Shown piece after piece: positions 1-45,816 of a stretch of DNA of 45,816 bases. Both the position numbers and the translations under genes were made by a program. Where the stretch lies: contig JACQWV010000019.1 in the NCBI GenBank assembly GCA_016209085.1, positions 1 to 45,816 on the forward strand, written 5' to 3'. Every line of letters starts with the position of its first letter. Position 1 is the stretch's first letter. The notes beneath the pieces are model-generated. The model was not told the origin of the DNA. It made no database searches and worked only from the letters and a program-made list of their open reading frames with translations. The stretch comes from Elusimicrobiota bacterium (GTDB taxonomy: Bacteria; Elusimicrobiota; Elusimicrobia; Elusimicrobiales; UBA9959).

Positions 1-111
1 CTTTCATTGAGAAATAGCCGTATAAAAAAATGCACCTGAGTTTTTCGGAATTCTAAATTTTAAATTATAAATTCTTAATTTAGGAATAATTCAAAATTCA
101 ACACTCAAAAC

Positions 112-1041
112 TCATAATTCCCGAATTCCAACTGAGGAATTTGGGCTAAGACTGCTTGCGGCGAAATATTTTCTGGCAAACCTCACGTCTTCAATTATCT
201 GTCTTTGCAAAAATTCTGTTCCGCTAAACTTTTTCTCGCCTCGTATTCTTTTTAAAAGTTCCACAGAAAGGGTTCTGCCGTATATCATTTTTGAAAAATC
301 CAGGATGTGCGTTTCAAGCAGAAGACGCTTGTTGAAAGGAGATATTGTCGGCCGTCTTCCGACATTTGCAACTCCGAAATAAGTTTCGTTTCCAAGCCCG
401 ACCTTTGCGGCAAAAACCCCGGGAGGCAGTATTTTAAGCGGGTCGGAATCCACGTTGGCGGTTGCAAATCCAAGTTTGCGCCCTATCCCGCTTCCTTTGA
501 TAACCCTGCCGCTGACGCAGTACGGCCTTGAAAGGCATTTGCCGGCGTTTTCAATCTCGCCCGACTTGAGAAAACCGCGTATCAGCGAGGAAGATATTTT
601 ACGGCCTTTGTGCCTTACAAACGACATTACCTTTAAATCAATGCCTCTGCCCATACACTGCTCCCTCAGAAACTCTATGTTCCCGCTCCGGTCTTTCCCG
701 AAGGCGAAGTCCCTGCCCACGCATATCCCCTGAACCCTGCGGCCGGCAAGCAGAATCTCGTCTAAAAAAATCTCAGGCGTCATGGATGCCAGTCCGCTGT
801 TGAAGGCGAGAGATTTCATTTCGCCTATCCTGAAATTTGCAAACAGCTCTTCTCTTTCCTGCGGCAGGGTAATCAGAGAATCGGAATATTCGCCTGAAAA
901 ATAAAATTTCGGGGGAATAGGGAAATATATTAAAACGCTTTTGAGTCCGCGTTTGAGGGATTGCGCAATGGTAGTCCTTATGATTTTCTGGTGGCCCAGA
1001 TGCACGCCGTCAAAGGTTCCTATGGTTAAATAAATGCCCAT
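112..1041 (-). CDS. ribF: Bifunctional riboflavin kinase/FAD synthetase
   Basis: ORF with TIGTFDGVHLGHQKI nucleotidyltransferase motif and C-terminal GSGIGRKLGFATANV flavokinase motif; next to truB. Confidence 0.95.
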   Translation of the reverse strand: MGIYLTIGTFDGVHLGHQKIIRTTIAQSLKRGLKSVLIYFPIPPKFYFSGEYSDSLITLPQEREELFANFRIGEMKSLAFNSGLASMTPEIFLDEILLAGRRVQGICVGRDFAFGKDRSGNIEFLREQCMGRGIDLKVMSFVRHKGRKISSSLIRGFLKSGEIENAGKCLSRPYCVSGRVIKGSGIGRKLGFATANVDSDPLKILPPGVFAAKVGLGNETYFGVANVGRRPTISPFNKRLLLETHILDFSKMIYGRTLSVELLKRIRGEKKFSGTEFLQRQIIEDVRFARKYFAASSLSPNSSVGIREL

Positions 1042-1742
1042 TATTCAATATCGTGGGGAATTTTAAATATTCCGGAAGAGACTTCTTCTCTGGACATGTT
1101 TTTGAGCTTTTCGGCTGATACAGCGTCTTCCACCTTCCATCTCCCTATTTTCGTCCTTCTGAGAGAGCAAAGACAAGCGCCGCAGCCGAGCATTCTGCCC
1201 ATTTCCCTGGCTATTGAACGGATATAAGTTCCTCCGGAACATTCTATCTTAAAATGAACGTCGGGAGATTTAAAAGAAAAATTTTTCCATTTAATGTCAA
1301 CTTCCCTGCGTATTACCGGAACGGTCTGATTTTTTCTCGCAAGCTTATAAAGCGGCCTGCCTTTGTATCTGACGGCTGAAAAGGGCGGGACCTGCTGGAT
1401 AGCCCTGCCGTCCAGAAAAGATACTATTTTTTTCACTTTTTCATAATTTAAATCGGCCAGCGGCATCTCTTTTAAGATTTTTCCTTCCATGTCCCATGTG
1501 TCCGTTTCAATGCCAAGACGTATCACCCCTTCGTAAGATTTTGACGAATGCTGGAGTTTTGCCTGCAATTTAACCGCGCCGCCCACAAGCATGACGAGAA
1601 GTCCCGTAGCCATGGGGTCCAGCGTGCCGGTATGGCCTATCCTTCTTATGTTTATTTTCCTTCGCAAAATGTCGACCGCGTCGTGAGAGGTTATTCCCGA
1701 AGGCTTGTCAAACAGAAAAATTCCTGAAATCAAATCACTCAT
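1041..1742 (-). CDS. truB: tRNA pseudouridine(55) synthase TruB
   Basis: GIFLFDKPSGITSHDAV and GHTGTLDPMATGLLV motifs; SGGTYIRSIAREMG. Confidence 0.95.
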   Translation of the reverse strand: MSDLISGIFLFDKPSGITSHDAVDILRRKINIRRIGHTGTLDPMATGLLVMLVGGAVKLQAKLQHSSKSYEGVIRLGIETDTWDMEGKILKEMPLADLNYEKVKKIVSFLDGRAIQQVPPFSAVRYKGRPLYKLARKNQTVPVIRREVDIKWKNFSFKSPDVHFKIECSGGTYIRSIAREMGRMLGCGACLCSLRRTKIGRWKVEDAVSAEKLKNMSREEVSSGIFKIPHDIE

Positions 1743-2716
1743 ACAATTTTCCTGATTTCCGGCAAAACTTTTTTGAAGGCTTCCTTTAGAGGAGGTTTGA
1801 ATTTACAACCGGCCGCGTTCTTATGTCCTCCGCCGCCGAATTTGGCCGCAACTGCGCTTACGTCAATCCTGCCTTTTGACCTGAACGTGACGCTCAGGCG
1901 TCCGCCTTCCTCCCTGAACAGAATTGCCGCTTTTACTCCGGGAATCATCATCCCGTAGTTTATTGCGTTTTCGCTGTGTTCAACCATGGCGTTCAATTCC
2001 GTAAAATCCCTCTGAGTCAGCGTCATCACGGCGGCTTTGCCGGAAAACATCATGGTCATGCTCTCAAGCGCCCTGCCGAGGATTTTCAGGCTTTCAAAAG
2101 ACCTGGTTGAGTAGAGAAAATCGTTAATCCTGGCAAATTTAAATCCGGTCTGCAGCAGTCTTGAGGCCGTCTCGTGGGTTTGGGGATTGGTAGCAGGATA
2201 ATGAAATCTTCCTGTGTCGGTTACAATCCCGACATAGAGATACGAGGCTTCAATCTTTGTAATGTTTACTTTCTGGCTGTAAAAGAATCTGTAAATTATT
2301 TCCGCTGTGGAAGAGGATGCAGTGTCTATTATATTGATGTCGCCGTAAAAATCGGCTGTTTTATGATGGTCTATGTTCACTATGAGCGAAGTAATCTTGT
2401 CAAGGCCGTTCAATATCCCCGCTCTCTTGAGATTGCTGCATTCAAGCAGTATCATCGCGTCAAAACGGGAACGGGGCGGTTTTGAAACATGTATGGACTT
2501 GATATGCGGCAGGAAAGCGAGGTTTTCAGGCACGGGATCTCCCGAAAACATATAAACTTTTTTTCCCATCCTTTTCAAAACGGAAGCTATGGCGAGCATG
2601 GATCCTATCGTATCCCCGTCGGGGCCGATATGTCCGGCGAGGAAAAACTTTTTATTCGTTTGTATCGCCTCTATGAATTTTTTAAGTTCCTCTTCAAGAA
2701 CCGGGGGTTTTTTCAT
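1739..2716 (-). CDS. nrnA: DHH/DHHA1 phosphoesterase (NrnA-like oligoribonuclease/pAp phosphatase)
   Basis: GHIGPDGDTIGSMLA, NIDHHKT, GGGGHKNAAGC motifs; position between rbfA and truB. Confidence 0.88.
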   Translation of the reverse strand: MKKPPVLEEELKKFIEAIQTNKKFFLAGHIGPDGDTIGSMLAIASVLKRMGKKVYMFSGDPVPENLAFLPHIKSIHVSKPPRSRFDAMILLECSNLKRAGILNGLDKITSLIVNIDHHKTADFYGDINIIDTASSSTAEIIYRFFYSQKVNITKIEASYLYVGIVTDTGRFHYPATNPQTHETASRLLQTGFKFARINDFLYSTRSFESLKILGRALESMTMMFSGKAAVMTLTQRDFTELNAMVEHSENAINYGMMIPGVKAAILFREEGGRLSVTFRSKGRIDVSAVAAKFGGGGHKNAAGCKFKPPLKEAFKKVLPEIRKIV

Positions 2717-3059
2717 GATTTTCCGCGCGAATGTCGTTCAGAATCCGCTCTATTCTGGAAGCTTTTTCCGGGGTATTGTCAAATTTAAAAGATATCTCGG
2801 GTATGATTTTAAGCCGGAGTCTTTTTTTACAAAACTGCCTTATAAATCCCGTTGACTCCGTGAGTATCCGTTCGCTTCTGCGTTTTTCGTCGTCAGTCCC
2901 GAATACGGAAAAAAACACGCTGAGTTTCCTTCCGTCTCCTGAAAGCTCAACGTCCGTGAGAGTAAGTATGCCGTTCGTGTTAAGGCCATGAATGTCTCTT
3001 ATGGCAAGGCTTACTTCATGATAAAAAAGCTCTTTTAATCTTTCCTGTCGCCTGCGCAT
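2694..3059 (-). CDS. rbfA: Ribosome-binding factor A
   Basis: RRQERLKELFYHEVSLAI start and operon context between infB and nrnA. Confidence 0.88.
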   Translation of the reverse strand: MRRRQERLKELFYHEVSLAIRDIHGLNTNGILTLTDVELSGDGRKLSVFFSVFGTDDEKRRSERILTESTGFIRQFCKKRLRLKIIPEISFKFDNTPEKASRIERILNDIRAENHEKTPGS

Positions 3060-3064
3060 AAATT

Positions 3065-5221
3065 TTATTGTATTCTTCTTGTTTTTTCTTCACGGGTCAA
3101 CGACTCTATGACGTCTCCGACAGCCGTATCCCTGAAGCCGTCTATCATAATGCCGCATTCAAAGCCTTTCTCAACTTCCTTGACGTCTTCCTTGAAATGC
3201 TTCAGGCTGGAGAGCTTTCCCTTGAAAACGATTTCCTTTCCTCTCAAGACTCTCACAGACTGGGTCCTTGCTATTTTGCCTTCCCTGACGAGACAGCCGG
3301 CCACCTTGCCCGAACTTAATTCAAATATCTGCCTCACTTCGGCTTTTCCCGCCACGGTTTCAACGATTTCAGGCTCAAGCAATCCGCTCATAGCTGCTTT
3401 GACGTCTTCAAGAATATCGTATATTATCCTGTACGTGCGGATTTCAATTCCTTCTATCTTTGCATAATTAAGGACATCGGAGTCGGAAGCGACGTTAAAA
3501 CCGAAGATTATGGCGTCGGAGGCTCTCGCCAGAAGAATGTCCGATTCGTTGATGTTTCCCACTCCCGCATGAAGTATGTGTATCGCCACTTCCGGAGCGC
3601 TCAGTTTTTCAAGCGAATCTTTTATGGCCTGGAGAGAGCCGGCCACGTCGGTCTTCAAAACTATGTTAAGCGTCTTGAGCAGCTTCTGTTCCACCTGCGA
3701 ACGCAGGGACAGAAGACTGACGTGCTTTTGATGTATAAAAGAGTCTTCTCTTTTGAATTGGTTTCTCTTTTCGGATATCCGCCGCGCTTCTTTTTCCGAT
3801 TCAACAACCCTCAGCATGTCTCCCGCCTGCGGCAGAACCCCGGTCAATCCCAGCATTTCCGCCGGATACCCGGGTTTTACCGACTGGATTCTCTCGCCGC
3901 TATCGGTTATCAACGCCCTTACTTTGCCGGAAGCCATACCCGCCACAAAAGGATCGCCGACGCTCAGAGTGCCTGAAGTGACGATTATGGTAACCTCGTT
4001 TCCCCGTTTCATGTCAAGCCTGGCCTCAATGACTATCCCCTGAGCCTGTTTGTCCGGATTGGCTTTGATATCCATAATTTCAGCCTGAAGCATCATCATG
4101 CCCAGAAGCTTGTCTATGTTTATTTTCTTTTTGGCTGATATTTCAACCATTATGGTCTTTCCGCCCCACTCCTCGGGAACAAGACCGTGATTTGAAAGAC
4201 TCTGTTTTATGTTCTGGATATTGGCGGCGGGAAGATCTATTTTATTTATGGCGACTATTATCGGGACATCGGCCGCCCTGGCATGGTTTATGGCCTCAAG
4301 CGTCTGCGGCATGACCCCGTCAACGGCTGAAACCACCAGAATAACCATATCGGTGATTTTTACGCCGTGCGCCCTCATGGCGGTAAAAGCCTCATGGCCC
4401 GGAGTGTCAAGAACCGTTATTATGCCTTTGCCGGTTTTGACGGTATACGCTCCTATGTGCTGCGTAATCTGACCCGCCTCGGTGGCAACGACATTTGATT
4501 CCCTTAAAGCGTCAAGAAGAGTGGTTTTTCCATGGTCCACATGCCCCATAATCGTAATCACAGGCGGTCTCGGTTTCAGATTCTCCGGTTTTTCGGCTTT
4601 TATTTCTTCTACGGCTGCTTCTTCGTCGCCGTAAATGGGAATGATTTCAAGATCATAGCCGTATTCGGAAGCGGCAAGAACCGCCACGTCAGGATCCAGT
4701 CTCTGATTTATGGTTGCAAAAACTCCGAGCCCCATAAGCTTTTTTATAAAATCAACCGGCTTTATGCCCATTTTCTCGGCAAGTTCTCTCAGGATTGCCT
4801 GTGTTGAAACCTTCAATTTTATAAGCGCCGGTTTTTCAGGTTCGGACGGGGGGGGCTTCGGAACTTCTTTTTTCTCAGTTTCAGGCCTGGCAGGCAAAGA
4901 CGGAGCAGCCGGCGCAATCGCCGGAACCGGCGTATCCATCAGAACGGATTTCGTTCCTGCAGCCGGCGCAGGCGTCTTTTTCTCCTGTAAAACCTTCTTT
5001 TCAATCTTGACTCTGGGAGACCGGGGAGCGGGTCCGGCGACAACTTTAGGTTTTTTTTCTTTTATACGCGATTCCTGTTCGGATTTGCTCTTTTGCGCAG
5101 GAGCGGACTTTGCCGTTCTTGTCTTTTTGGCGGGTTTATTTTCTTCGCCGGCAGTTTTGGCCGCAGGAACCCGTTTTTTGGATTTTTTCTCTTCAGCTGT
5201 TTTTGTTTTTTTTGCTTTCAT
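3065..5221 (-). CDS. infB: Translation initiation factor IF-2
   Basis: [38 protein letters not shown]-like, NKIDLP; Lys/Ala/Pro-rich N-terminus. Confidence 0.98.
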
Positions 5222-5242
5222 TTCTTTGCTCCTCTGTCCCGA

Positions 5243-6538
5243 CTAATTTTCTGAAACCTGTGATTTATCTTTCAAATATTTTTTCACGCCGGCAACGATT
5301 TTTTGCGCGGTTTTTAAACCTATGCCCTGAAAAGAAGACAAATCTTCCTCCGTCAAAGTTGAAAGCTTCTTTACATCCGTAATGCCCATATTGACAAGGG
5401 TCTCGGCAAGCTTGGGGCCTATGCCTTCAATTTTGAGCAAATCCTGTATCGCCGTATCCATGTTTTTCTTTTTCTCTTCTACTTTCTGGGCTTCTGATTT
5501 GACATCAACCGTCCAGCCCGTGATCCTCGCCACGAGATTGATGTTCTGTCCATCCCTTCCTATCGCGATGGCAAGCTGGTCGTCGGGCAGGATCGCCAGC
5601 GCTTTTTTGTTTTCCTTGTCCAGAATTTTGATAGAGTCCACCTTGGCGGGCGAAAAAGCCTTTGCGAGAAGGACCTCCGGTTCGTCGGACCACGGAATTA
5701 AATCAATTTTTTCCCCGTGCAATTCATTCATTATCACGCGGATTCTTGACCCTCTGATTCCGACGCAGGCGCCGACAGGATCAACCTGGGGAGAACTGCT
5801 TTTGACCAGCGCTTTCGCCCTGATGCCGGGCTCGCGCACGATTGAAACTATCTCTATGATTTTTTCGGATATTTCCGGGACTTCAGCCTCAAAAAGGGCT
5901 TTCATGAAATTCCCGGACGTGCGGGAGAGAATCACCTGCAGTCCCCTGCTCCCTTTCTCAACGGCATGAATAATCGCCCTTATCCTTTGATTTACGGCAT
6001 AATGCTCTCTCCTGATCTGTTCGGAATACGGCAGGACGGCCTCTATCTTGCCCAGGTCCACGAAAATATCCCTGCCGGTAATATGATGAACTATGCCGGT
6101 CACAAGTTCGCCTTCCCTTGGTTTGAACTCTTCAAAAAGCTTCAGTTTTTCTATTTCCTTTATTCTGTGAATCAGAACCTGCTTTGCGGTTTGCGCCGCT
6201 ATTCTTGAAAAGTCCTTTATGTCAACCGGGATGTTCACCACATCGCCGGCTTTGACGGAAGGGTCCATTTTTAAAGCGTCCGTCAGAGAAATCTCAAGTT
6301 CAGGGGTGAAAACCTCGTCCACCACGTTTTTGACCATAAAACCCTTCATCTCGCCCGTATCAGGGTCTATCACGGCGGTTATCTGCGCAAGTTTCCCGAA
6401 ATATTTTCTCAAGGCGGAAACAAGGCCGTCGGTGATTGTCTTAAGCGTTTCGTCTTTTTTTATGTTCTTTTCCCGCTCAAGTTGTTCAAGAGCCAGAATT
6501 AACTCGCTTTTTCCTTTAATATTTTTTTCTTTATCCAT
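5243..6538 (-). CDS. nusA: Transcription termination/antitermination protein NusA
   Basis: S1/KH domain motifs (VDPVGACVGIRGSRI, AIGRDGQNINLVARITGW) and C-terminal HhH repeat. Confidence 0.97.
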   Translation of the reverse strand: MDKEKNIKGKSELILALEQLEREKNIKKDETLKTITDGLVSALRKYFGKLAQITAVIDPDTGEMKGFMVKNVVDEVFTPELEISLTDALKMDPSVKAGDVVNIPVDIKDFSRIAAQTAKQVLIHRIKEIEKLKLFEEFKPREGELVTGIVHHITGRDIFVDLGKIEAVLPYSEQIRREHYAVNQRIRAIIHAVEKGSRGLQVILSRTSGNFMKALFEAEVPEISEKIIEIVSIVREPGIRAKALVKSSSPQVDPVGACVGIRGSRIRVIMNELHGEKIDLIPWSDEPEVLLAKAFSPAKVDSIKILDKENKKALAILPDDQLAIAIGRDGQNINLVARITGWTVDVKSEAQKVEEKKKNMDTAIQDLLKIEGIGPKLAETLVNMGITDVKKLSTLTEEDLSSFQGIGLKTAQKIVAGVKKYLKDKSQVSEN

Positions 6539-6563
6539 AAAACGAACCCCTCATTAGCGTTTA

Positions 6564-6686
6564 CCCCGTTAGAGATAGGTCACGCTTGCGTGACCGACGA
6601 CTACCCAGTTTTTCAGTTTAAACTTTCTACAAGTATTGGTTTTCAGCATCTTGAATTTAAACTCTACTTGTGTATCTCTAACGGGG
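6564..6686. mobile_element. MITE-like element, about 123 bp, 14-bp perfect TIRs, TTTA target duplication
   Basis: Left TIR CCCCGTTAGAGATA (6564-6577), right TIR TATCTCTAACGGGG (6673-6686); direct TTTA at 6560-6563 and 6687-6690; internal perfect hairpin GGTCACGCttGCGTGACC (6578-6595). Confidence 0.75.
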
Positions 6687-7154
6687 TTTAAAAAGGTCTT
6701 CATGGCTTGGATTCAGCCTTATTTCTTCAATTTCTTCAAGCCTGAAATTCAGTTTATTCGCGCCGTCCGATAAAAGAATATTCCCGTTCTCACATCCGCC
6801 GAGTTCGGCATAATAAACCCTGGCGCCTTCAACAGGTTTTTTAAGTCTGACTTTGACTTTGCTGCCCTTAAATCTCTCAAAATCGCTTTCTTTCCTCAAT
6901 ATTCTGTCAATTCCGGGGGATGAAACCTCAAGAATAAAAGAATCTGAAACCTCGGACATGTCCAGAAAGGCGCCTATTGTTTCGCTCATTTTTTCGCAGT
7001 CGTCCAGACTTATCCCGCCGTCAGGCCTGTCAATAAAAAACTGTATAAAAACCTTGTTTTTGTGCCTGCCGATTTTTAAATCCACCAGTTCAAACCCGTC
7101 CCCGGCAAGAATCGGTTCAACCTCTTTTTCCAGTTTTTCTTTATCCAAGTCCAT
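6678..7154 (-). CDS. rimP: Ribosome maturation factor RimP
   Basis: DUF150-type sequence (GFELVDLKIGR..., FILEVSSPGIDRIL); immediately upstream of nusA. Confidence 0.92.
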   Translation of the reverse strand: MDLDKEKLEKEVEPILAGDGFELVDLKIGRHKNKVFIQFFIDRPDGGISLDDCEKMSETIGAFLDMSEVSDSFILEVSSPGIDRILRKESDFERFKGSKVKVRLKKPVEGARVYYAELGGCENGNILLSDGANKLNFRLEEIEEIRLNPSHEDLFKPR

Positions 7155-7158
7155 AGAG

Positions 7159-7189
7159 AAAAAAAGCGGCTTTACCTAAAAGCCACTTT
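7159..7189 (-). terminator. Intrinsic terminator-like hairpin in the rimP leader (attenuator candidate)
   Basis: Minus-strand RNA AAGUGGCUUU-UAGGU-AAAGCCGCUU followed by a U-run, ending a few nt before the rimP ATG; arms 7164-7173/7179-7188. Confidence 0.6.
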
Positions 7190-7197
7190 GTAAACAT

Positions 7198-7226
7198 ATA
7201 ATACCATTTTTTACGGTTATGCACAA
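7198..7226 (-). promoter_or_regulatory. Sigma70-like promoter for the rimP-nusA-infB operon
   Basis: Minus strand TTGTGC (7221-7226), 17-nt spacer, TATTAT (7198-7203). Confidence 0.55.
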
Positions 7227-7245
7227 GGAGAATTGAAGGCTGTAA

Positions 7246-7542
7246 ATTTTATATACTGAGCTTCGCAGAAGCAGAACCGACCTAGGCAAATCGCAGAGCT
7301 TTTTGCTCAATAACAGCGGATTTGAATACACGGCTGATTTTGCAAAATCCGGCTTCAAGCCCGTCAGGCATTTTTTTATCGCAACGAAAAAATTTCATCT
7401 CAGGCAGAATTCAATGACGATGTTCACTATCGGGATAGGATTTTTATGGACTTCCGCGGATAAATATTCCGGGAAGCTCAGGGCGGAAGAATACCTCCAG
7501 GAGGAATTTCAGTTCCTCATCAGGCCTAACATAGAATTTTAA
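7246..7542 (+). pseudogene. Possible 3' remnant of an outer-membrane beta-barrel protein gene
   Basis: Open + frame without a convincing start; C-terminus ...TMFTIGIGFLWTSADKYSGKLRAEEYLQEEFQFLIRPNIEF with alternating hydrophobics and terminal Phe. Confidence 0.3.
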
Positions 7543-8932
7543 CCAGACTTTCAAAGGCTTTGACAAAAGGCTCTGAAGGAGCGCTTACCACACCGGCGCC
7601 CACCTGGCCTATACCGGGTTTTTTGTGCGCTACCCCCGTGTCTATGAAAGGAAGAATTCCTTTTTCAACGACTTTAATCAGGTCTATTCCTGCTGGAACG
7701 CCCCTGAAATCCAGAGACGGAATCTGATACGCGTTATTCTCCCCGGCTGTTATCTCATACATCTTCAGGGTGTATTCCAGGGCATCCGAAGCTTTTCCGC
7801 CCACAAACTGCACGATTGCCGGCGATGAAGCTATGGCAAAACCTCCAAGGCCGTTTGTCTCGGTTATGGCGCTGTCTCCGATATCCGGGTTTGCGTCTTC
7901 TTTTGAAAAACCCGCAAAGAACAGGGCGTCAGGGACAGGAGCGGGCCCTGTAAACCATTTACTGCCCGTTCCTGAAACCTTTATGCCGAATTCGGTCCCA
8001 TTTCTGGCCATCACGGTCACAATGCTTGAATTCTTTATGTTCCCGACAGGTTCAAGCGAGGCCTTTGAAAGGGCCATTGAAAGATTAAGGAAAAAATGGT
8101 CGTTTTTGTTTATGAACTCAAGAACGGAAGCCGCAGTCCCGCTATCCTGCGCGGTTCTGACGATTGCAGGGGCCACAGCCCTGTAAAAAAGAGAGGTAGC
8201 GGCCCTGTTCCTGTTGTGGACTTCATCGCCCATGTGAAGCGCCTGGGCTATAATGGATTTAAGGTCAATGCCGCCTGAAAATTCTATCGCTTTTCTTAAA
8301 ACAGGATAAAGAACATTCTCCATCCATTTCAGGCGCTCTATGACTTCCCCTGAAAATGCTCCGTATCTCAAAACCTTGCCGAGCCCTTCATTCTGGGTGG
8401 CATAGACAAAATTCCCGGATGTTTCGTTTTTAACGATAAAAACAGGCATTGAGGCTGAAATTATGCCTGCCATCGGCCCTACTGCGTTGTGTTCGTGGCA
8501 GGGGGCAAATTCTATTTTCCCGGAACAGGCAAGTCCGGAAGCCTCTTTTTCGTTTCTCGCAAAACCCTCTAAAATCAAAGCGCCGATAACCGCGCCCCTC
8601 ATGGGCCCGCACATTTTATCCCAGACAACAGGCGGACCCGCGTGCAGGATGAGGTTCTTTTTCATTCCCGGAATGACATTTATAGCCTTGTCCATATCTG
8701 TCAAAACCGGTCTGGCTTTCATTATGATATCCAAAGCTTTTTTATTTGCTTTTTCCGTTTTTGAAACCATTTCGCGTATTTTAAGCAGAAATTGCGGCTT
8801 AACATGCAAAGGAGGCCTGAATTTCACATGCGCGGATTTTACGTCGTTTTTTTTAAGGGTCTCTCTGAACGATTCAAGACCGATGTTAATGACTTTTAAT
8901 TCCTCGGAGAATAATTTCATAGTCTCGTGCAC
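7526..8932 (-). CDS. DUF1116 (YlbE/AllG-like) protein
   Basis: GPPVVWDKMCGPMRGAVIGALILEGFA and EFAPCHEHNAVGPMAG signatures; adjacent to FdrA homolog. Confidence 0.88.
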   Translation of the reverse strand: MHETMKLFSEELKVINIGLESFRETLKKNDVKSAHVKFRPPLHVKPQFLLKIREMVSKTEKANKKALDIIMKARPVLTDMDKAINVIPGMKKNLILHAGPPVVWDKMCGPMRGAVIGALILEGFARNEKEASGLACSGKIEFAPCHEHNAVGPMAGIISASMPVFIVKNETSGNFVYATQNEGLGKVLRYGAFSGEVIERLKWMENVLYPVLRKAIEFSGGIDLKSIIAQALHMGDEVHNRNRAATSLFYRAVAPAIVRTAQDSGTAASVLEFINKNDHFFLNLSMALSKASLEPVGNIKNSSIVTVMARNGTEFGIKVSGTGSKWFTGPAPVPDALFFAGFSKEDANPDIGDSAITETNGLGGFAIASSPAIVQFVGGKASDALEYTLKMYEITAGENNAYQIPSLDFRGVPAGIDLIKVVEKGILPFIDTGVAHKKPGIGQVGAGVVSAPSEPFVKAFESLVKILC

Positions 8933-10517
8933 TTATGATCCTGCGTCCCCTCGCTATCGTTCCTGCCAGCCGGCAAGCAGCCGCATTTGACGGCATTACG
9001 ATAACCCCTGTTTTTTCAAGCCCCTGAACGACCTTTGAACAGACCTGAGGGTCAGTCTCCGTGCCGGTTACAGATGTAATTATTGAAAGACCCGGATTAT
9101 TTTTAAAAGCAGTCTTTATCGCCGGAAGAATGTCATCAAGCGGATTCATGTTTGCGCCGTAGCCTAATACCACGTCCAGGAGAATCACGGAAACTTCTTT
9201 CTTTTTTGACTCTGAGATTATCAGGGAATTTCTCAGGCTGTAATCTATCATCGGATGCGGCCTGCCCTGCGTGAACTCGTCAGCGCCCAAGTCAACAACT
9301 GAATGGCCTTTGAGATTGAGCGGATTTTTCAGTTTCCACTTATCTACAATAGGGGCATTGGACCATACGGGACTTATAAAGTCTTTTAAAATTATCTGGG
9401 TTTCCGACGCAAACGTCCCTCCGCTGAACAGTCCCCTGATAAATTTTTGCTTTGCGGTTTTATTTTCCAAGGCTTTCTGCGCTATTTTCTCAATTCCTGA
9501 TACTGCGTTATACAGATTCTGCTTCGCGGCAGAAGCTTTTTCAGCATCGCAAAGAACAGCGGCATTCATGGCCGCTTTTTCAAGGGTAGGAACGTTGTAA
9601 AAATTTTTCTTATCCGGTATTTTCAATTCTCCGCCTAAAAAAACGCTCACAACCGGTTTTTTGATTTTTTTAATTTCTCCGGCAATCTTTTTCAGGACGT
9701 CGGGGTGGGGGGGTTTTGAGATTATAACTATGACTAAAGTATCAGGGTCATTTGCCAATGCTTTCAGTCCCTGAATCATCGTAACGGCTCCGACTTCCTT
9801 TTTAACGTCTCTTGAGCCCGTGCCTATGGCCTGGGAAATCCCGAATCCCATGTTATTCAGGAGACAGGAAACTTCCTGCAAGCCGGTCCCGGATGCGGCT
9901 GCAATGCCGATGCCGCCCCTGCGCACGGAATTCGCAAAACCCAAAGGCGTTCCGTTGATTATGGCAGTGCCGCAGTCAGGCCCCATTGCCAGAATCCCTT
10001 TTTTAAGAGCGGTTTTTTTAAGTTGTATTTCAGTCTCAAGCGGGACATTGTCTGAAAAAATCATGAGATTCAGGTTGTTATACAGGCATTTCAATGCCAG
10101 CGCCCCCGCGTATTTTCCGGCGACCGATATGAGAGCGATATTCGCGCCCTGGAAAGCGTTTAATGCCGCTTCAAGAGAATCAAAAGCCCGGATAGAATGC
10201 CCGGCCTGCCCGGATTTAAAAACACCCATATCATGAGAGGAAGATTTGGGTTTCAGAAGTTCTTCAGCCTTTTTTGCAGCTGTTTCCGCTCCGCTGTTTG
10301 TTTTTGTTTTGAGGGCTATTACAAGGTCATTGTCGGACGCGGCGGCAAGGGTTTCAGCGTCATAAAGCCCGGAAGATTTAAGGATTGATTTGTTTTCAGG
10401 GGTCGCCATCACAACGGCCGCGTCGTCAACTCCCTGGATTTTTCTCAAATCTTTTGCAAGATTCATCAGGGTTACGGAATCAAAATACGCGCCTTTTTTA
10501 ACGATAGTTTTAATCAT
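8886..10517 (-). CDS. fdrA: FdrA-family acyl-CoA synthetase-like protein (AllF-like)
   Basis: SGTGLQEVSCLLNNMGFGISQAIGTGSRDV, LFSGGTFASETQIIL, GRPHPMIDYSLRN typical of FdrA. Confidence 0.9.
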   Translation of the reverse strand: MIKTIVKKGAYFDSVTLMNLAKDLRKIQGVDDAAVVMATPENKSILKSSGLYDAETLAAASDNDLVIALKTKTNSGAETAAKKAEELLKPKSSSHDMGVFKSGQAGHSIRAFDSLEAALNAFQGANIALISVAGKYAGALALKCLYNNLNLMIFSDNVPLETEIQLKKTALKKGILAMGPDCGTAIINGTPLGFANSVRRGGIGIAAASGTGLQEVSCLLNNMGFGISQAIGTGSRDVKKEVGAVTMIQGLKALANDPDTLVIVIISKPPHPDVLKKIAGEIKKIKKPVVSVFLGGELKIPDKKNFYNVPTLEKAAMNAAVLCDAEKASAAKQNLYNAVSGIEKIAQKALENKTAKQKFIRGLFSGGTFASETQIILKDFISPVWSNAPIVDKWKLKNPLNLKGHSVVDLGADEFTQGRPHPMIDYSLRNSLIISESKKKEVSVILLDVVLGYGANMNPLDDILPAIKTAFKNNPGLSIITSVTGTETDPQVCSKVVQGLEKTGVIVMPSNAAACRLAGTIARGRRIISARDYEIILRGIKSH

Positions 10518-10546
10518 TTCACTATTTTGCTATTTGTTTGCTGTAA

Positions 10547-11386
10547 TTACAGGTTTATGGCGGCGTAGAAGCCGTAAAAAAAGCCGGAGAGAGAGTCTGT
10601 CCCTGAAGTGCTGCCTGAATTCATAATATCTTCTGCCGCGGAAATTATTTTCCCCTTTTTGGCGTCGGAACTCAAAATAGCGATCAGATTCTTGAATTTT
10701 TCGCCGGCCCTGCCTTCATAACTGCATTTAAGAAAGGCATTTGAAACCGCATTTTTGCCGAAACTGTTTACGTAAACCCTCTCCTTGAATATGGAGAGAT
10801 TCTTCTTTGAAAATTTCTCGGCGGCCGATATGCCCAGGAGATAACCTGAAAGGAAATCGTCTCCGCTCGGAGTCAGCCCCCAGCCCAGTCCTCTCACGCC
10901 TGAAGCGCCTTTTTCATACGCGCCCAAGGCGAGGTCCAGCACGCCTTTTTTGAATTTCTCCAGGAACTTTTTTTCAAACCGTCCGCTGAACGAATCTTCC
11001 CTTTTTTCGTCCAGCAAAAACGCAAGGCTCTTGTCCGGAGCCTTAAAAGAGAGCGCTTTTCTCAAAATCTGCAGATTTTTGATGAACCGCGCGGGATTGA
11101 CTTCTAATATCCTCAGCCTGGAGTCATAAATGCAGTTTTTCTTGAACTGAAGATTCATGGAATCAAGCCGGACGCAGGCATCTTTATAATAAAGTTTCTT
11201 TGCTTTTGCAGGCAGGGCATCAACAACAATATTAAAGGGGCCCGGACCTATTTTTTCCGTCACTACTGCGGCAAGCATGCCCTGCTTCTCAAAATTCAGG
11301 ACATTGTCAAAGGCAGAATGAAGCTCATAAGTTCCTTCAGCGATTCTGTCGCCGAAACTCAGTATGTTTATCGTTATAGTTTTCAT
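10547..11386 (-). CDS. DUF2877 (YlbF/AllH-like) protein
   Basis: GLGWGLTPSGDDFLSGYLLG and GTSGTDSLSGFFYG signatures; cluster context. Confidence 0.85.
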   Translation of the reverse strand: MKTITINILSFGDRIAEGTYELHSAFDNVLNFEKQGMLAAVVTEKIGPGPFNIVVDALPAKAKKLYYKDACVRLDSMNLQFKKNCIYDSRLRILEVNPARFIKNLQILRKALSFKAPDKSLAFLLDEKREDSFSGRFEKKFLEKFKKGVLDLALGAYEKGASGVRGLGWGLTPSGDDFLSGYLLGISAAEKFSKKNLSIFKERVYVNSFGKNAVSNAFLKCSYEGRAGEKFKNLIAILSSDAKKGKIISAAEDIMNSGSTSGTDSLSGFFYGFYAAINL

Positions 11387-11407
11387 AATAATATTATATG
11401 AATATCG

Positions 11408-12169
11408 TCAGCTCCACGGAAAGTTTTTGCGCTCTTTGAGAAACGGGAATCTTTCTCTTGTTGTCCGGACAAGTTCTTCGGACACGCCGGTCTCCGACAC
11501 AAACACGCCTTCCCCGTTTTTGCAGTCAATTACGACTTTTCCCAGGGGGTCGAAACACATTGAATTCCCGCTGTACTCCAGCTTGCCTTCAAACCCGGTT
11601 CTGTTGACTCCGATGCAGTAACACTGGTTTTCAACTGCTCTTGCCCGCAGAAGAGTCATCCAGTGCTCGGCTCTTCTCATGGGCCATGCCGCTATCACGA
11701 CATAAACATCGGTTTTTTCAGCCATGTTCCAGAACAAATAAGGAAATCTCAAATCAAAACATAAAAGCGGCGCTATTTTCATTCCTTCAAGTTCAAAGAT
11801 TTCCTGTTTTGACCCGGCTTTGTAATACTTGTCCTCCTCGCCGAAAGCGTATAGGTGTATTTTTGAATAAGCCTTTATTCTATCGCCATGCCTGTTTATG
11901 GTTATGAGATTATTGAAACCGCTTTCCACTCCGCCGTAAGAGATGTTGATATTGTTCCTTTGTGCCAGGTCGCAAAAGAACTGCCTGTCAGAATCGCCAA
12001 GTTCAGAAACAGCGGTATTCATGGTAAAGCCGCTCAAGGTCATTTCTGAAAAAATAAGCCAGTCTATTTCTCTTTTGTGCGGACAGGTTTCAATAAGAGA
12101 CTCAATTTTTTTCTTATTAAATTCTTTGTCTTCCCATTTCATGTTATACTGGCAGATTGCTATTTTCAT
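11408..12169 (-). CDS. Carbon-nitrogen hydrolase (nitrilase superfamily, omega-amidase-like)
   Basis: Glu-Lys-Cys triad motifs FSEMTLSGF, YSKIHLYAFGEEDKYYKAG, LLCFDLRFPYLF. Confidence 0.9.
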   Translation of the reverse strand: MKIAICQYNMKWEDKEFNKKKIESLIETCPHKREIDWLIFSEMTLSGFTMNTAVSELGDSDRQFFCDLAQRNNINISYGGVESGFNNLITINRHGDRIKAYSKIHLYAFGEEDKYYKAGSKQEIFELEGMKIAPLLCFDLRFPYLFWNMAEKTDVYVVIAAWPMRRAEHWMTLLRARAVENQCYCIGVNRTGFEGKLEYSGNSMCFDPLGKVVIDCKNGEGVFVSETGVSEELVRTTRERFPFLKERKNFPWS

Positions 12170-12188
12170 AAATACCTCTCAAATAAAG

Positions 12189-12228
12189 TCACAAGTCACC
12201 CGCCTCAAGCGGGCAGGTCGGTCACAAG
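12189..12228. repeat. GTCACAAG direct repeats enclosing palindrome CCCGCctcaaGCGGG
   Basis: GTCACAAG at 12189-12196 and 12221-12228; palindrome 12199-12213. Confidence 0.7.
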
Positions 12229-12283
12229 ATATTAGATAAATTTCAAGACCCCGTTTTCTACACAAATGCTTTCTATTTATTCT

Positions 12284-12688
12284 TTATTCCTTCGGCAATG
12301 AACTATTGGCTGGTGGTAGTTCCAAATGTGACCTTAAATATTTTTTTAATTGTTCCGATTCCCACCTACAACGACGCTTTTCATGATTTTCAGTTTTATA
12401 TGCGATTTTCAAATAAAACTTTTCACTAAGTTCATCTAAATATTTACCGGCAGAACTCTTTTGGTTAATATGCTGTCTTATTCGGCCTTGCAGTCCATCT
12501 TTTCTCTGTTTTTTATTAATTCCAATGTAGATTATGTCACTTTGACCTCTGACCCTACAAAAAGCCTTTGTAGCACGAATTATATAAATTCCATTTTTAT
12601 TAGGAATTTCTCTGATTACCTTACTAGAAAACTTCCTTTCGCTCCATTTTCCATATTGTACCACTGTTTTTGCCATCATATTTCCCAT
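12284..12688 (-). CDS. GIY-YIG-domain-like protein
   Basis: NGIYIIRA ... DIIYIGI ... LQGRIRQHI resembles the GIY-YIG core. Confidence 0.6.
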   Translation of the reverse strand: MGNMMAKTVVQYGKWSERKFSSKVIREIPNKNGIYIIRATKAFCRVRGQSDIIYIGINKKQRKDGLQGRIRQHINQKSSAGKYLDELSEKFYLKIAYKTENHEKRRCRWESEQLKKYLRSHLELPPANSSLPKE

Positions 12689-12691
12689 GAT

Positions 12692-13969
12692 CTATTTACC
12701 TTTCAGCCAATCGACTATGGATTTTACAGCTGTAACAGTAGTTCCTGTTGCAGCAGTCGCAGCAGCTACTGTTGCAGAATCTACTGAAGTTTTAATCTCA
12801 TCCAACTTTTCAATTAATTTCTCATATTCTTCTTTTTTCGCCAACTGTTCTTTGATTATCTCAATATCTTTATCAAATATCTGGCGAAAAGCGATCTTAA
12901 TATTATTAATTTCATTTTCATCGATAGGAATACTTACAAGATATGTTTCCAATTGAATCAATCCTTCCAAATCCAGAGATTGCGATTCAAACCACTCCGT
13001 AGCGGCAATATGAACCGATTTGGGATATTCAGTTTCTATGATTAAAGATATTTCATCCACAGAAAACTCACTCTGGGTATTTTTTTTACTTTTTGGCAAT
13101 TTAACGGAAGGATTCACTTCATCCTCATCCACTATTGACTCATCTTTAGACCCAGTAAGCAAATTCTCAAAACCTTCCCTAATCTCATTTTGCAATTTTT
13201 TAATAATTGCAATCTTATGTTTGATATTTTCAATTTCACAAAGCGTTTTACATTTTTTTATTTCGTGGCATATCTCCTTCGCTTTAGCATTGTAAGATTT
13301 TGCTTTAGTGGACTTAAACTTTTCAAACTTGTCATTAAATTTTTCTTTTTGCATAGTCCTAATTATCAAGAATAGTGTTACCACTGCGCAGAAAATCCTT
13401 AGTAATATATAACCTTTCAAAAGAAACACCAAACCAGCAAGAATTAAACACACAATTATAATCCTAATATGTAAAATAGGCGCTGGGACTGGAATACCCA
13501 AACTAAAAATTAAATCATCTATTGTTTCATAGGGCAAGTTTTCAGAAAGAATCTGTTTATAAACGGTCACAACTTCCTCAATGAAAATCCTGGCTTTTAA
13601 TAAGATTTTCTGTTCAGAGTTATACTGTTTTTGAAGTTCTTGTTCTTCTTGTATAATCAATCGCATAAAGCCCGTTATTGCGGGGTTTGTTATATCAATA
13701 AAAGATTTACGCATAATTGAATTCCGATTTTTTAAATAATCAAAGTCAACGGATCGTGTTTTTCGACGAAGTTCGCAAATTTCTCTGACAATAGTAAGAA
13801 AATTATCAGGTGAAGATTTAACCCAGTCATAAAATGGTTTTAAGACATCATAGAATTTACTACCTACACAGAAATTTTTAAACTCAGTAATTACTTCGGA
13901 TTCTTGCTTTAGGATGTCAAAACTCAATACTCTTTCGATGAAATGATCAAAATTAAGAATATCTTTCAT
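12692..13969 (-). CDS. Hypothetical membrane protein with two TM segments and charged coiled-coil C-terminus
   Basis: Hydrophobic segments IRIIIVCLILAGLVFLLKGYILLRIFCAVVTLFLII; no family recognised. Confidence 0.6.
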   Translation of the reverse strand: MKDILNFDHFIERVLSFDILKQESEVITEFKNFCVGSKFYDVLKPFYDWVKSSPDNFLTIVREICELRRKTRSVDFDYLKNRNSIMRKSFIDITNPAITGFMRLIIQEEQELQKQYNSEQKILLKARIFIEEVVTVYKQILSENLPYETIDDLIFSLGIPVPAPILHIRIIIVCLILAGLVFLLKGYILLRIFCAVVTLFLIIRTMQKEKFNDKFEKFKSTKAKSYNAKAKEICHEIKKCKTLCEIENIKHKIAIIKKLQNEIREGFENLLTGSKDESIVDEDEVNPSVKLPKSKKNTQSEFSVDEISLIIETEYPKSVHIAATEWFESQSLDLEGLIQLETYLVSIPIDENEINNIKIAFRQIFDKDIEIIKEQLAKKEEYEKLIEKLDEIKTSVDSATVAAATAATGTTVTAVKSIVDWLKGK

Positions 13970-14529
13970 ATGTTCCTTTTTTTATATCAACTGCATATTT
14001 TGCCAGGCGTTCTCTGGCTGTGAAACCTATCTGCTTTCTGGCCGGCATTGGTTTCTCCATCATTTCCCGTATTATTTGCACAATAGTATGTATTGATACA
14101 TCATGCTCTTTAATTTTTTTCTCTATTTTTGCAATTTTAGCCGCCAGTTCTTTATTGGTTTCTATTAAACGCTTAAGCCGGACAAATGCACGAACAACCA
14201 TAATGCTTGCTTTTATGGCTCTTGCACTGTTTAACACGGAAGCGAGCATTATTGCGCCATATTCGGTAAATGCGGTCGGGAGATATCTGGTTCCACCCCA
14301 TTCGGAACTTGAGGTCGCAAATTGCGACCTCAAGTTGGCAAATTCTTTAGCAGTCAACACGAACATAAAATCAGGGGGAAAGCGATTTATATTTCTTTTA
14401 ACCTGTTCTTTGAGCCTTTTGGTGGGCACGCCGTATATTCTGGCTAAATCAAAATCCAACATCACTCTTTGCCCGCGAATCAAAAATATCCGCTGTTCAA
14501 TCTGACTTATTGTGATTAATTTCTTTCAT
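13953..14529 (-). CDS. ORF6N-domain protein, apparent 1-nt frameshift near the 5' end
   Basis: QIEQRIFLIRGQRVMLDFDLARIYGVPTKRLKEQVKRN...RFPPDFMFVLT; GAGGTAAAGGA-ATG-AAAGAAATT start (ATG at 14529) is one nt out of frame with the body (14483 frame). Confidence 0.75.
14306..14336. repeat. Perfect 31-bp palindrome (15-bp arms, 1-nt centre) inside the ORF6N coding sequence
   Basis: AACTTGAGGTCGCAA-A-TTGCGACCTCAAGTT. Confidence 0.9.
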
Positions 14530-14572
14530 TCCTTTACCTCGTATCCCGTGTTAGGCTATTTTTTACACTTAT

Positions 14573-14622
14573 GACTTGTGACATGTAACTTCCATGTCAT
14601 GTCGGCGTAGGTGTCTTGTGAC
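14573..14622. repeat. Inverted copies of the GTCACAAG word (CTTGTGAC x2)
   Basis: GACTTGTGAC 14573-14582 and CTTGTGAC 14615-14622. Confidence 0.7.
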
Positions 14623-17002
14623 TATTCTTTATTTCCAGCGCTATCTTCTCCTTTGTTATCGGCATTGATTTGATTCTTATTCCGAGAGCGTCCTCAATTG
14701 CATTTGCTATAAGCGGGGCAGCAGGAATCATTGTATGCTCGCCAACTCCTCTTGCGCCAAAAGGACCGTCTGGCTGCGGAACCTCAACTATAATCGGAAC
14801 AATTTTGTCAGGAATGTCAAAGGCAGTAGGGATTTTGTAATCTGAAAAGTTTGCATTCAAGATTCTACCTTTTTCATCAAACCTCATGTCCTCGTATAAA
14901 ACCGTTGCAAAACCCTGAACAAGCCCGCCTGTAATCTGGCTTTTGACCAAGTCCGGATTTATTGCCTTGCCAACATCAACAGCAAGAACTGCCTTGAGAA
15001 TTTTCACCTTGCCGGTTTCCCTGTCAATTTCAAGGACTACTCCGGCAGAACCTGTGGTATAATGAACATTGGGTTTTCCGCCCTGACCCGTTTCCGGGTC
15101 GCCTATTGCCGAAGCGAACTCAGGCATGAACATTCCTTCTCCCATTATGGGCCCGCCCTTGAAAGTATGGTCTTGGGCTTCTATTCCGCTTATCACAAAG
15201 TTTTTGAAAGGAAGTTTAAAACCAGGTTTTATCCTGCATCGGACAGCCTCGTTTTCCAGATACAATGTGTCCTTTTTAAAACCATAAACCCTTTCAACAA
15301 GTTTAAATATTTTTTCCCTCGCATCCATTGCAGCAGATTTAACCGCATTCCCGCAGCCCCATGTGACATGCGAGCCCACAGTCTGCCATTCATACGGGTT
15401 TCTGTCAGTGTCAGGCGTTTCAACCCTTATCTTTGAAACAGGCACAGTGAGTATTTCCGAAGCAATCTGCGCCATTACGGTCAGCAATCCCTGTCCTATT
15501 TCCATTCCTGATATGAGTATGTTCAGACTTGAGTCCTCGTTAAATTTCAAAAATGCGCTTGAAGAAGCGTTCGGAGGCATTGCAGGCGCCTTCCAGAAAC
15601 ACACAAGACTTTTGCCTGTAACCCCGTCATGCCTTGACTTTTCTTTTCTGCCCCATTCTATTTCTTTTGCAACCTTGTCTATGGCAATTTGTATGCCGTT
15701 TGGATTCATAGCCGCGCCGTAAGGCAGAGTATCTCCTTCTTTTATGGCATTTTTTCTGCGGAATTGAACCGAATCCATGCCTAATTTCGCGGCCATGCGG
15801 GTTATATGAGATTCCAGACCGAAAAGAAATTCAGAGTAGCCGAAACCCCTGTAAGGCCCTCCTGGAGGGAGATTTGTATAAATGCACATTGAATCAATCT
15901 TGAGATTGTCTATCCTGTAAGGTCCGCTGGCTGAAAGCCCGGCAGCATTGACTACATTCGCGCCGTACTCCACATAAGCGCCTGCGTCCCAGTAAAGTTC
16001 ATGCTCCAGAGCGGTAATGCGTCCGTCTTTTTTTGCGCCAATCTTTATTTTTGCGATAAGTCCCTGGCGCTGATAGGTGTTCACAAATTCCTGCGGCCTT
16101 GACCAGAGAACCTTGACCGGCCTGCCTTTGACAGCCATGGCAAGAGCAGCTCCTATTATTTCCATGCTCACGCCTGCCTTGCCGCCGAACCCGCCGCCTA
16201 TGTAATTTGAAATCACCCTTACGTCCTTATGCGAAATTCCGAGGGGGGAAAGAGATTCTGCAAAAAGATTTCTCTGCGTGTAAGGAGACTGCGAAGTCGT
16301 CCACATTGTGAGCCGGCCGGACTCGTCATAAAGCCCGACCACGCAATGAGGCTCTATGGCGCAATGTGCGTATCTTGGAACTGTGTAGGTATCTTCTAAA
16401 ATCACATCTGCTTGTTTAAATCCTTGCTCAATGTTGCCTTTGCGGGTTTTGCGCCAGTGGGCTATGTTTGTGTTGGCTTTTGGGAAAAACCACGGAACAT
16501 GCAAATATTTTCCAAGTTCAGGATGAACAAGCATTGAATTTTTTGAAAGAGCTTCCATCTGGTCAAAAACAGGTTCCAATTCCTGATACTCCACCCGCAC
16601 CAGTTTTGCGGATTTTAACGCTATTTTAGGGTCAGTAGCAATCACAGCAGCAACCTGCTCGCCAACAAACCTGACCACATCCTTTGCAAAAATATACCTG
16701 TCCTTCATGTACAGCCCGAATTTATACGGAAAATCCTTTCCGGTTACGATTTTCACGACGCCGGGCGCCTTCAACGCCCTGGCGCAATTTATGGATTTTA
16801 TTTTTGCGTGAGCAAAAGGGCTTTCAACCAGCGCGGCATAAAGCAAACCAGGCCCGAATTCAATGTCATCAGTGAACTTTGCGGCTCCTGTTATTTTTTC
16901 CCATCCGTCCACCCGCTGAACGCTCTGCCCCACGACCTGAAGACATTCTTCAGTCTGTTTTGATTTAATTTTTTGAGGTTTTGTCATAAGTTTATGGTTC
17001 AT
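14597..17002 (-). CDS. Molybdopterin-binding subunit of a xanthine dehydrogenase/CO dehydrogenase-family Mo hydroxylase
   Basis: GGFGGKAG, NLPPGGPYRGFG, GQGLLTVMAQIASE, GARGVGEHTMIPAAP motifs. Confidence 0.93.
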   Translation of the reverse strand: MNHKLMTKPQKIKSKQTEECLQVVGQSVQRVDGWEKITGAAKFTDDIEFGPGLLYAALVESPFAHAKIKSINCARALKAPGVVKIVTGKDFPYKFGLYMKDRYIFAKDVVRFVGEQVAAVIATDPKIALKSAKLVRVEYQELEPVFDQMEALSKNSMLVHPELGKYLHVPWFFPKANTNIAHWRKTRKGNIEQGFKQADVILEDTYTVPRYAHCAIEPHCVVGLYDESGRLTMWTTSQSPYTQRNLFAESLSPLGISHKDVRVISNYIGGGFGGKAGVSMEIIGAALAMAVKGRPVKVLWSRPQEFVNTYQRQGLIAKIKIGAKKDGRITALEHELYWDAGAYVEYGANVVNAAGLSASGPYRIDNLKIDSMCIYTNLPPGGPYRGFGYSEFLFGLESHITRMAAKLGMDSVQFRRKNAIKEGDTLPYGAAMNPNGIQIAIDKVAKEIEWGRKEKSRHDGVTGKSLVCFWKAPAMPPNASSSAFLKFNEDSSLNILISGMEIGQGLLTVMAQIASEILTVPVSKIRVETPDTDRNPYEWQTVGSHVTWGCGNAVKSAAMDAREKIFKLVERVYGFKKDTLYLENEAVRCRIKPGFKLPFKNFVISGIEAQDHTFKGGPIMGEGMFMPEFASAIGDPETGQGGKPNVHYTTGSAGVVLEIDRETGKVKILKAVLAVDVGKAINPDLVKSQITGGLVQGFATVLYEDMRFDEKGRILNANFSDYKIPTAFDIPDKIVPIIVEVPQPDGPFGARGVGEHTMIPAAPLIANAIEDALGIRIKSMPITKEKIALEIKNSHKTPTPT

Positions 17003-17062
17003 AAATACCTCGATTCACTTCCTTCCACAAATCATTTATTTCCAGCGATTGCGTCCATTTGT

Positions 17063-17175
17063 CTATGTATGCCTTGTGACTTTTCTTGCGACATATTTTG
17101 CCAGGCACTCTCTGGCAGTGAAACCTATTTGTTTTATAATTCAAGGTCACAAATTGTGACTTTAAATTTGAAGTG
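17063..17175 (-). pseudogene. Internally deleted remnant of an ORF6N-domain gene
   Basis: Minus-strand KQIGFTARECLAKYV matches KQIGFTARERLAKYAV of the 13953-14529 gene; adjacent NLKSQFVT matches NLRSQFAT; frames disrupted. Confidence 0.75.
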
Positions 17176-17208
17176 ACATTTTGGTTTCAAGTTTATAATA
17201 AAATTTAA

Positions 17209-17760
17209 TTAAAGTAATTTAATCTCATCACTAATGCCAAGAACAGATGCCCATTTTTCCATGTATTTTGTATCCAGCATCCCCTTGTTCAACTCCATTA
17301 TACTGCGGCAATCCTGCAACTGGCGTTCGGAACCGCCGGCGGATTTCATCCAGCGGAGTTTTGACAGCACAAGATCCTCCGCTGTTATCACCCAGAGCGG
17401 CTGACCGGCAAGTTCAAACTCTTTACGTCTTGAGAAACTTTCCTTCTGATAGGGTTTAGTGTCATCAAGAACCGCAAAATCAACTTTAAAAACAGTGGCG
17501 TTAAAAATTACATTAAACATCCGCTTTTCAGAAACAGCCAGCCTGACGTCATCTTCGTCTATATAGGACTCGTCTTTTACCGCTGCGATCAGTTCCGGAA
17601 TACGGGAAGGAGAAATTTGAACAACAATATCTATGTCCATAGTGGTTCTAACATGCCCCCAAAAGGAAAGAGCAGAACCGCCGGTAACCATATACGCTAT
17701 GCCCAGTTTATCTAATTTTGCAGATATCCATGCTAATGTTTCAAGGAATATATTTTGCAC
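17209..17760 (-). CDS. Nucleotidyltransferase-fold protein (AbiEii/MNT-like)
   Basis: YMVTGGSALSFWGHVRTTMDIDIVVQIS, FKVDFAVLDD, ITAEDLVLSKLRW. Confidence 0.7.
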   Translation of the reverse strand: MQNIFLETLAWISAKLDKLGIAYMVTGGSALSFWGHVRTTMDIDIVVQISPSRIPELIAAVKDESYIDEDDVRLAVSEKRMFNVIFNATVFKVDFAVLDDTKPYQKESFSRRKEFELAGQPLWVITAEDLVLSKLRWMKSAGGSERQLQDCRSIMELNKGMLDTKYMEKWASVLGISDEIKLL

Positions 17761-17936
17761 ATTCTCTCCTTAAAAAGCCTGCCTAATTCCTTTTGTGTTA
17801 TTCCGGGATTTTGATATTTTATGCTGGCTCTCACGGCCTCAAATTGCGCGTTAATCATATCCGCCATCATCTGAAAACGTTGTTTAGGCGTCTTAGCGCG
17901 CAGCATTTCAATTTGTTTCATTTCCGCTTTTGTCAT
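17733..17936 (-). CDS. Small hypothetical protein, partner of the nucleotidyltransferase (antitoxin-like?)
   Basis: 67 aa from ATG at 17936 with AGGAGC RBS; overlaps the downstream gene by 28 nt. Confidence 0.5.
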   Translation of the reverse strand: MTKAEMKQIEMLRAKTPKQRFQMMADMINAQFEAVRASIKYQNPGITQKELGRLFKERMCKIYSLKH

Positions 17937-18000
17937 CTTGTGCTCCTGTGTTCTTGCCTGTCTCGCCACAGTCCGCCTAAGGCGGACGAAAGCGGGTGAC

Positions 18001-18468
18001 TTATTTTTTTCCGGCGGTTTCTTCTATTGCCTCTATTATCGGAGCGTATCCTGTGCAGCGGCACAGGTTTCCTGCTATTGCTTCTTTTATGTCATCAGCG
18101 CATGGTTTGGGCTTTTTTTCAAGCAGTTCTCCGGCTGAAAGTATTATTCCCGGGGCGCAGTATCCGCATTGAAAAGAGTTTTTCCTGTGGAAATTTTTCT
18201 GAAGTTTCTTTGTCCATTTTAACGAATCCGCGCCTTCAAGAGTGACTATCTCGGAGTCGTCTGCTTCAATCGCAAGAACAAGGCAGGAACGGACAGTCCT
18301 ACCGTTCATAAAAACAGTGCAGGTTCCGCAGTCGCCCATGTCGCAGCCGATTTTGGGGCTTTTAATTCCGAGTTTGTATCTGAGAACGTCAATTAAAACG
18401 TCATTGGGCTCCACTTCAATTTTTGTCATCACTCCGTTAAGTTTAAAATTAATTTCATGTTTTTTCAT
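18001..18468 (-). CDS. 2Fe-2S subunit of the Mo hydroxylase (CoxS/XdhC-type)
   Basis: GCDMGDCGTCTVFMNGRTVRSC and QCGYCAPG...GNLCRCTGY cysteine motifs; start at MKKHEINFKLNG more likely than 18504. Confidence 0.93.
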   Translation of the reverse strand: MKKHEINFKLNGVMTKIEVEPNDVLIDVLRYKLGIKSPKIGCDMGDCGTCTVFMNGRTVRSCLVLAIEADDSEIVTLEGADSLKWTKKLQKNFHRKNSFQCGYCAPGIILSAGELLEKKPKPCADDIKEAIAGNLCRCTGYAPIIEAIEETAGKK

Positions 18469-18511
18469 AAATTTCTCCAGTAAAGGCAAAGCTCGCTTTG
18501 CCACTACAATC

Positions 18512-19402
18512 TTATATCAAATGTTCTCCGTATCGGGGGCCTTTTCCGGATAATCTTGCAACTGCTGTTTTAAGACCCCGCTCAAGCATTACCTGAGTCA
18601 TGTGAATTCTGTATTCTTTGCTTGACCTTATGTCAGTTATGGGGCTTATTTCTTTTACTATGAGATTTTTAGCCTCGTCAATCGCCGCATCATAAATTTC
18701 TTTGCCGTTCAAAAATGCCTCTGTCTTCACACAGCGTTCGGGTTTCGGGCCGAGAGCGCAGGCCGCTATTTTGTATTTATTGTCCATGAAAGCAAGAACA
18801 GCAATGCCTCCCTGAGCAAGGTCTTCGCCTTCATATCTTGACATTTTGACATAACATCCCGCGTGTCGTTTTTGAGGTAGGGGGATTTCAACTGAAATAA
18901 CGATTTCGTCCGCTCTGAGAACGGTTTTTTTAGGACCTGCAAACCACTTGTTAACGGGTATTTTCCTGACAGCTTTTAAATTTCTCGCGCAGACAACTGC
19001 TTCATAAACCAGCAGGGCAGGCGCAGAATCAGCTGAAGGCACTGCCGAACACAAATTGCCCGCAATCGTGGCCCTGTTTCTTACTCCGACAGAAGCCACA
19101 GTGTTTGCCGTTTCCCATAACAGCGGAAACCTGGTTTTAACAATTTTTGATTCCAGCAAATCAGTAAAAGTCGCAAGGGCTCCTATTGAAAGAATATTGT
19201 TTTTAAACTCAATCCTGTCCAATCCCGGTATTCCTTTTATATCCACGACTATATCAGGCTTTTCGGTTTCATCTTTCAGTTTGACGACTAAATCTGTTCC
19301 ACCAGACAGGATTTTCGCTTTTTCCCTGTTTTTTGAGAGGATTTTCAGGCCTTCTGCTAAAGTTTTCGGTTTCACATATTCAAATTCAGTTATAATAGGC
19401 AT
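18512..19402 (-). CDS. FAD-binding subunit of the Mo hydroxylase (CoxM/XdhB-type)
   Basis: KILSGGTDLVVKLKD and VRNRATIAGNLCSAVPSADSAP motifs. Confidence 0.93.
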   Translation of the reverse strand: MPIITEFEYVKPKTLAEGLKILSKNREKAKILSGGTDLVVKLKDETEKPDIVVDIKGIPGLDRIEFKNNILSIGALATFTDLLESKIVKTRFPLLWETANTVASVGVRNRATIAGNLCSAVPSADSAPALLVYEAVVCARNLKAVRKIPVNKWFAGPKKTVLRADEIVISVEIPLPQKRHAGCYVKMSRYEGEDLAQGGIAVLAFMDNKYKIAACALGPKPERCVKTEAFLNGKEIYDAAIDEAKNLIVKEISPITDIRSSKEYRIHMTQVMLERGLKTAVARLSGKGPRYGEHLI

Positions 19403-19423
19403 AATTTACCTCCGGTAAAATAT

Positions 19424-19452
19424 GTCTCAAGTTACAAGTCTCAAGTCGCAAG
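19424..19452. repeat. Left arm of inverted word repeat flanking the four-helix-bundle gene
   Basis: GTCTCAAGTTACAAGTCTCAAGTCGCAAG; 23/29 identical to the reverse complement of 19870-19898. Confidence 0.7.
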
Positions 19453-19514
19453 CAAAAGTGAAAAAATCTCCTGTAACGCAAGTAACAGAAAAAATTTTGA
19501 AGCGCGGTTTATGG

Positions 19515-19868
19515 CTATAAACTTTTATAAAAACCCCATAATAATTTACCTGTCTCACGCCGTAAAGATTCAAGAGTTGAAAAATCTTCCTCGCTTAAAT
19601 ATCCTATATCTTTGCAAAATTCAAGCAGATATTCAGTTTCAGCGAGAGAACCAAGAGCTATATTCGCGAAGTGTTTTAATTCTTTGCGACCTTGCCGCCC
19701 CGTCCCTTCAACAATATTCACAGGGACTGACAAAACCGCTCTTCTCAATTGGTTTGTAATTCCGTAAATTTCATCTTTTGGAAAACGGACGGTTTCCTTA
19801 TAAACAGCCTTTGCCAAAGCATCCGCTTTTTTCCAAACTTCCAAATTTTTATATCCTTTATTTTCCAT
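19515..19868 (-). CDS. Four-helix-bundle (S23/IVP-type) protein
   Basis: YKNLEVWKKADALAKAVYKETVRFPKDEIYGITNQLRRAVLSVPVNIVEGTGR. Confidence 0.9.
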   Translation of the reverse strand: MENKGYKNLEVWKKADALAKAVYKETVRFPKDEIYGITNQLRRAVLSVPVNIVEGTGRQGRKELKHFANIALGSLAETEYLLEFCKDIGYLSEEDFSTLESLRRETGKLLWGFYKSL

Positions 19869-19869
19869 A

Positions 19870-19898
19870 CTTGAAACCTGAGACTTGAGACCTGAGAC
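19870..19898. repeat. Right arm of inverted word repeat flanking the four-helix-bundle gene
   Basis: CTTGAAACCTGAGACTTGAGACCTGAGAC, abutting the start of the 19868 gene and the stop of the cyclase gene. Confidence 0.7.
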
Positions 19899-20713
19899 TA
19901 TTTATCTGTCCACGCTACTATACGGCACATGGAAGATTCAAGCTCCATTCCCTTAAGCGGGAAACATCCTATCCAGCATCTTTTGTTTGAAAGTCTTTCT
20001 ATTTCTCCGCCTATGTTCTCAGCGTGCACCATGCGCTTCGGGAAAAGTTTTAAGTGCATTACCTGATAATATTCTTCAAGAGGGAAGAACTCGTCCCATT
20101 TTTTGCCGTATTTTGAGAAAAGCTTTTTCTCTGCTTCAATAAAAAGTTTCGGGTGCCAAGTCCTTATGATTGTATTCATGGGATGGTCGGCAGAACCGCA
20201 GTCAACTCCTATCCATTTGAATTTCATCGCGAGCGCCCACTTGTGAAAAGCGGGACCCGGGCCCGGATGTTTTACGAAATACCTGACCTCGTCGGATTCT
20301 TTTTCATACCACGCGTACCTGTGATAGCCGGTATTTATTATAAGTATGTCGCCTTTTCTGATGTCCGCTTTTCTTTTCAGTAAATCAGGCTCGTATAAAT
20401 CATAATCTCCCGTTTCTTTTGAAATGTCAACCACGACTCCCGGTCCGACCCATTCTTTCATAGGCACCTGTCCTATGGTTCTGCCCGAGCCGAAGAAATG
20501 TATTTCCCCGTCCATGTGGGTTCCGACATGGTTTGATGTTGTTATTATCTGGCCGTTCGCGCCCTGTCCCATGTGAGCGCCGGCTATGCGCTTGAAATAC
20601 TGGACCTGCAATGGCACGTAACTCGGCCAGGGCGGGGTATGAACGCTCAACGGCTGGGTCAAATCGTACATTTTTACCTTATTCATGAACCTGATGAAAT
20701 CATTGGGTTTCAT
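19898..20713 (-). CDS. Cyclase-family (PF04199-type) metal-dependent hydrolase
   Basis: SNHVGTHMDGEIHFF matches the HxGTHxDxxxH metal-binding motif; DILIINTGY, GVDCGSADHP. Confidence 0.88.
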   Translation of the reverse strand: MKPNDFIRFMNKVKMYDLTQPLSVHTPPWPSYVPLQVQYFKRIAGAHMGQGANGQIITTSNHVGTHMDGEIHFFGSGRTIGQVPMKEWVGPGVVVDISKETGDYDLYEPDLLKRKADIRKGDILIINTGYHRYAWYEKESDEVRYFVKHPGPGPAFHKWALAMKFKWIGVDCGSADHPMNTIIRTWHPKLFIEAEKKLFSKYGKKWDEFFPLEEYYQVMHLKLFPKRMVHAENIGGEIERLSNKRCWIGCFPLKGMELESSMCRIVAWTDK

Positions 20714-20728
20714 GTTTTTTCCCTCCTA

Positions 20729-21006
20729 CTGAGGCAAACATAAATAATGTCCGCTTTGGCTGAGCCGATTTTTGAGCGAGACAAGGAGTGAGGAGCGAGC
20801 ATATCTATGATATGTAAGCGACGAGTGACGCAATCTAAGCCGAAAAGCGGCCAGCCCCTTTTCCCTGCGGGAAAGGGGAAGCTCATATTTGGCCGTCTGC
20901 TGCGTTGCTCCTCACTCACATAGCCTATGCTATGCTCATTCGTTGCGCCTTGCATCCAATCCAAATCTGAGCCTCCAAAGTAGGTCATTATTTATGTTTG
21001 CCTCAG
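20729..21006. mobile_element. MITE-like element, 278 bp, 21-bp perfect TIRs, TA target duplication
   Basis: TA+CTGAGGCAAACATAAATAATG at 20727-20749, exact reverse complement CATTATTTATGTTTGCCTCAG+TA at 20986-21008. Confidence 0.85.
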
Positions 21007-21046
21007 TAAATTATCTATGAAAATTATAACAAAATATAATCCGCAA

Positions 21047-21823
21047 CTATTCGTAGAAATTAAAGCGCCAGCCGGCTGAAAAACCGAAGCGCCAGCCGTC
21101 AAGCTCCTTTGCAAGGGACCCGGCGAGTTTCTTTGAGGAAGACTCAAACCAGAGTTTGTTGTGCAGGACGATCAGGGAGGCGCATAAATTTTTGTTGTAA
21201 CCTGAACCGAATGAAACTACGAGGGCATTAGAGATACCCGCGCCCCATAGAGACTCTGACTCTGAAAAAACAGAAGAATCTTCCAGCGCTGCCTTTACTT
21301 CATATTTATGCAAAACAACCGGAATCCCTCCGAGTAAAAAAGTCCTGAAATGCTCTTTGCTGAAAAGCATTCTGGAATATAAAAAATAAAAAAAATGCGT
21401 TTCAACTCTGAAGCGGTCTATGAGGTCTGTCGTATAAGTCGCAGTGCTTGCTCCGATTTTAACCTGGGTCAGGACCCTTTTGATGTTTATCCCGTTGTTT
21501 CTCAAAAAATCGTATTCCATGTCAATTTCTGGGAGTTTTGCGTATGAATAAATCAAAGCAAAACCGGATTTGTTGTTGGACGCGGACAAAAACAAAGAAG
21601 GAAAAGTGTTCATGGTGTCTGCAAAAAAGACCGCTGAAGCCTCGTAATCAGGTTTCTTCCACCAGGGCAGAATCAATTCAGGCGGAATGTATTTGGAAGG
21701 CAGAATGGTCTGAGGAGCGGGAGAGAGGGGGAGAGAAGTTGAAATTCCGACCTCGGACTGCGTTACGGCAGCCCGGCAATCCGGAAGAAAAAAGAAAAAA
21801 ATAATAAGCAATGAGAAATTCAT
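21047..21823 (-). CDS. Secreted/outer-membrane hypothetical protein
   Basis: Hydrophobic signal-like N-terminus; aromatic-rich beta-like body; no family recognised. Confidence 0.55.
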   Translation of the reverse strand: MNFSLLIIFFFFLPDCRAAVTQSEVGISTSLPLSPAPQTILPSKYIPPELILPWWKKPDYEASAVFFADTMNTFPSLFLSASNNKSGFALIYSYAKLPEIDMEYDFLRNNGINIKRVLTQVKIGASTATYTTDLIDRFRVETHFFYFLYSRMLFSKEHFRTFLLGGIPVVLHKYEVKAALEDSSVFSESESLWGAGISNALVVSFGSGYNKNLCASLIVLHNKLWFESSSKKLAGSLAKELDGWRFGFSAGWRFNFYE

Positions 21824-21844
21824 CAGAATAAGCAGGAAAACAGA

Positions 21845-23587
21845 CTAAATTTTACCCTCTTTTACTGAAGCAAGTTTTCCCGGCAGCTCCGAAAATTTCC
21901 ACCGGACAGGGGTTTTGTCCGTTCTTTTCTTGAACTCCGCTTCCCCGTCTTTGAGCGTTTTGGCGCTGACGACTATCCTGTAAGGAATCCCTGTTAAATC
22001 AGCATCCTTGAATTTGACGCCGGGCCTTTCATCCCTGTCGTCCCATAAAACGGTCAGGCCCGCTTTATGTATCTGCTCGTAAATCGCCGTGGACGTTTTA
22101 CGCACGTTTTCTACTTCCGTCTCAACCGAGATAAGGCTTATCTCAAAAGGAGCTATTGACTGCGGCCAGATTATGCCCCAATCGTCATGGTTCTGCTCAA
22201 TGGCGGCGGCCACTATTCTTGAAACTCCTATCCCGTAACAGCCCATTAGCATGGGAACTGACTTCTGGTTCTCGTCAAGGAATTCGCATTTAAGGGATTT
22301 TGAGTATTTTATCCCTAATTTGAAGGTCTGGCCCACTTCAATGCCTTTTGAAAATCCAAGCGGCTTTTTGCATTTCGGACACAAATCGCCTTTCACAGCT
22401 ACTCTTAAATCCGCAAATTCATTAGGCTGATAATCCCTGCCTATGTTTATGTTGACTGTATGAAAATCATCTTTATTCGCGCCTGATACGCCGTTGACCG
22501 CGTTTTTAAGGCTGTAATCAGCTATTATCGTTTTCAACGGTTTCGCGCCGGACACATTAGTAAACTTTTCTTTTATGTTTACGGGACCGGCAAAACCGAC
22601 TTTACACCCTGAAATGGATTCATAAACGTTTTCAGGCGCTTTTTCAAGTTTCTCTGCGTTTAAAGCTCTTCTCAGTTTGCCTTCGTTCAACTCATAATCG
22701 CCTCTCACCAGAGCAAGGACGGGCTCTTCGTCAGCCAGATAAAAAAGGGTCTTTATGAACCTGTCTTTGGGGATTTTAAGGAGATTTGAAACGTCTTCAA
22801 CAGTGTAAAGTCCCGGAGTCGGAACGTCTTTCAAATTTTCAAATTTTGAGGAATCCGGTTTCTCTTCTATCGTGAAAACCTCTGCTTTTTCAACGTTCGC
22901 CGCATACCCGCATGAACAGGTCGCGATGTCGGCCTCCCCTGTTTCAGCCATAACCATGAACTCGTGCGAGACATTTCCGCCTATGGGTCCGGACTCGGCC
23001 TCAACAGGCATGAATTTGAGGCCGCACCTCGTAAAAATATTAGAATATGCGTCGTAAATTTTCTTGTACCATTTTTCGCAGTCTTCATCATCAGCATGAA
23101 AAGAATACAAATCCTTCATGTAAAATTCCCTCGCCCGCATAACTCCGAAGCGGGGTCTCACTTCATCTCTGAATTTCAGGCCGAATTGATAAAGAAGAAG
23201 AGGCAATTGTCTGTAGGAATTCACATCACGACGGACCATGTTGGTAATTACTTCTTCTGCTGTCGGAGCGAAACAGAACTCGGACTCTTTCCGGTCTTTC
23301 ATCCTCAATAATTCTTTGCCGTACACGAACCATCTTCCAGTCTCAACCCACAGGTCCTTGGGCTGTATGACAGGCAGCCACACTTCCTGACACCCTATTT
23401 TATCCAGTTCCTCCCTTACAATCTGCTCCACCTTTTTCAAAACTCTGTATCCCAGAGGCAGCCACTCATAAATTCCGCTTGCAAGTTTCCGTATCATTGC
23501 GGCACGGAACATCAATTTGGTTGAAATATTGTCCGCGTCCTGCGGCGCTTCCCTTAAAGTAGGAAGAAAATAATTTGATAATTTCAT
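21845..23587 (-). CDS. proS: Prolyl-tRNA synthetase
   Basis: MKLSNYFLPTLREAP, IYEWLPLGYRVLKKVE, FAPTAEEVITNMV; bacterial-type with insertion domain. Confidence 0.97.
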   Translation of the reverse strand: MKLSNYFLPTLREAPQDADNISTKLMFRAAMIRKLASGIYEWLPLGYRVLKKVEQIVREELDKIGCQEVWLPVIQPKDLWVETGRWFVYGKELLRMKDRKESEFCFAPTAEEVITNMVRRDVNSYRQLPLLLYQFGLKFRDEVRPRFGVMRAREFYMKDLYSFHADDEDCEKWYKKIYDAYSNIFTRCGLKFMPVEAESGPIGGNVSHEFMVMAETGEADIATCSCGYAANVEKAEVFTIEEKPDSSKFENLKDVPTPGLYTVEDVSNLLKIPKDRFIKTLFYLADEEPVLALVRGDYELNEGKLRRALNAEKLEKAPENVYESISGCKVGFAGPVNIKEKFTNVSGAKPLKTIIADYSLKNAVNGVSGANKDDFHTVNINIGRDYQPNEFADLRVAVKGDLCPKCKKPLGFSKGIEVGQTFKLGIKYSKSLKCEFLDENQKSVPMLMGCYGIGVSRIVAAAIEQNHDDWGIIWPQSIAPFEISLISVETEVENVRKTSTAIYEQIHKAGLTVLWDDRDERPGVKFKDADLTGIPYRIVVSAKTLKDGEAEFKKRTDKTPVRWKFSELPGKLASVKEGKI

Positions 23588-23695
23588 AAATTAATCCTTT
23601 GCTCTTACAAAATATTTTCTTTTATTTTTCTTTCTGAAATATTAACGATAATTCCAAAACTTACTCAATCCTCCCAAGACATACTTGGCAATGTC

Positions 23696-23760
23696 ATTCC
23701 TGCCCCGCTTGTCATTCCGTGCTTGACACGGAATCCAGCGGGGTAAACTCCAGCAGGAAT
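23696..23760. repeat. Nested palindromic element (ATTCCTGC...GCAGGAAT)
   Basis: ATTCCTGC 23696-23703/GCAGGAAT 23753-23760; CCCCGCT 23703-23709/AGCGGGG 23737-23743; ATTCCGTG 23714-23721/CACGGAAT 23727-23734. Confidence 0.75.
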
Positions 23761-23777
23761 CTATAAATAATTTTGTA

Positions 23778-24068
23778 TTACAACAAATTATAATATAAAT
23801 CCTTCCAGAGTGGATTTGCTTTCTCTATCAATTCTATTTTCCATATCCTTTTCCACTTTTTTATGCATTTTTCACGATGAATCGCAGAATTAATATCTTC
23901 TACTATCTCAAAATATACCAAGCCATGAACTTTATACTTTTTAGTAAATCCTTCAATCAAATTATGCTTATGTTCATATACTCTACGAACTAAATCATTC
24001 GTAACACCTGTATACAATGTGCCATTTTTCTTGCTTGCCAGCATGTAAACATAGTATTGTCTATTCAT
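23778..24068 (-). CDS. Stand-alone GIY-YIG endonuclease-family protein
   Basis: MNRQYYVYMLASKKNGTLYTGVTNDLVRRVYEHK; start ATG at 24068 preferred over TTG at 24074. Confidence 0.9.
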   Translation of the reverse strand: MNRQYYVYMLASKKNGTLYTGVTNDLVRRVYEHKHNLIEGFTKKYKVHGLVYFEIVEDINSAIHREKCIKKWKRIWKIELIEKANPLWKDLYYNLL

Positions 24069-24077
24069 TTTCAATGG

Positions 24078-24136
24078 ACTCCTGCTCCCCGCTTTTGCGG
24101 GGACAAGTTTACCCCTGTGGAAGCAGGGGCAGGAGT
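24078..24136. repeat. Palindromic element with outer stem and two inner hairpins
   Basis: ACTCCTGC 24078-24085/GCAGGAGT 24129-24136 enclosing CCCCGCttttGCGGGG 24087-24102 and CCCCTGtggaagCAGGGG 24112-24129. Confidence 0.75.
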
Positions 24137-24146
24137 GACAAAGGAG

Positions 24147-24305
24147 TCACTGACCAGCTGTTTTGAATAGATTCTTGCTCATAAAAAGAACTGGCGAATG
24201 GCTTGAGCATCCTAATTCTCTCAACACTGTTGAGAGTTTTGAATATTGACGGTAAGTCTCATAAAATTGTTTCATTCTTCTTTTCTCCAAAAATTCCGAA
24301 GTAAC
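24147..24305 (-). pseudogene. Remnant of a DUF1016/YhcG-type PDDEXK nuclease gene
   Basis: Minus-strand VTSEFLEKRRMKQFYETYRQYSKLSTVLRELGCSSHSPVLFMSKNLFKTAGQ* resembles the DUF1016 N-terminal region. Confidence 0.6.
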
Positions 24306-24337
24306 CGGTTAATGGTGGCTGACCCCATTTCCAAAAC

Positions 24338-25546
24338 TCACGGGCCTGCCTGGATGCAATACACAGCGTTACTGTTAGTCTTCTTGACTTTTCCCACGTT
24401 GCCGAAGCGGAGACTCACGTTCATGGCGTGTTCAGTACCATATTCTTCAGATGACCAATACCACTTATTACATTTATTTTTATTGTATTTGTATCTACTA
24501 CCAAAACATTTGCCCCTACCCGATTCTTCAAGTTCAGCTACTGTAGGCAAACGCATACCTTTTTCTTTACAGTAATCAACAGCATCGTCCCAATTCATTT
24601 CTTCTTCCGCTTTAACCCGAAGATATTTTGAAATTTCATTTGCATAAATATTGTCTTCATCATATCCATAATTTCCCATAAACTTTTCAGCCCATTCGGA
24701 TTTCTGCTCATCACTTATTATGGTCAAAGCAAGGTATCTTCTCAAGGTCTGATAATCTCTTTTGAGCGCCTCAAGTTTTTTGGCTTTTAATTCTTCTGCT
24801 TTCTTAAATTCTCTGTCATAGTCTTCCCATTCTTTGGCTCTTTTAAGCGCTATATCTCTATATTTGGGATAAGAGCCGGCAAAAGTTTTCCATTTTTCTG
24901 CCTTTTCAAGCGGCAAAGCGCTGCTTTTATCAAATTCAGCAATTTTATCGTATTTTTCAAGAGTTTCAATATCTTCATATTTTGTTTCAAAATTAAAATT
25001 AGATTCAGACATATTTACTTCTTCTATTTTAGGCAAAGGCGTTGGGTCGAAAATGGGTTTGGGAATATTAATTTTATCTTTCCATATTTTTTTAATTGTT
25101 GTTTTTCCGGAAGATATAATCTCGCCCGTTATTGTATTTATTATCCTTGCATTTATTTCTACATCTAAATCACTGACATCTATTAAAGTTCCTGTTAAAA
25201 CTGCTTCAACGCCAAGCATCTTGCCGAGTTTTATTGTGGTTTCCTCATCAAAAAGACCGCTCATTTGGAGTTTCTTTTCTTCCAGAACCTTGTAAAGAAG
25301 AGATCTTTCCATCAATGAAAATTTTTTATCGCCGGAAAAAGCAGTGATCATTCTTTCCTGCACTATTTTGCAACCGGAAGAATTAAAACCATCAATATAT
25401 GGAAAATGCAAAACAGCCATTCTTATAGTTTGAGCGCTTTTTATTTGATTTAATAAATCATTCGCCAAATCATTAAAAGGTTCAGCGTTCAGTCCGATGG
25501 GGGAAAATAAAAAAACCGATATGAAAATTTTAATTAGTTTTTTCAT
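24338..25546 (-). CDS. Secreted protein: FlgO/CsgG-like N-terminal region plus DUF1566 (Lcl)-like C-terminal region
   Basis: MAVLHFPYIDGFNSSGCKIVQERMITAF...LMERSLLYKVLEEKKLQMSGLFDEE; C-term WDDAVDYCKEKGMRLPTVAEL...YWSSEEYG. Confidence 0.7.
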   Translation of the reverse strand: MKKLIKIFISVFLFSPIGLNAEPFNDLANDLLNQIKSAQTIRMAVLHFPYIDGFNSSGCKIVQERMITAFSGDKKFSLMERSLLYKVLEEKKLQMSGLFDEETTIKLGKMLGVEAVLTGTLIDVSDLDVEINARIINTITGEIISSGKTTIKKIWKDKINIPKPIFDPTPLPKIEEVNMSESNFNFETKYEDIETLEKYDKIAEFDKSSALPLEKAEKWKTFAGSYPKYRDIALKRAKEWEDYDREFKKAEELKAKKLEALKRDYQTLRRYLALTIISDEQKSEWAEKFMGNYGYDEDNIYANEISKYLRVKAEEEMNWDDAVDYCKEKGMRLPTVAELEESGRGKCFGSRYKYNKNKCNKWYWSSEEYGTEHAMNVSLRFGNVGKVKKTNSNAVYCIQAGP

Positions 25547-25588
25547 AATATTATCTTATTCTTTAATTTAGCAGAGCAAGCTCTGCAG

Positions 25589-26680
25589 CTACATTGCGGC
25601 TATCTTTTTTATAATCTCCGCAATCCAATCTTTTTCTTTTAATACTTTAACCTGTTTTCCTTTTTCAATCCACACGCCCCTGCCTTTGCCTCCGCAAACT
25701 CCGAAGTCGGCCTCTTTCGCTTCTCCGGGGCCGTTTACAGCGCAGCCCATTACGGCTATTTTTTTCCCTTTGCTTTTTTTTAACAAATTTTTATCTGAAA
25801 AAATCTTTTTTTCAATTTCTTTTACAACCTTCTCAATATTTACTTCAGCCCTGCCGCAAACAGGACATGAGATTATTTCAGGCCCGTAGGTTCTCAAGAC
25901 CAGGGATTTCAATATTTCATAAGCGGTTCTCACTTCCATGACGGGATTTTCAGTAAGCGAAACCCTTATTGTATCGCCTATGCCTTCTTTAAGCAAAAAT
26001 CCAAGCCCTATGGCTGATTTAACCGCTCCTGAAATAAAAGTTCCTGCTTCAGTAACGCCCAGATGGAGGGGGATGTCGGATTTTCCGGCAAAAATTTTGT
26101 TTGCAAGAATCGTTCTTTCTATGTCGTCTGCCTTGAGGGAAACCACGATGTCCCTGAAATTCATGTCTTCAAGGACTTTAACTTCATCCAGAGCCTCTTT
26201 CGCCATTATCTCAGCCCATTGCCCGGTAGTCCATTTAGGTTTTCCTGTGATTTTTTTTAGACTCTTCAAAGAACCAGAGTTAACCCCAATTCTTATTGGA
26301 ATCCCGGCAGATTTGCATGCCTTGACCACTTCAATAACCCTTGATTTGTCGCCGATGTTTCCCGGATTGATTCTTATTTTGTCAACGCCCTGTTTTACGG
26401 CCTCAAGCGCAAGCCGCCAGTCAAAATGTATGTCTGCGACAAGAGGAATTTTCATTCTTTTTTTGACAGCGCCTAATTTTTGCGCCGCATCCATGTTAGG
26501 AACCGCAACCCGGACTATCTCGCATCCAGCGTCTTCAAGCTCTGATATCTGGCGCAGAGTGGCTCTAATATCCCTTGTGTCGGTATTGCACATTGACTGG
26601 ACAGAGACAGGATTGTCCCCGCCTATGAGGAGCTTCCCGACCCTTATTGTTCTGGTTTTTCTTCTCTTTCTGCTTATCAT
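25589..26680 (-). CDS. ispG: 4-hydroxy-3-methylbut-2-enyl diphosphate synthase
   Basis: GGDNPVSVQSMCNTDTRDI, CPVCGR, MGCAVNGPGEA. Confidence 0.97.
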   Translation of the reverse strand: MISRKRRKTRTIRVGKLLIGGDNPVSVQSMCNTDTRDIRATLRQISELEDAGCEIVRVAVPNMDAAQKLGAVKKRMKIPLVADIHFDWRLALEAVKQGVDKIRINPGNIGDKSRVIEVVKACKSAGIPIRIGVNSGSLKSLKKITGKPKWTTGQWAEIMAKEALDEVKVLEDMNFRDIVVSLKADDIERTILANKIFAGKSDIPLHLGVTEAGTFISGAVKSAIGLGFLLKEGIGDTIRVSLTENPVMEVRTAYEILKSLVLRTYGPEIISCPVCGRAEVNIEKVVKEIEKKIFSDKNLLKKSKGKKIAVMGCAVNGPGEAKEADFGVCGGKGRGVWIEKGKQVKVLKEKDWIAEIIKKIAAM

Positions 26681-26681
26681 C

Positions 26682-27755
26682 TTATTTCACCGTCTCCCAG
26701 GCTGTCTTTGTTTTTGCAGGCGAGTTTTTTAATCTGAGTATATCGCTGTAGGTCGCGAAAATAAGTATGAACACAAGCAGGGCTATGCCGAGAGAATTCA
26801 CTACTTTCATCACGCGAATTGTGACTTTTCTTCTTATTATGCCTTCCACCACGTACATGACGATGTGTCCCCCGTCCAGGAGGGGAATAGGAAGCAGGTT
26901 AAAAAAACCGACCGCAACAGATATGAGCCCGACCAGATAGAAAAAATTGGCAAGACCAGTGTGCGCGGCTTTGCTGACAATGTCAACTATGCCTATGGGG
27001 CCGGCCACGTCCGGTTTTTCCCTTCGGTATATGTTGCCTGCCAGAGTCTTGACCGTGAAAGCGGTCCAGAAATAGCAGGAAAAGAGCCCCATTTTTACGG
27101 ATTTAATGACCGGAACTTTTACGTACGCTGTTTCCTGCGGAGATATTCCCAACAGCCCCAGTTTTCCCGAAGGGTCTTTTTTTGTCTTGACTTTAATGCC
27201 GCTCCTGACACCTTCCCTTTCATAAATCAGGTTCAAATCTTTTTCCACATTTTTATGAATAATGGAAGCCATTTCCTTCCATGTGGCGAGTTCCTTTCCG
27301 TTTATGCTGATTACCCTGTCTCCCGGCTTGAGATTTGCCTGTTCAGCCGGATACCCGGTCATGATTTCTCCTATCACGGGCTGGTCCGAATAAACCGGCT
27401 CTCCCGCAAAATACACCACGCCGGTAAAAAGCGCAAAGGCAAGCACGTAGTTCATGAAAGGTCCTGCCAGTACGACGGCAAGCCTGGTGTACCACGGTTT
27501 TGAAAAATATTCTTCAGGAGCGCCGGTTACCTCCTCCAGATTTTCGCCTGCGGGTTTGACATATCCCCCCAAAGGTATGGCGCTCAGAGCGTATCGGGTC
27601 CCGTTTCTGGTAAATCCCTTTAATTCAGGGCCGAACCCGAACGAAAACACCTCAATCTTTATTTTTGAAAGTTTACAGACCAGAAAATGTCCGAATTCAT
27701 GAATGAATATCACAATGCCGAAAGTAAATAACACGGCTATTATTGAAATAAGCAT
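26682..27755 (-). CDS. rseP: Site-2 protease RseP
   Basis: IFIHEFGHF, PDZ region, LLPIPLLDGGHIVMYVVEGI. Confidence 0.95.
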   Translation of the reverse strand: MLISIIAVLFTFGIVIFIHEFGHFLVCKLSKIKIEVFSFGFGPELKGFTRNGTRYALSAIPLGGYVKPAGENLEEVTGAPEEYFSKPWYTRLAVVLAGPFMNYVLAFALFTGVVYFAGEPVYSDQPVIGEIMTGYPAEQANLKPGDRVISINGKELATWKEMASIIHKNVEKDLNLIYEREGVRSGIKVKTKKDPSGKLGLLGISPQETAYVKVPVIKSVKMGLFSCYFWTAFTVKTLAGNIYRREKPDVAGPIGIVDIVSKAAHTGLANFFYLVGLISVAVGFFNLLPIPLLDGGHIVMYVVEGIIRRKVTIRVMKVVNSLGIALLVFILIFATYSDILRLKNSPAKTKTAWETVK

Positions 27756-27837
27756 ATGTTCTCCGTAACAGCAGATTAAGATTGAGGTTAAGGTTGAGAA
27801 ACTGATTATAATCTTGCTTTACTTCTTTGGTATTTCT

Positions 27838-29028
27838 TCAATACTCAAACTTAACCTTTCTTTTTCTTATTCTTATTGCTTCTTCCCGCGCCTTGTTTCT
27901 TGCCCAGTCGTCCAGCTCGGCTATTTCAGAAAGAGCCGGCTCGTAATTCTTTCCGTTATAAAGTTCCATGACCCTGCCGGTTATTGCCGGTATCCGCATG
28001 AAGGATATCCGCCCGCCCAGAAAAGACTCCACAGCCACTTCGTTCGCCGCATTGAGAATGCAGGGATACACGCCTCCTTTTTCAGCTGCATAAAAAGCTA
28101 AAGGCAGACACGGAAATTTTTTAAAATCAGGCTCTGCGAACTCAAGGCTTCCCAACCGGGCGAGGTCAAGAGGTCCGGCAAATGATTTAACCCTGTCAGG
28201 ATAGGTCAAAGCGTACTGAATCGGAATTTTCATGTCCGGCAGAGACATCTGCGCCAGAACTGACCCGTCATTGAGTTTTACAGCGGAATGAATCACGGAC
28301 TGGGGATGTATCAGCACCCTGATTTTTGCAACCGGGAGGGAAAAAAAATTCATTATTTCTATGGCCTCAAGCCCCTTGTTCATCAAAGTCGCGGAATCTA
28401 TCGTTATTTTCGGCCCCATTTTCCAGTTCGGATGTTTCAGGGCTTCCAGCGGAGTCACATTTTTAAGATCTGCCCGCCTGTAGAATGGTCCGCCTGAAGC
28501 AGTGAGAAAAATCTCGGAGACTCTGTCGTTATAACCTGCTGTTCCCAGAGTTTGCAGGCATTGAAACACTGCGGAAGGCTCTGAATCCACAGGGATGATC
28601 CTGGCCCTCCACCTGAACGCCTCTTTCATAACGGCTCTGCCTGCCATAACCATGGGTTCTTTGTTGGCAAGAGCTATCTGTTTTGAAGTTCTTATTGAAG
28701 CCAGAAGAGGAGCAAAACCGACCGCGCCTGAAAGAGCGTTGAGCGCTATGTCCGCCTCAGGCATGGATGACAATTCAACCAGGCCGTCAATGCCCGGGGG
28801 GAGGAGTTTTATGCTTCTCGGCAGACTGCGTTTCAGTTCTTTATGATATTTGTAATCAAAAATAGAGACGAATTTCGGACGGAAATTATAAACCTGTTCA
28901 AGAAGCAGTTTGACGTTGGAATTGGCGGCCAGGCCGAGAACCCTGTAATCAGCGCCCAGGTGTTTTATGACTTTCAGCCCGTTTCTGCCTATTGAACCCG
29001 TTGAACCGAGAATGACTATTTTTTTCAT
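27838..29028 (-). CDS. dxr: 1-deoxy-D-xylulose 5-phosphate reductoisomerase
   Basis: MKKIVILGSTGSIGRNGL start (ATG at 29028), LANKEPMVMAG, IPVDSEPSAVFQCL. Confidence 0.95.
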   Translation of the reverse strand: MKKIVILGSTGSIGRNGLKVIKHLGADYRVLGLAANSNVKLLLEQVYNFRPKFVSIFDYKYHKELKRSLPRSIKLLPPGIDGLVELSSMPEADIALNALSGAVGFAPLLASIRTSKQIALANKEPMVMAGRAVMKEAFRWRARIIPVDSEPSAVFQCLQTLGTAGYNDRVSEIFLTASGGPFYRRADLKNVTPLEALKHPNWKMGPKITIDSATLMNKGLEAIEIMNFFSLPVAKIRVLIHPQSVIHSAVKLNDGSVLAQMSLPDMKIPIQYALTYPDRVKSFAGPLDLARLGSLEFAEPDFKKFPCLPLAFYAAEKGGVYPCILNAANEVAVESFLGGRISFMRIPAITGRVMELYNGKNYEPALSEIAELDDWARNKAREEAIRIRKRKVKFEY

Positions 29029-29038
29029 GCTAATTTTT

Positions 29039-29845
29039 TTACGCGGTGAAAAGGACAAAATAATAGATAAGAGGAGCAAGAAAGATATACGAATCAAACC
29101 TGTCAAGAATCCCGCCGTGCCCGGGCAGAAGGTTTGAAGAGTCTTTCACTCCGGCGGCTCTTTTAATCATTGACTCGGCAAGGTCGGAAACCTGTCCCGC
29201 AAGGCCGATTATCACGCCGATAATCAAAGCCTGGGTCAAAGTCAGAATATCCTTCATGAAAATTCTCAACAACAGACTCATGCAGATAGCCGCTATAAAA
29301 CCCGCAGCCGCTCCCTCCCACGTTTTTTTGGGGCTTACGGCGCTTAACTGTCTTTTTCCGAAAGCCCTCCCGGCGGCGTAAGCGGCCGTATCCATGGTCC
29401 ACACGGTGAAAAGCATCATAAACGTAATGCCCTCTCCTCCGGGAAAATTTCTTATGCCCATGAGGTGAATCAGATTCCAGGAAATAAGGAATATTCCCGT
29501 AAGGGTAAGGCCTATCCTTTCAAGGGATTTCTTCCCGGAAAACAGCTCCCAGACAACCGAAAAAACCACGCAAAGGGTAATGGACAGGGACAGGAGATTA
29601 TTCCGGTGAATCTGTTCAATAGTAAAATTATTTATAACAGCCGTTGCCGGGATGAGCATGCCGAAGAGGAAAAGAACGGTTCTCTGCACCGGTTTGGCGG
29701 CAAACTGCATGAGAATGGAGTATTCGTATAAAGACAGCCCAATTACGGTCAGGACGAAAGACGCGTAAGCCAGACTTCCGACGTGAACAATCCAGATTAT
29801 AATCGGGATTCCGATTACTGCGGTCAGTATTCTGGGTAAAAGCAT
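29039..29845 (-). CDS. cdsA: Phosphatidate cytidylyltransferase
   Basis: Multi-TM; SPKKTWEGAAAGF, DLAESMIKRAAGVKDSSNLLPGHGGILDRFDS. Confidence 0.95.
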   Translation of the reverse strand: MLLPRILTAVIGIPIIIWIVHVGSLAYASFVLTVIGLSLYEYSILMQFAAKPVQRTVLFLFGMLIPATAVINNFTIEQIHRNNLLSLSITLCVVFSVVWELFSGKKSLERIGLTLTGIFLISWNLIHLMGIRNFPGGEGITFMMLFTVWTMDTAAYAAGRAFGKRQLSAVSPKKTWEGAAAGFIAAICMSLLLRIFMKDILTLTQALIIGVIIGLAGQVSDLAESMIKRAAGVKDSSNLLPGHGGILDRFDSYIFLAPLIYYFVLFTA

Positions 29846-30561
29846 CAGTTTTTGCCGAATCTCCTGTCACGGTTCTGATAGGCCAGAAGCGCTTTTATAA
29901 AATCCTCCCGGCCGAAATCCGGCCAGAAAGTATCGGTTACATAAAACTCGGAGTAGGCGCTCTGCCAGAGAAGGAAGTTGGAAAGCCTCATCTCTCCCGA
30001 GGTCCGTATTACCAAATCAGGGTCGGGAATGGACTTTGTGTATAAAAACCCGGAGAAAGTCTCCGAATCTATCTTTTTCAGGCCTTGCCCGATTATAGCA
30101 TTGACTGCGTCTATAATCTCCTGTCTCCCTCCGTAATTCAGGGCTATGTTAAGAGTGAGATTTTTCCCGGATTCCAGTTTTTTGATCGCGCCGGAGACCT
30201 CTATTCTGACGGATGCGTCCATCTCTGAAACATTTCCGCTCACCATGAGCTTGACGCCGTTTTTAAGAAGTTCATCCGTATATTTTCTCAAAACGCTTTT
30301 CAACAGAAGCATCAGGGCTTTTACTTCAATCATGGGCCTTTTCCAGTTCTCGGATGAAAACGCATACAGGGTAAGATACTTGATGCCTATGTCTTTGGCG
30401 ACTCTGACAACGGTCTTTACGGATTCAACCCCTGCGTTATGTCCCATGATTGAGGGAAGGCACCGCGCTTTGGCCCACCGCCTGTTCCCGTCCATGATTA
30501 TGGCCACATGCCCCGGCAACATGGAAAAATCAATCTCTCTTAAAAATTCTTCTTTTTCCAT
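29845..30561 (-). CDS. uppS: Isoprenyl transferase (undecaprenyl diphosphate synthase)
   Basis: HVAIIMDGNRRWAK, LYAFSSENWKRP, RTSGEMRLSNFLLWQSAYSEFY. Confidence 0.97.
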   Translation of the reverse strand: MEKEEFLREIDFSMLPGHVAIIMDGNRRWAKARCLPSIMGHNAGVESVKTVVRVAKDIGIKYLTLYAFSSENWKRPMIEVKALMLLLKSVLRKYTDELLKNGVKLMVSGNVSEMDASVRIEVSGAIKKLESGKNLTLNIALNYGGRQEIIDAVNAIIGQGLKKIDSETFSGFLYTKSIPDPDLVIRTSGEMRLSNFLLWQSAYSEFYVTDTFWPDFGREDFIKALLAYQNRDRRFGKN

Positions 30562-30658
30562 TTCCCTATTCGCCTTCCCGCCTCTGTCTACTGCCTTTAT
30601 CTTATGCCTTTATCTTACTTATCACCTTATTACCTTATCGCCTTATGACCTTTTGTTA

Positions 30659-31231
30659 TTATACCGTCATCAGTTCTTTTTCTTTCGCAGCCACGATTTC
30701 ATCCACGCCTTTTATGCGGTTATCGGTCGCTTTCTGAATTTCCTGCTCAAGACGCTTCAAATCGTCCTCGGAAAGTTCTTTTGATTTTTCGGCTTTTTTC
30801 GCCTTTTCTATAGCGGTTCTCCTGTCGTTGCGAACAGCAATCTTCGTTTCCTCGCCCATTTTATGAACGATTTTAACCATCTTCAGTCTTTGTTCCTCGT
30901 TCATAGGCGGAAGATTGATTCTTATGAGTTTTCCGTCGTTGACAGGCGAAGTGCCGAGGTCCATTTTTTTTAGTTCCGTTTCAATGGAACCGAGCGCGGA
31001 CGCATCCCACGGCCTTACCTCAAGAGTTCTCGGCTCAGGCACGGAGACGGCAGCCACCTGCTTGAGCGGCACTTTTGCTCCGTAATACTCAATAAAAACA
31101 GAGTCAAGCAGCTGGGGATTCGCCCTGCCGGTTCTCAGGGTTGTCAGCTCTTTCTTGAATTTTTCAATTTTTGCCTTCATTTCTTCGTCCATGCCTGAAA
31201 GCAGACCAGACGCGCTTACTCCGGTTTCCAT
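30659..31231 (-). CDS. frr: Ribosome recycling factor
   Basis: LTTLRTGRANPQLLD, KLIRINLPPMNEEQR; ATG at 31231 has GGGAGG RBS. Confidence 0.95.
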   Translation of the reverse strand: METGVSASGLLSGMDEEMKAKIEKFKKELTTLRTGRANPQLLDSVFIEYYGAKVPLKQVAAVSVPEPRTLEVRPWDASALGSIETELKKMDLGTSPVNDGKLIRINLPPMNEEQRLKMVKIVHKMGEETKIAVRNDRRTAIEKAKKAEKSKELSEDDLKRLEQEIQKATDNRIKGVDEIVAAKEKELMTV

Positions 31232-31318
31232 AAAATTACCTCCCAAATAAATAATATTATCAATTATAATAAAAAATGATTGTAAATTACATTCGTCGGA
31301 AGAATGTTAGAATGTTAG

Positions 31319-31879
31319 TCAAAAGGAATCTTCAATAAGCTCGCAAAGGATGTGTCCTGCGAAAATGTGCATTTCCTGTATTCTGGCCGTATTGTCCGAG
31401 CCGATAACAACCGGGATGTCGCAAAACTTTTTAATCTTTCCGCCGTCTCCGCCGAGCAGACCCACGGTGTGAACTTTCATTAAACGGGCTTTTTTCACCG
31501 CATTGAGCGCGTTCGGGCTGTTGCCTGAAGTTGAAATAGCGATGAGAACGTCTCCTTTTTTCGCCAACGCTTCTACCTGTCTTTCAAAAATTTTTTCAAA
31601 ACCATAATCATTTCCGAGAGAAGTTAAAACAGAAGTGTCTGTCGTAAGCGCGGCTGCCGCCAAAGCTTTCCTGTCTTTTTTAAACCTTCCGACCAGTTCC
31701 GCCGCTATATGCTGGCTGTCGGCCGCGCTGCCGCCGTTCCCGCACAGGAAAACAGAACCGCCGCGTTTCAGTATTTTTGTAACAAGCCGGGCTATTTTCC
31801 GTATTTCAGGCAAGTTTTCTCTCAAAGAATCCAATGCCGCCAGATGTTGCTGAACAGCGGCTGAAATCAGGTTTTCCAT
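31319..31879 (-). CDS. gmhA: SIS-domain phosphoheptose isomerase (GmhA/DiaA-like)
   Basis: VFLCGNGGSAADSQHIAAELVGRF, AISTSGNSPN. Confidence 0.88.
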   Translation of the reverse strand: MENLISAAVQQHLAALDSLRENLPEIRKIARLVTKILKRGGSVFLCGNGGSAADSQHIAAELVGRFKKDRKALAAAALTTDTSVLTSLGNDYGFEKIFERQVEALAKKGDVLIAISTSGNSPNALNAVKKARLMKVHTVGLLGGDGGKIKKFCDIPVVIGSDNTARIQEMHIFAGHILCELIEDSF

Positions 31880-31928
31880 ACTGCAGTGGTTTATTGACTA
31901 TTCGCTATTTACTATTTGCTATTCACTG

Positions 31929-32636
31929 CTATTTATGAACGAGGGTGCCGACTTTTTCGTTGTTCACGGCTTTTTTGATGTTGCCGGATTCATGCAGGTT
32001 GAAGACAAGAATCGGGATGTGATTTTCCATGCACAAGGTGAGAGCGCTCGCATCCATGAAATGCAGGCGTTTTTTAATGGCATCCATGTAAGTTATGTTC
32101 TTGATAAGCCGGGCTTTCTTGTCTATTTTGGGATCGCTGGTATACACGCCGTCAACGTGCGTGGCTTTAAATATCACGTCCGCTCCTATTTCAGCGGCTC
32201 TCAGGGCTGCAGTGGTGTCGGTCGTAAAATAAGGATTGCCCGTGCCTCCGGCAAAAATCACGACTCTTCCCTTTTCAAGATGTCTTATCGCTCTTCTCCT
32301 TATAAAAGGCTCGGCAAGCCTTGATATTTCAATGGCGGTCTGGACGCGCGTATGTACGCCTGTGTGTTCAAGAGCGGACTGAAGGGCCATGGCGTTTATT
32401 ATGGTGGCGAGCATCCCCATGTTGTCGGAGGTGACCCTGTCAATCATTCCGTCGCCGTCTCTTGCTCCCCGCCAGATATTGCCTCCTCCTATGACTATGC
32501 CTAAATGAAGGTCTTTTCTGACAGCCGCCGCTATCTCTAAGGAAATATAGGTAAGAGCAGCCGGGCTTATGGGACGGTTGTCGCCTTTATTTGACAAGGC
32601 CTCGCCGGAAAGTTTCAATAACACTCTTTTATACAT
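31929..32636 (-). CDS. pyrH: UMP kinase
   Basis: [41 protein letters not shown]. Confidence 0.97.
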
Positions 32637-32697
32637 TTCTGTGGTTACTGCAGTTTGCAGTTGCCGTTGCTGTTACTGGTTACTTGGTTACTGCTGT

Positions 32698-33594
32698 CTA
32701 TTCCATTCCTACGATGTAGCACGAGAAACGCCTGACTTCTATTTTACCGCCAGTTTTCTGCTCCGAATTTTTTATAAACTGCTCCACGTTGATTTTGCCG
32801 TCCCTGATGGATGCCTGTTCAAGCAGGCAATTTTCCTGGTAAAATTTATTGAGCCTGCCTTCAAGCATTTTTTCAAGGGCAATTCCGCCTTTTCCCTGCG
32901 CCTGCGGACTCGCCTTGTATATCTCTTTCTCTTTCTCTATTAATTCAGCCGGCACGTCCGCGCGCTTTATATACCTGGGATTCATTGCCACGCACTGCAT
33001 GGCTATTTCTCTTGCCAGGATTTTTAATTCATCGGCTGCTTCTGCGGCCGCGTTTTCCGCGGACTTGTCCGCCGATGCAGTAGTGGCGGAGAGGTGAACA
33101 AGAGCGCCTTTTTTTGAATCAGTATGAAGGTATAAATTTATGCTTTCACCGGGCTTTGAAACAGAATATACGACGCCTCTCCGTATCTTCATGTTCTCGC
33201 CTGTTTTCACGGCAAATGCCTGCACCCTGGCGCCTGCTTCCTGGTTCTCGGCAGGATTGCCTGCCAAAAAACCGTCAAACATGGCGCCGGTTATTTCCCC
33301 GGCTATTTTCTTAAATTCAGGATTCCTTGCCACGAAATCGGTCTCGCAGTTTATTTCAAGCATGGCTGCTTTTGCGCAGTCGTCTGAAATTTTTATGACG
33401 ACAAGCCCCTCTTTCATCTCCCTGCCGGCTCTTTTGGCAAGACCGCTGAGCCCCTTTTTCCGCAGGAATTCCACCGCTTTTTCAACATCGCCCTGAGATT
33501 CTCTCAGGGCGTTTTTGCAGTCCATTATTCCCGCCCCTGTCTGATTTCTTAATTTCATCACCTGTTCGCTTGTAATCGCAGTCATAATTTCCAT
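32698..33594 (-). CDS. tsf: Elongation factor Ts
   Basis: VMKLRNQTGAGIMDCKNALRESQGDVEKAVEFLRKKG. Confidence 0.97.
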   Translation of the reverse strand: MEIMTAITSEQVMKLRNQTGAGIMDCKNALRESQGDVEKAVEFLRKKGLSGLAKRAGREMKEGLVVIKISDDCAKAAMLEINCETDFVARNPEFKKIAGEITGAMFDGFLAGNPAENQEAGARVQAFAVKTGENMKIRRGVVYSVSKPGESINLYLHTDSKKGALVHLSATTASADKSAENAAAEAADELKILAREIAMQCVAMNPRYIKRADVPAELIEKEKEIYKASPQAQGKGGIALEKMLEGRLNKFYQENCLLEQASIRDGKINVEQFIKNSEQKTGGKIEVRRFSCYIVGME

Positions 33595-33624
33595 ATCCTC
33601 TATGCTGTTACTGGTTACTTCTGT

Positions 33625-34548
33625 TTATTTCCCCGTCTCCCTTACAGTGTCTTTAAGTTCAAATTCGGCCGAATCCTGCGAGCCGGACTTTTCACCCGTT
33701 TCTTCACGGGAATCGTTTTCTTCCGTCTCAGCAGGCTTGTCCGCCCTCGCTGTAGCGGCGGACTTCTCCTGGTCCCCGGGGAGGGCTTGCGGAGTTTGAG
33801 CGTCGGAAGCTCCCTCAGGCAAGGGCATGGAAGGCGCCGGCTGCGGTTCCTGCAAAGAAGATTGCGTCTCTTTGACTCCCTCTATCAGGGCGTCGGTTAT
33901 GGTCGCGCAGAAAAATTTTATTGACCTTGCGGCGTCGTCGTTTCCGGGAATCGGCCAGTCAAGCAAGTCAGGGTCGCAGTTGGTATCGCAGACACCCACA
34001 ATCGGTATGCCTAACTTGCGCGCTTCTTTTACGGCTCCCATTTCTTCAAGGGGATCTATTACGAACATGACATCCGGAAGCCTGTTCATGTGCCTTACTC
34101 CTGAAAGAAGCTTCAAAAGCCTGTTTTTTTCTTTTGTAAGCCTGGAGACTTCTTTTTTGGACATCACTTTAAAAAGGCCGTCGGACTCAAGTTTCTCCAG
34201 TTCTTCAAGACGCCTTACAGAGCCCCTGAGAGTTTCAAAGTTTGTAAGAGTTCCTCCCAGCCATTTTTCATGCACGCACGATACCTGCGCTCTCTGGGCC
34301 TCTTCCTTGATTATGTCCTTTGCCTGCTTTTTGGTGCCGACAAATATAAAAGTTTTTCCCTGCTTTGCGCTTTCTTTTACATAAGCATAAGCTCTTTTCA
34401 GTTCCTTGACCGTCTTTTGCAGGTCAAGAATGTGTATGCCGTTCCTTTCTCCGAAAATGTAACGGGCCATTTTGGGATTCCATCTGTAAGTCTGATGTCC
34501 GAAATGGACGCCTGCTTCAAGCATAGTTTTCATAGACACGTTTAACAT
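33625..34548 (-). CDS. rpsB: 30S ribosomal protein S2 with acidic low-complexity C-terminal extension
   Basis: [28 protein letters not shown]-like; C-tail of about 80 aa after IEGVKE. Confidence 0.97.
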
Positions 34549-34667
34549 TTAACCTCCACTTTTAAATTGCGCTGATACTTTAATTTTTAAATCCAAATAT
34601 TTATAACTGCCGGGTTGCACAGCCGGACTGCAAAGACAAACCGTAAGTATTCAGTCAACGCCGTTGG

Positions 34668-34728
34668 TGTAGGGGTCGGATTCATCCGACCCGCATATTT
34701 TTCGGGCTCAATGAATTGAGCCCCTACA
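34668..34728. repeat. Palindromic element with outer stem and two perfect inner hairpins
   Basis: TGTAGGGG 34668-34675/CCCCTACA 34721-34728; GGGTCGGATtcATCCGACCC 34673-34692; GGGCTCAATgaATTGAGCCC 34704-34723. Confidence 0.85.
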
Positions 34729-34957
34729 TTTTTGCCTGACATAACGGTGTTCAGTGAGGATTTACGACAAACCCTTGCGGAACAAATATATTCTACTAAG
34801 TAAAGATAATATCATATAACAGCCAAGGCTTTCAACACTTCTCGCTATTTTCTATAATAAAAAGTTGCAAGTCACAGGTCACTACCGCATTCTGCGGAGC
34901 CCCGCCAGAGGCGGTGGCAAGTCACAAGCAAGAGAAAAAAACCGACTTTTTTGTATT

Positions 34958-36604
34958 ATGAAAATAGCCCTATCGCAGATTAACACAAAACCCGGAGACA
35001 TACGGGGAAACCTGTCCAAAGTCAAATTGTTCTATGAAAAAGCCCGGCATCTGCAGGCTGACATCGCTGTCTTCCCTGAAATGACTTTACCCGGCTACCC
35101 TCCGCTGGATATGGTCACGAACCCCGCATTTGTCAGAGCAAATCTTGACGCTCTTGCAAGAGCCGTTTCCTTTGTCGGGGAAACCGCATGCGTCGTGGGC
35201 TACGCTGAGCCGAACCCGTTTTCAAAAGGCAAGCCCCTTTTCAATTCCCTGGCGCTGATACATAACCGCAAAATAATCGCAAAAAGACGCAAATCCCTGC
35301 TCCCGACTTACGACGTGTTTGACGAACTGCGCTATTTTGAGCCTTACTGGCAGAATCTGCCGGTCAGATTCAAAGGAAGAAAAATAGGTCTTACGATATG
35401 CGAGGACATCTGGGCCGGCACTGAAATGCTGGAGAGACGGCTCCTCTACAAAAATAATCCCATCAGGGAATTCAAAAAACACGGCTTGGACCTGCTCATC
35501 AACATATCATCGTCCCCTTTTTACGCTGGAAAACACAAAACGAGAATAAAAATTCTTGCGGAAATGTCAAAGGAACTCAGAGCCCCCGTTATATACTGCA
35601 ACCAAGTCGGAGGCAACGGAGAATTGATTTTTGACGGCAACAGCGTCTGTTTTGACTCAAAAGGCAGACTCACAGTCAAAGCCCGCTCTTTTGCAGAGGA
35701 TATGGTTATCGCGGACGTTTCAAGCCCGCCCGCTTCCATGCGCTCCCCAAAAACTCCCCTGATTGAAGAGATTCACGAGGCGCTGGCGCTTGGGATAAAA
35801 GACTATTTTACAAAGCAAGGATTTTCAGAAGCCGTAATCGGAATAAGCGGCGGCATAGATTCATCTGTGGTTTTCTGCCTGGCCTGCAAGGCTCTGGGAA
35901 GCGGCAACGTCTCCGGCGTCTTGATGCCTTCAGCATACACCCTGAAACAGAGCGTAAAAGACGCGTTTGAACTCTGCGAAAGGGCCGGCGTGAAACCCCT
36001 GATAATACCGATTCATGAAATATACGGGAAATATCTTGACAAGCTGTTTAAACCGGTAGAATCAAGGAGAATAGACCTGACAATGCAGAACATTCAGGCA
36101 AGAATCCGAGGCAGCATTTTAATGGCCCTGGCCAATAAAAACAACCGGCTTGTCCTTGCAACCGGGAACAAATCCGAAATCGCCACGGGTTACTGCACTC
36201 TTTACGGCGACACTGCCGGAGCCCTCGCTCCGATAGGAGACCTTGTCAAAACCAGTGTCTATGAATTGGCTGATTTTATAAACAAAAAAAACCGGTTGAT
36301 TCCGCTTTCTATAATCAAAAGGGTCCCGACAGCTGAACTCAAACCCGGACAGAAGGACCAGGACGACCTTCCTCCTTATCGGGTTCTTGATAAAATAATC
36401 CGGCTTTATGTGGAAGAGGGAAAAACCCTGTCACAGATAATAAAAACGGGGCTGGATAAAAAACTCGTTTTTGAAGTCATAAAAAGAATGGAATCAAACG
36501 AATACAAAAGAAAACAGCTCCCTCCGTCCCTGAAGGTGACGAAAAAAGCCTTTGGTTCAGGCAGAAGAATGCCTATCGTAAAAAGTTTTGAATTCTATTA
36601 CTGA
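34958..36604 (+). CDS. nadE: Glutamine-dependent NAD+ synthetase
   Basis: Nitrilase-type N-domain (MKIALSQINTKPGDI, FPEMTLPGYP, GLTICEDIW) and synthetase C-domain (GISGGIDSSVVF, TGNKSEIATGY). Confidence 0.95.
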   Translation: MKIALSQINTKPGDIRGNLSKVKLFYEKARHLQADIAVFPEMTLPGYPPLDMVTNPAFVRANLDALARAVSFVGETACVVGYAEPNPFSKGKPLFNSLALIHNRKIIAKRRKSLLPTYDVFDELRYFEPYWQNLPVRFKGRKIGLTICEDIWAGTEMLERRLLYKNNPIREFKKHGLDLLINISSSPFYAGKHKTRIKILAEMSKELRAPVIYCNQVGGNGELIFDGNSVCFDSKGRLTVKARSFAEDMVIADVSSPPASMRSPKTPLIEEIHEALALGIKDYFTKQGFSEAVIGISGGIDSSVVFCLACKALGSGNVSGVLMPSAYTLKQSVKDAFELCERAGVKPLIIPIHEIYGKYLDKLFKPVESRRIDLTMQNIQARIRGSILMALANKNNRLVLATGNKSEIATGYCTLYGDTAGALAPIGDLVKTSVYELADFINKKNRLIPLSIIKRVPTAELKPGQKDQDDLPPYRVLDKIIRLYVEEGKTLSQIIKTGLDKKLVFEVIKRMESNEYKRKQLPPSLKVTKKAFGSGRRMPIVKSFEFYY

Positions 36605-36612
36605 GTTTCGCA

Positions 36613-37920
36613 ATGCCACGCATAATCTCCGGAATATTTTTATCAATCGTTTCATGCGCGTGTTTCTCCGGTTCCCTGTTCTCGCAGATTCCCAAGACAA
36701 AAGAGAAATTAACGGAGCCTCTCTCTGAGCCGGCCACGAATTACCAGGAAGGCGTCATGGGAAAGATATTCGGCTGTATAACCATCCCGCTCTCAAAAGG
36801 GCCGCTGGTTCTTCTGCCTGTCCTGGATTCAAGCAGAGACCTGGGGCCGAATTTCGGAATAATGCCTCTATGGGCGATAAAAGACAAACAAAAAAATACC
36901 GTCACCTCGGTAATGGCGCCGTCAGTCAATTACAATAAATACCTTAAAACCACAATAACGCACAGGCACTACGTTTTTCCGGACAACAAAAGCATTTTCG
37001 TCTTCAGAGGCGCTTATTCACAGGAAGTTGAAAGGGAATTCATCTTTTATTACTACACCCCGCAGCTTTTCAGAAAAAACCTCCGCATAAGCGCAGAAAC
37101 AAAACGCTGGGTTACGGGCAAACCTTCTTTTTACGGTTTCGGAATTGACTCTATAGAAGACGACAAAACAAACTATGCGCTTCACATGACTGGAGAGGAA
37201 TTCACGGTTGACCTGCCCCTGTTCGGGAATTTTTTCTTTGACTTTACGCATTCATATTACGCGAAAAAAATTTCCAGAGGACCTCTTGAAGAAAATCAGA
37301 CAAACAAGTTCGCGCAGGAATTTGCCGCCGCATCCGCCGGAAAAGATTTCGTAACGCACAGGCTGGCTCTGCTTTACGACGACACTGACCACCCTTTCCT
37401 TCCGACAACCGGAACCAACGCAAGTTTTTCAATAGGTTTTTCAAACAGATTCTTCGGAAGCGATTACGATTACCGAACTTACTCGGCCGAGCTGAAGCAT
37501 TATTACAATTACGGGAACCGGGGAAAATTCGTAACCGCAGCCAGATGCCTCGTTCAGTGGCAGGAGGGGGGCGACCTGCCCTTTTACGGCCGGATTCAGT
37601 TGGGCGAAAGCACGGGCTTGAGAATGGCGGGCGACGGAAGATTCACGGACAGGGGAAAATTCGTTTTCAACATTGAAGAAAGGATAAGGGTATCGCGCGC
37701 GTCTTTTTTAAAATTCCTTGTCAGCGAATTTGAATTGGCTCCGTTTCTTGACGTCGGCACGGTCTTTCCGAAACTTTCAGAATTCAAAGCATCCGACCTT
37801 AAATTCGGCCCCGGCGTCGCGTTCAGAATCGTTCTGCGTCCGCAGGTTGTCGGGACAGCCGACATTGCCTTCGGCTCCGAAGGCGCCAACGCGATAATAA
37901 AAATCGGCTACCCGTTTTAA
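36613..37920 (+). CDS. BamA/TamA-like (surface antigen) outer-membrane beta-barrel protein
   Basis: Signal peptide; LYDDTDHPFLPTTGTNASFSIGF; ...IKIGYPF C-terminal Phe. Confidence 0.8.
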   Translation: MPRIISGIFLSIVSCACFSGSLFSQIPKTKEKLTEPLSEPATNYQEGVMGKIFGCITIPLSKGPLVLLPVLDSSRDLGPNFGIMPLWAIKDKQKNTVTSVMAPSVNYNKYLKTTITHRHYVFPDNKSIFVFRGAYSQEVEREFIFYYYTPQLFRKNLRISAETKRWVTGKPSFYGFGIDSIEDDKTNYALHMTGEEFTVDLPLFGNFFFDFTHSYYAKKISRGPLEENQTNKFAQEFAAASAGKDFVTHRLALLYDDTDHPFLPTTGTNASFSIGFSNRFFGSDYDYRTYSAELKHYYNYGNRGKFVTAARCLVQWQEGGDLPFYGRIQLGESTGLRMAGDGRFTDRGKFVFNIEERIRVSRASFLKFLVSEFELAPFLDVGTVFPKLSEFKASDLKFGPGVAFRIVLRPQVVGTADIAFGSEGANAIIKIGYPF

Positions 37921-37936
37921 AAAAATCTGTCGCCTC

Positions 37937-37957
37937 AAAAGGTAACAGTTACCTTTT
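37937..37957 (+). terminator. Hairpin with T-run after the outer-membrane protein gene
   Basis: AAAAGGTAAC-a-GTTACCTTTT, 10-bp perfect stem. Confidence 0.6.
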
Positions 37958-38023
37958 CCAGTTACCTTTTCTTCGCCCCTTCATAATAAGGTAAAATATT
38001 ATTTTATAGAGGGGAGATTATTT

Positions 38024-40276
38024 ATGAAAATAAGTTTTAAACTGATAACAGCGCTTATAGTTACGCTCGCGGCAGTGGCGTTTTCTTTTACTTTTTTTCA
38101 AGTAAAGCAGGAGGAAAAAAATCTTGCGGACGAAATCAAAAACCGCAATCATCTGCTTGCCCAAAGCATACAGGAAAGCCTTGAGCCCCTTCTTGAACAG
38201 GGCAACATACAAAAAATACATAAAATAGCGGAAAAATTCAGCAACAGGGAGAAGCTATCGGGCGTGGCAATATACGCCGATGACGCGTCTATCATTTCCA
38301 TTTCTTCCAACATTTCCAACCTCCCTGTTCCTGAGAAGATAATAAAAAAAATCATTGAAAGCGACGCGGGCATGGGACACTTTGACGATTCTACCGGCAG
38401 GAGGATGTACGTTTACGCCGTGCCGATGAAAGCCAAGGGCGCAAAAAACGCCCTCGTGCTTTACAGCGACGCACGCGACATTGACGCCAGGCTTTATCAC
38501 ATGTGGCGCAGGACGCTTCTCCGCGTCATAATTCAGATAGTTCTGATTTCAATAATCACTCTTGTGATTATAAGATGGAGCATAGTAAGCCCCATCAGCG
38601 AAATGACCGACTGGATGAAAAAAATAAGGTCAAGCGAGTTTTTCAGCCTCACGCCGCCACTGAAAGGCGACATTTTCGCTCCTCTGCAAAAAGAGGCCGC
38701 CACTCTTGCGGAACATTTTCATACCGCCAAAGCCGCCGCGGAGGAAGAAGCAAGGCTCAGACAACAGGCCGAATCAACATGGACTTCCCAACGCCTGAAA
38801 GAGTTCATAAAAATAAAATTAAACGACAAACCCCTTTTTATAATTTCCAACAGAGAGCCTTACATGCACACCTATGAAAACAAGGAAATAAAAACCATAG
38901 TCCCTGCAGGCGGTCTTGTAACGGCTCTTGACCCCATAATGCGCATAAGCTCCGGCACATGGATAGCTCACGGAAGCAGCGACGCGGATTTTGAGGTAGT
39001 TGACGAAAATGACCGCGTCAAAGTGCCTCCGGAAAGTCCGGCGTACATGCTCAGGAGAATCCGGTTGTCCGAGGAAGAGGAAAACGGCTACTATTACGGA
39101 TTTTCCAATGAAGGGATATGGCCCTTGTGCCACATAGCCCACATCCGCCCGGTTTTCAGGAAAGAAGACTGGCTGCATTACCATAACGTGAATAAAAAAT
39201 TCGCGCAGATTGCGCTGAACGAGATAGAAGAAATACCGGAGCCCTACATCCTTGTCCAGGACTATCATTTTGCTCTTCTGCCGGCAATGATTAAAAAGAG
39301 GAGACCTGACGCAAGACTTGCCTTGTTCTGGCACATACCGTGGCCTAATCCGGAAACTTTCGGAATCTGTCCCTGGCAGAAAGACCTGCTTCACGACATA
39401 CTGGGAGCCGACATAATAGGATTCCAGACGCAGTTTTACTGCAACAATTTCATGGACACGATTGACAGGGCCATGGAATCCAGAATAGACTGGGAGCATT
39501 TCGCAATACACAGAGAAGGACACCAAACGCTGGTCAAACCCTTCCCCATAAGCGTGCCTTTCACACAACCTGCGGCTGAAGAAACTGCGGCATCATACCC
39601 GGCCGCCGACGCGTCCTCGCTACTCAAAAGTTTCGGGTTGAAAGCCGAATTTATAGGAGTGGGAGTTGAAAGAATAGACTACACGAAAGGCATGTTTGAA
39701 AAATTTAAGGCTATAGAAAGGTTCCTTGAAAAGCATCCTGAATATTTCGGGAAATTCACTTTTATACAAATAGGCGCCCCTTCAAGGACTCACATTCCTT
39801 CTTATCATCAATTCATTTCCGGCCTTCATTCCGAGGTTGAGAGAATAAACCGGAAATTCAAGAGAAAAGACTGGAAACCCATTGTTTTTCTTGAAAAACT
39901 GCACAGACACGATGAAATAACTCCGTATTACAAAGCCGCAAAACTATGCATGGTCACTTCGCTTCACGACGGAATGAATCTGGTGGCAAAGGAATTCGCG
40001 GCTTCAAGAGAAGACGAAAGCGGCGTGCTCATTCTGAGCAGGTTCACAGGAGCTTCAAGGGAACTGAGAGACGCCCTGATAGTGAATCCCTACGATGTGG
40101 AGCAGATGGCGGACGCGATATATTACGGCCTCAATATGCCCGCAGAAGAAGTCCGGGAAAGAATGAAAAGGATGAGACAAACCTTAAGGGACAACAACAT
40201 CTACAAATGGGCGGCTACGCTTATAGAAGAATTGACAAAAATAAGAATTGACAACTTCCATGTTTCAAAGGTTTAG
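38024..40276 (+). CDS. Trehalose-6-phosphate synthase (GT20) fused to an N-terminal two-TM sensor/HAMP-like module
   Basis: TM1 [19 protein letters not shown], external domain of about 120 aa, TM2 [20 protein letters not shown]-like linker, then [47 protein letters not shown]. Confidence 0.88.
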
Positions 40277-40278
40277 CG

Positions 40279-41055
40279 ATGGAGTATCTTTTCAGCAGGG
40301 ACTTCCTGCATAAACGGCTCATTAAACACAAAAAAATTCTTCTCGTTCTGGATTTTGACGGAACTCTTTCCCCAATAGTCCGCAAACCCCATCACGCGAG
40401 AATGAGCCCGCAATTCAGAACGGCTCTCCTGAAACTCAAACGTTTAGAAAACGTTTATGTCGCTATAATCAGCGGCCGTCCGATTGCTTCACTGAAATCT
40501 CTGATAAATCTTGACTTCGCGTATTACGGCGGGAACCACGGCATAGAAATAAAAGGGCAGGGAATCAATTTTTTATGCAGAGAAGTGGAAAACAATAAAA
40601 AACTGCTTTTTAAAAACTACAAATATCTCAAAACTGTTTTCGGCGGAATGAGCGGGATTATAATTGAAAACAAAGGTTTTTCCATGGCATTGCACTACAG
40701 ATGTCTTAAGCCGGAATATAAAAATGAGTTTAAAAGCAGGATTTTACGCATAAAAAAAGAATTTTCCGCTTTGCCGATTTTGTGGAAAAAAGGACACAAG
40801 GTAATGGAACTCCTGCCGCGGACTTCATGCAACAAAGGAACCGCTCTGCAGTATCTGATTGACCATTTCAAAAATGTTTATCCCATTGCCATCGGAGACG
40901 ACGATACCGACGAGGACATGTTCAAAGTCTTAAAACGCGGAGGCATGGGAATCAGGGTAAAACGCAAAAAAAACTCTCACGCGCAATTTTATCTGAAAAG
41001 CCAGCGAGAAGTTCTTGAAGTCATTAAAGCAGTCCAATCCGCGGAAAAAATATGA
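40279..41055 (+). CDS. otsB: Trehalose-6-phosphate phosphatase
   Basis: LLVLDFDGTLSPI, ISGRP, YGGNHGIEI, IGDDDTDEDMF HAD motifs. Confidence 0.93.
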   Translation: MEYLFSRDFLHKRLIKHKKILLVLDFDGTLSPIVRKPHHARMSPQFRTALLKLKRLENVYVAIISGRPIASLKSLINLDFAYYGGNHGIEIKGQGINFLCREVENNKKLLFKNYKYLKTVFGGMSGIIIENKGFSMALHYRCLKPEYKNEFKSRILRIKKEFSALPILWKKGHKVMELLPRTSCNKGTALQYLIDHFKNVYPIAIGDDDTDEDMFKVLKRGGMGIRVKRKKNSHAQFYLKSQREVLEVIKAVQSAEKI

Positions 41056-41726
41056 AACTGAAAGCGTCAGAGCCGTTTAAATTCCGCACAAGGCTGACTC
41101 TCGTTCAGGCAACCGGAAGAAAAGCCGGAAACATCATGGAACTGCTTGAAGGAATAAGAGAGTCCGACGACAGTATAATTTACCACCACACCCATAGGTT
41201 TCTGAAACAGTTTCATTTCCTCGTGCCGGAGCCCGCCAATGATTTCGCTTACTGGGTAAACAACATTCTTCAGGAAGAAAAGCTGGGAGAGGAACTGGCT
41301 TCGGTGGAGATAGTGCGGTTCAATTCTCTTGAAGCAATCAAACGGGCATTCGTTGAAATCCTTGAACGCCATCTCAAACAGGTTTCCGAACCCATGCGCG
41401 CCGTTTCGTCAGGCAAGGAATTTCATTTTCTCCGCTCAATAAGATTTTCCATACCCACAAGCCATCAGGCCCGCGATTACGCGGAATTCATTGAATGCCT
41501 CAGAAATGTAAGCGTTTCCACTCTTTATCTGCACGTCTTTGAGGCAAGATTGAGGCCGCCCTACGGCGTTGACGATTTTTCAAATTGGTTTTTGAAACAG
41601 TTCAATGACGCGGAAATACAAAAAGCGATATCCAGACTGGACCCATATTCCTACACTCTTGAAGGCCTGCGCAGAAGAATCATAAGAATTCTGGAGCAGA
41701 GAATACAGGAAATGAAAAATGCTTGA
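41052..41726 (+). CDS. DUF5752-like protein of unknown function
   Basis: FKFRTRLTLVQATGRKAGNIMELLEGIRESDDSIIYHHTHRFL; between otsB and treT-like gene. Confidence 0.6.
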   Translation: MKLKASEPFKFRTRLTLVQATGRKAGNIMELLEGIRESDDSIIYHHTHRFLKQFHFLVPEPANDFAYWVNNILQEEKLGEELASVEIVRFNSLEAIKRAFVEILERHLKQVSEPMRAVSSGKEFHFLRSIRFSIPTSHQARDYAEFIECLRNVSVSTLYLHVFEARLRPPYGVDDFSNWFLKQFNDAEIQKAISRLDPYSYTLEGLRRRIIRILEQRIQEMKNA

Positions 41727-42936
41727 AGAATACAGGAAAATAGCCGGCTCAAACGCAATAGACGAAATCCAACTGATAGCGGACAGGCTAAAAGGAAAGA
41801 CCGTTTTGCACGTCAATTCAACCGCCGTTGGCGGTGGAGTCGCCGAAATACTCAACCGCATGATTCCCATGATGACGGAACTGGGACTCAAACCGAAATG
41901 GGAGCTTATAAAAGGCGGAGACGATTTTTACGCGGTGACAAAAAAATTTCACAACGCCCTTCACGGACACGAACAGGATCTGACCCCGAAAGACTATCAG
42001 GTTTACAAAGACACCCTAAAAATGAACATGGAAGGCATGAGTCTTGACTACGACATGCTGTTCATACACGATCCCCAGCCTGCCGCTCTCATAGAAAAAA
42101 GAAATTCTTCAAAAAATAAATGGATATGGCGATGCCACATTGACATTTCGCACCCGGCGGAGGAAGTCTGGGATTTCCTTAAACAATACGTCCTCAAACA
42201 CGACGCAATGATAATTTCCGCTCCGAATTTTTCCCAGAAAATCCCTATTCCCCAGATGCTGGTGCCTCCTTCAATAGACCCCCTGAGCGACAAAAACAAG
42301 GAGCTTTCGGACGAGGAAGTAAAAAAAATAATGGCGAGGCTCCAAATCCCGACTGACAAGCCCCTGATTACGCAGGTCTCCCGTTTTGACAGATTAAAAG
42401 ATCCGGTCGGCGTACTAGAGGCATTCAAAAAAATACAGCATTACGTTACGGCAAGGCTTCTTCTTGTGGGAGGCCCCGCCGACGATGACCCTGAAGGCGC
42501 CGCTGTGCTTGCGGAAGTCAGGCAGATGGCCGACGGAAATCCTGATATAATCATTCTATGCCTGCCGCCCACGAGCAACATTGAAATAAACGCTATACAG
42601 AGAGCATCAAGCGTGATACTGCAGAAATCCCTTAAAGAAGGATTCGGGCTTACGGTTTCAGAAGCGCTTTGGAAGGGAAAGCCTGTCATAGCAGGAGCTG
42701 TCGGAGGAATACCTCTTCAGATAACGCACAAATATTCAGGAATACTCGTGCGCTCAATAGACGGAACAGCCTACTGGATGAAAAGACTCGTGCACGAGCC
42801 GGAATATGCCAGAAGACTGGGCGAAAACGGGAGGGAGCACGTAAGAGAAAATTTCCTTTTAACCAGGCACCTGAGAGATTATCTTCTTATTTGTCTCTAT
42901 CTTGAATCCGGCAAAGAGACTTTTATCCGTTTGTAA
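41719..42936 (+). CDS. treT: TreT-like trehalose glycosyltransferring synthase (GT4)
   Basis: VLHVNSTAVGGGVAEILNRMIPMM, HDPQPAALI, VSRFDRLKDPVGVLEAF, EGFGLTVSEALWKGKPVIA. Confidence 0.88.
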   Translation: MLEEYRKIAGSNAIDEIQLIADRLKGKTVLHVNSTAVGGGVAEILNRMIPMMTELGLKPKWELIKGGDDFYAVTKKFHNALHGHEQDLTPKDYQVYKDTLKMNMEGMSLDYDMLFIHDPQPAALIEKRNSSKNKWIWRCHIDISHPAEEVWDFLKQYVLKHDAMIISAPNFSQKIPIPQMLVPPSIDPLSDKNKELSDEEVKKIMARLQIPTDKPLITQVSRFDRLKDPVGVLEAFKKIQHYVTARLLLVGGPADDDPEGAAVLAEVRQMADGNPDIIILCLPPTSNIEINAIQRASSVILQKSLKEGFGLTVSEALWKGKPVIAGAVGGIPLQITHKYSGILVRSIDGTAYWMKRLVHEPEYARRLGENGREHVRENFLLTRHLRDYLLICLYLESGKETFIRL

Positions 42937-42939
42937 AAA

Positions 42940-42966
42940 AGGAAAAAAAGGGGACACATCCCCTTT
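42940..42966 (-). terminator. Intrinsic terminator downstream of the ABC ATPase gene
   Basis: Minus-strand AAAGGGG-ATGTGT-CCCCTTTTTTT, immediately after the stop codon. Confidence 0.8.
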
Positions 42967-44038
42967 ATCCGGGAAACAAATGAATCTTGTCCGGATTGAA
43001 CCTGATATTCAGTTCATCGCCTTCTCCGGGTCTGACTACGCTGGTCAGCACGCACACGTCAAAATCCCCGCAGGACGCATAAAACAATGCGTCTTTTCCG
43101 AGCAGTTCAGTTGAAATCACTCTGGCTTTGAAAGAATCTGTCTGCGCGTTTATTTCAATCTCAAACGGTCTTATTCCCAGAATGCACGCTCCCGGAGCAA
43201 CGTCTGAACCCGGCCTCAAACCTATCTTTTTGTCCCCGGAAACAAAATAAAAATTTCCATGGCCTTTTTCAACCCTGCCGCTGATTAAATTCATCGGAGG
43301 AAAACCTATGAAGCCGGCTACAAAAGTGTTCGCCGGTTTTTCATAAAGCTCCATGGGAGAGCCGACCTGCTGGAGATACCCGTCTTTAATCACCGCCACC
43401 CTGTCTCCGAGGGTCATTGCCTCAATCTGGTCATGGGTTACATAAACCGTGGTAACTCCTATTTCTCTCTGCAGTTTTTTAAGCTCTACGCGGGTGGAGG
43501 AGCGAAGCTGAGCGTCCAGATTGCTCAAAGGCTCGTCAAACAAAAGAACGCTTGGTTTTCTGACTATCGCCCGCGCTATCGCGACCCTCTGTCTTTCTCC
43601 GCCGGACAATTCAGCAGGCTTTGAACTTAAATGTTTCGTAATTTTGAGCATTTCAGCGCTTTTGAGTACCGCATTTTTTATAAAATTTTCGCTTTCTTTG
43701 GCTATTCTCAGCGGGAACGCTATGTTCTCAAAAACCGTGAGATGCGGATATAGGGCGTAACTCTGAAAAACCATTGCCACGTTTCTGGCTTTGGGCGGAA
43801 CGAATACTTTTTTACCCGGAAAAGCTACGAGTTTTTCTCCAAAAGTTATTTTCCCGGAGGTCGGCTTTTCCAGTCCCGCTATCAGATTGAGCAGGGTGGA
43901 CTTTCCGCAGCCGCTTGGCCCTAATAAAACGAAAAATTCGCGGTCATTGATTTCAAGACTTATGTCTTGCAAAACCAAAACCTCGCCTCTCTTGATAGAA
44001 GAAAATTTTTTCTGGATGTTTTCAAGTTTTATTTTCAT
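42965..44038 (-). CDS. Sugar ABC transporter ATP-binding protein (MalK/UgpC-type)
   Basis: LLGPSGCGKSTLLNLIAGLE, LSGGERQRVAIARAIV, TOBE-like C-domain; ATG of MKIKLENIQKKF at 44038. Confidence 0.95.
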   Translation of the reverse strand: MKIKLENIQKKFSSIKRGEVLVLQDISLEINDREFFVLLGPSGCGKSTLLNLIAGLEKPTSGKITFGEKLVAFPGKKVFVPPKARNVAMVFQSYALYPHLTVFENIAFPLRIAKESENFIKNAVLKSAEMLKITKHLSSKPAELSGGERQRVAIARAIVRKPSVLLFDEPLSNLDAQLRSSTRVELKKLQREIGVTTVYVTHDQIEAMTLGDRVAVIKDGYLQQVGSPMELYEKPANTFVAGFIGFPPMNLISGRVEKGHGNFYFVSGDKKIGLRPGSDVAPGACILGIRPFEIEINAQTDSFKARVISTELLGKDALFYASCGDFDVCVLTSVVRPGEGDELNIRFNPDKIHLFPG

Positions 44039-44040
44039 GG

Positions 44041-44865
44041 TTATCCTTTTACCGCGCCTCTGGTCAGCCCTTGAATTATGTGTCTCTGGAAAATCAGAGT
44101 CAGCACAACCACGGGTATTATGGTTATTGCAGAGGCCGCCATGATGTTTCCCCACGGTATTTCGCCGTGAAGCCCTTCAAACAGGGCTATGCCGACCGGT
44201 ATTGTTCTGGCATTGTGGTCAATGGTTAAAATCAGGGCAAAAATGAATTCGTTAAAAGCGAAAATAAAAGATAACAGAAGGGTTGAAAAAAGTCCCGGCA
44301 GGGCTACCGGAAATATCACCTTGAAAAGGATTTGCAGTTTTGAACATCCGTCAATCACGGCTGCTTTGTCAAGCTCCTTTGGTATCTGGGCGAAATAACT
44401 TACCAGTATCCACAAGGACAGGGGAAGTATCCACGCAATATATGGAAAAACAAGAGCTGTATAAGTATTAATTATCCCGATTTTTGCCATTATCTCAAAG
44501 AGGTATCCTATCAGACTAATCTGTGGAAACATGGATATGGCAAGTATAAAAAGCAGGATAAAAGTCTTGCCCTTCATCTCAAGCCTTGTTATCGCGTATG
44601 CAGCAAGAGCGGCTATCACAACCGTTACAAAGGCTGAAATTGCCGATACTATCAGACTGTTTTTCAGATAATCAAGGAAGTGAAGCGATTTAACTCCAAG
44701 TATTGATTTATAATTTGATGCGGTAAGACTTAAGCCGGTTGAAAGAAAATCAGGATTAAAATTTAGGCTTGTCAGAAACATGTACGCAAAGGGAACGAGT
44801 GAAAAAAGAAGCACAAAGACTGAAAACACAATAGTCAGAACAGATTGAATTTTTTCTTCAGTCAT
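44041..44865 (-). CDS. Sugar ABC transporter permease (MalG-type)
   Basis: Multi-TM; DKAAVIDGCSKLQILFKVIFPVALPGL EAA motif. Confidence 0.92.
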   Translation of the reverse strand: MTEEKIQSVLTIVFSVFVLLFSLVPFAYMFLTSLNFNPDFLSTGLSLTASNYKSILGVKSLHFLDYLKNSLIVSAISAFVTVVIAALAAYAITRLEMKGKTFILLFILAISMFPQISLIGYLFEIMAKIGIINTYTALVFPYIAWILPLSLWILVSYFAQIPKELDKAAVIDGCSKLQILFKVIFPVALPGLFSTLLLSFIFAFNEFIFALILTIDHNARTIPVGIALFEGLHGEIPWGNIMAASAITIIPVVVLTLIFQRHIIQGLTRGAVKG

Positions 44866-45746
44866 AACGACTCTGCGAATTTGCTGCATTTCACGTAAAA
44901 AACAGACAGACTTAGGGAAACGATAAAAAGCGCTATTGAAACAGCGCTGCCGTATCCGAAATCTCCTCCGAGAAAATATTTATACGCGTAGAGCGAAAGC
45001 GAAGTGGTCGCTCCGCCGGGCCCTCCGCCTGTCAAGACATATATCACGTCAAAAACCCTCAAAGAATCTATTGTCCTGAACAATAAGGAGACGACCAAAA
45101 CCGGCTTAAGCAGAGGAACCGTAATCTTGAAAAAAGCCTGAATAAAATTCGCCCTATCAATCTTTGCCTGAGAATACAAATCCTGCGGTATTGCCTGCAA
45201 TCCTGCAAGAACTATTATCGCCACAAACGGAACCGTCTTCCAGACGTCGGCCAGAACTATTGCCGCAAACGCGGCCAGATTTGTGCCAAGAAAATTTATT
45301 GGCGCGTCAGAAAACCCTAATCCGGTTATCACGCAATTTGCAAGTCCGTAATTGTAGTTGTAAATCAATTCCCAGATGCGTCCGCTTATTACCGAAGGTA
45401 TTGCCCAGGGTATCAAGACAGAGGCTCTCAAAAGTCCTCTCATCGGGATGTTCTGATTTAGAAGAACGGCAAAAAGCACGCCGAGCATCAGTTCAAGAGG
45501 CACTGAAACGCATATAAACAGAATTGTGAAGCGCAGGGACTGCCAGAAGCCGGCGTCTGCCAAAAGTTCCCTATAATTCTCAAACAGGATAAACTTTCTT
45601 TTCAGAAAAATTATGTCTCTTGAAAAACTGGTCCAGAAAGTTCCGATTATCGGCGAAAACACGAATATAAAAATTAAGGCAGCAAGAGGTAGTATGAATA
45701 AATACGGCTTCAATTCTTCCGATACTTTAAATTTCATAATTTTCAA
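44862..45746 (-). CDS. Sugar ABC transporter permease (MalF-type)
   Basis: Multi-TM; DLYSQAKIDRANFIQAFFKITVPLLKP EAA-like motif; LTGGGPGGATTSLSLYAY. Confidence 0.92.
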   Translation of the reverse strand: MKIMKFKVSEELKPYLFILPLAALIFIFVFSPIIGTFWTSFSRDIIFLKRKFILFENYRELLADAGFWQSLRFTILFICVSVPLELMLGVLFAVLLNQNIPMRGLLRASVLIPWAIPSVISGRIWELIYNYNYGLANCVITGLGFSDAPINFLGTNLAAFAAIVLADVWKTVPFVAIIVLAGLQAIPQDLYSQAKIDRANFIQAFFKITVPLLKPVLVVSLLFRTIDSLRVFDVIYVLTGGGPGGATTSLSLYAYKYFLGGDFGYGSAVSIALFIVSLSLSVFYVKCSKFAESL

Positions 45747-45756
45747 TTACTTTTAA

Positions 45757-45816
45757 CTATTTGTATCTTGCTGAGAGTTTCTCAATGTCTTTTTCAAGTC
45801 CGGCAAGCGCTTCCTC
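45757..45816 (-). CDS. 3' end of a CDS, probably the extracellular sugar-binding protein (partial)
   Basis: Minus-strand EEALAGLEKDIEKLSARYK* running off the window, upstream of the permease genes. Confidence 0.5.
   Translation of the reverse strand, partial: EEALAGLEKDIEKLSARYK

Follow-up and report, generated by a model that had tools for sequence, protein, structure and literature searches.

The DNA analysed here, referred to as the window, is a 45,816-nucleotide stretch of an Elusimicrobiota genome that carries a catabolic operon on its minus strand. A putative cyclase gene (PF04199, 19898–20713) is followed by an S23/IVP four-helix-bundle gene (19515–19868, 117 amino acids, pI 8.6), a FAD-binding CO-dehydrogenase-type flavoprotein gene (PF00941/PF03450, 18512–19402) and, next after it, a [2Fe-2S] subunit gene (PF01799, 18001–18504), all on the minus strand; besides the cyclase, the operon neighbours are subunits of an enzyme of the CO-dehydrogenase type, namely the flavoprotein, iron-sulphur and molybdopterin ones. 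An AbiEii/DUF6036-like nucleotidyltransferase lies within the same operon at 17209–17760. In profile searches the S23 reading frame scored 122.2 bits against PF05635 (cut-off 33.8, residues 7–111) and 112.5 bits against TIGR02436 (cut-off 24). It is a member of the S23/23S rRNA IVP protein family and, as the first-pass annotation had described it, a free-standing gene within a catabolic operon. The closest solved S23 structure is 2gsc (XCC0516, which we take from its locus name to be a Xanthomonas campestris protein), and 2rld is a further relative in the PDB. S23/IVP proteins have solved structures and, to our knowledge, no known function.

The S23 gene is bracketed by two arms. The left arm (19424–19452, plus strand, 3′ in the gene sense) reads as four tandem heptads, GTCTCAA, GTTACAA, GTCTCAA and GTCGCAA, followed by a G; the right arm (19870–19898, minus strand, 5′ in the gene sense) reads GTCTCAG, GTCTCAA, GTCTCAG and GTTTCAA, again followed by a G. 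A repeat search of the window recovered the inverted repeat that had been noticed in the first reading, with 29-nt arms, 79% complementarity (23/29) and a separation of 417 nt. Because each arm consists of four tandem heptads, GTCTCAA-like and pointing inwards on both sides, the bracket consists of two heptad arrays in inverted orientation and is not a unique inverted repeat. The outermost G of the right arm is the final base of the cyclase stop codon TAG (19900–19898), a contact that had been stated correctly, while the distance from the arm to the ATG, given earlier as 2 nt, is a single base (19869). The whole element, of about 475 nt, has the form heptad array, S23 reading frame, inverted heptad array, with S23 as its only reading frame, and sits between the cyclase stop codon and the next operon gene with its ribosome-binding site. 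In the minimum free energy fold of the element as RNA (19418–19905, minus strand; −138.1 kcal/mol, z −3.98) the arms are predicted to pair with each other, forming a terminal stem that encloses the gene. The repeat is beyond chance, with five period-7 arrays in the window compared with no comparable ones in ten Markov shuffles of it. The window also contains an ORF-less heptad hairpin of the GAATTTT type (42–121) and a single array of the AATAGTC type (31889–31928).

The bracket is a general feature of S23 genes. A bracket score was defined as the best local alignment between the 220 nt upstream and the reverse complement of the 220 nt downstream, and was applied to 116 S23 genes from the source genome, its relatives and 80 GTDB loci of many phyla. 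Scores of at least 22, 26 and 30 were reached by 84, 73 and 65% of these genes, as against 6.9, 1.8 and 1.0% of randomly paired flanks from different S23 genes, 19, 14 and 9% of the same flanks in direct orientation, and 10, 3.3 and 2.4% of 795 other reading frames of the same loci, a set in which three or more of the high scorers are unmasked S23 genes. For a further 22 S23 genes, newly drawn from eight organisms, the counts at the three thresholds were 22/22, 19/22 and 16/22. The first-pass annotation had named S23 flanks without inverted repeats as an observation that would speak against a cassette; brackets were found at most of the other S23 genes, a clear one being absent at about a quarter of S23 genes, some of them degraded.

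Nine S23 matches were found in the source genome, one of which is a broken fragment. On inspection by eye, almost all are flanked by inverted tandem arrays, the gene at locus L006 having an array on one side only, and the word is distinct at each of the nine (AGTGNNT, AGTCTNG, AGTAACC, GAATTNT and ACGAAAT among them). GTCTCAA as a conserved cassette signal is therefore rejected, and the GTC(A/T)CAAG-type word suggested as a general signal gives way to a 7- or 8-mer of its own for each element lineage. What is conserved is the grammar, inverted tandem 7-mers, or sometimes 8-mers, at both ends; the word first noticed in the window is accidental, since each S23 gene of this genome has its own, and the grammar is not. 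Among 85 bracketed elements the period of the arm pairs is 7 in 66 and 8 in 17, and the pooled arm identity is 0.478 at lag 7 compared with 0.25–0.33 at other lags up to 13. The period is at best a weak clade trait, with ten changes for 13 period-8 members. Bracketed elements (n=85) have a median span of 480 nt, the arms start a median of 2 nt past the upstream stop codon, and the S23 proteins are basic (median pI 8.8). At one locus (L008; G000 C35:2345–2644) an S23 element is found at the 3′ end of what reads, by eye, as nuoK; the last codons of this gene are apparently replaced by heptad array sequence ahead of nuoL.

The arms follow the protein. Arm words are held in common by 87% of S23 pairs that are at least 75% identical and by about 2% of pairs below 55% identity; a control in the opposite orientation, with reverse-complemented arms, was flat, without trend with protein identity, and a Mantel test of arm words against S23 protein gave 0 of 500 permutations. 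Among pairs at least 60% identical that have no common neighbouring gene, the arms are still common to 27 of 89. Arm-sharing pairs join Elusimicrobia and Omnitrophota, WOR-3 and Nitrospinota, Nitrospinota and Planctomycetota, and Paludibacter and Spartobacteria, with the caution that most sampled genomes are MAGs and that single cross-phylum cases may stem from misbinned contigs. In the S23 tree the phyla are intermixed, and the nine genes of the source genome are scattered over it. Since similar words accompany S23 genes that are close relatives but lie at unrelated sites, even in other phyla, the comparison indicates that arms and gene travel together.

About 30 genomes of the family were examined at the junction between the cyclase and flavoprotein genes. 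The junction holds an S23 gene of the window type in three genera (G000, G004 and G031; 80–81% identical) and an unrelated S23 gene (40% identity) in a fourth, G009. In G010, G032, G002 and others it holds heptad hairpins that have no ORF and are built of other words. Many more relatives have a bare junction of 27–68 nt, in some of them containing a plain GC hairpin; these are the empty sites that the first-pass annotation had proposed to look for. In G026 an orphan right arm remains. G031, G010, G002 and G004 independently have other S23 elements at the neighbouring flavoprotein/[2Fe-2S] junction, where G032 has a hairpin without an ORF. The proposal of a cassette is strongly supported for S23 by the bracketing of most S23 genes, by these polymorphic sites and by the joint travel of arms and gene. 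S23 genes are in sense to both neighbours at 77 of 102 loci and antisense to both at four. No target-site duplication was recognised on comparing filled with empty junctions, the flanks of which have diverged. Two details of these junctions were noted in passing. In G004 (L219, about 2600–2900) the orthologous S23 element has an upstream arm amplified about fivefold as a higher-order repeat of about 50 bp, and its downstream arm is likewise duplicated. In G026 (L209) the flavoprotein/[2Fe-2S] junction, of about 800 nt, has by eye apparent short open frames instead of S23, one of them nucleotidyltransferase-like.

Heptad arrays also occur without a reading frame: words of the S23 arms recur elsewhere in the source genome as ORF-less hairpins, and such hairpins are more numerous than S23 elements. 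The occurrence of the window word at cassette-free sites had been listed beforehand as a possible objection, and this applies in part: genome-wide the word is found many times, in 115 overlapping three-heptad matches, while the reversed pattern is found 0 times. In 381 kb of the source genome there are 83 period-7 arrays, compared with 6 after shuffling most of it, and in G010 an inverted partner lies within 110 nt for 54 of 127 arrays, compared with about 1% of random 35-mers. Array density is 11–26 per 100 kb in five relatives with S23 and 0–7 in five without, measured largely at a distance from S23 genes, with the G000 stretches partly chosen for arrays; across the phylum the densities are 13 and 4.9, respectively, over a Markov background near 2. 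Two genomes without S23 (G076 and G078) clearly have arrays, and the association of heptad load with S23 is real, not absolute. The arms of the window element match ORF-less arrays of their own genome in 22.6% of cases, compared with 3.3% and 0% in two relatives, a figure that is biased by sampled contigs partly chosen for containing the window word and is not relied on.

The anatomy of the element resembles that of the intervening sequences (IVSs) of 23S rRNA genes. The IVS of Coxiella burnetii, of 428–444 nt, has an S23 reading frame, a 28-bp terminal stem and, near the S23 start, three tandem heptamers, GACAGAT, the copy number of which differs among strains (PMC4990558). The window element shares the S23 reading frame, tandem heptamers near its start, a similar length (475 nt) and terminal inverted repeats closing a stem, in which the 29-nt arms are paired in the predicted fold, and its predicted folding energy of −138 kcal/mol is close to the −143 kcal/mol of the Coxiella IVS (PMC4990558). 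It differs in that it lies between operon protein genes, here those of the cyclase and the flavoprotein, and not in 23S rRNA, and in that S23 elements are present in many copies with many heptad words. No Rfam match was found within 19300–20000. REPINs with RAYT transposases combine dispersed hairpins made of inverted repeat pairs with a protein-coding full version, and in this the S23 elements are alike; in contrast, S23 is the sole gene inside the repeat pair, in place of a Y1-family transposase, and the words, unlike REPs, are not palindromic. The element encodes no transposase and shows no target-site duplication, unlike an insertion sequence or MITE. An integron gene cassette has a single attC, unlike the inverted arrays on both sides of the S23 gene. 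The Avd protein of diversity-generating retroelements belongs to the same four-helix-bundle superfamily; the S23 protein of the window scored 29.2 bits against the Avd profile NF033474 (cut-off 80) and 24.2 bits against the bAvd profile (cut-off 40), which does not place it in such a retroelement.

Taken together, these comparisons make it probable that the window feature is a free-standing S23 element with the anatomy of a 23S rRNA IVS, that is, a mobile hairpin cassette, and the S23 gene of the window is apparently one copy of a widespread mobile cassette of about 480 bases. All of the evidence on mobility is comparative, movement itself not having been observed. A cassette of this kind, having no promoter of its own, would be expressed in the operon mRNA, where the arms would pair into a long stem and RNase III may excise the segment by analogy with rRNA IVSs. 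The basic S23 protein, as an oligomer, could bind the arms of its element, in the form of RNA or single-stranded DNA, and help arm copying or insertion in trans, in which case the ORF-less hairpins would be non-autonomous offspring. The catalytic enzyme, being absent from the element, would be supplied from outside it. The source genome has Y1-type transposases (nine Y1_Tnp matches, all outside the element); they were found in 8 of 8 relatives with S23 and also in 3 of 13 without, a difference confounded by kinship. A reverse transcriptase as helper is rejected for the source genome, in which, at 98% completeness and with nine S23 matches, no match to PF00078 was found. Among arm mismatches G-U and A-C pairs number 162 and 136 (p=0.15), so that selection on the arms as a sense-strand RNA stem is not supported, the G-U excess being missing; because this test is negative, the ends may matter as DNA. 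No relative was found among 2.9 million viral contigs with a query that detects close relatives only, which gives no indication of phage spread.

Several other explanations bear on the same observations. The heptad hairpins might have come before the gene, as a REP-like intercistronic repeat of the host that spreads by other means and in the loops of which S23 lands or persists. This would account for the excess of ORF-less hairpins over S23 elements, for the presence of some hairpin, including plain GC ones without heptads, at the orthologous junction of many relatives, and for heptads in some S23-free genomes; we nevertheless consider it unlikely, since arm words track the S23 lineage over sites and phyla, heptad load tracks S23 presence, and other small genes of the same genomes are found outside such loops (0 of 23 ORF6N genes within them). 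It is improbable that the arrays are iteron-like operator sites through which a resident, immobile S23 gene controls its own mRNA. Such control would predict neither the inverted copy past the stop codon, nor presence, absence and replacement by an unrelated S23 at one junction, nor the many ORF-less copies, even if it agrees with an arm ending beside the start codon, with the covariation of word and protein and with the basic character of S23.

Spread at the RNA level only, by reverse transcription of an excised IVS with a reverse transcriptase acting in trans, would be in keeping with the terminal stem, the sense orientation in operons and the kinship of S23 with Avd, weak as the bAvd score is relative to its cut-off; the missing PF00078 match and the stems without G-U bias make it very improbable. 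Intergenic heptad microsatellites that arose by polymerase slippage, and lie beside S23 by coincidence, would yield direct and not inverted arrays on the two sides, and would leave unexplained both the words that track protein lineage and the brackets at 73% of S23 genes compared with 2–3% in controls. We find this hardly credible, despite the over-representation of heptameric repeats in many bacteria (PMC4692102, PMC4679880) and the strain-variable heptamer copy number of Coxiella (PMC4990558).

With the mobile hairpin cassette as the preferred reading, the question arises whether S23 is its only cargo. The first-pass annotation had extended the same bracket logic to ORF6N. As a second cargo ORF6N is rejected: a score of 26 was reached by none of the 23 ORF6N genes scored in this bacterial family, and that of the window scored 19, with a single GTCACAA-type heptad array upstream (14562–14594) and no matching array downstream. 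The idea of more than one cargo survives in another gene, GxxExxY/PDDEXK_3 (PF13366), at which an inverted tandem-array bracket was found in 6 of 8 stretches at a score of 22 (L365, L367, L368, L370, L371 and L096) and in 4 of 8 at 30, the sample being small and one of the eight stretches being the second piece of a broken gene. The GxxExxY words have longer periods (GGCGCAAAG and CACGAAAG, for example), and GATTACACA is a further arm word. This suggests that the bracket architecture is not limited to S23. Tentatively, and with rather less assurance than for the window element itself, we propose that these elements form an unrecognised class of protein-assisted mobile hairpin cassettes across bacteria, in which a small nucleic-acid-binding protein (S23 or, separately, the nuclease-like GxxExxY) would be carried between inverted arrays and recognise their 7- to 9-mer word, which is specific to the lineage. 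The long-known orphan heptanucleotide repeats would then be the ORF-less offspring of these cassettes.

Heptanucleotide repeats have been the subject of separate reports, organism by organism, for decades, and we know of no agreed cause. The S23–heptad link joins the proteins of rRNA intervening sequences with these orphan 7-base repeats into a system that is testable, the word being predictable from the flanks, and suggests a much larger family of elements living in operons, of which the rRNA intervening sequences are the part seen so far. No such link was found in searches of the open-access literature. The TAACTGA repeats of marine Beggiatoaceae are similarly dispersed, intergenic heptanucleotide direct repeats, but differ in being mostly direct and upstream of starts, and S23 is absent from the text of that paper (PMC4679880). 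Xanthomonas campestris has 186 heptad repeats of the GGGAATC word; convergent pairs occur in 70 cases, and the distance to the ORF that precedes them is about 28 nt. These and the GGGGA(C/T)T repeats of Nostoc are like the S23 arms in being intergenic tandem heptads in convergent pairs near the upstream stop, and unlike them in that they are described, in the sections consulted, as G-quadruplex repeats without a link to S23 or mobility (PMC4692102). A search of 399 Pseudomonadota genomes for (GGGAATC)3 alone gave three genomes with hits, two of which have an S23 gene. In both of these GGGAATC-rich genomes the only S23 gene (L333 and L334) is bracketed by inverted GGGATTC or GGGAATC arrays and, as read from the translated flanks, sits in the accB–accC junction.
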